Translations under genes and position numbers: made by a program | Source of the DNA: an uncultured Granulosicoccaceae bacterium | GTDB taxonomy: Bacteria; Pseudomonadota; Gammaproteobacteria; Granulosicoccales; Granulosicoccaceae | Assembly (NCBI GenBank): GCA_937922675.1 | Contig: CALAJN010000005.1 | Coordinates: 248,001-312,000, forward strand | Direction: 5' to 3' | Length of the DNA: 64,000 nucleotides | Notes under the pieces: generated by a model | What the model was told of the DNA's origin: nothing | Seen by the model: only the letters and a program-made list of their open reading frames with translations | The model's database searches: none | In this document: positions 1 to 64,000 of the stretch, one piece after another | How positions within the stretch are numbered: the stretch's first letter is position 1 | Layout: each line of letters opens with the position of its first letter

Positions 1-1
1 C

Positions 2-391
2 GATGTGTTCAACTACGGACGCCACAAAAGGGACTTTACTTATATCGATGACATTGTCGAAGGCGTGATTCGCACGCTCGACAATGTGGCAACCGGTAAT
101 CCTGACTTTGACGCGATGCAGCCTGACCCGGCATCAAGCTCAGCCCCCTACCGTGTGTACAACATCGGCAACAACCAACTCGTGGAGTTGGAGCACTATA
201 TTCACGTACTGGAGTCTTGCCTGAACAAGACAGCCAAAAAAAACCTTTTGCCCTTGCAAGCAGGCGATGTGCCCGATACCTTTGCCGATGTGAGCGACCT
301 GATAAGCGATGTTGACTACAAGCCTGACACCAGCGTGGAAGACGGTGTGAGCCGTTTTGTCGAGTGGTATCGCGAGTACTACGACACCTAG
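2..391 (+). CDS. NAD-dependent epimerase (UDP-glucuronate 4-epimerase type), 3' part
   Basis: This is the C-terminal part of an extended short-chain dehydrogenase/reductase sugar-nucleotide epimerase; the start lies before the window. The visible residues read FNYG, then [12 protein letters not shown], the substrate-side motif typical of UDP-glucuronate 4-epimerases. They continue with YRVYNIGNN and end in a [11 protein letters not shown] block that matches the family's end. The protein would make UDP-galacturonate for capsule or LPS; that role is inferred from the family. The NAD-binding GxxGxxG and the YxxxK catalytic motif are outside the window and cannot be checked. Its stop codon directly abuts the next open frame. 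Confidence 0.85.
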
Positions 392-433
392 TTGACTACT
401 GAACACCACGACAGGGTTTTGCCGGCCGATCTG

Positions 434-1531
434 ATGCCAGCGCAGGATTCGCACGTCATCGTCGGCATGAGCGGCGGTGTGGACTCGTCGGTAACCGCCT
501 GGCTGCTGCTGCGCGCCGGATACCGCGTCACCGGCGTGTTCATGCAGAACTGGGAGGATGATGACGAAGCCTGTACGGCACGGCAGGACTACCGCGATGC
601 CGCCGGTGTGGCAAAGACACTCGGAATACCGCTTGAGTCGGTCAATTTCGCGGAGGAGTACTGGAGTGGCGTATTCGAGCACTTTCTGAACGAATACAAG
701 ACGGGCCGCACACCCAACCCCGACATCCTCTGCAATCGGGAGATCAAGTTCAAGGCCTTCCTAGAGCACGCAGAGGCCCGCGGAGCCGACGCGATTGCAA
801 CGGGTCACTACGTGCGTCGTGGTTTGAGTGACACTGGCTCCTGGCAGCTTCTGCGCGGACTCGACAGCAACAAGGATCAGAGCTATTTCCTGCATCAGCT
901 CGGGCAGGCACAACTCGCCCCGAGCCTGTTTCCTGTTGGAGAGCTCGACAAGGGCGAGGTGCGGCAGATGGCACAAGCGGCCGGCCTGCATGTGCATACC
1001 AAGAAAGACAGCACCGGTATCTGTTTTATCGGCGAACGCAAATTCACCGCATTCCTGTCTGACTACCTGCCGAATCAACCTGGCAACATCGTGGACGAGA
1101 CGGGCAAGGTGATCGGTCGGCATACGGGCCTGATGTATCACACCTACGGCCAACGTCAGGGCCTCGGCATTGGCGGTCGCGAGGGTGCACAAGCCGCTCC
1201 CTGGTACGTGCTCGACAAGGACCTGAAACACAATTGCCTGATCGTGGGACAGGGTCACGACAATCCACGACTTTTGCGCACGCGCCTCAATGCGATTGAC
1301 GTTCACTGGGTGGCAGGAAGCGCCCCCGCCGAGCAGTTTGCGTGTACCGCTCGCGTCAGATATCGCCAGCGTGATGTAGCGGCACACGTGGTGTGCCAGA
1401 CGCCGGACACGGTCAGTGTCACCTTCACCGAACCGGTCAGAGCGATAACGCCCGGACAATCCGTGGTGTTCTACGACGGTGACTGCTGTCTCGGTGGCGG
1501 TGTCATCAATGAACTTGGGCCGTCGCTCTGA
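434..1531 (+). CDS. mnmA: tRNA-specific 2-thiouridylase MnmA
   Basis: MnmA thiolates U34 of tRNA-Lys, -Glu and -Gln, using sulfur relayed from IscS through TusE-type carriers. The PP-loop SGGVDSS is at residues 13-19. Two catalytic cysteines are present, C100 in TPNPDILCN and C197 in STGICFIG, spaced as in E. coli MnmA. The ATG at 434 gives 365 residues, close to the usual length of about 368. The frame is also open to a TTG at 392, which would follow the epimerase stop directly and add 14 residues; no convincing Shine-Dalgarno decides between them. hflD follows after about 70 bp, the same order as in many gammaproteobacteria. Confidence 0.95.
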
Positions 1532-1599
1532 ATTCGCCGACAGTGTTGCCGCATTGCCGAGCACGCCCCGTCGACCCAAGAGGCGCCTATAATCGCCGC

Positions 1600-2223
1600 A
1601 TGAGTCAACTCGATACTCCCGGTAACCAGACCCTCGCGCTTGCCGGCGTGTTCCAGTCCGTGCACCTGTGCAAATCGCTCGCGACGACCGGCATGTGCAG
1701 TCAGGACGAATTTGAAGCCACCCTCGGCTCGATACTGACCGTGGACACCGACCGGGTGATCGATGCCTATGGCGGCTCACCTGCTGCACTGAAACCGGGC
1801 TTACGCGTTCTGAGCAATCAACTGGGTGGCCAAGGTGAGGTACGCGATCTCGATATTGCGCGCTACACGCTGTTGCTCGTTCAGCTCGGAGGCAACGTCA
1901 TGCGAGACGCAGGCACCATTGAGCAGCTGAAAGCCGGTATTGCGCGGGCACAGTCACTCGACTTTGAGGTGAGTGATCCTACCCTGGTGTCCAATCTGGC
2001 CAACCTGTACCGCAGCGCAATCAGTCACCTGTCACCGCGCATCATGGTATCCGGCGACCCCAAACACCTGAACAACTCGGAGACCGCCTCCAAGATCCGT
2101 GCGGTCTTGCTTGGCGGGCTGCGATCAGTCGTGTTGTGGCGTCAATGCGGTGGTTCACGCATCAACCTGCTGTTGGCCCGCGGTCGCTATGTGCGCACGG
2201 CCCAGGAAATCCTCAATGCCTGA
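1600..2223 (+). CDS. hflD: High frequency lysogenization protein HflD homologue
   Basis: This 207-residue protein matches the HflD (YcfC) family: QTLALAGVFQSVHLCKSLA at the N-terminus, then YTLLLVQLG and a C-terminal RAVLLGGLRSVVLWRQ-GGSR segment. HflD is a peripheral membrane protein known in E. coli for binding phage lambda CII; its host role is poorly defined. The ATG at 1600 matches the family N-terminus, whereas the frame further upstream (from 1543) is not conserved-looking. It follows mnmA, as in E. coli. The usual next gene, purB, is displaced to 18.2 kb. Confidence 0.9.
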   Translation: MSQLDTPGNQTLALAGVFQSVHLCKSLATTGMCSQDEFEATLGSILTVDTDRVIDAYGGSPAALKPGLRVLSNQLGGQGEVRDLDIARYTLLLVQLGGNVMRDAGTIEQLKAGIARAQSLDFEVSDPTLVSNLANLYRSAISHLSPRIMVSGDPKHLNNSETASKIRAVLLGGLRSVVLWRQCGGSRINLLLARGRYVRTAQEILNA

Positions 2224-2248
2224 TCAATCGGCCTCAGCCGTGCCCCCA

Positions 2249-2292
2249 GAAAAATAGAGGGCGGGCTGCCGAATTCACTTGCGACAGCCCGC
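2249..2292 (-). terminator. Intrinsic terminator downstream of acnB
   Basis: On the minus strand an 8-bp stem GCGGGCTG/CAGCCCGC (2261-2268 and 2285-2292) encloses a 16-nt loop. It is followed by a short TCTATTTTT tail. It begins about 13 bp after the acnB stop. The hairpin also lies 40 bp after hflD on the other strand, where no T-run follows, so any bidirectional action would be weak. Confidence 0.75.
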
Positions 2293-2304
2293 TCGACATC
2301 TGGA

Positions 2305-4911
2305 TCAGGAAGCGATCTGCAAGTTCACGGGAATATCCTTGAACTTGACTCGAGCCTGGTCGGCCGAGTTCTGAAACTCAGCGATTTCGTTGAAGTTGAG
2401 GTAGCGATAAAGCTCGCTACTCATCGCATCGAGTCCCGCAACGTACTTCTGGTATTCGGCGGGCGTAGGCAGTCGACCCAACAGCGCCGCAACTGCTGCA
2501 AGCTCAGCTGACGACAAGTACACGTTGGCATCTTTACCCAGACGGTTGGGGAAGTTGCGCGTAGACGTTGACACCACCGTAGCACCCGGTTTGACGCGCG
2601 CCTGGTTACCCATGCACAGAGAGCAACCCGGTATCTCGAGACGCGCTCCTGCAGCACCAAAGATGTTGTACCAACCCTCTTCTTTCAGCTGGTGCTCGTC
2701 CATACGTGTCGGCGGTGCAATCCACAGAACGGTATCGATGTACTCGCCCGCCTCTTTCATCAACTGTCCCGCCGCACGGTAGTGGCCGATGTTGGTCATA
2801 CAGGAGCCGATGAATACCTCGTCAATATCGGTGTTCTGAACCTCGGACAAGGGTTTTACATCGTCCGGATCGTTAGGACAGGCGAGCAAGGGCTCTGTGA
2901 TTGTGGCGAGGTCGATCTCGATGGTCTCGAAGTACTCGGCGTTTGCATCAGCTTCGAGCAGCGACGGATTCTCCAGCCACTCTTCCATCTTGCGTGCGCG
3001 GCGTTCCAAGGTCTTTGCATCTTCGTAGCCTTGATCAATCATCCAGCGAAGCAGGGTCACATTGGATGTGATGTATTCCTTCAAGGGCTCGATGTCGAGC
3101 TTGATGGTGCAACCGCCGGCTGAGCGCTCGGCAGTGGCGTCCGCCAATTCAAAAGCCTGCTCGAGCTTGAGATCACGGAGGCCCTCGATCTCGATACAAC
3201 GACCCGAGAAGACGTTCTTCTTGCCCTTCTTCTCGACCGTCAGCAAGCCGCGCTGGAGCGCCGCATAGGGGATGGCGTTGACAAGATCACGCAGGGTGAT
3301 GCCCGGCTGCATCTCGCCCTTGAAGCGTACGAGCACCGACTCGGGCATGTTCAAGGGCATGACGCCGACCGCGGCTGCAAACGCCACAAGACCGGAACCT
3401 GCAGGAAAGCTGATGCCCATCGGAAAACGCGTGTGTGAATCCCCGCCAGTACCGACAGTATCCGGCAGCAACATGCGGTTGAGCCAGGAGTGAATGATGC
3501 CGTCACCGGGGCGAAGACTGACACCACCGCGGTTGGTCATGAAGTCAGGCAGCGAATGGTGCGTGCTGACATCAATGGGCTTTGGATAGGCCGCCGTGTG
3601 ACAGAAGCTCTGCATGACCAGATCTGCCGAGAAACCGAGACACGCAAGATCCTTGAGCTCGTCTCGTGTCATTGGACCTGTTGTGTCCTGACTACCGACA
3701 GTTGTCATACGCGGCTCGCAGAACTGACCCGGGCGCACGCCGTCAACACCGCAAGCACGTCCCACCATCTTCTGGGCAAGCGTGTAGCCCTTGTCTGATG
3801 TGTCGCCCGCGCCTGGGCGCGTGAAGACAGGACTTGGATTGCGACCGAGCGCCTCACAGGCCTTGTCGGTCAAAGCGCGACCGATAATCAGAGGAATACG
3901 GCCACCGGCACGCACCTCGTCGAGCAGCACGGGGCTAGACAGTTCGAACTCGGTGATGACCTCGTCGCTGCCCTGCTTGGTGATCTTGCCGTCGTGTGGA
4001 TGGATGTCAATGATGTCGCCCATCTCCATACCGTCAACGTTGCACTCGATCGGCAAAGCGCCCGCATCTTCGAGTGTGTTGAAAAAGATCGGGGCGATCT
4101 TGGTACCGAGAACAAAGCCACCGTCACGACGGTTGGGGATGTTCGGGATATCGTCGCCCATGTACCAGAGCACAGAATTGGTCGCGGACTTTCGTGATGA
4201 GCCGGTACCGACCACATCGCCTACGTAGGCAACCGCTTCCGGACGCTCGCGCAACTCGGCGATCTTGCCGAGCGGATCCTTGGTGAATCCCTCGCGCTCG
4301 AATTTAAGCATTGCCTTGGCGTGCAGAGGAATATCAGGGCGCGACCAGGCATCGACCGCGGGAGACAGATCATCGGTGTTGGTCTCTCCCGGCACCTTGA
4401 ACACACTGACCGAGACTGTCTTGGGGACCTCGTCCTTACTGGTAAACCACTCGGCGTCGGCCCAGGATTCCATCACCTTCTTCGCGTGTGCGTTACCGTC
4501 ATTGGCCTTCCTTTGCACGTCGTTGAAGGCATCGAACACGAGCAAGGTGTGTGACAAGGCCTTGGTCGCCGCATCAGCAAGCTCAGCATCATCAAGGGCT
4601 GCAACCAGGTACTCGACGTTGTATCCGCCGAGCATGGTGCCAAGGATCTCGATCGCCTTGATGCGCGAAATCAGCGGGCTGGACGCCTCGCCTTTGGCAA
4701 CCGCGGCGAGAAAGCCCGCCTTGACATAGGCAGCCTCGTCAACACCGGCCGGGACGCGCTCTGTGAGGAGCTCCATCAGCACCTCCTCTTCACCGGCTGG
4801 CGGGGCCTTGAGCAGCTCTACCAGACCGGCGGTCTGCTCGGCATCGAGTGGCTTGGGCACAATGCCCTCAGCGGCGCGCTCCGCTACGTGCTGGCGATAG
4901 GCTTCGAGCAT
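2305..4911 (-). CDS. acnB: Aconitate hydratase B
   Basis: AcnB interconverts citrate and isocitrate in the TCA cycle with a [4Fe-4S] cluster. The protein is 868 residues (E. coli 865) and begins [16 protein letters not shown], almost the E. coli N-terminus. The HEAT-like N-terminal domain is followed by the swivel domain and then the catalytic domains. The cluster cysteines are visible in the VFIGSCMTN and GCSLCMGNQ motifs. The ATG at 4911 is preferred over the one at 4926 because AGGAG lies 7 nt before it, inside the longer frame. uvrB lies 63 bp upstream on the same strand; a terminator follows. Confidence 0.97.
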
Positions 4912-4974
4912 TGAGTTTCTCCTCATGTAACGACGCCTCTCTCAAGGACGCCCGATCAAAATTCTGAACGTGGA

Positions 4975-7098
4975 TTATGAGGCCGAAGCCTTCACCTCGC
5001 CACCTCTACGGCGCTTCGTCCCCAACTTACCGTTACTACCGCCCTGGCTACTGGTGTCGCTAGCCGGGACCGTGCTGTTCTGATCACGCTCATCGGAGCC
5101 GCCAAACAGCGAGGCTCGCAAGGTCTCCAGCTCATCACGCAAACCCGCCGCGCGTTCAAATTCCAGATTACGCGCGGCGTCATACATCTCTTTTTCCAGC
5201 GTCTTCATGCGCTTGGCTGCAGCAGACGGTGACAAAGCCTCAATTGGCTTGTCGGCGGCCTTGGCTCCGCGCCGACCACGCTTGCCCCCTCTGGCGCTTC
5301 CACCCGCCTCCATGACATCGGCCACGGGCTTGATTATCCCCTTGGGCACGATGCCGTGCTCTTCGTTGAAGGCCAGCTGCAAGTCACGACGCCGCGAGGT
5401 TTCATCCATGGCGCGTTTCATCGACCCGGTCATCGTGTCGGCATACAGGATGGCCTTGCCGTTCAGGTTACGCGCTGCTCGCCCGATGGTCTGAATGAGC
5501 GAGCGTTCCGCGCGCAAAAAGCCTTCCTTGTCGGCATCCAGGATCGCTACCAGCGAGACCTCGGGCATATCCAGACCTTCGCGCAACAGATTGATACCGA
5601 CCAGCACGTCAAAGACTCCCAACCTCAGATCCCGAATGATCTCGCTCCGTTCCACGGTATCGACATCCGAGTGCAGGTAGCGCACCTTGATATCGTGATC
5701 CGAGAGATAGTCGGTCAGATCCTCTGACATTCGCTTGGTCAGCGTGGTGATCAGCACTCGTTCGTTAACCGCAACACGCTCTGCGATCTCGGACATCACG
5801 TCATCGACCTGGGTGCGCGCAGGACGTACCTCGACCTCGGGGTCGATCAGGCCCGTTGGCCTTACGATCTGCTCGACGATCTGATCGGCGTGGTTTGCCT
5901 CATAGTCGCCCGGGGTCGCCGACACAAAAATTGCCTGCGGGGCCAGCAGCTCCCACTCCTCGAACTTCAGCGGCCGATTGTCGAGCGCCGACAGGAGACG
6001 AAAACCGAAGTTGACCAGATTTTCCTTTCGTGCCCTGTCGCCCTTGTACATGGCACCAAGCTGCGGAATGGTCACATGACTCTCATCAATGAAAATCAAA
6101 CTGTCTTGTGGCAAATAATCAAACAGACAGGGAGGCGGCTCACCCGGCCCGCGCCCCGATAGATAGCGCGAGTAATTTTCGATCCCCGAGCAATATCCGA
6201 GCTCGTAGATCATTTCCAGGTCAAACTGAGTGCGCTGTTGCAAGCGCTGAGCCTCCACCAACTTGCCAGCCCCCCGCAATTGCTCCAGGCGCTCGACGAG
6301 CTCTTCCTTTATCAGATCGGTAGCCGCAAGCAGACGTTCGCGTGGTGTGACGTAGTGGGTCTTGGGGTAGATTGTCAGGCGAGGCACCTTGCGCAGCACT
6401 TCACCGGTCAGTGGGTCAAAGTGCGATAGCGACTCGATCTCGTCATCGAACAACTCGACGCGGATGGCCTCACGGTCCGAGTCTGCCGGGTGGATGTCGA
6501 TGATCTCGCCCCGCACCCGGTAGGTGCCACGCTTGAGCTCCATATCATTGCGCGTGTACTGCAGCTCGGCCAGCCGCCGCAGCACGGCGCGCTGATCAAT
6601 CGTCTCGCCGCGTTTCAGATGCAACACCATCTTGTGGTATTGCTGAGGATCACCCAGGCCATAGATGGAGGAGACGGTCGCAACAATCACAACATCAGGC
6701 CGTTCAAACAAGGCCTTGGTGGCCGACAGGCGCATCTGCTCGATGTGCTCGTTGATCGAGGCGTCCTTTTCGATGAAGGTATCCGAGGCCGGAACGTAGG
6801 CTTCTGGTTGGTAGTAGTCGTAGTAGGAGACGAAATACTCGACCGCGTTGTTCGGGAAAAAGTCTCGAAACTCTCCGTAGAGCTGCGCGGCCAAGGTCTT
6901 GTTCGGCGCAAGCACAATAGCCGGGCGCTGATGGCGTGCGATGACGTTGGCGATGGTGAAGGTTTTGCCAGACCCGGTAACACCCAGCAAGGTCTGGGCT
7001 GCAAGCCCGTCGGAGATACCCTCGGAGAGGGTGTCGATCGCTTCCGGCTGATGCCCGGCCGGGGCATAGTCCGTCACAAGTTCGAACGACTTTGTCAT
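4975..7098 (-). CDS. uvrB: Excinuclease ABC subunit B (UvrB)
   Basis: UvrB is the damage-verification helicase of nucleotide excision repair. It loads from UvrA and recruits UvrC. Visible motifs are Walker [11 protein letters not shown], the beta-hairpin region with [15 protein letters not shown], Walker B DESHV, the motif VI segment QTIGRAARN, and the C-terminal UVR domain that contacts UvrC. The total is 707 residues; the Ser/Lys-rich tail after the UVR domain makes it slightly longer than E. coli UvrB (673). The ATG at 7098 fits the family N-terminus ([11 protein letters not shown]). An upstream in-frame start at 7131 would overlap the likely -10 box. Confidence 0.97.
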
Positions 7099-7129
7099 CA
7101 AAAAGGCTGACGCCGGTGGCGGGGCGGTC

Positions 7130-7135
7130 ATTGTA
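7130..7135 (-). promoter_or_regulatory. Candidate uvrB -10 box
   Basis: TACAAT on the minus strand lies about 32 bp before the uvrB ATG at 7098. I see no good -35 hexamer at the right spacing. It faces the tRNA-Asn promoter, so the two transcription units diverge from about 60 bp. Confidence 0.35.
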
Positions 7136-7148
7136 GCGCGCTTGGTCG

Positions 7149-7177
7149 TTGACCTGCTGCGATCACAGCACTACACT
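7149..7177 (+). promoter_or_regulatory. Sigma-70 promoter of tRNA-Asn
   Basis: TTGACC (7149-7154) and TACACT (7172-7177) are separated by 17 bp. The expected start point is about six bases before the mature tRNA 5' end at 7190. The same TACACT -10 appears ahead of tRNA-Val and thrS. Confidence 0.75.
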
Positions 7178-7189
7178 CTGCTCCGCTGT

Positions 7190-7265
7190 TCCCCGGTAGC
7201 TCAGTTGGTAGAGCAAATGACTGTTAATCATTGGGTCGCTGGTTCGAGCCCGGCCCGGGGAGCCA
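7190..7265 (+). tRNA. tRNA-Asn (GTT)
   Basis: This is a 76-nt cloverleaf with CCA encoded. The acceptor stem is TCCCCGG/CCGGGGA with discriminator G. The D-arm reads GCTC-AGTTGGTA-GAGC, and the T-loop is TTCGAGC. The anticodon loop CTGTTAA places GTT at 7223-7225, exactly position 34-36, which decodes asparagine AAC/AAU. Confidence 0.96.
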
Positions 7266-7395
7266 CTTTTACTTGCTTGCACGGACAGTGGCACAGAAAC
7301 GGATTTCTGGCTGGCTGAACGACGAGTCTCGCTGGGTCAGCCCACGTCGATCACGTCTGCCCGGGTTGCCGCCATACCAGTCACTCGCGCAGGCT

Positions 7396-8595
7396 CTAGC
7401 GGTCCCTGCGGCTCTTGCCAAGCGCTTCCAGCAGCTCCTCTACTGAATCCGCGGCAGGCGGGCGTGCCCCTTCTGACGGGTGCGCTGGCAGCTCGAATTC
7501 CTGTTCGCTGACCGGCTTCGGTCTTCTGCGCTCATGCAGCGAGACCGGTAACTCGCCGGGAGTAGACGCCGCGTTTTGCATGGCTTCGCGCTCCTTGAGG
7601 TATCGGTCGTAGTGCTTGGCGGCATCGGCTTCAGCGATTTGCCCATCCAGGACGGGTCCTGGCTGGGCGCGGCTGCGCCGGGTGCCACCGTGGCCATCGT
7701 CAGCTGCCACCGACGTTGACGGTGACTCAGCCACCGTGGCAACCGTGATGCCGCTTTCGACAGCCAGCACCGCACCCTGATACATCGTTTCTCTTATGTC
7801 CTTGAGGTCGTTTCTGTTGAACGAGCCATTCTCTTCAAGCGTCCTGAGATCCTCGAACACCGGCAAGAGCGCGACCAGCTCATCCAGATCGAGTTCGTCT
7901 GACGAGCTGTAACCGGCAATGACGTCCGGTATGGATTTCAGCACAGCGCTGACGGCCGTGACGGTGTCGCTTTCGCCCGCAAAGTGGATATCACGGTCTT
8001 CGACGCCAGCGATAAGGTCCAGACGCAGGTCACCTATGGACTTTCGCGCGACACTCGCGCACGCGCTGTAGAGCATATCGACCCCGTCGATGGCCCGGGC
8101 AATACGGTCGGGGTCAGCAGCACGTTCTCCGGCATCGGTCAGCCGCGCGATCAAACGCGCCTCACCTTCTGCAAGTGGAGAAGGGTCTGCAAACGGCGAA
8201 GGCGTTGCAACAATATCGACAGGCGCTGTTGCAACCTCTGCGAGCATGTGAACCAGGCCCGGCAAGTTACCGGTTGCAAACATGACGCGACTTGCCAGCC
8301 GCACCACTTCAGGATGTACCTGCTCGGATGCACAGGTCGCGTCACGCAACTTGCTCCAATAAGCTGAAGACACCAGACTGCCGAGGTGCAAGTGCTTGAC
8401 GACCAACTGTTCGTTGGTGGAGAGCACTTGCAGTTGTCTTGCAACATCGCAACCAACCTCGTGGAGCAAATCAGCAGCCACGGCGCGCGCGCCGCCCCTG
8501 GCGCCACGCATCTGATTTATTACCCCGGTCAAATCAGCCCTGATGAGAATCTCGGTGACCCGGGCGGCAGCCGAGCGAAGTTCATCGGCACGCAT
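7396..8595 (-). CDS. Unrecognised protein, largely helical, with a low-complexity C-terminus
   Basis: I do not recognise this 399-residue protein. It has no signal peptide, membrane segment or catalytic motif that I can see. Residues 1 to about 290 look alpha-helical with many Leu, Ala, Asp and Glu. From about residue 290 it becomes Pro/Ser/Arg-rich and probably disordered, ending in a short helix (SVEELLEALGK) and a basic tail. The ATG at 8595 is chosen because GGAG lies 6 nt before it; in-frame starts at 8607, 8616 and 8619 have no such site. It stands alone between tRNA-Asn and tRNA-Pro, so context gives no functional hint. Confidence 0.7.
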   Translation of the reverse strand: MRADELRSAAARVTEILIRADLTGVINQMRGARGGARAVAADLLHEVGCDVARQLQVLSTNEQLVVKHLHLGSLVSSAYWSKLRDATCASEQVHPEVVRLASRVMFATGNLPGLVHMLAEVATAPVDIVATPSPFADPSPLAEGEARLIARLTDAGERAADPDRIARAIDGVDMLYSACASVARKSIGDLRLDLIAGVEDRDIHFAGESDTVTAVSAVLKSIPDVIAGYSSSDELDLDELVALLPVFEDLRTLEENGSFNRNDLKDIRETMYQGAVLAVESGITVATVAESPSTSVAADDGHGGTRRSRAQPGPVLDGQIAEADAAKHYDRYLKEREAMQNAASTPGELPVSLHERRRPKPVSEQEFELPAHPSEGARPPAADSVEELLEALGKSRRDR

Positions 8596-8930
8596 GCCCT
8601 GCTCCATCTTTAACATCAACTATTGGATATCGGCCACTCGAAACAATGGTTGACCGTCGCGCCCATGATATTACCGGCCGCATGCCAGTGATATTTCATC
8701 AACTGCTGTAAATGGGACGCCGTCGATAGGCCCAACGCTGATCTTGCCGGCTCAACTCCCAGTCTCGGTGCGGACTCGATCACTGTTGGCAGGAGTCGCC
8801 GCTTGTCTTTTTCTCGGCTGGGGCGCGCGGGGTGCAGGTCAAACAGATTACTGGCCGATAGGGTCTATCACTATCGGCGGCACCAATACCATTAGCGCAA
8901 CCCCTGTCCGACAGACCACTATCAGTTAAC
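8596..8930. other. Intergenic stretch with one inverted repeat
   Basis: No convincing gene is present. A 61-codon frame (8744-8929, +) starts with TTG, has no ribosome binding site and looks random after a hydrophobic stretch. The only structure is a 7-bp perfect inverted repeat, CCGATAG-N9-CTATCGG, at 8855-8877. It has no T-run on either side, so it is not a classical terminator. It lies about 55 bp downstream of tRNA-Pro on the minus strand. Confidence 0.5.
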
Positions 8931-9007
<77 letters not shown>

Positions 9008-9018
9008 CCAGAGCGTGA

Positions 9019-9024
9019 AGTATA
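9019..9024 (-). promoter_or_regulatory. Candidate -10 box of tRNA-Pro
   Basis: TATACT on the minus strand ends 11 bp before the mature 5' end of tRNA-Pro. No clear -35 hexamer lies 16-18 bp upstream, so the tRNA may also be made by read-through from the merR-like gene. Confidence 0.4.
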
Positions 9025-9102
9025 CCTACCGCAGCACCCTGTGGGGACGGATTTGTCTGCCCCTATCCTGCTTGATCGCCTGCTTGACCGCTATGCGCGA
9101 TC

Positions 9103-9462
9103 CTAGTGGGTGCGCAATATGCGCAACACGTCCTCGAGCTCGGAACGCAGCTGTCGCATCAACTGTTGCGACTGGGTGTGATCATCACGCGCTGTCTCTC
9201 CTGCGAGGTACTGTCTGGCACCACCGATCGTGTAGCCCTCGGCGTACAACAAACTTCTGATCTGGCGAATCAGCATGACGTCATGGCGTTGGTAGTAACG
9301 CCTGTTGCCCCGTCGCTTTACAGGCTCGAGGTCTGGAAACTCCTGCTCCCAATACCGCAACACATGCGGCTTGACCTCGCACAGGTCGCTCACTTCACCG
9401 ATGGTGAAGTAGCGCTTGTTGGGGATAGTTGGCAATTCGTTATTGTTACTGGCTTCCAGCAT
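9103..9462 (-). CDS. MerR-family transcriptional regulator of the ihfA-linked type
   Basis: This 119-residue protein begins with a short Asn-rich arm. A MerR-type winged helix-turn-helix follows: [25 protein letters not shown], then the wing with [12 protein letters not shown] and the helices [19 protein letters not shown]. It lacks a long dimerization helix and any effector-binding domain, so the ligand is unknown. Its start overlaps the end of ihfA by 17 bp, implying co-transcription and translational coupling. A small MerR-like gene directly after ihfA is a widespread gammaproteobacterial arrangement whose function is not established. Confidence 0.88.
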
Positions 9463-9742
9463 AAGCCTCTACCCGCATTTTCAATTTTTGGCCCGGTCGG
9501 AACGTCACAACTCGGCGCGCCAGTATAGGGATCTCTTCACCGGTCTTGGGATTGCGGCCAGGTCGCTGGTTTTTGTCGCGCAACTGGAAATTGCCGAAGC
9601 CCGACAGTTTAACGTCCTGACCTTGCTCAAGGGCTACCTTGACCTGTTCAAAGAACTGCTCGACAAACTCCTTGGCCTCACGCTTGTTGAGACCGAGCTC
9701 CTCAAACAGCATTTCGGCCATGGCTGCCTTGGTCAACGCCAT
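9446..9742 (-). CDS. ihfA: Integration host factor subunit alpha
   Basis: IHF-alpha pairs with IHF-beta to bend DNA sharply in nucleoid organisation, recombination and sigma-54 transcription. The 98 residues begin [20 protein letters not shown]. They contain the DNA-intercalating arm with [12 protein letters not shown] and end in the helix following [10 protein letters not shown]; this is full length. It sits 61 bp after pheT on the same strand, as in E. coli, where pheST and ihfA share a transcription unit. Confidence 0.97.
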
Positions 9743-9803
9743 ATCAACACCACACTACTGCTGCTTCGATCAAACTGCACGTATCACCTCGCGACGTGTC
9801 CTA

Positions 9804-13390
<3,587 letters not shown>

Positions 13391-13431
13391 TCAGTCCCGA
13401 AAGCTCTGGACGGGCCTATCAGGTGGGTCCC

Positions 13432-13791
13432 TCAGACAGGTAAAGCGCCTTTGGCCTGATTGACGATAGCGGTAAACGCGGCTTCATCAGCAATCGCGAT
13501 GTCCGCAAGCATCTTGCGATCAATATCCACGTTCGCAGCCTTCAGCCCCTGAATCAAGCGGCTGTAGGTGATGTCATTGGCACGCGCGGCCGCGTTGATG
13601 CGAGCGATCCACAGACGACGGAAAACGCGCTTCTTGGCCTTGCGGTCGCGGTAGGCGTACTGCCCTGCCTTGGTGACCGCCTGTTTGGCGACGCGAAATA
13701 CGCGGCTGCGAGCGCCACGATAACCCTTGGCCTGCTTGAGGACCTTCTTGTGGGCGGCACGGGCGGTGACACCTCTCTTTACTCTTGGCAC
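13432..13791 (-). CDS. rplT: 50S ribosomal protein L20
   Basis: L20 is an early-assembly large-subunit protein. It is also the autogenous repressor of the infC-rpmI-rplT operon in E. coli. The 119 residues begin [24 protein letters not shown], include the basic long helix with [21 protein letters not shown], and end NQAKGALPV; this is full length. It lies 11 bp after rpmI. Confidence 0.98.
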
Positions 13792-13802
13792 GGCTCAGCT
13801 CC

Positions 13803-14006
13803 TCAACGGTTGTGCGGCAGCATGCGCTTGATCAGCACAACGTCCGACTCATGCACCATATCGCCACCACGCAGGTGACGCTTTCGCTTGGTGCTCTTCT
13901 TGGTGAGAATGTGCCGCAAGTGCGAGTTCTTGCGCTTGTAGCCACCTGATCCTGTCCGTTTGAAGCGCTTGGCGGCGCCGCTCACGGTCTTCTGCTTGTT
14001 GGACAC
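13803..14006 (-). CDS. rpmI: 50S ribosomal protein L35, GTG start
   Basis: This 67-residue, very basic protein has the L35 features [17 protein letters not shown] and [18 protein letters not shown]. The start is a GTG at 14006, giving (M)SNKQKT; GGAG lies 8 nt upstream and no ATG is available near it. The longer frame to 14066 runs through the intergenic structured region and is not L35-like. It sits between infC and rplT in the standard order. Confidence 0.95.
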
Positions 14007-14083
14007 TGTTGGACTCCGATAGTGATGTCGAGGCAAGCCCCGACGAGTGAATGGCCCGCCCTCCACATCGAAGGGTGGTGCCT

Positions 14084-14121
14084 GACCGGCGACGTCGTAG
14101 TGTCGGTACGTCGGTGCGGTC
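14084..14121 (-). promoter_or_regulatory. Structured hairpin in the infC-rpmI intergenic leader
   Basis: On the minus strand GACCG-CAC-CGACGT-N12-ACGTCG-C-CGGTC forms a long stem: 5 bp, a 3x1 internal loop, then 6 bp. It lies in the 165-nt gap between infC and rpmI. In E. coli the L20 autogenous operator lies in this region, so this is a candidate L20/L35 control element. The match is positional, not sequence-proven. Confidence 0.5.
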
Positions 14122-14171
14122 GTGGTGAAGGCGCTGCTCGCTAGAGCAACCCCCGGTTGTTTGTATATTGC

Positions 14172-14690
14172 TCAGTTCTTCTTTGGTGCCATGACCATGA
14201 TCATCTGCCGCCCCTCGAGCTTTGGAAATTGCTCGACGTTGGCAAGCTCGGACAAGTCTGCCTCGACGCGCTTGAGCAGTTTTGCGCCCAGCTCCCGGTG
14301 CGCCATTTCACGCCCTCGAAAACGCAGGGTGATCTTGGTCTTGTCGCCGTTTTCCAGAAACTTGACCAGGTTTCTCATCTTGACCTGATAGTCCCCTTCT
14401 TCGGTGCCCGGCCGAAACTTGATCTCCTTCAGCTGAGCTGTCTTCTGCTTTTTGCGTCCGGCATTCTGCTTCTTGTTCGCCTCGAACTTGAACCGCCCGT
14501 GGTCCATGATCTTGCAGACCGGCGGACTCACGTTGGGCGAGATCTCAACAAGATCCAACCCGGATGCAACCGCCGTCTCCATCGCCTTTTCGATCGGCAC
14601 GACACCCACCTGGGCGCCTTCGGCATCGATCAGGCGCACCTCGGGTACGTCGATTTCCTCGTTCTTGCGATTGACCTTCTTGGCTGCGAT
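14172..14690 (-). CDS. infC: Translation initiation factor IF-3, AUC start codon
   Basis: IF3 binds the 30S subunit and rejects non-canonical start codons. Starting at ATC (14690-14688) gives 172 residues (E. coli 180) with [35 protein letters not shown] and [18 protein letters not shown] is assigned for three reasons. GGAGG (14703-14699) lies 8 nt before it. The thrS stop TAA is in the same frame only one codon earlier (TAA-AGC-ATC). The next candidate, GTG at 14639, would remove conserved N-terminal residues. A rare AUU-type start on infC is known in E. coli, where IF3 autoregulates through it. Confidence 0.95.
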
Positions 14691-14693
14691 GCT

Positions 14694-16619
14694 TTATTCC
14701 TCCGATACGTCACGGCCGCGACGCGCGACCTCGTCATTCAATTGCTCGATGATCTCTCCAAGCGAGATCACACCGAGGTCCCTACCGTCCTGAGTCCGCA
14801 CAGCCAATGTGCCGTCCTCAGCCTCACGGTCCCCTGCGACCAGCAAGTAGCTGGCCCGTTGCAGGGTCCACTCGCGGATCTTGAAGCCGATTTTCTCGTT
14901 TCTCACGTCCGCCTCCACGCGGAACCCGGCATCTTGCAACACTTTTGCAGCTTCGGCAACGTACCCGGCCTGCCGATCGGTGATATTTAGCACCGCAACC
15001 TGCACAGGAGACAGCCAAAGCGGCAATTTGCCCTCATATTGCTCGATGAGGATGCCAATGAAGCGCTCGAAACTACCCAGAATCGCTCGATGCAACATGA
15101 CAGGCACACGACGCTCACCGGTTTCGTCCACGTAGCTGGCATCAAGGCGCCCCGGCATGGAGAAATCCACCTGCATGGTGCCGCATTGCCAGACTCGCCC
15201 AATGCAATCACGCAAGCTGAACTCGATCTTGGGCCCGTAGAAGGCACCCTCACCGGGCAACAACTCCCACGGCAAGCCCTTGGCGTCCAGCGCATCGGCC
15301 AGCGCTTTTTCCGAGCGGTCCCAGTCCTCATCCGACCCCACGCGCTTGGGCGGCCGAGTGGACAGTCGGTAGATCACGTCGCTGAATCCGAAATCGGCAT
15401 AGATCTCGTGCAGAAAATCGATAAAGGCTGCCACTTCGTTCTGGATATCATCGTCGGCGCAAAAGATATGCCCGTCATCCTGGACAAATCCGCGCACCCG
15501 CATGATGCCGTGCAAGGCACCAGACATCTCGTTGCGGTGGCATGAGCCAAACTCGGCAAGGCGCAGCGGCAGGTCCCGATAACTCTTCAGCCCCTGGTTG
15601 AAGACCTGCACATGACACGGGCAGTTCATCGGCTTGACCGCATAGGTGCGATCGTCGGTCGCTACACTGAACATGTCATCACCGAACTTGTCCGCATGGC
15701 CGCTGCGCTCCCACAGCGACATATCCACGATCTGCGGCGTGCGGATCTCCTCGTAGCCCTTGGCGATCTGTGCCCGGCGCATGTGATCCTCGACAGCACG
15801 ATAGATCGCCCAGCCGCGCGGGTGCCAGAAGACCATACCGGGGGCCTCTTCCTGAACATGGAACAGATCCAGCTGACGGCCGATGCGACGGTGATCCCGC
15901 TTCTCAGCCTCCGCAAGATTGTGCAAATGCGTCTTGAGTGCCTTTGGCTCGGCAAAGGCGGTGCCGTAGATGCGTTGCAGCATGGCCTTGTCTGAATCGC
16001 CTCGCCAATAGGCCCCGGCAAGCTTCATCAACTTGAAGGCCTTCAGGTGCCGGGTATGCGGCACATGAGGCCCACGACAAAGGTCGATGAAGTCGCCCTG
16101 CTTGTAGAGGGACAACTCCTCGTTGGTCGGTATGTCCTCGATGATTTCGGCTTTGTAGTGCTCGCCCATGCCCTTGAAAAAGGCCACCGCCTCGTCGCGC
16201 GGCATGACCGAGCGTTGCACCTCGTCGCCGGTCTTTGCCAACTCCTTCATGCGGGTCTCGATACGCTCGAGATCCTCGGGGGTAAATGGCGTCTCGCGTG
16301 CAAAATCGTAAAAGAAGCCGTCTTCAATGACTGGCCCGATGGTGACCTGGGTGTCCGGGTACAGCTGCTTGACCGCCTGCGCCATCAAATGGGCACAGGA
16401 ATGGCGCAACAGCGGCAGAGCTTCTTCGCTCTTGGCGGTGACGACCGAGAGAGTCGCATCATGGCTCATGGGGTAGCTGGCATCTACCAGCGTGCCGTCC
16501 ACAACGCCTGCAAGGGTTGCCTTGGCAAGGCCCGGGCCGATGTCAGCGGCGACGTCCATCACGGTGACGGCGTCCGGGTAGGTCCGGACGCTACCGTCCG
16601 GCAAGGTAATTCGGGGCAT
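14694..16619 (-). CDS. thrS: Threonyl-tRNA synthetase
   Basis: ThrRS charges tRNA-Thr and hydrolyses Ser-tRNA-Thr. The 641 residues (E. coli 642) begin [12 protein letters not shown] with an N-terminal TGS domain. Next come the editing domain with [11 protein letters not shown] and DLCRGPH, and the class II catalytic core with the zinc-binding MNCPCH. The C-terminal anticodon-binding domain follows. The ATG at 16619 is chosen by alignment; the frame extends to 16649 into the leader hairpins. No clear Shine-Dalgarno is visible. Two anticodon-like hairpins lie in the leader. The stop is one codon from the infC start. Confidence 0.98.
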
Positions 16620-16638
16620 CAACAAGCACTCGGCAGTG

Positions 16639-16698
16639 GTGACCACCACGAGAGGTCACATGAATCACAAGGCGACCGTTACGAGAGGCCGCCTTGTG
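16639..16698 (-). promoter_or_regulatory. thrS translational operator: two anticodon-like hairpins
   Basis: On the minus strand the distal hairpin (16698-16666) has the perfect stem CACAAGGCG/CGCCTTGTG, extended by three more pairs, and apical loop TCTCGTAAC. The proximal hairpin (16659-16639) has stem GTGACC/GGTCAC and loop TCTCGTGGT. Both loops share CCTCTCGT across the stem-loop border and place CGT (16683-16681 and 16650-16648) after a T, like U33 and a threonine anticodon CGU. In E. coli, ThrRS represses its own mRNA through two such anticodon-mimic arms; this is inferred to be the same here. Confidence 0.75.
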
Positions 16699-16700
16699 AC

Positions 16701-16706
16701 AGTGTA
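16701..16706 (-). promoter_or_regulatory. Candidate thrS -10 box
   Basis: TACACT on the minus strand is identical to the -10 boxes of tRNA-Asn and tRNA-Val. No strong -35 is seen. A transcript from here would start around 16694, inside the 5' arm of the distal operator hairpin, leaving a leader of about 75 nt. An upstream promoter, or read-through from aqpZ, would instead give the full stem. Confidence 0.4.
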
Positions 16707-16741
16707 GCCGAGCTGCCGTTATTTACCCGGGCTCATTGCAC

Positions 16742-17500
16742 TCAGTACGTTTCGAGATCGTGGTTACTGTCCATCATCAAACGATAGATCAGCGCACCAA
16801 TGATCGCGCCAACGATCGGTGCCGCCCAGAACAGCCACAATTGCTGCATCGGCACGGTGACACCGTCACCGAATACCTGAGCGATTACCGCTTGAGCCGT
16901 CGAGCGTGCCGGGTTAACACTGGTGTTGGTCACCGGAATACTGATCAGGTGAATGAGCACCAGCGCAAGACCGATGGCAAGACCACCCATGGCAGCGGCA
17001 GCTCGTTTGGCGGTAGCGCCCATGATCACGATCAGGAACACTGCCGTCAAAACCACCTCGGTAACCAGCGCCGCCATCATCGTGTAACCACCAGGCGAGC
17101 CCTCGGGGCCAAATCCGTTAGTGGCAAAGGTGCCCGCGCCGGGCGCAATGGCAAACCCGTCTTGTCCGGAGGCGATGGTGTAGATCGTGAACGCACCCAG
17201 CACGCCACCGATGACCTGGGCAATGATGTAGCCCGGAACCTTGGCCGCCGAGAAGCGCCCACCGACGGTAAGTCCTATCGTCACCGCCGGGTTGAAGTGC
17301 CCGCCGGATACATGACCCACCGCATACGCGCCGGTTACCACCGTCAAACCAAATGCAAGACTGACACCCACAAAACCCAAACCAAGGCTGGTGCCATTGC
17401 CACCGGTACCAAAATCTGCTGCCAAAACAGCAGCGCCGCAACCACCCAAAACCAACCAGAAGGTTCCAAAAACCTCTGCCATTAACGCTCTTCCGTACAT
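16742..17500 (-). CDS. aqpZ: Aquaporin Z
   Basis: This is a 252-residue water channel with six membrane helices and two half-helices carrying the NPA boxes in [11 protein letters not shown] and [11 protein letters not shown]. The Arg after the second NPA and the [13 protein letters not shown] segment match the aromatic/arginine filter region of E. coli AqpZ (His, Thr, Arg), so water rather than glycerol is the likely substrate. The ATG at 17500 has GGGAGG about 5 nt upstream and gives the family start; the longer frame to 17725 is spurious. thrS lies 122 bp downstream. Confidence 0.96.
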
Positions 17501-17902
17501 ATATCCCTCCCGGAATGTAAGTTTGAGACAGACACCAAGCAGTGCCAGACAAGTCGCGCTGTTTCGTCTAACGCAACTGTGGCACAGACGATCATGGACT
17601 ATGGTCCCGAAGTGTAAAAACGTGTGCCAAAATGTCCATCGGTTCACAGATCGCTTGCCTTGGCCAGGTAGCTGGTGAACGAGAAAAGGCCACCGCAGTG
17701 TGCGGAACGGGTATCGGAGCTGCACCTCGTGAGGCGGGAGCCTGGGAGTTTTGAGCGTTGTCTGGAGGTGCTGGAGACGGCGTGCGCGCTCCGATGTCAG
17801 TGCGAGGCACGGTTTTGGCCGCCAGCAGGCAGATCGACGGCGCCATTCCCCTTGATGGTTGACGGCTCGGCCGCGGCTCCCTACACTTTGCGGCGCAACG
17901 GC
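17501..17902. other. Intergenic region between aqpZ and tRNA-Val
   Basis: This 402-bp stretch holds the aqpZ 5' region and, at its right end, the tRNA-Val promoter. Several frames cross it on both strands, but none has a ribosome binding site or recognisable protein. I see no repeat or RNA structure that stands out. Confidence 0.5.
17859..17887 (+). promoter_or_regulatory. Sigma-70 promoter of tRNA-Val
   Basis: TTGACG (17859-17864) and TACACT (17882-17887) are separated by 17 bp and lie 15 bp before the tRNA. A GC-rich GGCTCGGCCGCGGCTCC spacer separates them. The layout is the same as at tRNA-Asn. Confidence 0.75.
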
Positions 17903-17979
17903 AGGCGCGTAGCTCAGTTGGTTAGAGCATCACCTTGACATGGTGGGGGTCGTTGGTTCGAATCCAATCGCGCCTACCA
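17903..17979 (+). tRNA. tRNA-Val (GAC)
   Basis: This is a 77-nt cloverleaf with CCA encoded. The acceptor stem is AGGCGCG/CGCGCCT with discriminator A. The D-arm is GCTC-AGTTGGTTA-GAGC, and the T-loop sequence is TTCGAAT. The anticodon loop TTGACAT gives GAC at 17937-17939, which reads valine GUC/GUU codons. It has its own promoter and terminator. Confidence 0.96.
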
Positions 17980-17990
17980 CTTCATGACCG

Positions 17991-18043
17991 CCACGGTGCC
18001 ATCCCGGCCAGCTCAAGCGCTGGGCATGGCACCGTGGTTTTTT
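17991..18043 (+). terminator. Intrinsic terminator of tRNA-Val
   Basis: A perfect 11-bp inverted repeat, CCACGGTGCCA (17991-18001) and TGGCACCGTGG (18027-18037), encloses a 25-nt loop. It is followed by six T (18038-18043). It starts 12 bp after the tRNA CCA end. Confidence 0.92.
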
Positions 18044-18116
18044 ATCCAGACGCTGTTCTACCAGGGCGCAATCGTCCGATGCTGCCGCCCGGTACTGCCG
18101 CCCGATACTGCTGTGA

Positions 18117-20679
<2,563 letters not shown>

Positions 20680-20697
<18 letters not shown>

Positions 20698-21300
20698 CTG
20701 GGTTTTGCCGAGTCGCTGCAATCGAAGCCACTGTATGGCGATGATAGACAAGGCGTTGCAGATTTTTCCGTCATCAAGCATCCGATAGGCACTCTCAATC
20801 GGTACCACATGCACGCGGATGTCCTCGGATTCTTCAGCGAGTCCATGAGTCCCGCCAATACCGGACAAGTCTGTTTCAGCATAGTAAAGACAGACTTCCT
20901 CATTGCTGCATCCAGGGCTGGACAGATAGCGCATCGCCAGCGTAACCGAGCTCAAGGACAGACCTGCCTCCTCTTTTGCCTCACGGATGGCTACAGCCTC
21001 GGGCGTCTCGTCGGTGTCAATCATGCCCGCCACGATCTCCATCAACCAGGGGTCAGGCTTGCGCTCCAGTGCACCGAATCGAAACTGCTCGACCAGAGCG
21101 ATTGTTTCTTGCTGCGGATCAACAGCCAACAGACCAACCACGTTGCCACGGACAAACAACTCACGCTCGACCGGCCTGATGGTCTTGCCTTCGTGACTGC
21201 TATGGGAAAAATCGAGCATCTCAAGCCGGTTGTAGCCTCGGTACAGATCCTTGCGGGAGTGCACCCGCCATTCGCGTGGATGCTGTGCTGCGTCACTCAT
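20680..21300 (-). CDS. nudF: ADP-ribose pyrophosphatase (NudF-type Nudix hydrolase)
   Basis: This 206-residue Nudix enzyme hydrolyses ADP-ribose to AMP and ribose 5-phosphate. The Nudix box runs from GMIDTDETPEAV to REAKEEAGL, matching GX5EX7REUXEEXGU. The flanking WLMEIVAGMID and the C-terminal GLAEESEDIRVHVV-AY segments match NudF more closely than other Nudix families. The ATG at 21300 has GAGAAG upstream. Its end overlaps the 3' end of roxA tail-to-tail by 18 bp, and kdsB lies 10 bp upstream, so it is probably the last gene of the comEC-to-kdsB run. Confidence 0.93.
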
Positions 21301-21310
21301 GATGTGCTTC

Positions 21311-22093
21311 TCATTTTTTATTGTTTGTAGTCTGTGCCAACTCAATCAGCGCTCGCTCAGCGGCGGCGATATCGTCCGGGTGATCAACCCCCTGTGTGTG
21401 CCCGGCAACGCGGCCCACATGAATCCTGCCGCCTGCATACAACACACGCAGTTGTTCAAGCTTTTCTTCCTCCTCGATCGTCGCTGGGGGCAAGCTGGTG
21501 TACTCGGTGAGAAAGCTGCGCCGGTACGCATACAGACCCACGTGCAATAGCGCATCAGGAAAGCCGGACGGATCTTGATTATCACGTCGCCACGGGATCG
21601 GGGCTCGACTGAAGTACATCGCCATACCGTGTGTGTCAGTTACCACCTTCACGCGATTGGCGTCGAGATAGTCGGTACGAGACTCAATCGATACAGCCAG
21701 CGTAGCCATATCCGCCTGCGCATGATGCGCAAGATTGTTGGCAAGAAGATCGAGCCAGTCCGGTGGGGTCGCAGGCTCATCGCCCTGCAATCCGACGATG
21801 ATCTGATGGTCAGGCCACGCGCGCTGTGATGCAACCTGAGCGATACGATCCGTACCACTGGGGTGTGACTCATCGGTCATCTCGACAAGCGCACCCACAT
21901 CGACACAGACCTTGGCAATACGCTCGTCATCGGTGGCTATCACCACCTCGGTAGCGCCTGACTCACACGCGCGTTGCCAGGTGTGCAAGATCATCGGTGT
22001 GCCATCAAGCAGCGGTGAGAGCATCTTGCCCGGAAAACGACTCGACCCGAAGCGCGCCGGAATCACGATGGCATAGGGGCTCACGTCAGTCAT
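21311..22093 (-). CDS. kdsB: CMP-KDO synthetase (3-deoxy-manno-octulosonate cytidylyltransferase)
   Basis: KdsB activates KDO with CTP for the LPS inner core. The 260 residues show the N-terminal nucleotide-binding motif IPARFGSSRFPGKML, then VVIATDDERI, GLQGDEPATPP and YFSRAPIPW, and near the C-terminus EEEKLEQLR and GVDHPDDI; these are all family hallmarks. The ATG at 22093 matches the family start; the frame upstream is inside lpxK. It overlaps the lpxK 3' end by 8 bp, implying translational coupling. Confidence 0.97.
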   Translation of the reverse strand: MTDVSPYAIVIPARFGSSRFPGKMLSPLLDGTPMILHTWQRACESGATEVVIATDDERIAKVCVDVGALVEMTDESHPSGTDRIAQVASQRAWPDHQIIVGLQGDEPATPPDWLDLLANNLAHHAQADMATLAVSIESRTDYLDANRVKVVTDTHGMAMYFSRAPIPWRRDNQDPSGFPDALLHVGLYAYRRSFLTEYTSLPPATIEEEEKLEQLRVLYAGGRIHVGRVAGHTQGVDHPDDIAAAERALIELAQTTNNKK

Positions 22094-23093
22094 CTTTATC
22101 GAACTCGTGCCTTGCAAGGTCTTCAAGCAGTTTATTGACGAGGCGCTGCAAGCCGGTAGACGCGTGTAAAACCGCAGGTACCTCGTGTACGTGATGCAGC
22201 CGGGCGTCTTTGGCATCCAGCTTTACAGCGTCCTTTGAAGTCACAAACACCGGGTGCGTGTTATCAAAGCACACATCAGAGGGTTGCAGCGGATGATGAT
22301 CGGGGAGCGGATGCTCGATCACATCCAGCCCATGTTGGCGCAACGCATCAAAGAATCGCGCTGGACGGCCAATACCCGCGACCGCGTGTACCGGTCGGCC
22401 CTTGTACTCGGAAAGATCACTCTCCTTGCCAGTGCTCACGTTGCGTACGGTGGTTACATCGAGTACAAAGCTTGGCTCGTCCGGCACCTCAGCCGTACCG
22501 GGTTGACGCTGATAGATGAGGTAGTCAACTACGCTCACTCGCTGCGGTGACTCGCGCATCGGACCTGCAGGCAGGCGAAAGCCGTTGCCAAAACCACGCG
22601 CTTTGTCGACCACAACGATCTCGACATCTCGCGCCATGGCATGATGTTGCAGTCCGTCATCGGACAGGATCACATCCACCTCACCGGATTGCTCAAGCAG
22701 GGCGATAGCCCTGGCTCTTTTGCGACACACACAGACGGGCACCTGAGTGAGTCGAGCCAGCATCAGCGGCTCGTCTCCGACCAGGTCAGCTGAATCGGTC
22801 GTCTGAACGCGATGCGCTTGATCTCGCACCCGCCCTCCGTAGCCACGTGAAACGATGCCAGGGCGCACACCATGGGCAAGGAGTTGATTGCACAGCCACG
22901 CGGTCAAAGGTGACTTGCCTGTTCCACCCACGCTCAGGTTGCCAACGATGACGATGGGTAGATGAGATCGATAGACCGTGCGCAAACCGCTCTGATACGT
23001 CCAGCGATTCAAGCCAGCCAGCGCCGCATAGAGCGCAGACAGGGGCAGAAGTGCGAGCGCCAGGGGGCCACGCGTCGCCCAGACATCCATCAT
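22086..23093 (-). CDS. lpxK: Tetraacyldisaccharide 4'-kinase
   Basis: LpxK phosphorylates the 4' position of the lipid A disaccharide at the inner membrane. The 335 residues begin with an N-terminal hydrophobic segment containing LALALLPLSALYAALAGL. The Walker A-like P-loop GNLSVGGTGKSP follows, then VSRGYGGR and LSDDGLQHHAMARDVEIVVVD, which are typical of LpxK. The start overlaps the msbA stop by 4 bp and the end overlaps kdsB. This gives a compact msbA-lpxK-kdsB lipid A and LPS unit. Confidence 0.96.
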   Translation of the reverse strand: MMDVWATRGPLALALLPLSALYAALAGLNRWTYQSGLRTVYRSHLPIVIVGNLSVGGTGKSPLTAWLCNQLLAHGVRPGIVSRGYGGRVRDQAHRVQTTDSADLVGDEPLMLARLTQVPVCVCRKRARAIALLEQSGEVDVILSDDGLQHHAMARDVEIVVVDKARGFGNGFRLPAGPMRESPQRVSVVDYLIYQRQPGTAEVPDEPSFVLDVTTVRNVSTGKESDLSEYKGRPVHAVAGIGRPARFFDALRQHGLDVIEHPLPDHHPLQPSDVCFDNTHPVFVTSKDAVKLDAKDARLHHVHEVPAVLHASTGLQRLVNKLLEDLARHEFDKDD

Positions 23094-24889
23094 GCAAACT
23101 GCGAGCGGTGCAGCCTTGCGTAGTGTCCGTCAGCCTGCAGTAGCTCAGCGTGTGCTCCCACCTCGACGACCTGTCCCTGTTGCATCACAACGATGCGATC
23201 GGCAGCTTCGATGGTAGAGAGCCTGTGGGCTATGACCAGCGTCGTCCGCCCTTTCATCAGGGCTTCAAGCCCTTGTTGCACCTTGCGCTCGCTCTCGGAG
23301 TCCAGCGCTGATGTAGCCTCGTCGAGTATCAGTATTGGCGCATCGCGCAGCAACGCCCGGGCTATGGCTACCCGCTGTCGCTGCCCACCGGATAACATGG
23401 TGCCGTCCTCACCAACCACGGTGTTGTAACCCTCGTTGAGCGTCTCGATAAAGTCGTGCGCATGTGCTGCACGACAAGCGGCTTCCAGCCGTTCACGACT
23501 CACTGACTCGCGGCTGCCGTAGGCGATATTGGCAGCGATGCTGTCATTGAACAGCGTGACGTCTTGACTGACATAGGCGATTCGGCTGCGCAATGACTGC
23601 AAGGTGTATTCACTGATCGGTCGATCATTGATACGCACTGCGCCCTGATCAGCTTCATACAGACGAGGTAGAAGATTGACCAGTGATGTCTTGCCACTGC
23701 CTGATTCGCCTACAAAAGCCACCTGCTCACCCGAGCTGATGGTCAGATCAACCCCCTTCAGGGCACTCGGCTTGCCGGGCTCGTACGTCAGACCCACCTG
23801 ATCAAATGTGATGCTCTGGATCTGCGGTGACAGAACTGCCGTGCCGCGATCGTGCTCGGACTCAAGATCCAGAGTGGCAAACAGAGACTCGCCAGCGGCT
23901 ACGCCGCGCTGAATCTCGTTGTTGATGGATGTCACCCGTCGCAAGGGCTGAAACAGCATCATCATCGCGGTTATGAAGGCGACAAAGGAGCCGGGGCTGA
24001 TGCGGTCAATGAAGGCGCCACTGGACGCCACGTACACGATCGCCGCCAGAGCGACCGCCACGACAAACTGAACAACCGGCGTATTGGCCGCCTTGAGCGC
24101 GGTCTCCTTCATGTTGAAGTCGCGGTTTCTCTGATTGATGCGCTCAAACGACTCGACCTCAAGCGCCTGGCCGCCAAACATCTTGACTTCCCGACTGGCG
24201 TCGACGACTTCCTGGATAGCTGCGCTGACCTCGCCCATGGTCCCTTGTATACCCCGACTGATCATGCGAAACCGCCGGCTCACACGTGACACCAACAGGC
24301 CAACGATGGGACCGACAATCAGAAAGGCCAGCGACAACTGCCAGCTCAACCAGAACATCAGCCCCAGCAGACTGATCACACTGATGGAGTCGCGCACAAT
24401 CAAGGTCAAGGTGTTGCTGGACGCATTGGCGACCTGCTGACTATTGAACGTGATGCGAGAAATCAATTCACCTGAGGACGCCCGATCGTAGAAAGCCGTT
24501 GGCAAGCTCAGGTACTTGACAAACACCTCACGGCGCAGCTGAGTGATGACCTGCCAGGCAATCCAGGCCATGAACCACGTACTGACAAAGCCTGCAACAC
24601 CGCGGATCAGAAACACCACGATGATCGCAACCGGTACAAACAATATCGAATCCTGATCACGTTCGATGAAGCTTACGTCCAGCAGCGGCTTCATCAAGGC
24701 CGCAAACCCGGTCTCACACAGGGCGTATATGACCATGCCTGCAATGGCAAAACCGAACTGCAGCTTGTGCGGCCACACATAACGCAGTAGCCGGGCGTAG
24801 GTCTGCTTTGCAGAGACCTCCGTTGCAAGCTCCTCACCTGTGATCACCGGGGCTTGGGTGCGACCCACCGAGCGCGTGCTCTGGTTCAT
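23090..24889 (-). CDS. msbA: Lipid A export ABC transporter MsbA
   Basis: MsbA flips core-lipid A across the inner membrane as a homodimer. The 599 residues have an exporter-type membrane domain of six helices (about residues 45-330) and a C-terminal ATPase. The ATPase has Walker A GESGSGKTSLVNLL, signature LSGGQRQRVAIARAL, Walker B ILILDEATSALD and the H-loop VIAHRLSTIE. It is the usual length for the family. It lies directly upstream of lpxK, as in many gammaproteobacteria, and 26 bp after exbD. Confidence 0.96.
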   Translation of the reverse strand: MNQSTRSVGRTQAPVITGEELATEVSAKQTYARLLRYVWPHKLQFGFAIAGMVIYALCETGFAALMKPLLDVSFIERDQDSILFVPVAIIVVFLIRGVAGFVSTWFMAWIAWQVITQLRREVFVKYLSLPTAFYDRASSGELISRITFNSQQVANASSNTLTLIVRDSISVISLLGLMFWLSWQLSLAFLIVGPIVGLLVSRVSRRFRMISRGIQGTMGEVSAAIQEVVDASREVKMFGGQALEVESFERINQRNRDFNMKETALKAANTPVVQFVVAVALAAIVYVASSGAFIDRISPGSFVAFITAMMMLFQPLRRVTSINNEIQRGVAAGESLFATLDLESEHDRGTAVLSPQIQSITFDQVGLTYEPGKPSALKGVDLTISSGEQVAFVGESGSGKTSLVNLLPRLYEADQGAVRINDRPISEYTLQSLRSRIAYVSQDVTLFNDSIAANIAYGSRESVSRERLEAACRAAHAHDFIETLNEGYNTVVGEDGTMLSGGQRQRVAIARALLRDAPILILDEATSALDSESERKVQQGLEALMKGRTTLVIAHRLSTIEAADRIVVMQQGQVVEVGAHAELLQADGHYARLHRSQFA

Positions 24890-24915
24890 CAGTGGCGCGA
24901 GCCGGAGCGCCGGTT

Positions 24916-25329
24916 TCAGTTGCTTTTGGTTGTCGCGATGGACATACGCAACATGCCAAGCTTGGCCGCTGCATCCATGGCAATCACCACGGCCTGATGA
25001 GGTGTTTGTGCATCCGCACGGATTGACAGGGGCATCTCACGATCACCCCCGGAGACCTCGCGTAACGCTGCCTGCAAGGACGCCACATCATTGCTCAACA
25101 ACTCCTGATCATTGACATAGAACTTGCCTGAGGCATTGATCACAACGTCAATCTTGTCCGCTACCGTGGCGTTGGGGTTGTCCGAGGCACGCGGCAATTG
25201 CAGCGAGATTTCAGACTCCTTCTGAAAGGTTGTGGAGACCATGAAGAAGATGAGCAGCAAAAACACCACGTCTATGAGCGGGGTGAGATTGAGCTCCAGC
25301 TCCTCACGATGAGATCGCTTGAATTTCAT
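24916..25329 (-). CDS. exbD: ExbD/TolR-family energy-transducing protein
   Basis: This 137-residue protein has a short cytoplasmic N-terminus, then one membrane helix in NLTPLIDVVFLLLIFFMVST with the proton-conducting Asp, and a periplasmic domain. It pairs with the ExbB-like protein encoded 12 bp upstream. The pair is placed next to msbA, comEC and lpxK rather than near tonB, an arrangement seen in several gammaproteobacteria. The specific client (TonB, Tol or another) cannot be read from the sequence. Confidence 0.92.
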   Translation of the reverse strand: MKFKRSHREELELNLTPLIDVVFLLLIFFMVSTTFQKESEISLQLPRASDNPNATVADKIDVVINASGKFYVNDQELLSNDVASLQAALREVSGGDREMPLSIRADAQTPHQAVVIAMDAAAKLGMLRMSIATTKSN

Positions 25330-25341
25330 CGCCGGCGCGCC

Positions 25342-25968
25342 CTATCCGGCAACTCGCGCTTGCGACTGTCGCCTTTGCAACACGTCGACCAGTTTGAGCG
25401 ACTCCTTCTCCATCCCGACGATCAAGGCATCAACCCGAGCGCGAAAATACCGGTGGAACATCAGAGCAGGGATGGCGACGCACAAACCACCAGCGGTGGT
25501 GATCAGCGCCTGCGAGATACCTCCAGCCAATTGCGCCGGGTTGCCGACACCGACGGTGGTGATGTTTGTGAACACGCTGATCATGCCGACCACTGTGCCG
25601 AGCAGCCCCAACAAGGGCGTGACTGCTGCAATGGTGCCGAGCGCGTTCAGATAGCGCCCGAGCTCGTGCGCCACATGCCCGCCCACCTCTTCAATCGAGG
25701 CTTTCATGGTGTTGCGTTCACTGGAACGGTTCAGCAGACCGGCAGCAATGACTCGCCCCAAGGGAGAGCCTTGCTGGATCTCACGGATCTTTTCGTCAGT
25801 CAGCTGGCGGTTGCTTGCCATGCGCCATACGTCAGCGACCAGATTGGTCGGCAGGATACGCCGCTCGCGCAGACTGATAAAACGCTCGATGACGATCGCC
25901 ACGGCGACGACCGAACAGGCAATGATAGGCAGCATCAACCAGCCACCCGCTGTCACGATTTCCCACAC
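25342..25968 (-). CDS. exbB: ExbB/MotA/TolQ-family proton channel protein
   Basis: This 208-residue inner-membrane protein has an N-terminal helix (about residues 6-26). After a cytoplasmic loop, two more helices carry the family signature: LGTIAAVTPLLGLLGTVVGMI and GISQALITTAGGLCVAIPALM. It forms a proton-motive-force-driven motor with the adjacent ExbD homologue. It follows comEC by 15 bp on the same strand. Confidence 0.92.
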   Translation of the reverse strand: MWEIVTAGGWLMLPIIACSVVAVAIVIERFISLRERRILPTNLVADVWRMASNRQLTDEKIREIQQGSPLGRVIAAGLLNRSSERNTMKASIEEVGGHVAHELGRYLNALGTIAAVTPLLGLLGTVVGMISVFTNITTVGVGNPAQLAGGISQALITTAGGLCVAIPALMFHRYFRARVDALIVGMEKESLKLVDVLQRRQSQARVAG

Positions 25969-25983
25969 AATAATGGTCCTGGT

Positions 25984-28599
25984 TCATGGATCTTCGTCCG
26001 TCGCGCTCACGACGGGCGAGATTGTAGACGTATCGCCAACATGCGGTGCGCGCCACAGTCGCTGGTGTTCCCGGGAGTGGAAAACAACGCCAGCATCGCC
26101 CCGACCGCCCGCAAATCGAAACACCAGTGCGCCTGACCCACCCGTGTGGTGCAAGCGCGCACCGCTTAACTTATAGCGCATTTGTACAGTGGTGTGAGGA
26201 AAGCCCCATTTACTGTACCGGGCAGCTGGGAACACCACCTCATCCGCAGGAAAGGCATCGACAAACTCGCCGGTTGAAGAGGAATGACTGCCGTGGTGAG
26301 GGGCGATCAGTACATCAACTGGCAATCGTCCGGCTCGCGCAACCAGTCTGTGCTCAGCCTCTGCTTCGATATCGCCAGGCAGCAACAGCCGCACACCCTG
26401 ACCGTGGACCAACAACACGCAGGAACGGTTGTTGCGGTCACCACGATCGTGGGTGTCAGGATGCAAAAAATCAAAGCTCAGTCCGCCAAGCGAGAAACCC
26501 TCACCGGCCCGGCATAGCGTGACCTGACCCGGCGCCTGCGCCAGGCCACTCTCGGACATGACAGCGCCGACATGGTCGAGGTCACTGGTGTGAATCGGTA
26601 TCCCGGGTTGCTGCCGGAGCAAAGGCTCAAGACCACCTGCATGGTCATGGTCGGCATGTGAGAGAACCAGGTGATCGATGCGCCGTCGGCCAAGATCAAG
26701 CAGATAAGGCAGAACTACCGTTTCCAGCCGCGTGCTGCCCGAGCGCTGCGCGCTACCGGCCTCATTGCCCCATTGCCGCCCGCCGCCTCCTGTATCAATC
26801 AGCACCGTACTGGCTTCAGTCAGCACCAGTGCTGCGAGCCCGTGGCCCACATCAAGCACATGCAGCTCCACCCCCTCCACCTCGACGCCACGCCAGGCGT
26901 GTAAGAAGGCGGGTAACACGAGTAGCGGCACAAATCCGATCCAGGCTTGCCTACGTGGAAACGAGACCAGCACGGCCGCGCTTATCGCCGCAATCAGTGC
27001 AACGCCACCTGGAAGACTCGCAGGTTGGTGAGCCCAGGGGACCTGCTCAAGCGTGCTCAGCAGCCTGACCAACAGGGTAATGGCGAGTTGCAAGACAGTT
27101 GCAAACAGGTCTGCCAGCACAGGCGCACCCTCAGCCAACAGGGTTAGCGTGAGAGCTCCCGGTACGATGACCAGCGTGGTCCACGGCACCGCGATCAGGT
27201 TGGCCAGCGGTGAGATCAGCGAAACCTCACCAAACCACCAGGCACCGGGCACCAGCATCACCAAAGCGATGGCGCATTGAATGCTCACGACACGGCGCAC
27301 CGGGTGCCGGTGGCGCCTCCCCACTTGAAGCCACAGAATGACGGCCACAGCACCGACGCTCAACCAGAAGCCTGCGCCAAGCGGCGCTACCGGATCGAGC
27401 AGCAACACACCGATGACGGCCAGTGCAAGCGCGTTGCCAGGAGTACTGTGGCGTTGACGCAACAGCACCACTGTACCCACCACCAGCATCAACAACGCCC
27501 GCTGCACCGGAAGTTCAAAACCCGCGAAGACGGCATACAGTGCTGCAACCGCAAGTGCCATCAACACACAGAGTTGATCAGAGTCGAGGGCGACCGGATG
27601 GCGTGTGGTGTGCCTGTACGGCGCATCCACTGTCGCGCCGCGCAGGCGAAGCCACAAGAGCGGTCTCGCGCAGGCACGCAGCAGCATCAGAACACCGGCA
27701 AACATGAGGCTGACATGAAGACCTGATATCGCCAGTAGATGCGCGGTACCCGTCGCCCGCAAGGTGTCCTTCAGATCAGCGGGTATTCCATCGGCGACGC
27801 CAATGGCCAGCGCCGAAACAACGGCGGCCGAGCTGGCGTCCAGCGATGGCAGGCCTTTCAAGGCGGCATGGCGAGCATCACGCCAGCGGCCGATCTGAGC
27901 CATGACGGACGGGTAACCCTGCTCGTCGATCAGTGCATGAGGCTCGCGTGTTCGATGCGTGGCCAGAGCCTGGACACGATCGCCAAGCAGCCAGGCGCGG
28001 GTGTCGAAACCGCCTGGGTTCATGCGCCCGTCGGGAGGCCGCATGCGCAGCGTGATGCGCAGGTTCTGCCCGCTGCGCACACGCAGGCTCACATCATTGC
28101 TGGTGACACGCACAACCTGCGGTAACCGTGCTGGCGCGGCCTGCCCTTCGGGTGAGTGGATGCTCAAAAGCTGCAGATCAAAGCGCAGATAGTGATCAGC
28201 TCGCACCGGCAGACCCCGAACCTGGCCCTCGGCGACCCAGTCAGAGTTCGCCAGTGACGCTGGCCAATGACGCAGGCCTTGTTGTGCGATCAGCGCCAGC
28301 GCAAGCAACCCACCGGCCACCAGAGCAATGACCAGGTCGGGCGAGAAAGTCATCGGCAGCTCCTCTGAGCCGGATTGGCCGGTCTTCTGACCTGCACGCA
28401 TCGACAAGCTCAGGGCGATAATGACCAGCGCACCTGCAAGCATCGAGAGCATCGACCAGACGCCCGGAGAAACGCTGACCAATACCGGCCAGCTCGACAC
28501 GGACGCCAGAGGCGCTACAACTACGGTCGTCGAACCCAGAACCAGTGCCAGGGCGATGCGCTGGGCCGGCTGACTCACTCCTGCGCGCCCGCGCGACAC
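25984..28599 (-). CDS. comEC: ComEC/Rec2 DNA-uptake channel protein
   Basis: ComEC carries single-stranded DNA across the inner membrane in natural transformation. The 871 residues have N-terminal helices, an OB-like soluble segment and a 'competence' membrane domain with AISGLHVSLMFAGVLML. Further helices follow, then a C-terminal metallo-beta-lactamase-like domain with LSHADHDHAGG and APHHGSHSSS, which resembles a nuclease. The domain set is complete, so transformation is plausible. The start is a GTG at 28599 with an imperfect, close Shine-Dalgarno, so a start a few codons away is possible. Confidence 0.93.
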   Translation of the reverse strand: MSRGRAGVSQPAQRIALALVLGSTTVVVAPLASVSSWPVLVSVSPGVWSMLSMLAGALVIIALSLSMRAGQKTGQSGSEELPMTFSPDLVIALVAGGLLALALIAQQGLRHWPASLANSDWVAEGQVRGLPVRADHYLRFDLQLLSIHSPEGQAAPARLPQVVRVTSNDVSLRVRSGQNLRITLRMRPPDGRMNPGGFDTRAWLLGDRVQALATHRTREPHALIDEQGYPSVMAQIGRWRDARHAALKGLPSLDASSAAVVSALAIGVADGIPADLKDTLRATGTAHLLAISGLHVSLMFAGVLMLLRACARPLLWLRLRGATVDAPYRHTTRHPVALDSDQLCVLMALAVAALYAVFAGFELPVQRALLMLVVGTVVLLRQRHSTPGNALALAVIGVLLLDPVAPLGAGFWLSVGAVAVILWLQVGRRHRHPVRRVVSIQCAIALVMLVPGAWWFGEVSLISPLANLIAVPWTTLVIVPGALTLTLLAEGAPVLADLFATVLQLAITLLVRLLSTLEQVPWAHQPASLPGGVALIAAISAAVLVSFPRRQAWIGFVPLLVLPAFLHAWRGVEVEGVELHVLDVGHGLAALVLTEASTVLIDTGGGGRQWGNEAGSAQRSGSTRLETVVLPYLLDLGRRRIDHLVLSHADHDHAGGLEPLLRQQPGIPIHTSDLDHVGAVMSESGLAQAPGQVTLCRAGEGFSLGGLSFDFLHPDTHDRGDRNNRSCVLLVHGQGVRLLLPGDIEAEAEHRLVARAGRLPVDVLIAPHHGSHSSSTGEFVDAFPADEVVFPAARYSKWGFPHTTVQMRYKLSGARLHHTGGSGALVFRFAGGRGDAGVVFHSREHQRLWRAPHVGDTSTISPVVSATDEDP

Positions 28600-28682
28600 C
28601 TCTCCAGCTCAACAAATCGGGCCGTGAGTCGACATAACAGAGATAGTACCGATTTGCCTCCTCGCCCCCCCGATTGCTGCCG

Positions 28683-29264
28683 ATGACGCGCCGCTGGCTC
28701 AAGAGTCGATTGCCTCAGTCTGCCGAGTTCCGCCAGCGTCTCGGGATGCACCGCTGGGCGGATGAAACAGCGGACAGCCCAAGCAGCCGACCCTGGCCTG
28801 CCGACGTGTTGTTGGCTCTGCTGAGATGCTTTGACGATCCACGCGCCTGGGCTTTCAACCGCCGCAGTATCGCAGGCGCCGTAGCCACGGGCTTGTTTAT
28901 CGCATGGTTGCCCATTCCGGGCCAGATGATTGTCGCCGCTTGTTGTGCGGCCATGCTGCGCGTCCATGTGCCTCTCTCCGCGGTCATGGTGTGGTTCACC
29001 AATCCGTTGACCGTTGCCCCCCTAGGCTATGTCGCCTGGCGTGTGGGGTCAATGATTCTCGGCTCGACACCGCCCACAGCCGAGATCGAGTCCTTTGGCA
29101 TCGAGCGCTTGATGGCCGTATGGAACGACAATTGGCCCGAGCTTGTGACGGGCTGCCTGTTCGCAGGAGCCGTGACCGCTGTCGTCGGTTATCTCGGCAC
29201 CCTGCTGTTGTGGCGCATCAGCGCCGTTCGGCGCTGGCGCGGCCGCCACCGAAGACCGGCCTAG
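28683..29264 (+). CDS. DUF2062 membrane protein
   Basis: This 193-residue protein belongs to the DUF2062 family. The basic N-terminus (MTRRWLKSRLP) is followed by FDDPRAWAFNRRSIAGAVATGLF, a helix around IPGQMIVAACCAAMLRVHVP, then WFTNPLTVAPLGYVAWRVG. A last helix lies near the C-terminus in FAGAVTAVVGYLGTLLLW. The function of the family is not established. ATG 28683 is used; a TTG at 28674 is also in frame. It is divergent from comEC and convergent with lolD, and DUF2062 genes are often found next to these genes. Confidence 0.88.
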   Translation: MTRRWLKSRLPQSAEFRQRLGMHRWADETADSPSSRPWPADVLLALLRCFDDPRAWAFNRRSIAGAVATGLFIAWLPIPGQMIVAACCAAMLRVHVPLSAVMVWFTNPLTVAPLGYVAWRVGSMILGSTPPTAEIESFGIERLMAVWNDNWPELVTGCLFAGAVTAVVGYLGTLLLWRISAVRRWRGRHRRPA

Positions 29265-29288
29265 GGCGCGCGATCGGCCGCATTGACA

Positions 29289-30011
29289 TCAATACCTGGC
29301 TACATCGACGTCTGCAGGAGCGAGCACGCCTTCACTGAGTCGCAGAACGCGCTGCATGCGACCGGCGAGGCGTACATCGTGAGTCACGACCAGAAAACTG
29401 GTACCCAGTTCCTGATTGAGCTCCAACAGTAGCTCGTAGACACGATCGGCCGTGGCTTCATCAAGATTGCCCGTGGGTTCATCAGCCAGCACCAACTGCG
29501 GCTCATTGACCAGGGCGCGCGCAATCGCCGCACGTTGACGCTCACCTCCAGACAACTCACCCGGTTTGTGTCGTAGGCGCGCGCCCAGACCGACGCGATC
29601 AAGCAAGGCGGCAGCGCGATCGCGAGCCTCTCGCTTGGCGGTTCCGCGGATCATTAGCGGCATGGCGACATTCTCGGTGGCCGAAAACTCGGGCAGCAGA
29701 TGATGAAATTGGTAGACAAACCCGACTGCACGATTACGCAGACGCCCGCGAGCGGCTTGACCGAGTGATGACAAGCGCTCACCTGCGAGCATCACTTCTC
29801 CCGAGGTCGGTGTATCGAGCCCACCGAGCACATGCAACAACGTGCTCTTGCCACTACCTGAGCTTCCTATGATGGCGACTCGCTCACCGGCCTTGATCGT
29901 GAGATTGACACCGGACAGCACATCAACGACAAGATCGCCCTGTCCATAGCGTCGACCAAGATCGGTCGCCACAAGGACCTCGTTGCCGGCTACGTCGATC
30001 ATGCTATTCAT
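29289..30011 (-). CDS. lolD: Lipoprotein-releasing ABC transporter ATPase LolD
   Basis: LolD powers extraction of outer-membrane lipoproteins from the inner membrane to LolA. The 240 residues hold Walker [20 protein letters not shown]-loop region [18 protein letters not shown], signature [15 protein letters not shown] and Walker [13 protein letters not shown]. The FHHLLPEF stretch is typical of LolD. ATG 30011 overlaps the permease stop by 8 bp; a second ATG lies at 30002. No second permease gene follows it. Confidence 0.95.
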
Positions 30012-31257
30012 ACGCAAGAGCCGCGGCCGGGTCGGTGCGAGAGGCGCGCCACGCAGGATATAGCGTGGCGAGAATTGACAATACAAAGGACATGATTCCG
30101 ACCTTGACGACGTCCGGCATGCGCAGATCCGACGGCATCTCGTCGATGTAGTACACCTCCGGATTCAGCACCGGCCCGGTAAAACGTTCAATGAAAGGCA
30201 CCACCACATCGATATTACTCGCCAGAGAAATACCGCCGATCAGGCCCAGAACGGTGCCCAGCACACCTATCAAGGTGCCTTGAACAACAAAGATTCCAAG
30301 AATGCTCATCGGAGACGCACCTTGTGTGCGCAGAATGGCTATGTCGGCTTGCTTGTCCTGCACCAACATCACCAGTGTCGATACGATGTTGAAGGCGGCC
30401 ACGGCAACGATCATGGACAGGATGATGAACATCATCGTCTTCTCCATCTTGACCGCCATGAAGTAATTCGCGTTCTGTCGCGTCCAGTCGCTGATGTAGT
30501 GATCAAAGCCGATGCTTTCGCGCAGCTCGCGTGCAATGAAAGGAGCGCGTGCGGTGTCGGCAAGCTTCAGCCGTACACCGGTGAACTCATCGCTCTTCAT
30601 GCGCAGTAGCTTGCCCGCATCGCTGGCGTGCATTACTGCCAGGTTGCGGTCGTACTGGAACATGCCGAAACGAAAGGTGGCTGTGACCGTAAAGCGTTTG
30701 ACCCGAGGCACAAACCCGACGGGAGTGACGCTTGCCTCCGGGGTGATGACCATGATGCGATCGCCCGGCAAGGCGCCAAGGTAGGCGGCAAGATCAGCCC
30801 CGAGCACAATGCCGAATTCGCCCGGCAGCAATGCTCTGTCCAGGGTTTCTCCTGCCTCGATACTGTCCGGCAGCTCAGACACCTCCCCTTCAAGCTCGGG
30901 TAACACGCCACGTATCAGGGACCCGGTCGAACGCGCCCCTCGCACCAGCATTACCTGCCCCTCCACGTAAGGCGCCGCACCCAGAACCTCGGGATGCGCA
31001 AGCGCCTGCTCACCCAGATCCTGCCACTCACTGACAGAATCGCCGAGCCCGGTGATCGTGGCGTGCGCCGCAGCGCCGACGATCCGCTGTCGCATTTCCT
31101 GCTCGAAGCCGTTCATCACCGATGTCACCGTGATGAGCGCGGTGACCCCAAGGGCAATCCCGAGAATCGAGATCAAGGAGATAAAGGAAATGAAATGATT
31201 GCGTCGCTTTGCGCGTGTGTAGCGCAGACCGACAAACAGCTCGAAAGGCTGAAACAT
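30004..31257 (-). CDS. lolC: Lipoprotein-releasing ABC transporter permease (LolC/LolE/LolF family)
   Basis: This 417-residue permease has one N-terminal helix in [22 protein letters not shown], a large periplasmic domain (about residues 50-260) and three C-terminal helices starting near [28 protein letters not shown]. The end is [18 protein letters not shown], the MacB/LolC-type coupling region. It is translationally coupled to lolD. Only one permease gene is present here, whereas E. coli has lolC and lolE. It may therefore work as a LolF-type homodimer, unless a lolE lies elsewhere. Confidence 0.92.
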
Positions 31258-31451
31258 GAGTGGAAATGGGTGCCTTGGGCTGCTGGGCGAAAATGCCGTT
31301 GTTACAGGACGTGAATACGTGACACGGGCACCGCCCCCGCGTCTGCCGACCCCCTGTCTCGTGACTGTGACATCCAGAGCGGTCTTTGGTGCCCCGTCCG
31401 GTCAACGATTCAGATCGCTGACCTGTCGGGGCTCAGCCAAGTATAGGAAAT

Positions 31452-34400
31452 GTGGGACACTGCGCCGCCCCGGCCCAGCACAGCCTTGTTTTACACGTGA
31501 TCACCTCCGACGGCTCAGAGCAAGATACCCACGCGACCTTGGCCGAGGCCACCGACAAACCGTCAGACAGCCAAGACCGCTCCAGCGATCGGCACGTGGC
31601 GCCGAGCGTCGCGGCAGCGGCCAAGGGCATGCGTATATTGCCCGATGACGCTGCGAGCGCCTCGCGCTGGGGACGCTTGTACGGATCGGCCGATGCTCTG
31701 GCGGTAGTGGAGTATGCGCAAAGCGCTGATTCACTGGTCGTGTTCATTGCCTCCAACACCTCGGAGCTGCGGCAATACGAAGCCGAATTTCGGTTCTTTG
31801 CCGGCGACAGCCTGGAGGTATCGGTACTGCCGGATTGGGAGACGCTCACCTACGACCGCGTCTCCCCTCATCAGGATATCGTCTCCGAGCGATTGCGCAC
31901 GCTGACATCTCTGGCGCGCGCGGCCACCGGTCTGCTGTTGATCACCGCGCCTGTGGCCATGCAGCGCTTGCCTCCCCGAGCTTTCCTTGATCAGCACACC
32001 CTGGTGATCGGCACCGGCGAGACCTGCCCGATCGATGACTTCAGGGAACGTCTTGTTGAGGCGGGTTATCGCGCCGTCTCTCAGGTAGAAGAGCATGGAG
32101 AATTTGCCATTCGTGGATCTATCCTCGATCTCTTTCCGATGTCGAGTGATCAGCCCTACCGCATCGAGTTCTTCGACGATGAGATAGAGACGATCCGTAC
32201 CTTTGACCCTGACACACAACGTGGTATAGAGAAAACAGGCAGCATCGAGTTGTTGCCAGCCCACGAATTTCCCTTGAACGACGAAGGTATCCAGACCTTT
32301 CGCCGAGAGTTTCGCAACGCCTTCGACAGCGCTTCACGCAACGCGCCCCTGTACCGCGATGTCAGCGATGGCCGCGCACCATCGGGTATCGAGTACTACC
32401 TGCCACTGTTCTTCGAGTCCACCGCAACCTTGTTTGACTACCTGCCGGCAGAGGCGGGCTTTGTACAGGCAGAGGGTGCGGCGGCTGCCATGCAGCAGTT
32501 TCAACAGGCAACCGCGCAACGCTACGAGCAACGCCGCCACGATGTCGAGCGACCGATTCTTGCACCTGAGGCCCTGTATGACGATCCGGATACCGTCAGC
32601 GCTCGACTACTAGCCGCAGGCGTCATCACACTACAAGCCTGGGAAATCGAGCCAAGCACACATGGCGGTGTGACCCTCAATTGTGATTCTCGTGCCCCTG
32701 GTCTCTACCCGATTCAAACTCGCAACGAGCAACCCATGAGCGCACTTGCAGGGTTTCTGGCTGACTTTCAAGGACGTGTGTTGCTGGTTGCAGAATCCAC
32801 GGGTCGGCGCGAAGCCTTGCTCGATCAATTGGTTGGCAATCGCATCAGCGCCGAGACCATCGAGGATTGGTCAGCGTTTCTTGCCAGCGATCGCCCCTTG
32901 TGTCTAACCGCAGCTCCTGTTGATCGTGGCCTGCATCTGCCGGGAGCCGGCCTTGCAGTAATTACAGAGGCGCAACTCGGTGGTGGGCGCGTCAAGCGGC
33001 GAGAACGTCGCCGCGCCACACGTGACTCCGATGCAATCATCGCCAACCTGACAGACCTTGCCGAAGGTGCACCCGTGGTGCACATCGACAATGGCGTTGG
33101 CCGCTATCTTGGCTTGACCACCATTGATGTGGGCGGTGTGGCAAATGAATACCTCACCATTCGCTACGCCGGCGACGACAAACTCTACGTGCCGGTGAGT
33201 TCATTGCATCTGATCAGTCGCTACTCGGGTGCCAGTGAAGAGACCGCCCCCTTGCACCGACTCGGCAGTGAGGCCTGGCAAAAGGCCAAGAAAAAAGCTG
33301 CACAAAAAGCCTATGACGTGGCGGCTGAGTTGTTGGAGATTCATGCACGGCGCGCCGCGCGTGTCGGCTTTGCCTTCGATACGGATACAGATCACTACGC
33401 GGCCTTCTCGGGCGCTTTTCCCTTTGAAGAGACACCGGATCAACTCTCGGCCATCGAGGCGGTAGTCGAGGATCTCAAATCCACTCGCCCGATGGATCGC
33501 GTCGTCTGCGGAGATGTTGGCTTTGGCAAGACCGAGGTCGCAATGCGCGCAGCCTTTGTCGCGGTTGATGCCGGCAAGCAGGTCGCTGTGCTGGTACCCA
33601 CAACGCTGCTGGCACGACAGCACTACCGTAATTTTCTCGACCGCTTTGCCGACTGGCCAGTGCAGATCGAGTCATTGTCCCGCTTTGACAATGCCAAGGA
33701 GCAGAAGGAGATCCTGCAAAAGCTGCGCACCGGTGCGCTCGATATCGTTATCGGCACCCACAAGCTGCTCTCACGTGATGTTGACTACAACAACCTGGGA
33801 CTGGTCATCATCGATGAAGAACATCGTTTTGGCGTGCGCCACAAGGAGCACATGAAAGCGCTGCGTGCGGAGGTCGATATCCTGACCCTGACGGCCACAC
33901 CCATACCCAGAACGCTGAACATGGGGCTTGCCGGCATGCGCGATCTGTCCATCATTGCGACTCCGCCGCAACATCGCCACGCGATCAAGACCTTTGTCGG
34001 TGAGTGGGACGACGGCCAGATTCGCGAGGCGTGTGAGCGCGAGCTGGCGCGAGGCGGTCAGGTCTACTTCCTGCACAACGAGGTCAAGACCATCGAACGG
34101 GTAGCTGAAGATCTGCAGCGCATCATGCCCAATGCGGATATCCGGTATGCGCACGGTCAAATGCGTGAATCGGAACTCGAACAGGTGATGGTCGATTTCT
34201 CACGCCAGCGCTTCAACATACTGGTCGCGACCACCATCATCGAGTCGGGCATCGACATCCCCAATGCCAACACCATACTGATCAACCGGGCGGACAAGTT
34301 GGGCCTGGCGCAGTTGCATCAACTACGCGGACGAGTCGGCCGGTCTCACCATCGTGCCTATGCCTATCTGATCACACCCGGCAAGGAATCAATCACTGCC

Positions 34401-35066
34401 GATGCGGTCAAGCGTCTGGAGGCTATCGAATCCCTTGAGGACCTGGGTGTTGGCTTTACGCTTGCCACCCACGATCTTGAAATTCGTGGTGCGGGCGAGC
34501 TGCTCGGTGAGGGGCAGTCAGGGCAAATTCAGGAGATCGGATTTACGCTGTACACAGAGCTTTTGTCGCGCGCCGTAAAGGCGCTCAAGGACGGCGAGAT
34601 ACTGGACATCGATCAACCGCTGGCACGCGCTACCGAAGTCGACCTTGGCTCGCCCGCCCTGCTACCCGATGACTATGTGCCGGATGTGCACCAGCGCCTC
34701 ATTCTGTACAAGCGCATCGCAGCGGCTGCTGATCCAGAATCACTGCGTGAACTCAAGATCGAGCTGATCGATCGTTTTGGGCTGCTGCCAGAGGCTGCTG
34801 AGCTGCTCTTCGAGGTCACGCGTATGCGCCAACGGTGTGAGACGTTGGGCATCCGCAAGCTGGAGCTGAACGCGGGCGGCGGGCGCATCCTGTTTTCGTC
34901 CAAACCCGAGATCGATCTCGGTGCACTGATATTGCGTGTGCAGAAAGAGCCCGGGACCTACCGTTTTGATGGCGGAGATGTGTTGAGAATCAACGCCGAG
35001 CTCGATGATGAGACAGAGCGCCTGGCGTTCATCGACGAGGTACTCGACGGTCTGACCGCTCACTGA
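31452..35066 (+). CDS. mfd: Transcription-repair coupling factor Mfd
   Basis: Mfd removes RNA polymerase stalled at lesions and recruits UvrA. The protein shows the UvrB-like N-terminal module (LPDWETLTYDRVSPHQDI, QVEEHGEFAIRGSILDLFP), the RNA polymerase-interaction domain (about residues 540-610), and a RecG-like motor with Walker A GDVGFGKTEVAMRAA, DEEHRFGVRHKEHMK and TATPIPRTLNM. A C-terminal TRCF domain follows. The longest frame starts with GTG at 31452 and gives 1204 residues, about 50 more than E. coli Mfd. ATG 31629 fits the family start better, so the true N-terminus is uncertain. Confidence 0.96.
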   Translation: MGHCAAPAQHSLVLHVITSDGSEQDTHATLAEATDKPSDSQDRSSDRHVAPSVAAAAKGMRILPDDAASASRWGRLYGSADALAVVEYAQSADSLVVFIASNTSELRQYEAEFRFFAGDSLEVSVLPDWETLTYDRVSPHQDIVSERLRTLTSLARAATGLLLITAPVAMQRLPPRAFLDQHTLVIGTGETCPIDDFRERLVEAGYRAVSQVEEHGEFAIRGSILDLFPMSSDQPYRIEFFDDEIETIRTFDPDTQRGIEKTGSIELLPAHEFPLNDEGIQTFRREFRNAFDSASRNAPLYRDVSDGRAPSGIEYYLPLFFESTATLFDYLPAEAGFVQAEGAAAAMQQFQQATAQRYEQRRHDVERPILAPEALYDDPDTVSARLLAAGVITLQAWEIEPSTHGGVTLNCDSRAPGLYPIQTRNEQPMSALAGFLADFQGRVLLVAESTGRREALLDQLVGNRISAETIEDWSAFLASDRPLCLTAAPVDRGLHLPGAGLAVITEAQLGGGRVKRRERRRATRDSDAIIANLTDLAEGAPVVHIDNGVGRYLGLTTIDVGGVANEYLTIRYAGDDKLYVPVSSLHLISRYSGASEETAPLHRLGSEAWQKAKKKAAQKAYDVAAELLEIHARRAARVGFAFDTDTDHYAAFSGAFPFEETPDQLSAIEAVVEDLKSTRPMDRVVCGDVGFGKTEVAMRAAFVAVDAGKQVAVLVPTTLLARQHYRNFLDRFADWPVQIESLSRFDNAKEQKEILQKLRTGALDIVIGTHKLLSRDVDYNNLGLVIIDEEHRFGVRHKEHMKALRAEVDILTLTATPIPRTLNMGLAGMRDLSIIATPPQHRHAIKTFVGEWDDGQIREACERELARGGQVYFLHNEVKTIERVAEDLQRIMPNADIRYAHGQMRESELEQVMVDFSRQRFNILVATTIIESGIDIPNANTILINRADKLGLAQLHQLRGRVGRSHHRAYAYLITPGKESITADAVKRLEAIESLEDLGVGFTLATHDLEIRGAGELLGEGQSGQIQEIGFTLYTELLSRAVKALKDGEILDIDQPLARATEVDLGSPALLPDDYVPDVHQRLILYKRIAAAADPESLRELKIELIDRFGLLPEAAELLFEVTRMRQRCETLGIRKLELNAGGGRILFSSKPEIDLGALILRVQKEPGTYRFDGGDVLRINAELDDETERLAFIDEVLDGLTAH

Positions 35067-35177
35067 GCTGTGGCCCGGGTTGGCGCTGTCAATCGCGAGC
35101 CCGCTCAGTGAGGCCGTTATCGGCGCCACCGCGCCGCAGCAGGTAACATTGCAGGTCAAAAGGAGAACTATCAACCG

Positions 35178-35975
35178 ATGCCCGCCACTGACTCAATCAG
35201 GCGCCGCTCTGCCAGACGCCGTTTCAGCGCCTGCATCCTGACCACACCGCTGCTCGCGCTCGCCCTCGTGAGTGTCGCCTCCCCGGCTGCCGCGCAGAGT
35301 TACCGCGTTGAAGTGGTGCTATTCGAACACTTGCGCAGCCGCCCACGCGGCAGCGGTCAGTTCCTGTATCCGACGCCGCTGAGCGCGGTGTCGCTAGACA
35401 CTGACCGCGCCACCGCAGCCGGCTTCATGACATACACAGGCGAGCGCGATCTGGCCGATGACGCCGAGCGGATGGCCGCAAGCGGCCGCTATCGCATACT
35501 TCGACAGATTGCCTGGGTGCAGCCCGGACTCAACGAGCGCGAGGCCATCAATCTCAGAGTGGCCCTTGGTGTACCAACGCAGCTGTGGATTTCGGCAGAT
35601 GCGGACCGCCGCGAAAAATTCATCCCAGCCAGTGCTGAGCCCACCACAGGCCGCGCCGAGGAGGTCAGAACCTTCACTGTCAACGGCACCATGAAACTGC
35701 GACTCGGGCGCTTTTTGCATCTGGAATCCAGACTGGTCTATACCCGACCTGATGAAGGGCGTAGCTACCGCCTCTACGAGAGTCGCAAGATGCGGAGCCG
35801 CGAGCTGCACTACATCGACAATCCCCGCTTTGGCATCCTGGCGCGCATCGTCCCTGTTGAGGACTCGGCCACCGGCGAGGATGAAGCGCCCGAACCCCTG
35901 CAAGACGACTTGACCGACACGATTGATACGACAGAAGGCGTATCTGACCCGGCGGGCGAAAGCTCCGTGAATTGA
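35178..35975 (+). CDS. csiV: CsiV-family periplasmic protein
   Basis: This 265-residue secreted protein has a signal peptide (basic start, hydrophobic stretch, cleavage near PAAAQS at about residue 40). The mature domain begins YRVEVVLFEHLR. Its later part, from MKLRLGRFLHLESRLVY to the ELHYIDNPRFGILARIVPV segment, matches the CsiV family. In Vibrio, CsiV is a peptidoglycan-binding protein needed for growth with D-amino acids. It commonly lies next to mfd, as here. An acidic tail follows residue 230. AAAAGGAG lies about 12 nt before the ATG, a long but usable spacing. Confidence 0.85.
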   Translation: MPATDSIRRRSARRRFSACILTTPLLALALVSVASPAAAQSYRVEVVLFEHLRSRPRGSGQFLYPTPLSAVSLDTDRATAAGFMTYTGERDLADDAERMAASGRYRILRQIAWVQPGLNEREAINLRVALGVPTQLWISADADRREKFIPASAEPTTGRAEEVRTFTVNGTMKLRLGRFLHLESRLVYTRPDEGRSYRLYESRKMRSRELHYIDNPRFGILARIVPVEDSATGEDEAPEPLQDDLTDTIDTTEGVSDPAGESSVN

Positions 35976-36032
35976 TTTGGCTTTCGTGCGGTGAACCACA
36001 CTCTGCCCGCACCGGCACAACATCGTAACCGT

Positions 36033-36049
36033 GGTTCAGGAAGGGTTCA
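36033..36049 (+). promoter_or_regulatory. PhoP-box-like direct repeat, candidate response-regulator site
   Basis: GGTTCA-GGAAG-GGTTCA is a perfect 6-bp direct repeat with a 5-bp spacer (11-bp period). It lies 66 bp before the ATG of the glycine-zipper gene that heads the two-component operon. PhoP and related OmpR-family regulators bind GTTTA-type half-sites with this same spacing. The -10 region is unclear; TAGGAA at 36067-36072 is a weak option. Binding by the regulator encoded at 37088 is inferred. Confidence 0.5.
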
Positions 36050-36114
36050 GTGCTGCGGGTGAAGTCTAGGAACCAGGCGACCGATGGTGTCGCCATGGCA
36101 TTCGGAGACTCACC

Positions 36115-36804
36115 ATGAACTCACAACCTGACAAACTGTCCCCAAAGCGAAAGCGTCGAGCTCGCAACAGGCAGCTCTCAGTGGTGGCCGGTATCACACT
36201 TGCAGTATCCGCACTCTCACCTGCAGTCCATGCGCATGATCGATACAACGGTCATCGACACGGCGCTCACCATCACCGTGCTTTTGGCCGCGTTATCGAC
36301 GTGCGCCCGGTATACAGGCACGTTGTGGTGCGCGAGCCACATCGTCAATGCAGCCCAAGGGGCATCCGCAGTGGTCAACGTCACAGCAGGAATGCTGCAC
36401 CGGTTATTGGCGGTATTGTCGGTGGTGTCATTGGCAATTCCCTGGCAAGAGGGCGCAACGATGCACGCAGTCAGGGGCGTCACCCTGGACGCAACGAGGG
36501 TCGGAATGTCGCGCGCAATCAGGGCCGAGGCAACTCGCGTGGCAACAATCGGCGGCACGTGGATCCGGGGCGTGTTGGAGCGACCGTTGCGGGTGCGATC
36601 CTGGGTGCCGCTATCGGCAGCCAATTCTCTCAGGGACATGGCCATCGCGGTGGACGCTGCGTTGACGTCTATGAGAATCGCCGTGAACGCCAACTCGATC
36701 ACTACAAGGTGACCTACATTTACCAGGGTCGGCGATTTACAACGACAACACAACACAACCCCGGACGCCGAATCGAGGTTCAACGCCACGCTCGCCGCCG
36801 TTGA
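36115..36804 (+). CDS. Glycine-zipper 2TM-domain envelope protein
   Basis: This 229-residue exported protein has a long basic n-region (SPKRKRRARNRQ), a hydrophobic signal segment ending near AVHAHD, and a His-rich start to the mature part. Two glycine-zipper stretches follow, VIGGIVGGVIGNSLARG and TVAGAILGAAIGSQFSQ, separated by about 45 Arg/Asn/Gly-rich residues. The C-terminus carries VTYIYQGRRFTTTT-HNPG, common in surface proteins of this family. The precise role is unknown; envelope stability is a guess. GGAG lies 7 nt before the ATG. It is the first gene of a run ending in a two-component system. Confidence 0.85.
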   Translation: MNSQPDKLSPKRKRRARNRQLSVVAGITLAVSALSPAVHAHDRYNGHRHGAHHHRAFGRVIDVRPVYRHVVVREPHRQCSPRGIRSGQRHSRNAAPVIGGIVGGVIGNSLARGRNDARSQGRHPGRNEGRNVARNQGRGNSRGNNRRHVDPGRVGATVAGAILGAAIGSQFSQGHGHRGGRCVDVYENRRERQLDHYKVTYIYQGRRFTTTTQHNPGRRIEVQRHARRR

Positions 36805-36833
36805 TCGCCGGCCACAGACCCATCACGACTTCC

Positions 36834-37067
36834 ATGCGCCATACCCTCCCAGTTATCTGCATCATGGCCTTGCTTGCGGGTGGTGTTGTCTCTACCGAGC
36901 TGGAGGCCGCGACCCGCGAGCAGGCGGTCGCGAGGGCGCTCGCCGCTGACGGCAACAAGGGCAAGGTGCTGAGCGTTCGCCAGCAAACCTCGGACGGACG
37001 CACGGTCTGGGCGGTCAAGGTGCTCACCGATGGGCGTGTCCGTGTTCACCGCATACCCGCTGACTGA
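36834..37067 (+). CDS. Small secreted PepSY-like protein
   Basis: This 77-residue protein has an N-terminal signal peptide (MRHTLPVICIMALLAGGVVS, cleavage probably near LEAA). It has one short PepSY-type domain: REQAVARALA, then GKVLSVRQ, then VWAVKVLTDGRVRVHRI. Such proteins are often encoded just before OmpR-family two-component systems and may modulate the sensor; that is inference here. It starts 29 bp after the glycine-zipper gene and ends 20 bp before the regulator. ATG 36834 is chosen over an upstream start because it gives a normal signal peptide. Confidence 0.82.
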   Translation: MRHTLPVICIMALLAGGVVSTELEAATREQAVARALAADGNKGKVLSVRQQTSDGRTVWAVKVLTDGRVRVHRIPAD

Positions 37068-37087
37068 CTCACACTGACAGACACACC

Positions 37088-37774
37088 ATGAGAGCCTTGG
37101 TCGTCGAAGACGAAGCGGTACTCAGAGAACAGATCGTAACCTCACTACGAGCGGAAGGCTTTGCCATTGACGAAAGTGGTGACGGACGCGAGGGCTTGTA
37201 TCTGGCGTCCGAAATGCCCATCGACATCGCCATCGTGGACATCGGGTTGCCCGAGCTCGACGGCCTTGAACTTGTCCGCCAGGTACGCGCCAGCGGTGTC
37301 AGCGTGCCCATACTTCTGTTGACCGCACGCGACACCTGGCAGGACAAGGTAGAAGGCCTGGAGGCAGGCGCAGATGACTATCTGGCTAAACCCTTCCACA
37401 TGCCCGAGCTGCTTGCACGCCTGCGAGCGTTACTCAGGCGTACCGGTGGATGGTCAGAGCCCACCTTGCGTTTTGGCAGACTCGAGATCGACACCCGCGC
37501 ACAATCAGTCACGGTGGATGATCATCCAATCAGCCTGACCGCCTACGAATACCGTGTGCTCGCGTATCTCTCCACCCACGGCGGTGAGGTCATCAGCAAA
37601 GCAAGATTGCTTGATCACTTGTATGACGAGAGCGACGTGCGCGATCCGAACGTACTGGAGGTCTTTGTTCGCCGGTTGCGCCAGAAACTTGATCCTGACA
37701 AAAAGCTCGAACCGATCGAGACCCTGCGGGGCCGCGGATACCGGCTGGCCCTGGAACGGACAAACGATTCGTGA
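37088..37774 (+). CDS. OmpR/PhoP-family response regulator
   Basis: This 228-residue regulator has a receiver domain (residues 1-120) with acidic pair E7/D8, phospho-acceptor D51 in IAIVDIGLPELDG, the LLLTARDTWQDK segment and the conserved Lys in YLAKPFHMPELL. A C-terminal winged helix follows (residues 125-225: LRFGRLEIDTRAQ, LTAYEYRVLAYL, VFVRRLRQKL). The overall sequence is PhoP-like. It is translationally coupled to the kinase through a GTGA overlap. It may bind the repeat at 36033-36049 and so control its own operon. Confidence 0.93.
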   Translation: MRALVVEDEAVLREQIVTSLRAEGFAIDESGDGREGLYLASEMPIDIAIVDIGLPELDGLELVRQVRASGVSVPILLLTARDTWQDKVEGLEAGADDYLAKPFHMPELLARLRALLRRTGGWSEPTLRFGRLEIDTRAQSVTVDDHPISLTAYEYRVLAYLSTHGGEVISKARLLDHLYDESDVRDPNVLEVFVRRLRQKLDPDKKLEPIETLRGRGYRLALERTNDS

Positions 37775-39108
37775 ATTCCTTGTCGGCACGGCTGATCGCC
37801 GGCAGCTTGCTGGTGTTGACCGTGTTCGTTGGCCTTACCGGGCTGGCGGTCTCCTACTCTGTGTATCAACGCGCTGAACAGGCGGCAGAGGATCGCATGG
37901 AGGGGCTTGTTTTCGGCATTCTGGGGGCGACCGAAGTCGATGCGAGCGGTGAGCTGCTCGTGCGCATGGGCGAGCTCCCGGAACGCACGCTCGCACTCGA
38001 CAGTGCCGGTTTGTATGCAGAGATTGTCGGTGCTCGTGGTAAACGCTTGTGGCAATCCCGCTCGATCATTGACAGCGTGCCACCGGTTCAGCAAACCCGT
38101 ATCGGGCAATGGCAACGCGGGCTCGTTGAACTCAAAAATGGCGAGCGCGCCAGGCGCATGCAGCTACAAACCGTTTGGGAGCTGGACAATGGCGATGAGC
38201 TACCGTTTATCGTGCACGTGGTGGATGCCCGTACCGATGACGCTCGCGCACTGACTCGATTTACGCGCAGCCTGTGGGCAACATTGCTTGGAGCTGCGGC
38301 TGTGCTGCTGGCCTTGCAACTGGGTGTGCTACGTGCAGCTCTTGGCCCCCTGCGACGACTCGGCCAGGACATCGATGCGATGAGCAACGGAGACCAGGCT
38401 GTTTCCGAGAACGACATACCCAAGGAACTCTCGCCCCTCGTGGGGAGTATCAACGCCCTGCATGCACGCGAGCGCCAACGCCACGAGAGCTACCGACACC
38501 TGCTCAACGATCTCGCTCACAACCTCAAAACACCACTGGCAATTCTTGGCAACTTGAACGACCCGAGAGTGGATACTCAAGCCAGCTCGATGCAACGCAG
38601 CATTGACCGATACCTGCAACGCGCGGCGACAGAAACCACAACAACCCTGTCAGCTCCTGTCACTCTACTACCGGTGCTTGATCGCGTAGCTGAATCCATG
38701 CGCAAGCTGTATGCGCACGATGGCCTTGGCTTTGATCATCGTGTACCGGCAGACGCGACGCTACGCGTGCCCGAAGCAGATCTCTATGAAGTGATTGGCA
38801 ATCTGTATGACAACGCATGCAAGTACGGTGCAAGCAAAATCGTAACGCGACTGGAAGACAGCAAGCTGTATATCGAGGACAACGGCAAGGGCTTTGACAG
38901 CGCCCAGCCGGACACGCTGTTGCGTCGCGGTATGCGCGAAGACACACGCACGGATGGCGAAGGTATCGGGCTTGCGAGCGTGTCTCAGCTTGTGTCAGCG
39001 TGGGGAGGCACTGTCAGTTTGGGTGAGTCCAGCAGCGGCGGTGCTTGCTGTGTGCTTGATGTAGGAGCAGTGTTGGTTCAAAGGACTCACCCCACAGCCC
39101 CCCGGTAG
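37771..39108 (+). CDS. PhoQ-like sensor histidine kinase, GTG start
   Basis: This 445-residue kinase has a first membrane helix at residues 8-30, a periplasmic sensor of about 130 residues, a second helix near 167-188 and a HAMP linker. The H-box LNDLAHNLKTPLAIL holds the phosphorylated H250; HNLKTP resembles the PhoQ H-box. The ATPase domain has N-box NLYDNACKYG, G1 IEDNGKGF and G2 GEGIGLASV. The GTG start overlaps the regulator stop. A Mg2+, antimicrobial-peptide or pH signal is suggested only by resemblance to PhoQ. It is convergent with the next gene. Confidence 0.92.
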   Translation: MNSLSARLIAGSLLVLTVFVGLTGLAVSYSVYQRAEQAAEDRMEGLVFGILGATEVDASGELLVRMGELPERTLALDSAGLYAEIVGARGKRLWQSRSIIDSVPPVQQTRIGQWQRGLVELKNGERARRMQLQTVWELDNGDELPFIVHVVDARTDDARALTRFTRSLWATLLGAAAVLLALQLGVLRAALGPLRRLGQDIDAMSNGDQAVSENDIPKELSPLVGSINALHARERQRHESYRHLLNDLAHNLKTPLAILGNLNDPRVDTQASSMQRSIDRYLQRAATETTTTLSAPVTLLPVLDRVAESMRKLYAHDGLGFDHRVPADATLRVPEADLYEVIGNLYDNACKYGASKIVTRLEDSKLYIEDNGKGFDSAQPDTLLRRGMREDTRTDGEGIGLASVSQLVSAWGGTVSLGESSSGGACCVLDVGAVLVQRTHPTAPR

Positions 39109-39121
39109 TAGCGACGCATAT

Positions 39122-39934
39122 TCAGGGACGCGCGACGATATACCCCAGCCAACAAGCGTAATCCTCGGCATCGTCAGTTGCGATGTACTCGTCGAGCGCT
39201 TCATCCGTTTTTGGATCAAACTTTTGCCGATAGACAATAGCTTCGGAGAAACCGGCCTCGGCAAGTATTTCACGCAACTCCCGCGCGCCCCAGACGCGCC
39301 AGGTGTAGCTGAAGGCCTTCTTCATCTTTGACTTGTCGGGAAAGTGGAAGTGGATGTGGCACTTCAACTCGTTGGTAATGGCGTTGAACTCGGCTTGCTC
39401 CCAGATGTACTTGAAGCCATCGAGCTTGCGTTTCTCTTTCTGGGTCTGGTAACACTCGGAGCCGCCAAATACATCCAGAAACAGCAAGCCATCATCGACC
39501 AGTGACTCTCGAACACGGCGAAAGTAATCAAGCATGATGCTGCGCTCCTGGAAGAACCAGTAACTGAAGTTATAGGCCTGAATCACATCAAGCTTTTCGG
39601 TCTTGACCTCTCGCACATCCGCACGCACGATCTCAAGTCGACTGCGTTGATCAGCGGTCAGAGCGGCGACGTTGTGTTCTTCGGCCCAGGCAAGCACCTC
39701 CGGGTCGATATCGACTGCGATAGCGGTGTTCGCGTCACGGCGAGTGACCCAGCTGGTTGACGAGATCGCGGTGCCGCAGAAGTCTTCACGCATGGAGTGC
39801 GCCGCACGACCCGTGAGTTCTTCAAAGGTTTCGTCAATGAAATCAAGCTCGAAGTCGGGGTTTTGTACCGCCGCTTGATAGAGCTCGTGACGATCGGCCT
39901 TGTCAGCCATCGTCTTGCGTTTGTTCGAAGCCAT
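39122..39934 (-). CDS. Class I SAM-dependent methyltransferase
   Basis: This 270-residue protein has a Rossmann-type methyltransferase core. MREDFCGTA is a variant motif I, followed by AVDIDPEVLAWAEEH as the acidic SAM-ribose strand. Then come IVRADVREVKTEKLDVIQAYNFSYWFF and LVDDGLLFLDVFGG. The C-terminal half adds KRKLDGFKYIWEQAEFNAITNE and CWLGYIVARP. I recognise the fold but not the substrate. The N-terminus is basic (MASNKRKTMADK). It stands between the kinase (convergent) and the ABC exporter on the same strand. Confidence 0.85.
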   Translation of the reverse strand: MASNKRKTMADKADRHELYQAAVQNPDFELDFIDETFEELTGRAAHSMREDFCGTAISSTSWVTRRDANTAIAVDIDPEVLAWAEEHNVAALTADQRSRLEIVRADVREVKTEKLDVIQAYNFSYWFFQERSIMLDYFRRVRESLVDDGLLFLDVFGGSECYQTQKEKRKLDGFKYIWEQAEFNAITNELKCHIHFHFPDKSKMKKAFSYTWRVWGARELREILAEAGFSEAIVYRQKFDPKTDEALDEYIATDDAEDYACWLGYIVARP

Positions 39935-39996
39935 GCGTCGTGCCGAGGTTGTCTTGATTGTGTAGAAACCGGAGCCGGATGGCCGGTCCCGGGAAT

Positions 39997-40818
39997 TCAG
40001 CTCTTGATGCCAATGCCGCGATGCAGGAGCGTCATGGCGATACTGCCCAGAACGGCAATGAAGATCAGAATGACAATAAAGCTGTGCAGAATCGGGATAT
40101 CACTAGCACCGAGTATGCCGTAGCGAAACCCATTGACCATGTACAGCACCGGATTGAACAGAGATACGGTGCCCCAGGGCTCAGGCAACAGCGTTATCGA
40201 ATAGAACACCCCACCGAGATAGGTCAGTGGCGTGAGCACAAAATTGGGCACGATGGAGATGTCGTCAAAGGTCTTGGCAAAGACTGCATTGATCAATCCG
40301 CCCAAGGCAAACATGACCGAGGTCAGCAAGGCCACAGAGATGGTGATCAAAGGATGTACAGGCACTACATCGCTGAAGAACAAGGCAACGAAGCTCACCA
40401 GCAAGCCTACCGTGAGCCCACGAACCACCCCACCGATTACAAAGCCTGCAAGGATGGTCACATTTGATATGGGAGCCACCAGCATCTCCTCGACGTAGTT
40501 CTGCATCTTGGCGGAGAAAAACGAGCTGGATACGTTGGAGTATGAGTTGATGATGACCGACATCATGATCAGCCCCGGCACGATGTAGTCCAGATACCGA
40601 AAGCCATCCATGTCGCTGATCCGCGAGCCGATCAGCCCACCAAAGATGAGCATGTACAGGATGGCATTGACCGCCGGTGGCACGATGGTCTGGACCCAGA
40701 TGCGCATGAAGCGCCTGATTTCCTTCCGCACGATGGTGACAAAGGCGGTGCGATTGCCGGACAGGCGAGCGTCGGACACGGCATCGGTTGTAGCGGCCGG
40801 CCGGGGTGAGGCACTCAT
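39997..40818 (-). CDS. ABC-2 type transporter permease (YadH-like)
   Basis: This 273-residue permease has six predicted membrane helices: AILYMLIFGGLIG, YIVPGLIMMSVIINSYS, FVIGGVVRGLTVGLLVSFVALFF, ISVALLTSVMFALGGLI, FVLTPLTYLGGVFY and a last one near IVILIFIAVLGSIAM. The order and the SSSFFSAKMQNYVEEMLVAP segment are typical of ABC-2 permeases related to E. coli YadH. The ATPase gene lies just upstream and overlaps by 4 bp. The exported substrate is unknown. Confidence 0.9.
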   Translation of the reverse strand: MSASPRPAATTDAVSDARLSGNRTAFVTIVRKEIRRFMRIWVQTIVPPAVNAILYMLIFGGLIGSRISDMDGFRYLDYIVPGLIMMSVIINSYSNVSSSFFSAKMQNYVEEMLVAPISNVTILAGFVIGGVVRGLTVGLLVSFVALFFSDVVPVHPLITISVALLTSVMFALGGLINAVFAKTFDDISIVPNFVLTPLTYLGGVFYSITLLPEPWGTVSLFNPVLYMVNGFRYGILGASDIPILHSFIVILIFIAVLGSIAMTLLHRGIGIKS

Positions 40819-41777
40819 TGCCCCGCTCCGCCGGCAACGCCGGCCGCGGCCTCGTCGCGGTGCACCAGTTTGAGGAAGAACTCCTCAAGGCGATTGGATT
40901 TGTTGCGCAAGCTGGTGATCTCGATACCGGCACGGCCCATGAGTTCAAACAGGATGTTGAGCGTTTCACCTTGTGGCACATCCACCTCGAGCTTGCCATC
41001 GTCTCGTGAGCGTACGGTGAAAGGTGCAAAATCACTTGACGCCTCTGGAATGCCGCGCACATCCAGCACAAAGGTCTCGAAACGCGCGCGCGAGAGGAGC
41101 TCGGCGACCGCGCCCTGTTCCACGATGGCACCCTGATCGATGATGGCCACGTTGCGACAGAGGGCTTCGGCCTCTTCCAGATAGTGAGTGGTCAGGATGA
41201 TCGTGGTGCCTTGCTCGCTATTGAGCTCTGTCAGAAACTCCCACATCGAGCGCCGTATCTCGATATCAACCCCCGCGGTGGGTTCATCGAGAATCAACAG
41301 GCGCGGCTCATGCACCAGAGCCCGAGCGATCATCAGACGGCGCTTCATGCCGCCGGAGAGGTTACGCGCCTGTGTGCGTCGCTTGTCCCAGAGATCCAGC
41401 CGTTTGAGATACTTCTCTGTCCGGCGCTTGGCCACGGCTCGTCGGATACCGTTGTAGCCTGCCACATTCATCAGGATATCCTCGACCGCTTCGAAGACGT
41501 TGAAGTTGAACTCCTGCGGTACCAGCCCGATCAGCGCCTTGGCGTGCTCTCGCTCATGGTCGATGTCGTGGCCAAACACCTCGACCTCACCAGCCGTCTT
41601 GGTGACCAGCGAGCAGATGATGCCAATGGCGGTTGATTTGCCTGCCCCGTTAGGGCCCAACAAGGCAAAGAAATCTCCCTGCGGGACGGCCAGATCGATG
41701 CCCCCGAGTGCGTGGGTATCGTCACCATAGGTCTTGACGACACCGCGTAAGGACAGCGCATTCACTTGGGGCAACAA
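40815..41777 (-). CDS. ABC transporter ATPase (YadG-like)
   Basis: This 320-residue ATPase has Walker A GPNGAGKSTAIGII, Q-loop LVPQEFNFNVFEAV, signature LSGGMKRRLMIARALV, Walker B LLILDEPTAGVD and the H-loop ILTTHYLEEAE. A C-terminal extension of about 90 residues follows the ATPase core, as in the YadG and drug or polysaccharide exporter class. It works with the overlapping permease gene downstream. The start is 77 bp from the divergent-free gap before the thioesterase gene. Confidence 0.92.
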   Translation of the reverse strand: MLPQVNALSLRGVVKTYGDDTHALGGIDLAVPQGDFFALLGPNGAGKSTAIGIICSLVTKTAGEVEVFGHDIDHEREHAKALIGLVPQEFNFNVFEAVEDILMNVAGYNGIRRAVAKRRTEKYLKRLDLWDKRRTQARNLSGGMKRRLMIARALVHEPRLLILDEPTAGVDIEIRRSMWEFLTELNSEQGTTIILTTHYLEEAEALCRNVAIIDQGAIVEQGAVAELLSRARFETFVLDVRGIPEASSDFAPFTVRSRDDGKLEVDVPQGETLNILFELMGRAGIEITSLRNKSNRLEEFFLKLVHRDEAAAGVAGGAGQ

Positions 41778-41854
41778 CCGCGAGTCTGGAAGGGTGCGCA
41801 GTTTATCAGTGTGGGCAGCTGTCGGTGTGGGGGTACTGCTGGCACAAGAGATGA

Positions 41855-42286
41855 TCAGACCCGCACAAGCAGACTCAGCACCCGACGGTAGTTGTCCGGG
41901 ATAGCCGTTGGACGTTCGGTATCTGCCGCGACAAAGACATCCACGACAAATCCCGTGGCCACCGCAGTATGCCCGTCAAATACGCCTAGCTCATAACGCA
42001 CACTGGAGCTTCCCAGGTGCCCCACACGCAGTCCACACCGCATGGTGGTCGGATGCTTCAGTGGCGCGTGGTACTGGCATCCGTTCTCCACGGTAAAGCA
42101 GCGTACCGGGCCAGCATCAGTGGCAAGGCCGTGCTCGATTTCGAGCCAACGCATGATGGTGGTCTCGAACACGCTGTAATGCACCGCGTTGTTGACATGA
42201 CCGTAGCTGTCGTGATCGCCCCAACGCGTCGGAATGTCCAGGTGCCAGACAAAATCGGCAAGCGCTGGCAAGGGCTCACGCGCCAT
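41855..42286 (-). CDS. Hotdog-fold acyl-CoA thioesterase family protein
   Basis: This 143-residue protein has a single 4HBT hotdog domain: IPTRWGDHDSYGHVNNAVHYSVFE carries the catalytic Asp and the GHVNN motif, followed by MRWLEIE and a beta-sheet half ending VVDVFV. It probably hydrolyses an acyl-CoA thioester; the chain specificity cannot be read. ATG 42286 lies 1 bp after the cobalamin adenosyltransferase stop, so the two are probably co-translated. Upstream in-frame starts fall inside that gene. Confidence 0.87.
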   Translation of the reverse strand: MAREPLPALADFVWHLDIPTRWGDHDSYGHVNNAVHYSVFETTIMRWLEIEHGLATDAGPVRCFTVENGCQYHAPLKHPTTMRCGLRVGHLGSSSVRYELGVFDGHTAVATGFVVDVFVAADTERPTAIPDNYRRVLSLLVRV

Positions 42287-42287
42287 C

Positions 42288-42863
42288 TCACAGAGCGCCG
42301 GGGTCGATCGTAGGGCGCTGCTTTTGCCACAGCACTTCTGCGCCTCCATTGGCGCGAGAGATGACACGCGCCATGACGAACAACAGATCTGACAGCCGGT
42401 TCAAGTAGGTCATGCTGAACGGTGGCACCTGCTCTTCCTCATCACGTTGCAGCGTCACCACATGCCGCTCTGCTCGTCGGCAGACAGTACGCGCCAGATG
42501 ACAGGTCGCCGCCGCCTGGCTGCCCCCCGGCAGGATGAAATCCTCCAGCGCCGGGAGTGGTTCGTTGAAGTGATCCAGCGTCCTCTCCAACCATTGCACA
42601 TGGCTCTCCTGAATGGACTGGAACCCTGGAATGCACAATTCGCCACCGAGATCGAACAGGTGGTGCTGGATCTCGTTGAGCACCGCCTTGACGTCCTCGG
42701 GCACATCGTGCGCAAGCAATAGTCCGATCACCGAATTGAGCTCGTCGGTGGTGCCATAGGCTGCGACGCGCCGACTGTCCTTGGCAGTGCGCGAGCCGTC
42801 GCCAAGGCCGGTACTGCCATCATCGCCCGTTCGGGTGTAGATCTTGGAGAGGCGCTTGCCCAT
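42288..42863 (-). CDS. PduO-type cob(I)alamin adenosyltransferase
   Basis: This 191-residue enzyme makes adenosylcobalamin from cob(I)alamin and ATP. The N-terminal ATP-binding motif TRTGDDGSTGLGDGSR and the YGTTDELNSVIGLLLAH segment match the PduO/MMAB family. Later come PGGSQAAATCHLARTVCRRAERHVV and a C-terminal LNRLSDLLFVMARV, both typical. The length is normal. The presence of this gene implies that the cell uses or salvages B12. It overlaps no upstream gene and is divergent from hinT. Confidence 0.94.
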   Translation of the reverse strand: MGKRLSKIYTRTGDDGSTGLGDGSRTAKDSRRVAAYGTTDELNSVIGLLLAHDVPEDVKAVLNEIQHHLFDLGGELCIPGFQSIQESHVQWLERTLDHFNEPLPALEDFILPGGSQAAATCHLARTVCRRAERHVVTLQRDEEEQVPPFSMTYLNRLSDLLFVMARVISRANGGAEVLWQKQRPTIDPGAL

Positions 42864-43021
42864 CTGTGCGTTGTCCTGTTGGTTGCGTCCGGCAGATTGG
42901 ATGGAGGTTGCAGGGATGGTCTGCCAGTGTGGGCGCGATCATCGCATCAATCTCCGTCTACGGGCAGTCCACAGTGTTGACAAGGCATAATCTGCACAAC
43001 CTTTGCCCCGACATCGTGCAC

Positions 43022-43384
43022 ATGACTGAAGAAACCCTGTTCACCAGAATCATCTCCGGAGAGCTGCCCTCTGACATGCTCTACAAGGACGATCTGGTCA
43101 GCGCCTTTCGAGACATCGAGCCACAACGTCCGACTCACATCCTGATCGTGCCCAATGCACCAATCCCCACCATGAACGAGGTGAGTAGCGAGCATGAGGC
43201 GGCGCTCGGTCGCATGATGGTCGTTGCCAGTCAGATAGCCCGTGAGCAAGGCATCGCCGAGGACGGCTACCGCCTGATCATCAATTGCGGTGATCATGGC
43301 AGGCAGGAGGTCATGCACATCCACATGCACTTGCTTGGCGGCGCGGACACCGGCCCGATGATCACGCCACAGCAGGGTGTCTGA
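43022..43384 (+). CDS. hinT: HIT-family purine nucleoside phosphoramidase
   Basis: This 120-residue protein is a HinT-type histidine triad hydrolase. The N-terminal EETLFTRIISGELPSD, then THILIVPN, and the active-site triad HIHMHLLGG (His-x-His-x-His) are all present. It hydrolyses AMP-lysine and other nucleoside phosphoramidates in known homologues. ATG 43022 is chosen because the longer frame from 42866 covers only the intergenic region. It precedes the MoxR gene by 24 bp. Confidence 0.95.
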   Translation: MTEETLFTRIISGELPSDMLYKDDLVSAFRDIEPQRPTHILIVPNAPIPTMNEVSSEHEAALGRMMVVASQIAREQGIAEDGYRLIINCGDHGRQEVMHIHMHLLGGADTGPMITPQQGV

Positions 43385-43408
43385 CGTACTGACAGGACAA
43401 GAGCTGTC

Positions 43409-44257
43409 ATGAGCACCTACGTCACCAGCGAAGCCCTGCAACAGGCGGTGGATGCAGCCCTTGCACTGGAGCGACCACTACTCATCAAAGGCGAGCCTGG
43501 TACCGGCAAGACCGAGCTCGCCCACGAGGTAGCACGCCGACTGAACGCGCCGCTGCACACCTGGCATATCAAATCGAGCACACGCGCTCAACACGGTCTG
43601 TATGAGTACGATGCTGTCTCGCGCCTGCGTGACTCCCAACTCGGGGATAGCAAGGTCGCAGATATTGGCAACTACATTGTCCCCGGTGTGCTGTGGGATG
43701 CCTTTACATCATCCGAGCGCGCGGTCGTACTGATCGATGAGATAGACAAGGCCGACATCGAATTTCCCAACGATCTCTTGCAAGAGCTCGATCGCATGAG
43801 CTTTCATGTGCACGAGACGCGTCAGACCATCACCGCAGTCATTCGTCCTCTGGTGATCATCACCAGCAACAACGAGAAGGAGCTCCCTGATGCCTTTCTC
43901 AGACGCTGCTTCTTTCACTACATCGATTTCCCCGAAAAGGACATTCTCGAGCGCATTGTCGATGCGCATTTTCCATCGCTGAAACCGGATCTGTTGTCCG
44001 CAGCCCTCGAGATATTCTTTGATCTGCGTGAGGTGCCAGGCTTGAAGAAAAAACCGTCTACGTCCGAGCTGCTTGACTGGCTCAAGCTACTGGTGGCTGA
44101 CGAGGTACCAGGTGATGTGCTCGCTGCGGGAGAACTCCGCTCGGCTCTGCCCTACATGCATGGGGCGCTGCTCAAGAATGAACAGGACGTACACCTGTTC
44201 GAGCGCCTTGTGTTTTTGCATCGCAGGCGCGAGGCAGATGCAAGGCGCGGTCAGTAG
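43409..44257 (+). CDS. MoxR-type AAA+ ATPase
   Basis: This 282-residue AAA+ protein has Walker A KGEPGTGKTELAHEVARRL, Walker B VVLIDEIDKADIEFPNDLL, sensor 1 VIITSNNEKELPDAFLRRC and the HYIDFPEKD segment. MoxR ATPases act as chaperones that insert cofactors or assemble complexes together with a VWA-domain partner. That partner is encoded 3 bp downstream. The target complex of this pair is not evident from nearby genes. Confidence 0.93.
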   Translation: MSTYVTSEALQQAVDAALALERPLLIKGEPGTGKTELAHEVARRLNAPLHTWHIKSSTRAQHGLYEYDAVSRLRDSQLGDSKVADIGNYIVPGVLWDAFTSSERAVVLIDEIDKADIEFPNDLLQELDRMSFHVHETRQTITAVIRPLVIITSNNEKELPDAFLRRCFFHYIDFPEKDILERIVDAHFPSLKPDLLSAALEIFFDLREVPGLKKKPSTSELLDWLKLLVADEVPGDVLAAGELRSALPYMHGALLKNEQDVHLFERLVFLHRRREADARRGQ

Positions 44258-44260
44258 TCC

Positions 44261-45487
44261 ATGTTGAGTGGCCTTCTCGATGCGCTTCGGCGCGCCGGAC
44301 TGAACACAGGCCTGGGTGAATGGCTGACGCTTCTCGAGGGCTTGTCGCGCGATGTGGGTACGCTCGATGTCGACCGATTCCACTCGTTCGCGCGACTGTG
44401 CCTCGTCAAGGATGAAACACTCTACGACCGCTTTGATCGCGCCTTTGGTGTGTGGTGGGAAGGCCGTGAAGCAGGTTTTGATGATCTTGCGTCGGCCTTT
44501 GCACAGACGCTTCCAGAGGAGTGGTTGCAAGCACCGGATCTTGCCTCTCTGAGCCAGGAGCAGCGAGCCGCTGTCGAGGCCGCTGGCGGGTGGGATGAGT
44601 TGATGAAACAACTGGATAAGCGTCTGGCGGAACAGGACGAAGCACACCACGGCGGCTCCAAATGGATTGGAACTGGAGGCACCTCTCCCTTTGGCCACTC
44701 GGGCTACCACCCGCAAGGCATTCGCATTGGAGAGTCCAGACAACGCCAGGGCCGTGCCGTCAAAGTCTGGCAAGAACGTCGCTACCGCGACCTTGATGGC
44801 GATCAGGAAATTGATACACGCAACTTCCGTGTAGCGCTCAGGAAGCTCAGACGATTGGCTCGCGAAGGTCGCCCGGATGCGCTCGATCTGCACGCGACCA
44901 TTCGCTCCACTGCCGAGAGCGGTGGGCTACTTGATCTGAAACTGCAGGCCGAACGTCGAAACACCATCAAGGTGTTGCTGCTCATTGATGTGGGCGGCAG
45001 CATGGACCCGTATGCACGTCTGTGTGAACGCTTGTTCTCAGCGGCAAAATCCGAGTTTCGGCGGCTTGAGCTTTTCTACTTTCACAACATGACCTATGAA
45101 CGGGTATGGCCGAGCGCTTCTCGTCGGCACGTGGAGTCGCTGGATACCGCCGAGTTGCTCAGACGCTTTGGGGGTGAGCACCGCTTGCTGATCGTGGGTG
45201 ATGCGACCATGAGTCCCTATGAGGTCGCCGTACCCGGCGGGAGCGTCGAGCATTGGAACGAAGAGCCCGGCGCCGTCTGGCTACAAAGGCTGCAACGCGG
45301 GTTTCCCCACTGCGTCTGGCTGAACCCCGAGAGCCCGGAGCGCTGGCCACACATCCACTCTGTGCGTATGGTGCGTGAATTGATGCAGGATCGAATGCAG
45401 CCACTGACCCTGCGCGGCATAGACTCGGCCATCGAGCTGCTCAAGACCCCCCTGCGCCTGCCTGAACCACAACCAGAGAGCCCCTAG
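44261..45487 (+). CDS. VWA-domain protein, CoxE-like
   Basis: This 408-residue protein has an N-terminal part with LLDALRRAGLNTGLGEWLTLLEGL and a Gly-rich middle (HHGGSKWIGTGGTSPFG). A C-terminal von Willebrand A domain with VLLLIDVGGSMDPYARL follows. The MIDAS motif reads DVGGS, with Gly at the second position of DxSxS; the CoxE-like group often shows this. The partner is the MoxR ATPase just upstream. CoxDE-type pairs help insert metal or cofactor in CO dehydrogenases, but no such enzyme lies nearby, so the target is unknown. Confidence 0.88.
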   Translation: MLSGLLDALRRAGLNTGLGEWLTLLEGLSRDVGTLDVDRFHSFARLCLVKDETLYDRFDRAFGVWWEGREAGFDDLASAFAQTLPEEWLQAPDLASLSQEQRAAVEAAGGWDELMKQLDKRLAEQDEAHHGGSKWIGTGGTSPFGHSGYHPQGIRIGESRQRQGRAVKVWQERRYRDLDGDQEIDTRNFRVALRKLRRLAREGRPDALDLHATIRSTAESGGLLDLKLQAERRNTIKVLLLIDVGGSMDPYARLCERLFSAAKSEFRRLELFYFHNMTYERVWPSASRRHVESLDTAELLRRFGGEHRLLIVGDATMSPYEVAVPGGSVEHWNEEPGAVWLQRLQRGFPHCVWLNPESPERWPHIHSVRMVRELMQDRMQPLTLRGIDSAIELLKTPLRLPEPQPESP

Positions 45488-45626
45488 ATCCGCAGCGGGC
45501 GCAAGACTTGCAGGTAGTGAAGCGTCGCGCCGGCACGTTTCGGACAACTCATACAGACGGCTTGAACCGAATACCAGGGACTGCCGAAAACACCGGCGCG
45601 GCAACCTGCTTCCTGACAGGCGGCAC

Positions 45627-47357
45627 CTATTCCGACAGCGTCTCCGGGTACACCGCCAAGGCGCGCCGCGGATCAACCAGCAACGCCTTGTTGTGCCAAC
45701 GGGCATCGGCGTACTCGAGCGCCTCAAGCGCGATCAACAAGCTCTCGTCAGCGTCATCCGCCTGTGGATCTACACGCTTGAGACTCGCCGTCGTGGCTAG
45801 CCGCGTACCGTCAATTTCTACAAGAGCGTCGTTAGCCAACTGCATCAGCCTGCGCGTCAGCAGCCACGACTGCGGCTCGTCAACGTGTCGCAAGAGAAAA
45901 CCGAAACGTCCATCACCCAGTGCTGCCACGTGGTCGCGGCGTTTGTATAGCGCGATCAAAGCTGGGGCTACACGTGCCTCCAGGTCCGGATGATCCTCGA
46001 GTGATTCTGGTGCAGCGTCGTCAGAGCACACCCACAAGCGCATCAGCAGCAAACTCGCTTGCTGATCTATCGGTTCGGCACCCTCTTGCATACGCGACAG
46101 CAACGACAGAAACGGCATAGCCTCCGGGGGCACCGCAGACACCTCTCCCGTCGGCGAGAATTGCAGAGTGGAGTCGCCTTGACTGTCTGTAATCCGGTCA
46201 CCTGCAAGGGAGCTGGAAGACACAGCAGTGGGTGCCACGGAGGGATCTGCAAGCTTGAACTGCAACACGGTGCCAGCCGCGCCAGCAAGCGCACGTCGAT
46301 CAACAACCACGTCAAGATTGCTGCCATCAGCGCGCGATAACGTTCGTTCAGCTGTACCAGCATCAACCGGCAGCTCAGTCTGTCCAGCAACAACGCTCAG
46401 AGGGTGACCCAACAATGCCTCGACCTTGTCATGCCCCAACAGCATGAGCGCCTCGTGACTGACGTGACGGATAGCGTCGTCTGAATCGAGAACCAGTGCA
46501 GCACCGGCAACCAGGTCTACCACACTGTCGAGCAGGCGCCTTTCATCTGCCAGACGCCGCCGCTGACGTACAAATCGTGACAAGGCATCCACACGATTGA
46601 GCAAGAGCTCACTTGACTCGTTCTTGAACAAGCACTCAAGCGCTCCGGCGCGCAGGCTGCGCCGAATGATGTGATCAGAGTATGTACCGGTGAGCACCGC
46701 ACACACGATGTCTCCCGTCCCGGCTTCTGTCACCAGCTCTCGACAGACACGATCACCAGTATCCTCACCAAGGTAGAAATCAACAATGGCGATATCAATC
46801 CGCTGTTCGAAGGCGAGATCCACTGCTGTAGTGCCGTCAGCTGCCAACACGGTCTGGTAACCCTGCTGTGAAAACAGCTCGCTCAAGGAGCGCCTGATGG
46901 TGGCGGAGTCGTCAACAACGAGCAGACGGATGTCGCTATTGTCAAACTTGACGGCCTTGTCTGTCTGTTGATCGTCGGTCGCCGTCAGCCCCTCCACCAT
47001 CGGGTCAATGTCTCGGTACTTTTTCCACGCCAACAGGGACGTATGTGGTCGCGCTGCCACCCAGGCTCGTGTCTCGGCACGCAAGTCCGTCGACATGACT
47101 ATCACCGGAAGTTCTATCGCGTCATCACGTTCGAGACGCGCGGCAAGAGCCTCAGCATCGGCATCCGCAATGGCCGGCCACCCGAAGACCACGGCGGTAT
47201 AGTCCTCATCAAAGCGACGCAGACGATCATTGATACGCTGCAGGGCCTCGGTGTGGTCAGCGGCCTCCTCTACGTGATACCCAAGCGCGCGCAAATGCTC
47301 ACCCAGCACACGGCGCATGGTCGCAGAGGTCTCGACAAGCAGCAGCAACCGGCTCAT
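45627..47357 (-). CDS. REC-REC-PAS-GGDEF-like protein with degenerate first receiver and GGDEF
   Basis: This 576-residue signalling protein has four parts. Receiver 1 (residues 2-120) lacks the phospho-acceptor: residues 55-61 read AVVFGWP. Receiver 2 (142-265) is intact, with D149/D150, acceptor D193 in IVDFYLG, LTGTYSD and K245. A PAS-like region spans about 275-370. The C-terminal fold resembles a diguanylate cyclase, but the GGDEF site reads GDGRF (481-485), so cyclase activity is unlikely. It may be a phosphorylation-gated adaptor or nucleotide sensor. It is transcribed away from the P450 gene. Confidence 0.82.
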   Translation of the reverse strand: MSRLLLLVETSATMRRVLGEHLRALGYHVEEAADHTEALQRINDRLRRFDEDYTAVVFGWPAIADADAEALAARLERDDAIELPVIVMSTDLRAETRAWVAARPHTSLLAWKKYRDIDPMVEGLTATDDQQTDKAVKFDNSDIRLLVVDDSATIRRSLSELFSQQGYQTVLAADGTTAVDLAFEQRIDIAIVDFYLGEDTGDRVCRELVTEAGTGDIVCAVLTGTYSDHIIRRSLRAGALECLFKNESSELLLNRVDALSRFVRQRRRLADERRLLDSVVDLVAGAALVLDSDDAIRHVSHEALMLLGHDKVEALLGHPLSVVAGQTELPVDAGTAERTLSRADGSNLDVVVDRRALAGAAGTVLQFKLADPSVAPTAVSSSSLAGDRITDSQGDSTLQFSPTGEVSAVPPEAMPFLSLLSRMQEGAEPIDQQASLLLMRLWVCSDDAAPESLEDHPDLEARVAPALIALYKRRDHVAALGDGRFGFLLRHVDEPQSWLLTRRLMQLANDALVEIDGTRLATTASLKRVDPQADDADESLLIALEALEYADARWHNKALLVDPRRALAVYPETLSE

Positions 47358-47566
47358 GCCCTATCCTGTCCACAGAACGGATACGCGCACGGACACAGGC
47401 GCTCTGCTGCGAGCGGCCCCGGGGCTTTGAAACCTGATTTGAGGATGGGAGCCATCAGTCATGTCTTGCAAGATGCGCACATGATCGACCACCTGAACGC
47501 CCTTGTCGCAGGACTGCGTCCGTTTGCCGCGTGACGGGCATCACAGAACTGACTTACCGTGTCCGA

Positions 47567-48880
47567 ATGCCAACTCCAATGACCGCGAACCCGCCCATTG
47601 TGCAAGATCCGCACGATCCGGCGTTTTATCGTGATCCTGCCGCTCTCTACCGGGTTTGGCATGCCAATCCAGGCCCCATCTGGTGGCAGCAATTCGGATT
47701 CTGGTGCCTCAAGGAATTCAGTGCAGTGGATGCGGCACTGCGTGATCGCAGACTCAAGCGCCTGGCTCCTGCTGAGGATGGTGGTTGCATGGCCCCGGTG
47801 TGGCCGGCTCATATGAATGCGTTTGCGCGCACCGAAGCGCACTCGCTGCTGGCACTTGAAGGTGACGCGCACACTCGTTTGAGGCGATACGTCGCTGCCA
47901 CCTTCAGCAGTCGGCGAATAGCGCAGCTTGAATCGACCATCCGGACCGTTGCACATGAGGCCGTTGATCGCCTGGCCGAGCAGACTACTGCCGACCTGCT
48001 TGAATGGGCCAGACACATTCCGGTAGTCGTCATCGCACGACTTCTGGGTGTGCCGGAAGCTCACGGAGCGCAACTGTTGTCGTGGTCAAACGCCATGGTA
48101 CGTGTATACACCCTGACACAGTCCAGAGCTGACGAAGATGCGGCAGAAGCTGCGGCTGAAGCCTTCGAGCATTATCTGATGGACCTCGTGTCAAAACGCA
48201 GAACACATCCACTCGATGATCTGATCTCGGAACTCTGCACGCTGACAGGCGATGACCATCTCCAGGACGCTGAAATTGTCTCGACCGCGATCTTGCTGCT
48301 CAACGCCGGACATGAAGCTACCGTGCATCAGCTGGGCAATGCGGTAGTGACGCTTGTTGAGCACAAGGCTGTGGCCAGTTGGTTTGACACGCCCGACAAA
48401 CGCGCAGGCGTGGTGCAGGAACTCGGGCGATACCGCACTCCCTTGCACTTGTTCACTCGCTACGCTCAGCAGGACATGAGCCTGGGTCACGGGATTACAC
48501 TCAAGCGCGGTGAGCAAGTCGGCTTGCTGCTAGGTGCAGCCAATCATGATCCGGCGAGGTTTGTCGATCCCTGGCGCTTTGATCCAGATCGCAAGGATGG
48601 TGCAACCCTCGGTTTTGGTGCCGGAGTGCACTACTGTACCGGCGTACCGCTGGCGCGCCTGGAAATCGGTATTGCCCTTCAGGTCCTGTTTGATCGCTTG
48701 CCACAGCTGACACTAGCCGAGCCACCGCTAGTTTCAGACACCTGGCACTTTCATGGGCATGAGCGCTTGCGTGTGCACCCGCACGGCACAGTAGGGAACG
48801 CTAGGGCATCAGGCCGTACAAGGGTTGCACGTGCACCTGATCACCCGGCTGTACCGAATCACGATCAGGCGCAATCATGA
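47567..48880 (+). CDS. Cytochrome P450
   Basis: This 437-residue soluble bacterial-type P450 shows the I-helix oxygen-activation motif LLLNAGHEATVHQL, the K-helix E-x-x-R in QELGRYRTP, and the heme-binding loop LGFGAGVHYCTGVPLAR with the Cys thiolate ligand. The substrate and the redox partner are unknown; no ferredoxin or reductase gene lies nearby. ATG 47567 is used; a GTG at 47531 and an ATG at 47579 are in frame. The last 80 bp overlap the 3' end of moeA tail-to-tail, and those residues look non-conserved. Confidence 0.93.
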   Translation: MPTPMTANPPIVQDPHDPAFYRDPAALYRVWHANPGPIWWQQFGFWCLKEFSAVDAALRDRRLKRLAPAEDGGCMAPVWPAHMNAFARTEAHSLLALEGDAHTRLRRYVAATFSSRRIAQLESTIRTVAHEAVDRLAEQTTADLLEWARHIPVVVIARLLGVPEAHGAQLLSWSNAMVRVYTLTQSRADEDAAEAAAEAFEHYLMDLVSKRRTHPLDDLISELCTLTGDDHLQDAEIVSTAILLLNAGHEATVHQLGNAVVTLVEHKAVASWFDTPDKRAGVVQELGRYRTPLHLFTRYAQQDMSLGHGITLKRGEQVGLLLGAANHDPARFVDPWRFDPDRKDGATLGFGAGVHYCTGVPLARLEIGIALQVLFDRLPQLTLAEPPLVSDTWHFHGHERLRVHPHGTVGNARASGRTRVARAPDHPAVPNHDQAQS

Positions 48881-50141
48881 TCAGGCAATTGGCTGCCGAC
48901 ATTGAACTCAACCGGCCGGCTCCTTGAGCACCGGTCGACTCTACAACCACATGGCCATCCTTGTCAGTGCGCATGATGCCACGCTGAAACTCCGTGCGCC
49001 CACGCGATGTACGCAAGCGCGACAGACACGTTGCAGGAAACGCCATCGGATGCAGGTTATCAGCTGACTCGCCTGACAAACGGCGTAGCGCAGGTAGTAC
49101 AAACTGCAAGAATGTCACCACCACTGCAACAGGATTACCAGGCAAACCAAAGAAGATTGCATCACCTACACGACCAAAGGCCAATGGCCTACCCGGGCGC
49201 ATCGCCAGTCGCCAGAAGGCCACCTCGCCCAGCTCATGAAAGACTTGTCTGACAAAGTCAGCATCACCGGTTGATACACCGCCCGAGCTGATCACAAGGT
49301 CCGCCCTGGATGAGGCTTGCACAAAGGCGTCACGGGTTGCCGCCAAAGTGTCGGGGACCACACCAAGATCAATCAGCTCCACCCCTGCCTCGCTTAACAG
49401 GGCGCGCAGCGTGTGCCGATTGCTGTCATAAAGCAGGCCTGACCCTGGCGGACCAATACCGAGTGCACTGTTATCGTCCAACTCAATGGTTGGCGCAACG
49501 GGAGCGGCGCCGGCTGCTGCGTCAAGCGACACCAGCTCATCACCTGTTGTAAACCAGGCGACGCGTAGCCGTTGTCGCACAGGAACACGCACGATGCCCA
49601 GAGAAGCCAGCACGCCTATATCGGCAGCTGTCAATCGACGGCCTGCAGCAAACACAGCCTCTCCCTTGGCGACATCCTCACCCGCTGCACGAACGTTACG
49701 ACCGGGCACGACCTCGTTGTCTATCTGCACACTGTGCTCATCAGCGCGCACATGCTCCTGGATGACCACGGTATCAAGGCCCGCCGGCATAACAGCACCT
49801 GTGAATATCCGCACAGCCTCCCCTCGCACAAATTGCGAGACGTGGGGACGTCCTGCCCAGGCAGTGCCTGCGATACGCAATCGGGCAAGGCCCTCATCGG
49901 GAATGTCACCCGCAGAGATGGCGTAACCATCCATGGCCGAATTGGCTTCAGGTGGTACATCAAACGGTGCGGTAACGGCTATGGCGAGTACGCGACCGCA
50001 GGCTTCGGTCAAGGGTACTGACTCGACTGCAGCGGTCACGACAGGTTGTAGCGTGTCGAGCAATCGCTGGCGCGCCTCGTCCACCGGCAGCAAGTGGTCA
50101 AAGGGGTCTTCACATGAGGGTAGTTTGTCAATGGTGCTCAT
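48801..50141 (-). CDS. moeA: Molybdopterin molybdenumtransferase MoeA
   Basis: MoeA inserts molybdenum into molybdopterin-AMP. The 446 residues (E. coli 411) contain DVPPEANSAMDGYA, RIFTGAVMPAGLDTVVIQEHV and GRRLTAADIGVLASLGI. The MoCF_biosynth region has DLVISSGGVSTGDADFV, RPGRPLAFG and FFGLPGNPVAVVVTF, and a C-terminal barrel follows. Its start overlaps the mobA stop by 4 bp, so it is translated with mobA. Its 3' end overlaps the convergent P450 gene. Confidence 0.96.
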   Translation of the reverse strand: MSTIDKLPSCEDPFDHLLPVDEARQRLLDTLQPVVTAAVESVPLTEACGRVLAIAVTAPFDVPPEANSAMDGYAISAGDIPDEGLARLRIAGTAWAGRPHVSQFVRGEAVRIFTGAVMPAGLDTVVIQEHVRADEHSVQIDNEVVPGRNVRAAGEDVAKGEAVFAAGRRLTAADIGVLASLGIVRVPVRQRLRVAWFTTGDELVSLDAAAGAAPVAPTIELDDNSALGIGPPGSGLLYDSNRHTLRALLSEAGVELIDLGVVPDTLAATRDAFVQASSRADLVISSGGVSTGDADFVRQVFHELGEVAFWRLAMRPGRPLAFGRVGDAIFFGLPGNPVAVVVTFLQFVLPALRRLSGESADNLHPMAFPATCLSRLRTSRGRTEFQRGIMRTDKDGHVVVESTGAQGAGRLSSMSAANCLIMIAPDRDSVQPGDQVHVQPLYGLMP

Positions 50142-50761
50142 GAAGCGGCACCTTCGTTGGCCTTGTCCCTTGCCATGCCCTGCTCCACCGCGGCAAGCTC
50201 TTCAGCCGTGTTGATGTTGCGGAAGCACTCGCTATGCGCCTTGGCATCAACGGCTACAAAGTGCTCGCCAGCGTACCAACGGTCAATCTTGCGCTCACCA
50301 GCAGCGAGGAACGCCAACAAGGAAGGAGCGCACTCTCGACGCACCAGCGCAAAAACAGGTTGCAGTCTGTCGCCGTCGTGCGGCGCCGCAATAGCGGCAT
50401 CACCCAGACCCTCAACCAGAGTGCCTACCAAAGCGGCCGTGACAAAAGGCGAATCGCAGGGACACATGAACACCAGCGGCGTATCCAGCGCCTCAATGCC
50501 TGCGGCGAGCCCCGCTAACGGACCCGGATGATCCGCGTGCGCGTCTCTGACGACCGCAAGACCGTACTGCGCATAGTGCTCGTGATTGCGGTTTGCGTTG
50601 ATCACCAGCGTGCCAACCGCCGGCCGAATCGCTTCAATCACGTGCTCGACCATAGGACGGCCTGCAAGGCGTATCAGCCCCTTGTCATCACCACCCATGC
50701 GACGTGCGAGCCCACCGGCGAGTACCACTGCACCCACTCGGGCTGCAGATGTGTCACTCAC
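50138..50761 (-). CDS. mobA: Molybdenum cofactor guanylyltransferase MobA, GTG start
   Basis: MobA transfers GMP from GTP to molybdenum cofactor, making the bis-MGD form used by DMSO reductase-family enzymes. The 207 residues carry the nucleotide-binding motif VLAGGLARRMGGDDKGLI, then RPMVEHVIEAI, FMCPCDSPFV and AAPHDGDRLQPVFALV. The GTG at 50761 overlaps the gshA stop as GTGA and gives the family N-terminus; the longer frame to 50812 is inside gshA. The operon order is gshA-mobA-moeA. Confidence 0.94.
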   Translation of the reverse strand: MSDTSAARVGAVVLAGGLARRMGGDDKGLIRLAGRPMVEHVIEAIRPAVGTLVINANRNHEHYAQYGLAVVRDAHADHPGPLAGLAAGIEALDTPLVFMCPCDSPFVTAALVGTLVEGLGDAAIAAPHDGDRLQPVFALVRRECAPSLLAFLAAGERKIDRWYAGEHFVAVDAKAHSECFRNINTAEELAAVEQGMARDKANEGAAS

Positions 50762-52341
50762 GAGGCCACCGTGTCCGCGATCGATCGGTGGGCATCGAGT
50801 TGTTGCAACCACTCGGCAAGCATCATTTCAAAGTCGCTGTCTGCTGTATCGCGCTCAAGCTGCTCTTGAGTTGCGAGCGATTCTGTCACCGCATCGGCCA
50901 AGGCACGCTCTTGATCTGCAGGCGGTGCACTTGCCAGTAGCGTGCGGTGATGGGCCGTGGATAGCTGGTGCGTGAAGTCTGCGAAGGAGCCCGCCTCACG
51001 TACCCCGGCGAGTACGCGGGCAGACGGCAGTTCGGCTGGGTTGTCTACACGTGCACACTGCAACATCAGTGCACGCGTATAGAGATCATCGGCCGAATCC
51101 TTGTCCAGCCAGGCCGCCAGCGGATGCAGAGTATCGAGGATGGAACGTGCCCAGGAGTCCAGCGCGATATCGCGATCCGCCGCCTTGAGCATCAACCCGG
51201 GCTCTCTCCCCCTGTGCGCCACACGCTCGAGATTGTCCTTGCTGCGCTGCATGTCCGTGTCGTTGATCGGGTACGGCTCTGCCAGCCAGGCAAATAGCAT
51301 CAACATCTCGAGAAATGCCGTCGTTTCCAATGACAGGCCAGTAGGTTCGAACACATCGATATCGACCGAACGCAACTCCAGGTAGCGGATGCCACGATCA
51401 GCCAATGCCAACAATGGCATCTGTCCCGGCTCCGGTATCTGCTTGGGCCTGACCGTACCGTAGTACTCGTTTTCGATCTGCAAGCGATTGCAGTTCAGTT
51501 GGTGCCGATGACCATCGGCATCAAAGTTTCCGAGCGCTGTGTAGTCCGGATGCGCCTGTGTCACGTGCCCGAGTACGTCAGTGATCCACGGCCCAAGGCT
51601 GTGATGGTCAACCGACAGATCAATCTTGTTGTCTTCGCGGTAGCGGTAACCGATATTACCCATGCGCAGGGACGTGCCGTGTGGTTCGTACAGCGTCGTC
51701 TCACCCAGCGCCTCAAGATCGGTCTTGGCATCGTCCCCGAGAAAGCTGCGGCAGATGGCCGATGATGCTCCAAACAAGTAGGGCACCAGCCAGTTGATCA
51801 TGATCAGATTCTGCATCATCGAGAAATAGCCGTCACTGCTTTCATTCAAGGCCGCCGAATCTTCCAGACGCCACTGCCACGCAGTCTCGGGCAGTGAGAA
51901 GTTGAAATGAATGCCGGCGATCGCTTGCATGCGTCGCCCATAGCGCAGACCAAGGCCGCGACGGTAGACATGTTTCATGCGGCCACTGAAGGAGCTGCCG
52001 TATTCGCCAATACGTATGCCTTCGTCTCCGCGCAGCATGCAGGGCATGGACGCATTCCACAGCATCTCGCCGTGCTCAAGACGAGCGGCGACAAAACGAT
52101 GTGTGGCCTCAAGATGATCGAGCGCCTGAACAGGACCTGCCAGGGGGGGTGTTACCATCTCCACCAGCGCTTCAGAGAAGTCGGTGGTTATTGCCGGATG
52201 GCTCAGAGCGGCCCCCAGTGCTGCGGGATGGTCAGTGGTGGCAATACCGCCGTGCTTGTCCACGCGCAGCGATTCTTTTTCCAACCCGACGCGGCGTCCA
52301 GCGAGTAACGCAGGGGCTGCGTCCTGAGTGAGCCTCGCCAT
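50758..52341 (-). CDS. gshA: Glutamate-cysteine ligase
   Basis: GshA makes gamma-glutamylcysteine, the first step to glutathione. The 527 residues (E. coli 518) follow the gammaproteobacterial type: RRVGLEKESLRV, TTDFSEALVEMVTP, SMPCMLRGDEGIRI-EYGSS, the GIHFNFSLP segment and YLELRSVDIDVFEPTGLS. ATG 52341 gives the expected N-terminus with TGGA upstream. GTG 52365 and ATG 52425 are in frame, but they would overlap or abut the divergent hydrolase start. Its coupling to mobA and moeA is unusual in function but tight in sequence (4-bp overlaps). Confidence 0.95.
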   Translation of the reverse strand: MARLTQDAAPALLAGRRVGLEKESLRVDKHGGIATTDHPAALGAALSHPAITTDFSEALVEMVTPPLAGPVQALDHLEATHRFVAARLEHGEMLWNASMPCMLRGDEGIRIGEYGSSFSGRMKHVYRRGLGLRYGRRMQAIAGIHFNFSLPETAWQWRLEDSAALNESSDGYFSMMQNLIMINWLVPYLFGASSAICRSFLGDDAKTDLEALGETTLYEPHGTSLRMGNIGYRYREDNKIDLSVDHHSLGPWITDVLGHVTQAHPDYTALGNFDADGHRHQLNCNRLQIENEYYGTVRPKQIPEPGQMPLLALADRGIRYLELRSVDIDVFEPTGLSLETTAFLEMLMLFAWLAEPYPINDTDMQRSKDNLERVAHRGREPGLMLKAADRDIALDSWARSILDTLHPLAAWLDKDSADDLYTRALMLQCARVDNPAELPSARVLAGVREAGSFADFTHQLSTAHHRTLLASAPPADQERALADAVTESLATQEQLERDTADSDFEMMLAEWLQQLDAHRSIADTVAS

Positions 52342-52368
52342 GCGGCGTTCCAAATCGGCGTACACGGC

Positions 52369-53208
52369 GTGAATTTTTCCAGACAGGGTGGCAAGAGTGT
52401 ACCGCTGCCGTGGGTGATGCTGCATGGGCTATTTGGTGACCGCGACAATTTGCGCTCGCTCGCCTTGCATCTGGAGCGCGCTCGCCCGGTCATTCGCTTG
52501 AACCTTGCCGGGCATGGTGGCGCGCCAGCACCTGAGCGGCTGACTCTGGACACTCTGGCTGACGCTGCAGCGCAGGAGCTGGCCGAGGCGGGCATCACGG
52601 ACTGTCACATGATCGGGCACTCACTTGGAGGCAAGGTCGCCATGACGCTTGCCGGACGGGCCCTTGCGCCGCAACAAGTGGGGGCGCAGGACCCAGCGCA
52701 AGCGCCTGCGGTAACGCTTGCCAGTCTGACGGTGCTCGACATCGCTCCCAAGCGCTATGCGCCACACCACCGCCCGCTGCTCGAGGCGATGGCTTCACTG
52801 GATCTCACCGCGATCAACACACGCAAGGATGCGGATACCGCCTTGCGCGAGTCGATTCCGGAGGCAGGAACGCGTGCCTTTTTGCTCAAGAGCCTCAGCC
52901 GCGATGGCGACAGCTGGGCCTGGCAGTTTGCGCTTGATCAGTTGGTCGCGGACTACGATCAGCTGGCACTGCCGCCACCTCAAATCGAGCCGAGCGCTGG
53001 CGCTGTGCTCACACCGAGTCTGTTTATCCGCGGCACCGATAGTGACTATCTGGTTGACGATGACATTGCCTTGGTCAAACGCTGGTTCCCGCAGGCCGAG
53101 TTTCGGGCTGTCAAGGCCGGGCACTGGCTGCATGCCGAGAAGCCTGCGCAGATTGCTGAACTCTGCGAGGACTTCCTGATGCGTCACCAGGCCGGCCATC
53201 TGACGTGA
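52369..53208 (+). CDS. Alpha/beta-hydrolase (YbfF-like esterase), GTG start
   Basis: This 279-residue alpha/beta hydrolase has the oxyanion segment LHGLFGDRDNL, the nucleophile elbow GHSLGGK with Ser, and the catalytic His in AGHWLHAEKP. It resembles E. coli YbfF, an esterase acting on acyl-CoA and related esters; the natural substrate is unclear. The only complete start is GTG 52369, because ATG 52417 would remove a core strand. The start lies 27 bp from the gshA ATG on the other strand. The 3' end overlaps sbcB by 4 bp. Confidence 0.86.
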   Translation: MNFSRQGGKSVPLPWVMLHGLFGDRDNLRSLALHLERARPVIRLNLAGHGGAPAPERLTLDTLADAAAQELAEAGITDCHMIGHSLGGKVAMTLAGRALAPQQVGAQDPAQAPAVTLASLTVLDIAPKRYAPHHRPLLEAMASLDLTAINTRKDADTALRESIPEAGTRAFLLKSLSRDGDSWAWQFALDQLVADYDQLALPPPQIEPSAGAVLTPSLFIRGTDSDYLVDDDIALVKRWFPQAEFRAVKAGHWLHAEKPAQIAELCEDFLMRHQAGHLT

Positions 53209-54644
53209 GCACTGCCGCGCCGTCGTTCTACTGGTTTGACTACGAGACCTTCGGCCGCTCCGCAGTCTGGGATCATCCGGCACAATTCGCAGGGCGACGC
53301 ACCGATCTTGACCTCAAGCCCATCGACGAGCCCGACGTCTTCTATTGCCGACTCCCCGGCGATTATTTGCCAGAGCCCGGCGCCTGTCGCATCACTGGCA
53401 TTACCCCGGACAAGGTCATGCGCGAGGGTATGCCGCAAGCACGCTTCATCGAGCGTGCGGTCGCACAACTGGGTGCACCCGGTACCATATCGGTGGGCTA
53501 CAACAGCGTGCGCTTTGATGACGCCTTTACACGTCACACCCTGTTTCGCAACCTGCTGCCACCCTACGATCACGAGTGGCGAGACGGAAATTCTCGTTGG
53601 GACCTGATTGATGTTGTTCGCCTGACCCGCGCACTGCGCCCCGAGGGCATAGAGTGGCCAACCGACGAACACGGAGCGCCAAGCAACAAACTTGAGTTGT
53701 TGACACAAGCCAACGGCATCGAACATGCCGCCGCTCATGATGCATTGTCCGATGTCGACGCCACCATCGGCATGGCACGACTGCTGAAAGACAAACAACC
53801 CCGTTTGTTCAGCTTTACCTTCGAGCATCGCGGCAAGGTTCAGGCTGGCAAACTCTTGAACGTACAGGACCGCGCTATCGTGTTGATGGCTGCGCCCTTC
53901 ATTCCCGGAAGCCGACATAACCTCGCAGCGGTCGTTCCGATCTGTCGCGACCCCAAAGACGGTAACGGTGTGATTGTTCTGGATCTCGAGACCTCACCCG
54001 AGCTCCTGCGTGATCTTGGCGCTGACGAACTGGAACGCCGTGTGTTCTCACGCCGTGATCAGTTGGGTGAGCAATCCCGCATCGGACTTGCAACAGTCAA
54101 ACTCAACTCTTGCCCGGTGCTGGCCCCGTTCAAGACCCTGCGCTGCGCCGATGCCGAGCGCCTTGGCATGAACCTTAAAGAACTCGAAAGACGACATGCT
54201 CAATTGCTTGGATTGCTGGACTCAGCCTTGCTCGCAAAGATTGAGTCAGTGATGACGTGCAAGTTCGAGGACGGCGCTACGGATGTAGACGGCACTCTCT
54301 ACAGTGGCGGTTTCCTGTCCGACGGCGATCGACGCAAACTCGATAGCGTTCGAAAGCTTGATCCTGCCAAGCTCGCTACAGCCAGACCTGTGTTCGATGA
54401 TCCCCGCCTGGATGACATGCTGTGGCGCTATCGCGCACGCAATTGGCCAGAGAGTCTGTCGCAGGATGAGCAACAACGCTGGCGCGAACACATCACACAA
54501 AGATTGTCACAAGGCGATAAACCCTGGTTGGACTGGAACGCCTTTGATCGCGCTATGGCCGAGACTGACTGGACTCTGGCTGAAGCGCCCTTGCGCAGCG
54601 CCCTGCAAGACTATCGCGAGCAGCTGCAGGCAACTCTGTCATAG
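53205..54644 (+). CDS. sbcB: Exodeoxyribonuclease I
   Basis: ExoI degrades single-stranded DNA 3' to 5' and works in mismatch repair and recombination control. The 479 residues (E. coli 475) begin with the DEDD site FYWFDYETFG, followed by SVGYNSVRFDDAFTRH and HDALSDVDATIGMARLL. The SH3-like and C-terminal helical domains follow, as in SbcB. The start is GTG 53205 in a GTGA overlap with the hydrolase stop. Confidence 0.95.
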   Translation: MSTAAPSFYWFDYETFGRSAVWDHPAQFAGRRTDLDLKPIDEPDVFYCRLPGDYLPEPGACRITGITPDKVMREGMPQARFIERAVAQLGAPGTISVGYNSVRFDDAFTRHTLFRNLLPPYDHEWRDGNSRWDLIDVVRLTRALRPEGIEWPTDEHGAPSNKLELLTQANGIEHAAAHDALSDVDATIGMARLLKDKQPRLFSFTFEHRGKVQAGKLLNVQDRAIVLMAAPFIPGSRHNLAAVVPICRDPKDGNGVIVLDLETSPELLRDLGADELERRVFSRRDQLGEQSRIGLATVKLNSCPVLAPFKTLRCADAERLGMNLKELERRHAQLLGLLDSALLAKIESVMTCKFEDGATDVDGTLYSGGFLSDGDRRKLDSVRKLDPAKLATARPVFDDPRLDDMLWRYRARNWPESLSQDEQQRWREHITQRLSQGDKPWLDWNAFDRAMAETDWTLAEAPLRSALQDYREQLQATLS

Positions 54645-54713
54645 TGCGTGAGGGCAAACCCCTTGCACAACCGTGCAGAGGCGGCGCCACCGCCTCTGGT
54701 AACATTGCCGCGC

Positions 54714-55427
54714 ATGGGTCAGCAGCAAATCAAGCTGTATCAGGGGTCTGTCACCGACTGCAGTTATCTGTCAGATCGAACAGCCACCAACATCTATGCC
54801 GACCCGCATCATCCGCAACCGCGACTGGTCTATAACCAGCTGATCAAACGCGGCTTCCGGCGCTCTGGTGAGTACGTCTACCGACCCGGGTGTACCGGAT
54901 GCAGCGCGTGTGTACCGGTGCGTATTCGTTGCCAGGCATTTGAACCGCGTCGTACCGACCGACGCAACCTCAAGCGCAACAGGGATCTGACCGTTGGCTT
55001 TGCGCCGGCGCGCTATACCGATATCCACTTCGAGCTCTACGAACGTTACCTGGCGAACCGGCATCCCGACGGTGGCATGGACCACCCCGAACCCGAGGAC
55101 TTTGAACGATTTCTGTTGAACCCCTGGGGGGAAACCCTGTTTGTCGAGGTGCGCCTTCGCAACACGCTGATTGCCGTGGCGGTCAGTGACGCGGTGTCCG
55201 ATGGACTGTCCGCGGTGTACACCTTTTTCGATCCTGATCAGGCAAACCGTGCATTGGGTCGGTACTGCATTTTGCAGCAAATCGAGCTGTGCCAGAGCCT
55301 GTCTTTCGAGCATCTGTATCTTGGCTACTGGGTCGATGGGTCACGCAAGATGCAATACAAGACCGACTACCGACCACAAGAGCACTTTGATGGACGCGAG
55401 TGGGTGGACTACTGTCCGGACGCCTGA
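54714..55427 (+). CDS. bpt: Aspartate/glutamate leucyltransferase
   Basis: Bpt transfers leucine from Leu-tRNA to N-terminal Asp or Glu, marking proteins for ClpAP. The 237 residues carry the Cys-rich entry GFRRSGEYVYRPGCTGCSACVPVRI, then KRNRDLTV, ANRHPDGGMDHP, GLSAVYTFFDPD, and LGYWVDGSRKMQYKTDYRP; all are Bpt features. ATG 54714 gives the family length. The frame is open to a GTG at 54648. The 3' end overlaps the convergent cyclase gene by 19 bp. Confidence 0.94.
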   Translation: MGQQQIKLYQGSVTDCSYLSDRTATNIYADPHHPQPRLVYNQLIKRGFRRSGEYVYRPGCTGCSACVPVRIRCQAFEPRRTDRRNLKRNRDLTVGFAPARYTDIHFELYERYLANRHPDGGMDHPEPEDFERFLLNPWGETLFVEVRLRNTLIAVAVSDAVSDGLSAVYTFFDPDQANRALGRYCILQQIELCQSLSFEHLYLGYWVDGSRKMQYKTDYRPQEHFDGREWVDYCPDA

Positions 55428-56728
55428 TCCCGTACCTGTTCAATGCCGCGCAGGTATAGCTCGTACATCGGCCTTGGCCCAACACCGTCACGCAACTGTT
55501 CAAACAACACACGAGCACGCTCCCAGTCGCCCTCCTTGCTGGCATGCATGGCCTCCTGATGTTGTTGCAAGGCTTGTAACATGACCTCATCCACATCGGT
55601 GGCAGCGCCGAGCGGCTGCAACATGGTGACCGGTGTGCTGCGTCCTTTGACCATCACCGTATCCAGCTCGCGAAACAGCATGTCCGGCAGGGCCTCTGCG
55701 GTCTTGTCTGACACAATGATCGGCACCCGGTACTTGCGCGTCTGCGCCTCCAGTCGTTGGGCCACGTTGACCGTGTCACCAACGACGGTGTAGTCCATAC
55801 GGTATTCAGATCCGAGCGGGCCGACGTTTGCAAGCCCGGTCGACAAACCCAGCCCAAGCTGTATCGCGGGCAACCCGCGATCACTGCAATCGGCGTTGAG
55901 TGCCGTGATCTCACGCTCGATATCCATAGCCGCCGACAGGGCGTCAAAAGCATGGGTTTGACTGCGTGCAGGTGCTCCCCATACCGCCATGACCGAGTCA
56001 CCCATCAGTTTGTCTATCGTGCCCCGATGTCGGACAACAACCCGGCTGACAAGTCCGAAAAATCCGTTGAGCCACTCCGCAACTTCCTGCGGCTCGAGGT
56101 TCTCGGCCACTGCCGAGAAACCTACAATGTCGCAAAACAGAACACTGATCTCTCGCTGTTCACCAGCGAGCCCCATGGACTCCGGATAGCGACTGTAGGC
56201 AGAGGCAAGCTCCGGCGGCACATACTGACTCAACAAATTTGCAAAACGCTTGCGATCGCGTACCTCGGCGGCATACGACAGCAACACGTAGAGTGCATAC
56301 AGCACCACGACGATCAACAGCTCAAACTCGACCGGGATGCGCGGTACTGCCTCACCGGCTTGAAAATGCAGAGCCACCAGGGCGAGCGCTGCGAGGATAG
56401 CGGCGGCTGACGCCGGCAGAATGAGCAGCCACGGCAGGGCGAGCGCCAACGCCAAGGTCAACAAACGGCTGATCCAGAACAGTTGACCGAAGGGTTCTGC
56501 GTCCGCGAAGGCAAAGGTTCGCCCACCCGTGACAGACAGCGAGAACAGCTCACCGGAGGCGTCCTGACCGGGGGTCCAGGTGGCGTCCACATGCAGGCGA
56601 AACACACCAAGACCAGTGACAACAAGGGTCACCAGCGCGGCCACCAGCAGCAGTGTGAACACTACAGTGCGGCGTCGGGATCGGGAGTGAGGAATCTTCA
56701 CGGCATCGCATGCTACCGTCATCTGCAT
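55409..56728 (-). CDS. Class III adenylate cyclase with N-terminal membrane region
   Basis: This 439-residue membrane protein has one helix near residues 21-42, a periplasmic stretch (about 45-80), two or three more helices (about 85-155) and a C-terminal cyclase domain (190-385). The metal-binding aspartates are D200 in LFCDIVGFS and D244 in LMGDSVMAVWG. K240 (IDKLMGD) and the DYTVVGDTVNVAQRLE segment match adenylate rather than guanylate cyclases. It probably makes cAMP. A C-terminal helical tail follows. Its ATG overlaps the divergent hydrolase ATG in the sequence CATG. Confidence 0.9.
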   Translation of the reverse strand: MQMTVACDAVKIPHSRSRRRTVVFTLLLVAALVTLVVTGLGVFRLHVDATWTPGQDASGELFSLSVTGGRTFAFADAEPFGQLFWISRLLTLALALALPWLLILPASAAAILAALALVALHFQAGEAVPRIPVEFELLIVVVLYALYVLLSYAAEVRDRKRFANLLSQYVPPELASAYSRYPESMGLAGEQREISVLFCDIVGFSAVAENLEPQEVAEWLNGFFGLVSRVVVRHRGTIDKLMGDSVMAVWGAPARSQTHAFDALSAAMDIEREITALNADCSDRGLPAIQLGLGLSTGLANVGPLGSEYRMDYTVVGDTVNVAQRLEAQTRKYRVPIIVSDKTAEALPDMLFRELDTVMVKGRSTPVTMLQPLGAATDVDEVMLQALQQHQEAMHASKEGDWERARVLFEQLRDGVGPRPMYELYLRGIEQVRDQASGQ

Positions 56729-57470
56729 GAATGCACCCGATTCAAATGCGTCTTATCTGCTCGAATCCTTCCCCATCGGGCCCATGGATAACTTCGGCTA
56801 CCTTGTGGTGGACCGAGCAACCGGGCAGGCAGCGACCATCGATCCCGCCTGGGATAGCGATCGCATTCGCGCCTTGGCGAGCAAACACGCGGCTCACGTC
56901 AGCCAGGTATGGCTCACTCACAGCCACTACGACCACATAAACGCACTGGACGACTTTCGTGATCTGCCGATACATCTTGCGCGTCTGGAGCTGCCCTTCT
57001 GGGAGCAGCAGTTCGCCACCGGGGCGACAAACTGCGTGACAGCGCCTCCAGGCGATCCGGTCCTGCACGATGAGGGCGACACGGTGAGGCTGGGTGAAAC
57101 CGAGATGACCTGGCGTGTAACGCCGGGACACTCACCCGGCTCCTCCTGCCTGGTGCTGAGTCAGGATGTTCTGACGGCGGATACCGTGTTTGTCTTCGGC
57201 TGTGGCCGCTGCGATCTGGACAGCGGTGACCCTGTGGCCATGTTTGATTCGCTGAACAGGCTCAAGGGCTTGATCCCCCCCGGTCACCGCATACACCCCG
57301 GGCACAACTACGGCATCTGGCCGAGCAGCACCTTCGCCGAACAGCTGACCGGCAACCCGTTTCTGATGTTTGAGGACGCAGCGGCATTTACGCAGTACCG
57401 TATGCACGATCACGGTCGCCTGCGCAGTCAGCCCTTCGGACCACAAAGCTCGCCATACCCCGACAGCTAG
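56727..57470 (+). CDS. Metallo-beta-lactamase-fold hydrolase, glyoxalase II-like
   Basis: This 247-residue protein has the metal motif THSHYDHI (HxHxDH) near residue 70. Further metal-ligand regions are GHSPGSSCLVL, ADTVFVFGCGRCD and HPGHNYG. The order fits glyoxalase II and related thioesterases. A C-terminal helical segment with NPFLMFEDAAAFTQYRM is shorter than in GloB, so hydrolysis of S-lactoylglutathione or a related thioester is likely but not certain. The start overlaps the cyclase start on the other strand; the end overlaps the hisN-type gene by 4 bp. Confidence 0.88.
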   Translation: MNAPDSNASYLLESFPIGPMDNFGYLVVDRATGQAATIDPAWDSDRIRALASKHAAHVSQVWLTHSHYDHINALDDFRDLPIHLARLELPFWEQQFATGATNCVTAPPGDPVLHDEGDTVRLGETEMTWRVTPGHSPGSSCLVLSQDVLTADTVFVFGCGRCDLDSGDPVAMFDSLNRLKGLIPPGHRIHPGHNYGIWPSSTFAEQLTGNPFLMFEDAAAFTQYRMHDHGRLRSQPFGPQSSPYPDS

Positions 57471-58285
57471 GCCTCGCTGCCGGACAGCAGCGCCAGCGCC
57501 TCGCTGTGCAACTCTGCTGTGCCCGCCGCCAGCACCGAGCGGGTGTTGCGGTCAATCGGCTCGCCATCAAGACTGGTGATCACACCACCTGCCTCGCGCA
57601 CGCCGACAGTGAGCGCCGCAATATCCAGTATGTTCAGGTCAGACTCCACGATCAGATCGGTCTGCCCGCAACAGAGCTGGTGGTAGTGGCGAAAATCACC
57701 ATAGCCACGTGTTCTGACCACCCGTGACACCAGCTGGGCGTAGCGCTGCCAGGCCTCAGGATTACGTGCCAGCGACACCAGATTTCCAGAGGACAGAAAC
57801 GCCTCATCAATCGAGGTAACCGCGCTGCTCGTTACCGCCTCGCCGTCAATCGTCACACCGCCGCCACGCACGGCCACCAGGCGTTCCTTGAAGGCGGGTG
57901 CATGCGACACCCCGAGCACCAGCTCGCCATCGGCCTCAAGCGCAATCTGTGTGCTGTAGTACGGCATGCCGCGCACAAAACTCTTGGTGCCATCAATCGG
58001 ATCGACCAGCCAGACGAGTTGATGCCTGTCCCTGCGCTTGTCTCCGGCCTCGCCCGGACTGTGGCCGGTTTCCTCGCCGTAGAACGCCGCTTGCGGCAGG
58101 GCCTCGGACAACTGAGCGTGGATCACTTGCTCGCAGGCAATGTCCGCCTCGGTGACCGGCGACGCATCCGCCTTGTGCGATACCTGCCAGTCGCCACGGG
58201 CAAGGTATCCAGAGATCACACCTGCGGCGTCATCGGCGGCGTGACAGGCAGCCACGCGGGCAAGCTCCAGCGGCAAAGCACTCAT
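57467..58285 (-). CDS. hisN: Histidinol-phosphatase (HisN), inositol-monophosphatase family
   Basis: This 272-residue enzyme has the lithium-sensitive phosphatase metal sites: SPVTEADIACEQ, YGEETG and VDPIDGTKSFVRG. The C-terminal DLNILDIAALTVGVREAGG is also typical. The TRGYGDFRHYHQLCCGQTD segment favours the HisN-type histidinol phosphatase over SuhB. This would supply the penultimate step of histidine synthesis. ATG 58285 is chosen over 58303. It is divergent from rep. Confidence 0.88.
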   Translation of the reverse strand: MSALPLELARVAACHAADDAAGVISGYLARGDWQVSHKADASPVTEADIACEQVIHAQLSEALPQAAFYGEETGHSPGEAGDKRRDRHQLVWLVDPIDGTKSFVRGMPYYSTQIALEADGELVLGVSHAPAFKERLVAVRGGGVTIDGEAVTSSAVTSIDEAFLSSGNLVSLARNPEAWQRYAQLVSRVVRTRGYGDFRHYHQLCCGQTDLIVESDLNILDIAALTVGVREAGGVITSLDGEPIDRNTRSVLAAGTAELHSEALALLSGSEA

Positions 58286-58413
58286 GTATGTATCGATCGG
58301 CAATGTGACTCAGCGCCAGAGTATGACCGAGCCGACGCCGATCGACATCCTTCACAGATGGTGTGACCACTGAGCTGCCGGAAGCTCTAGACTCCGGCGC
58401 TGCGACTGAACCT

Positions 58414-58449
58414 GTCAGCCCACCCGTCAGCCCACTCGTCAGCCCAAGG
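58414..58449 (+). repeat. Three 12-bp tandem repeats upstream of rep
   Basis: GTCAGCCCACCC, GTCAGCCCACTC and GTCAGCCCAAGG are consecutive 12-bp units at 58414, 58426 and 58438. They lie just before the likely rep ATG at 58456. In the longer frame from 58363 they would encode a VSPP/VSPL/VSPR repeat. The last unit carries the AAGGGAG ribosome binding site. Confidence 0.75.
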
Positions 58450-58455
58450 GAGTCC

Positions 58456-60486
58456 ATGCGCCTCAACCCTCAGCAACTTGCCGCGGTCACACACTTCGAG
58501 ACACCGCTTCTCGTGCTGGCGGGTGCCGGTAGCGGCAAGACCGGCGTGATCACGCAGAAGATCGCCTGGCTCATTCGAGAAAAACAGTACACACCAGACT
58601 CCATCGTGGCGGTGACCTTCACCAACAAGGCGGCCGCCGAGATGCGCGAGCGTGTGGCGGCACTCATGAAACAGCGTGGCAACAGCGCAGGTAGCCGCAA
58701 CCCCGCCAAGGGCCTGACTGTATCGACCTTTCACCGACTCGGTATGGGCATCCTCAATCGTGACGGACAAGCAATCGGTATCCGTCGCGGGTTCACCATC
58801 CTTGACCAATCGGATTCCCTGACGGCCTTGCGCGAGGTCATTCGCGAGAGCAAGGCGGCTATCGAGGAGCGCCCGCTGCAGGCCATCATCTCGAACTGGA
58901 AGAACGACTTTGTCTCACCAACTGCGGCACTCAGCCAGGCAGCCGATGATCGCGAGCAGGCCGCGGCCTTGATCTACGCGCGCTATGACGAATTGCTGCG
59001 CGCCTGCAACTCGGTTGATTTTGACGATCTGATTGGCCTGCCCGTGAAGTTGCTGCAGGAGCACGAGTCGGTGCGTGAGCGCTGGCGCGGCAAGGTCCGC
59101 CATTTGTTGGTGGATGAATATCAGGACACCAACGCGGCGCAATACGCGCTGGTGCGGGCGCTGGTGGACCGCTTCGGGTCATTGACCGCGGTGGGTGATG
59201 ATGATCAGTCCATTTACTCCTGGCGTGGTGCACGTCCCGAAAACCTGGCTTCTCTGCAAGACGACTATCCGAACTTGAAGGTGATCAAGCTCGAGCAAAA
59301 CTACCGCTCCAGTCAACGCATCCTGCGCGTGGCCAATGCCCTGATCAGAAACAACCCGCACGTGTATGAAAAACGACTCTGGTCCGATCTCGGTCTCGGA
59401 GAGGAGCTACGTGTGTCTGCCTGCAGTCACAGTCAGGACGAGGCGGAGTGGGTGTCAGCAGACTTGATGACACGACACTTCGGCAAGAACTTCGAGTTCG
59501 GTGACTTTGCGATTTTGTATCGCAGTAATTTTCAGGCACGCCCCTTTGAAAAGGCACTGCGCGAGAAGCAGATTCCCTACCAGATCTCCGGCGGTAGCTC
59601 CTTCTTTGACAAGGCCGAGATCAAGGATCTGCTCGCCTACTTTCGACTGTTGATCAATCCCGATGACGACACCGCCTTTTTGCGTGTAATTAATACACCG
59701 CGACGCGAGATAGGCCCCTCAACACTGAAGATACTCGGGGAACACGCCCGTGCCCGCAGCAGTAGTCTGTTTTCGGCCTGCTATGACTTTGGTCTGGAGG
59801 GCCTGCTGCCTCAGCGCGCACTCCACCGCTTGAGACAGTTTGCAGACTTCATGACACTTGCGGCCGATAACGCAACGCGCGGCGATTTGATGACGGTGCT
59901 GCGTGGTCTTGCCAATGACATCGACTACGACAGTTGGCTTGAGGCGCAGGCAGAGACACCGGCACGTCTGGAGCGCTCGCGCGCCGATGTTGAGGAGTTG
60001 TTTGAGTGGATCAAGCGTATCTCGGTGGACGATGATCAACGCGACCGAGACCTCGCTGACATCATTGCCCAGCTCTCACTGCATGATCTGCTCTCACGCC
60101 AGAGTAACGACAACAACTCGCGGGAAGTGCAGATGATGACGCTACATGCTGCCAAGGGACTTGAGTTTCCGCACGTGTACCTCGTTGGTATGGAGGAGGA
60201 GCTGTTGCCGCATCGCAACAGTGACAGCGACGAGGGTATCGAGGAAGAGAGGCGCCTCGCCTACGTGGGTATTACCCGCGCTCGTCGCACCCTCACCTTT
60301 ACCCACACTCGGGCTCGGTCGCGCTTTGGCGAGACCAGCGCGGTCGATGCCAGCCGATTTCTCGATGAGCTGCCGAGCGAGGATCTCGACCGTATTGGCG
60401 ATCTGAACAGCGGCTCTCCAGAACGCCGCCGCGAGAATGGCAAGGCGGCCCTTGCAGGTCTTCTTGACATGCTCTCGAACGATTAA
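58456..60486 (+). CDS. rep: ATP-dependent DNA helicase Rep
   Basis: Rep is a superfamily 1A 3'-5' helicase that clears proteins ahead of replication forks. The 676 residues (E. coli 673) begin MRLNPQQLAAVTHFETPLL. Walker A AGAGSGKTGVITQK and VAVTFTNKAAAEMRER follow, then LVDEYQDTNAAQY, GDDDQSIYSWRGA, LEQNYRSSQRIL, TLHAAKGLEFPHVYLVG and EERRLAYVGITRAR. ATG 58456 with AAGGGAG close upstream is preferred. The frame is open to a GTG at 58363, which would add the repeat-encoded leader. Confidence 0.96.
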   Translation: MRLNPQQLAAVTHFETPLLVLAGAGSGKTGVITQKIAWLIREKQYTPDSIVAVTFTNKAAAEMRERVAALMKQRGNSAGSRNPAKGLTVSTFHRLGMGILNRDGQAIGIRRGFTILDQSDSLTALREVIRESKAAIEERPLQAIISNWKNDFVSPTAALSQAADDREQAAALIYARYDELLRACNSVDFDDLIGLPVKLLQEHESVRERWRGKVRHLLVDEYQDTNAAQYALVRALVDRFGSLTAVGDDDQSIYSWRGARPENLASLQDDYPNLKVIKLEQNYRSSQRILRVANALIRNNPHVYEKRLWSDLGLGEELRVSACSHSQDEAEWVSADLMTRHFGKNFEFGDFAILYRSNFQARPFEKALREKQIPYQISGGSSFFDKAEIKDLLAYFRLLINPDDDTAFLRVINTPRREIGPSTLKILGEHARARSSSLFSACYDFGLEGLLPQRALHRLRQFADFMTLAADNATRGDLMTVLRGLANDIDYDSWLEAQAETPARLERSRADVEELFEWIKRISVDDDQRDRDLADIIAQLSLHDLLSRQSNDNNSREVQMMTLHAAKGLEFPHVYLVGMEEELLPHRNSDSDEGIEEERRLAYVGITRARRTLTFTHTRARSRFGETSAVDASRFLDELPSEDLDRIGDLNSGSPERRRENGKAALAGLLDMLSND

Positions 60487-60508
60487 ACCGTATCGGGCTA
60501 GTATCGGA

Positions 60509-60535
60509 CTTGAATTCCGGCGTGGCTGGCATACC
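60509..60535 (+). promoter_or_regulatory. Weak sigma-32-like promoter candidate for lon
   Basis: CTTGAA (60509-60514) is followed after about 12 bp by TGGCATACC (60527-60535), which keeps only CAT of the CCCCATNT heat-shock -10. It lies in the 94-bp gap between rep and lon. lon is a heat-shock gene in E. coli, which is why the site was examined. The match is partial. Confidence 0.25.
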
Positions 60536-60580
60536 TTGTTCAGTTGCGCGTAATTGCACCAGTGAGAATCCTCCTACCGA

Positions 60581-62986
60581 ATGGACCAAGACGCGAGTGA
60601 CACCGGCCTGAACGACGAGGTCATAGACGGCGACGCATCGCCCCGGTCAGGCGCCGAGCTGATCGTTCGCGACCAGAACCTGCCGAGCAAGTTGCTGTTG
60701 TTGCCGATTTTCGAGCGACCCTTCTTTCCGGCGCAGGTTCAGCCCCTGGTCATCGATGAGGATCCATGGGAGGAGACCTTCGAGCGTCTCGCCGCCATGG
60801 ACCAGCATTTCGTTGGCCTGTGCTACGCCGGCGAGCACGAGGACACCTCGAATGCCGAGCCAGACGAGTTTGCGCGCATCGGCTGTGTCGTCCGCCTGCA
60901 CAACGTGGTTGCAGGCAACGGCAAGATACAGTTTATCGCTCAAGGTCTGCAACGCTTTCATATAGACAAATGGATCAGTCGCAAGTCGCCTTTTGCAGCC
61001 GAGGTCAGTTACCCCTCGAACACGCCGGGCAAGACCGCCGAGATCAAGGCCTACGCCATGGCCCTGATTCAGGCCATAAAAGAGCTCATACCGCTCAACC
61101 CGCTCTACAACGAGGAGCTCAAGAACTTCCTCAATCACTTCAATCTCAACGAGCCCTCTCCGCTGGCAGACTTTGCCGCAGCGATTACCACTGCAGCAGG
61201 CCCTGACCTGCAAGCCATTCTTGACACCATTCCGCTGCAAAAGCGTATGGAACGCGTTCTTGTGTTGCTACACAAGGAGCTTGAGGTGGCTCGTTTGCAA
61301 GCCGAAATTCGCTCAGAAGTCGAGCAGAAAATGTCCAAGCACCAGCGTGAGTTTTTCTTGCGCGAGGAGCTCAAGGTCATCCAGCGAGAGCTGGGGCTTG
61401 CCAAAGATGACAAGACTGCAGATATAGAGAGTTTTCGTGAACGCATGCAAACACGTGAACCGCCCGAGCATGTCGAAAAGCGCTTTGACGAAGAAGTGCA
61501 GAAGCTCTCTGTTCTTGAATCCGGCTCGCCCGAGTACGGTGTGACTCGCAACTATCTGGACTGGCTGACCTCAGTTCCCTGGGGTCTGCACTCGGAGGAC
61601 AAGCTCAACCTGCCGCGTGCCAGGCGAATTCTCAATCGTGATCACGCAGGGCTTGCCGATATCAAGGATCGCATCCTCGAGTTCATAGCCATGGGCGCGT
61701 TCAGAGGCGAAGTCTCGGGCTCGATTCTGTTGTTCGTCGGTCCACCAGGTGTTGGCAAAACCTCCATCGGCAAGTCGATAGCGGAATGTCTTGGTCGCAA
61801 GTTCTACCGCTTCAGCGTTGGTGGTATGCGCGATGAGGCAGAGATCAAAGGACACCGGCGTACTTACATCGGTGCAATGCCAGGCAAACTTGTGCAGGCG
61901 ATGAAGGAGGTCGAAGTACAGAACCCTGTAATCATGCTCGACGAGATAGACAAGATGGGTGCCTCGTTTCAGGGCGATCCTGCCTCTGCGATGCTCGAGG
62001 TACTCGACCCGGAGCAAAACGCCGAATTCCTCGACCACTATCTGGATCTGCGGCTGGATCTGTCCAAAGTGCTCTTTGTATGCACGGCAAACCAACTCGA
62101 TACCATTCCACGACCGCTGCTCGATCGCATGGACACAATCCGACTCGGCGGCTATATCGCCTCGGAAAAGTTCGAGATTGCCAAACAGCATCTCTGGCCC
62201 CGCTTGCTCGAACGCAACGGGCTCAAGTCGAGCCAGGTAAAGCTCTCCGATGCAGCACTTAAAAGTCTGATCGATGGCTACGCGCGTGAGGCGGGTGTTC
62301 GCTCGCTTGAAAAACTGCTGCATCGCATCCTGCGAAAAAGCGCAGTCAAGTTGCTCGGCAAGAGCAAATCGATCAGTGTCAGTGGTCGCAACCTTGCCGA
62401 CTTTGTCGGCGAGCCACCCTTTCGTGCCGAGAAACAGCTCGGCGGGGTCGGAGTGATCACGGGACTTGCCTGGACGTCCATGGGCGGCGCCACCCTGCCA
62501 ATAGAAGCAACGGTTGTACATGGCAAGGATCGCAGCATGAAGTTGACCGGCCAACTGGGCAAGGTCATGAACGAATCAGCCCAGATAGCGCACAGCTTCG
62601 TGACAACCAACGGCGAACGCTATGGCGTCAAGCCGGATTGGTTCCTGAACCACGCCCTGCACGTTCATGTTCCCGAAGGTGCTACTCCCAAGGACGGACC
62701 AAGTGCCGGCATCAGCATGACCAGTGCCCTGCTTTCATTGGCGCTGAGAAAGTCCGTGGCCAAGCGAATCGCCATGACAGGCGAGATCACGCTGACCGGT
62801 GAGGTACTTCCGGTTGGCGGCGTCCGTGAAAAATTGATTGCCGCCCGTCGTATCGGTATCAAGGAAGTCCTCTTGCCGGAAGGCAATCGGCGCGATGTCG
62901 GCGAGCTACCCAAACACATCGTGACAGGCTTGAAGATTCATCACGCATCGCACTACGACGACGTGCACGAGATTCTCTTTGCCTGA
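60581..62986 (+). CDS. lon: ATP-dependent protease Lon
   Basis: Lon degrades misfolded and regulatory proteins as a homohexamer. The 801 residues (E. coli 784) have the N-terminal substrate domain (LLLLPIFERPFFPAQVQPL, residues about 35-230), Walker A GPPGVGKTSIGKS and Walker B VIMLDEIDKMG. The C-terminal protease has the catalytic Ser in DGPSAGISMTSA and the Lys in GGVREKLIAARR. The first 30 residues are acidic and unusual for the family. It starts 94 bp after rep. No Shine-Dalgarno is obvious. Confidence 0.96.
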   Translation: MDQDASDTGLNDEVIDGDASPRSGAELIVRDQNLPSKLLLLPIFERPFFPAQVQPLVIDEDPWEETFERLAAMDQHFVGLCYAGEHEDTSNAEPDEFARIGCVVRLHNVVAGNGKIQFIAQGLQRFHIDKWISRKSPFAAEVSYPSNTPGKTAEIKAYAMALIQAIKELIPLNPLYNEELKNFLNHFNLNEPSPLADFAAAITTAAGPDLQAILDTIPLQKRMERVLVLLHKELEVARLQAEIRSEVEQKMSKHQREFFLREELKVIQRELGLAKDDKTADIESFRERMQTREPPEHVEKRFDEEVQKLSVLESGSPEYGVTRNYLDWLTSVPWGLHSEDKLNLPRARRILNRDHAGLADIKDRILEFIAMGAFRGEVSGSILLFVGPPGVGKTSIGKSIAECLGRKFYRFSVGGMRDEAEIKGHRRTYIGAMPGKLVQAMKEVEVQNPVIMLDEIDKMGASFQGDPASAMLEVLDPEQNAEFLDHYLDLRLDLSKVLFVCTANQLDTIPRPLLDRMDTIRLGGYIASEKFEIAKQHLWPRLLERNGLKSSQVKLSDAALKSLIDGYAREAGVRSLEKLLHRILRKSAVKLLGKSKSISVSGRNLADFVGEPPFRAEKQLGGVGVITGLAWTSMGGATLPIEATVVHGKDRSMKLTGQLGKVMNESAQIAHSFVTTNGERYGVKPDWFLNHALHVHVPEGATPKDGPSAGISMTSALLSLALRKSVAKRIAMTGEITLTGEVLPVGGVREKLIAARRIGIKEVLLPEGNRRDVGELPKHIVTGLKIHHASHYDDVHEILFA

Positions 62987-62992
62987 GCGTGG

Positions 62993-63998
62993 CTAGCGCC
63001 CGTCCGGCAGCCTCGTGACCACTACGCGCAAGCCAATGTCGTTCGCCGTATCGACCACAAGATCCTCGGTGATCTGAACGTCGATACGCGTGCGCGGTGT
63101 AGCGCCAAAGCGTATACCCGCAGTCAGCTGACCCGAGAAGGAACCGAGCTCCTGCAAGCCACTGTCAAACAACGCAGTGTGCCAGTCAAAAGCTGCGGTT
63201 GCGACGATACGTGGAGTGAGTGACAAGCGCAGCCCTGCGGATCCAAAGGCAGCCGCTCGCACAAGCGTTGGAAAGACATCACTGCTGCCAGGAAAGATGG
63301 CGCCGATGCTGGCTGCAAGGTGCAAGCCTCTGGTCGGCTGAAATACACGCGACTGCATATCCAGCCAGACATCTGTGCTTCCACTGCCCAGCCAATCTGT
63401 CTCATTCCCTGTTGGCAACTTCAAGCCGACTCGCCACAGCGACGCAGACGGTCGCACAGGCTGACACCCGAATGTACCCTGCAGCCCGATAGACACGTCG
63501 CCAAGCCCGCCACTGGCGGAATCAAGCTCGTGGGTGCTTTCGCCCACCACGCGTAAAAACCTCAATTCGTCACGAGGTGCATTGTCTCGCCCGGCATTGG
63601 GAAGACCAAACCAGTCGTGCCACGTCTCGATACTGGCATCAAAGGAGCCGCTGCCATGCGCGATAAAAGGAACGCGCAAGCTCGCTGACGCGCAGCGCGA
63701 AACTGCCAGACGCGTGCTGAGCGCCAGCTCGCTTGTCTCACCATCGAGTAGCAACTGCTCATCACCGCTGACACCGCCCATGAAGGCATTGCTGTGCACC
63801 AGAGATACTTGCCAAGTCCTTGGCATGGGCCCAGCAGCAATTCGTGAAGCGGCTGCAGGTATACCGATCAAGGCAGTCGCAGGATGTCTCGCCCTATCGC
63901 CGACAAGCACATCATCACGCGTCGCGTCAGCCTGCGCGAGACCCGCGAGCGACATCATCAGGCACGCCAACAGAGACAATGGCACGTAGGGCAACAGA
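62993..63998 (-). CDS. DUF3187-family outer-membrane beta-barrel protein, 5' end at window edge
   Basis: About 333 residues are visible. A hydrophobic signal peptide (PLSLLACLMMSLAGLAQA) leads into a mature part rich in alternating beta-strand patterns, with ETWHDWFGLPNAGRDNAPRD, SGGLGDVSIGLQGTF and WRVGLKLPTGNE. These are typical of DUF3187 barrel proteins. The function of the family is not known. The TTG at 63994 could start it, but the frame stays open to the window edge, so the true start may lie outside. It is convergent with lon, 6 bp apart. Confidence 0.82.
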   Translation of the reverse strand, partial: LLPYVPLSLLACLMMSLAGLAQADATRDDVLVGDRARHPATALIGIPAAASRIAAGPMPRTWQVSLVHSNAFMGGVSGDEQLLLDGETSELALSTRLAVSRCASASLRVPFIAHGSGSFDASIETWHDWFGLPNAGRDNAPRDELRFLRVVGESTHELDSASGGLGDVSIGLQGTFGCQPVRPSASLWRVGLKLPTGNETDWLGSGSTDVWLDMQSRVFQPTRGLHLAASIGAIFPGSSDVFPTLVRAAAFGSAGLRLSLTPRIVATAAFDWHTALFDSGLQELGSFSGQLTAGIRFGATPRTRIDVQITEDLVVDTANDIGLRVVVTRLPDGR

Positions 63999-64000
63999 CG

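Follow-up and report, generated by a model that had tools for sequence, protein, structure and literature searches.

The window, the stretch of 64,000 nucleotides analysed here, carries on its minus strand thrS, the gene for threonyl-tRNA synthetase (ThrRS), and directly before it, on the sense strand, two consecutive hairpins. The proximal hairpin (arm 2) ends 19 nt from the thrS ATG, and the distal one (arm 1) lies upstream of it (Table 1). On the same strand, an aquaporin/glycerol-facilitator-like reading frame (window 16742-17725, identity from its translation) ends 122 nt before the thrS ATG; read-through from this frame into thrS is possible. A tRNA-Val gene is found at 17903-17979 on the other strand.

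Table 1. Features of the thrS leader in the window (coordinates of the whole stretch; parts of the arms are listed in minus-strand direction).
Feature	Position	Strand	Description	Basis
Arm 1 (distal)	16664..16700	(-)	14-pair stem, loop TCTCGTAAC	sequence and fold
Arm 1 parts	5' strand 16700-16687, loop 16686-16678, 3' strand 16677-16664	(-)		
Arm 2 (proximal)	16639..16659	(-)	GTGACC-TCTCGTGGT-GGTCAC	E. coli thrS operator domain 2 homologue (by alignment)
Arm 2 parts	GTGACC 16659-16654, loop 16653-16645, GGTCAC 16644-16639	(-)	6 Watson-Crick pairs	
CACTGC flank	16633..16638	(-)	directly 3' of arm 2; part of conserved GGTCACCACTG block	
Linker between 6-bp stem cores	16660..16671	(-)	12 nt	
TACACT, -10-like hexamer	16701..16706	(-)		read from sequence
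thrS, threonyl-tRNA synthetase	14694..16619	(-)	641 aa with N-terminal domain; ATG at 16619	

The stem of arm 1 consists of 14 contiguous pairs, 12 Watson-Crick and 2 G-U, and formation of the full stem would leave 4 nt of the linker unpaired. Both loops comprise 9 nt, start with TCTCGT and present C-G-T after a T; treating the outermost bases as an unpaired 31-39 position shortens them to 7 nt, CTCGTAA in arm 1 and CTCGTGG in arm 2. A preliminary description had reported two consecutive minus-strand hairpins 19 nt before the thrS ATG with shared TCTCGT loops and C-G-T after a T. Both hairpins folded at that place, and both loops are as described. Its stem length for arm 2 (6 bp) was also correct, while the perfect stem of 9 bp, 12 with extension, corresponds to the inner 12 of the 14 pairs of arm 1. 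A 9-nt loop with CGT at its positions 4-6, closed by a stem of at least 5 Watson-Crick pairs, occurred in nine hairpins on the two strands of the 64-kb window; arms 1 and 2 were the only neighbours among them, and the only ones with TCTCGT. The twin-hairpin observation is confirmed as real and beyond chance.

The thrS operator of E. coli is a textbook case of tRNA mimicry. Arm 2 of the window aligns with domain 2 in the thrS leader of E. coli K-12, and the match extends into the unpaired block 3' of the stem, which reads GGTCACCACTGC in both; on this alignment the arm is a homologue of domain 2. A covariance model (R1) was built from 45 arms of 23 other loci (L004-L026) of Granulosicoccus, the marine genus to which the window belongs, with the window and its sister species G016 left out. 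The model gave arm 2 of the window 33 bits, with an E value of 1.2e-6 in 69 kb; the arm of G016 reached 40.9 bits, and domain 2 of E. coli 24 bits. For arm 1 of the window it returned 14.9 bits over stem tip and loop (E 0.078), which is not significant, so the case for this arm rests on its stem of 14 pairs, on the loop that it shares with arm 2 and on the comparison across the genus. None of the 4227 models of Rfam 15 matched the window leader (16560-16800) at E up to 1. The well-studied E. coli K-12 thrS leader (L033) also went without a match at this threshold, suggesting that Rfam lacks a model that recognises the thrS operator.

An arm of this kind stands before thrS throughout the Gammaproteobacteria. 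R1 matched 44 of the 48 genomes of the order, the thrS start not being assembled in the other four (G022, G023, G043, G044). Matches were found in 122 of 369 sampled genomes of the class (E up to 0.01) and in 41 of 397 sampled genomes of the phylum (E up to 0.001), all 41 being the own genome or members of the same class; both scans covered samples under stricter filters that lose weak matches. Of 80 class matches that were fetched, 79 precede a ThrRS start, and the 80th (L118), which had been extracted in the wrong orientation, was left out of the arm counts. G35-U36 was invariant in all 79 arms, and the CACTG after the stem was nearly so. Position 33 was T in 74 arms, and position 34 varied (C in 51, G in 17, T in 7, A in 4). 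The tRNA-Thr genes of the window genome have the loops TTCGTAA, TTGGTAA and CTTGTAA, which represent three isoacceptors (CGT, GGT and TGT). Since the isoacceptors vary at position 34 and ThrRS reads positions 35 and 36, the mimic varies and is fixed at the same places as its model. The window ThrRS matches 1qf6 over its full length, with the N-terminal domain present, and is 57% identical to E. coli ThrRS. Its residues N574, R588, E599 and R608 align with N575, R589, E600 and R609 of the E. coli enzyme, which we take to be the anticodon readers.

Compensatory base changes in relatives, for which the preliminary description had proposed a covariance search, were present. Across 82 arms (75 distinct), 4 of the 6 stem pairs showed two-sided changes, in 25 cells, and 0 of 500 shuffles scored as high; the shuffles and slides are the control here, as the 80 class arms had been picked by their score under a model in which the structure is built in, which biases the pairing percentage upward. 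The real alignment was above every slid control on pairing, cells and covariation score, and a slide of -3 tied with it on the number of pairs (4) and on further pair types (9). The earlier reading of these hairpins as anticodon-like arms in the leader of thrS is supported, as are the invariant G35-U36 and the compensatory changes.

What is unusual is the second arm. Under one scoring rule, an upstream arm of the same geometry was present in all 24 Granulosicoccus leaders, against 0.3 expected from shuffles. The same rule found it in none of 18 sister-genus leaders (0.1 expected) and in 3 of 79 class leaders (1.6 expected). The genus count covers 24 of 25 loci, as the contig of L025 ends before arm 1, and the sister count 18 of 19 leaders, L161 having 21 nt upstream. 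The unusual degree of symmetry between the two arms that had been remarked on is supported as well.

Whole-genome scans agreed. Two adjacent R1 matches occurred in 22 of 27 genomes of the genus and in none of 21 sister-genus genomes, 19 of which have a match. The remaining genomes of the genus were the window genome and G016, with one match each and a diverged arm 1, G011, where the sequence is cut, and G022 and G023, which are without the thrS start. In the class sample of 369 genomes, two adjacent matches were seen only in G002 and G014. When the genomes of 84,980 species were searched with an exact pattern for twin arms, 16 stretches matched, all from this genus; the pattern recognises 17 of the 24 known twins, missing the window and G016, and is specific rather than exhaustive. 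RNAalifold, applied to the 24 genus leaders, predicted exactly the two hairpins, unprompted. A looser hairpin scan for a generic second G-U arm stayed at chance levels (4 of 18 sister leaders with 2.6 expected, 22 of 79 class leaders with 21.4 expected); it did not rank E. coli domain 4 best, and domain-4-type arms may occur elsewhere. No report of a doubled thrS arm or of a Granulosicoccus thrS leader was found in the open literature. The element is of a known kind, a thrS autoregulatory operator, in a new genus-wide form with a doubled domain-2-type arm, and the doubling of this known self-control switch looks specific to the lineage.

Sequence identity across the 24 genus leaders was 78% and 83% in the arm cores, and 38% in the linker. 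The core-to-core length of the linker was 12-17 nt in 23 leaders and 8 in one. CACTG follows arm 2 in 21 leaders and arm 1 in 20. The loop of arm 1 keeps G-U in 24 of 24 leaders and A37 in 23. At position 34 it has C in 21 leaders and T in 3, and at position 33 T in 12, G in 8, C in 3 and A in one. The claim that both arms present CGU after U33 therefore holds for the window and not for the genus, where C34 and U33 of arm 1 vary. G-U wobble pairs are common in the arm stems. In the genus alignment 99.3% of the arm-1 cells are paired, with two-sided changes; over that alignment as a whole the two-sided changes are few, comprising two stem pairs and four cells that fall within two pairs of sister species, and they probably represent two lineage events. 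One of five covariation measures for the genus (further pair types) was not above shuffles (386/500).

The window and G016 depart from these rules. In both, arm 1 has diverged outside the loop: the loop TCTCGTA is kept, the stem is another one, and CACTGA is missing. The arm-1 stem is fully paired in the window (14 pairs), and one core pair is broken in G016. The leader of the relative G014 (L016) has two arms that agree at 29 of 29 nt, and this leader, rather than the window as had been proposed, is the clearer example of the symmetry.

The divergence of arm 1 in these two species, its lost flank and usual stem and the broken pair in G016, would fit the view that arm 2 alone is the operator. 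Arm 1 would then be a relic, a neutral copy or an aid to RNA stability at the 5' end, and the effect would be that of the single arm with which the sister genera manage (18 leaders). The presence of T at position 33 in only half of the arm-1 loops points in the same direction. However, the G-U of these loops is kept throughout and A37 almost so, their stems are paired nearly everywhere, with two-sided changes, and the length of the linker is near-constant. We consider it unlikely that arm 1 is idle, although this account has more in its favour than the other two alternatives discussed below.

The history of the second arm was traced in a tree of ThrRS sequences, 25 from the genus, 18 from sister genera and one from E. 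coli, L054 (131 aa) being left out. Granulosicoccus came out as a single group (support 90/87, recovered in 91% of 200 bootstrap trees) that branched among the single-arm genera, in a tree of moderate support with E. coli as a long branch. The window and G016 formed the starred pair (100/100). Since the sister genera are one-armed and Granulosicoccus is nested among them, the doubling looks like a gain, and not like an operator that this lineage keeps, as had been suggested. The simplest account is one gain of the second arm before the genus radiated. The label of a minimal operator, also proposed earlier, fits the single-arm sister genera better.

Arms from the same genome were no more alike than arms from different genomes (23.4 vs 23.35 of 29, p 0.43; 22 of the 24 leaders, with the window and G016 left out). 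Concerted evolution or ongoing homogenisation of the arms was rejected on these grounds. We infer that the second arm arose by duplication, and in view of this comparison the inference draws on the shared sequence of the arms and not on recent identity.

We consider it very probable that the leader is a translational operator in the thrS mRNA, bound by ThrRS, whose proximal arm was doubled in Granulosicoccus. With ThrRS in excess over tRNA-Thr, the enzyme would bind its own leader RNA, where its anticodon-binding domain would recognise G35-U36 in the mimic loops. ThrRS on the leader would then keep ribosomes from loading at the start codon, which lies just downstream. In Granulosicoccus, doubling of the proximal arm would have placed two similar arms about 15 nt apart before thrS, and the two sites of one ThrRS dimer may each take one arm, resulting in tighter or steeper repression. 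ThrRS binding, repression and simultaneous binding by one dimer are parts of this model that we infer. The near-constant length of the linker, combined with its unconserved sequence, suits one dimer holding both arms and is not proof of it. The CACTG after arm 1 is far from the start codon and still kept in 20 of 24 leaders, suggesting that the flank has a role in repressor binding and is not a ribosome site. With somewhat more confidence than doubt, we favour the specific proposal that duplication of the domain 2 arm produced a symmetric operator with one arm for either site of the ThrRS dimer, with the CACTG flank of arm 1 belonging to the repressor-binding unit.

The window leader would work like the operator of E. 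coli. In that species ThrRS binds both hairpins of the thrS leader and hinders 30S binding (PMC3858243). The operator mimics the anticodon arms of tRNA-Thr, and changing the mimic anticodon to that of methionine switches control to MetRS (PMC3858243, PMC9976931). A long U-rich unpaired linker in the E. coli leader helps to load the ribosome (PMC3858243). No linker of such length is present in Granulosicoccus, where it measures 12 nt in the window and 8-17 nt across the genus, so ribosome recruitment must differ in detail from E. coli. The two systems (domains 2 and 4, or hairpins H1/H2, in E. coli) share the gene, the distance to the start, the domain 2 sequence and the loop geometry. They also share the presence of two hairpins, both ThrRS-bound in E. 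coli (PMC3858243), and the E. coli upstream hairpin likewise shows a U-U-G-U loop (AUUUGUUG, predicted fold).

The second hairpin of E. coli, domain 4, is long and bulged, does not resemble domain 2 and by our reading is separated from it by about 30 nt. In Granulosicoccus its place is taken by another arm of the domain 2 type, at a distance of 8-17 nt, and the window has no second arm with the long bulged stem and U-U-G-U loop of domain 4. Sister Granulosicoccaceae genera and other Gammaproteobacteria have the same arm before thrS, usually as the only one of its geometry (second arm in 0/18 sister and 3/79 class leaders). The title of a 1996 paper by Romby reportedly names "symmetrical operator-repressor interactions".

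Yeast AspRS mRNA and HisRS are cases of autoregulation by anticodon mimicry, in which a synthetase recognises a part of its own mRNA that resembles an anticodon (PMC6542539, PMC9976931). These systems work alike and are not related, being eukaryotic, with other synthetases and another RNA architecture. The two E. coli arms differ, so that the requirements of ThrRS in either one are difficult to establish, whereas two near-equal arms beside one-armed sister genera amount to a natural experiment. In Granulosicoccus, constraint from repressor binding, which would act on both arms, can be separated from constraint from the ribosome site, which would act on arm 2 only. The leaders of the genus also let one ask whether symmetric occupancy of the dimer sharpens autoregulation.

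As for the transcript, with the TACACT hexamer as -10 element transcription would begin near 16694, which leaves about 75 nt up to the ATG. The same or a similar hexamer is present upstream of arm 1 in 22 of the 24 genus leaders. The earlier estimate of a compact leader near 75 nt agrees with this putative start, but a strict sigma-70 promoter scan of the window leader gave no match. In the window and G016 the hexamer directly abuts arm 1, as might be expected if the arms were an inverted repeat at the DNA level, bound by a transcription factor or shaped by a promoter. Against this stand the other leaders in which the hexamer was found, where it lies at least 24 nt upstream in at least one candidate, and the frequent G-U wobble pairs of the stems, which suit RNA rather than DNA symmetry. 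We therefore regard a DNA-level function as the least credible of the alternatives.

A terminator-like alternative hairpin at 16648-16631 overlaps arm 2 in the window and raises the question of a transcription attenuator or terminator, with hairpins that stop RNA polymerase before thrS and no translational operator. The overlapping hairpin is present in the window only among the 24 genus leaders (one other leader has a different site elsewhere). Moreover, the conserved parts are the loop letters and the unpaired flank, which a terminator does not need. Attenuation thus appears highly improbable, and translational control by ThrRS remains the preferred reading.

Weak second matches of R1 in the class were inspected in 18 regions for arms at other genes. 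Seven weak matches of 26 nt (L194-L200), which recur in several genomes, seem from the translated letters to be antisense to a conserved part of the infB coding sequence and were set aside as chance resemblance; most of the others look like chance as well. One orphan copy of the arm with partial flanks and no thrS behind it was found in a gammaproteobacterium (L204:597-625; G338, contig 18). This genome carries a thrS copy of the arm on another contig (L211), and the orphan is possibly a decoy or a relic. Finally, in L060 and L061, both of sister genus g6, and in L056 of sister genus g2, the thrS leader is immediately preceded by a tRNA-like stretch with an end of the gattcgaatccaatcgcgcctacca type.
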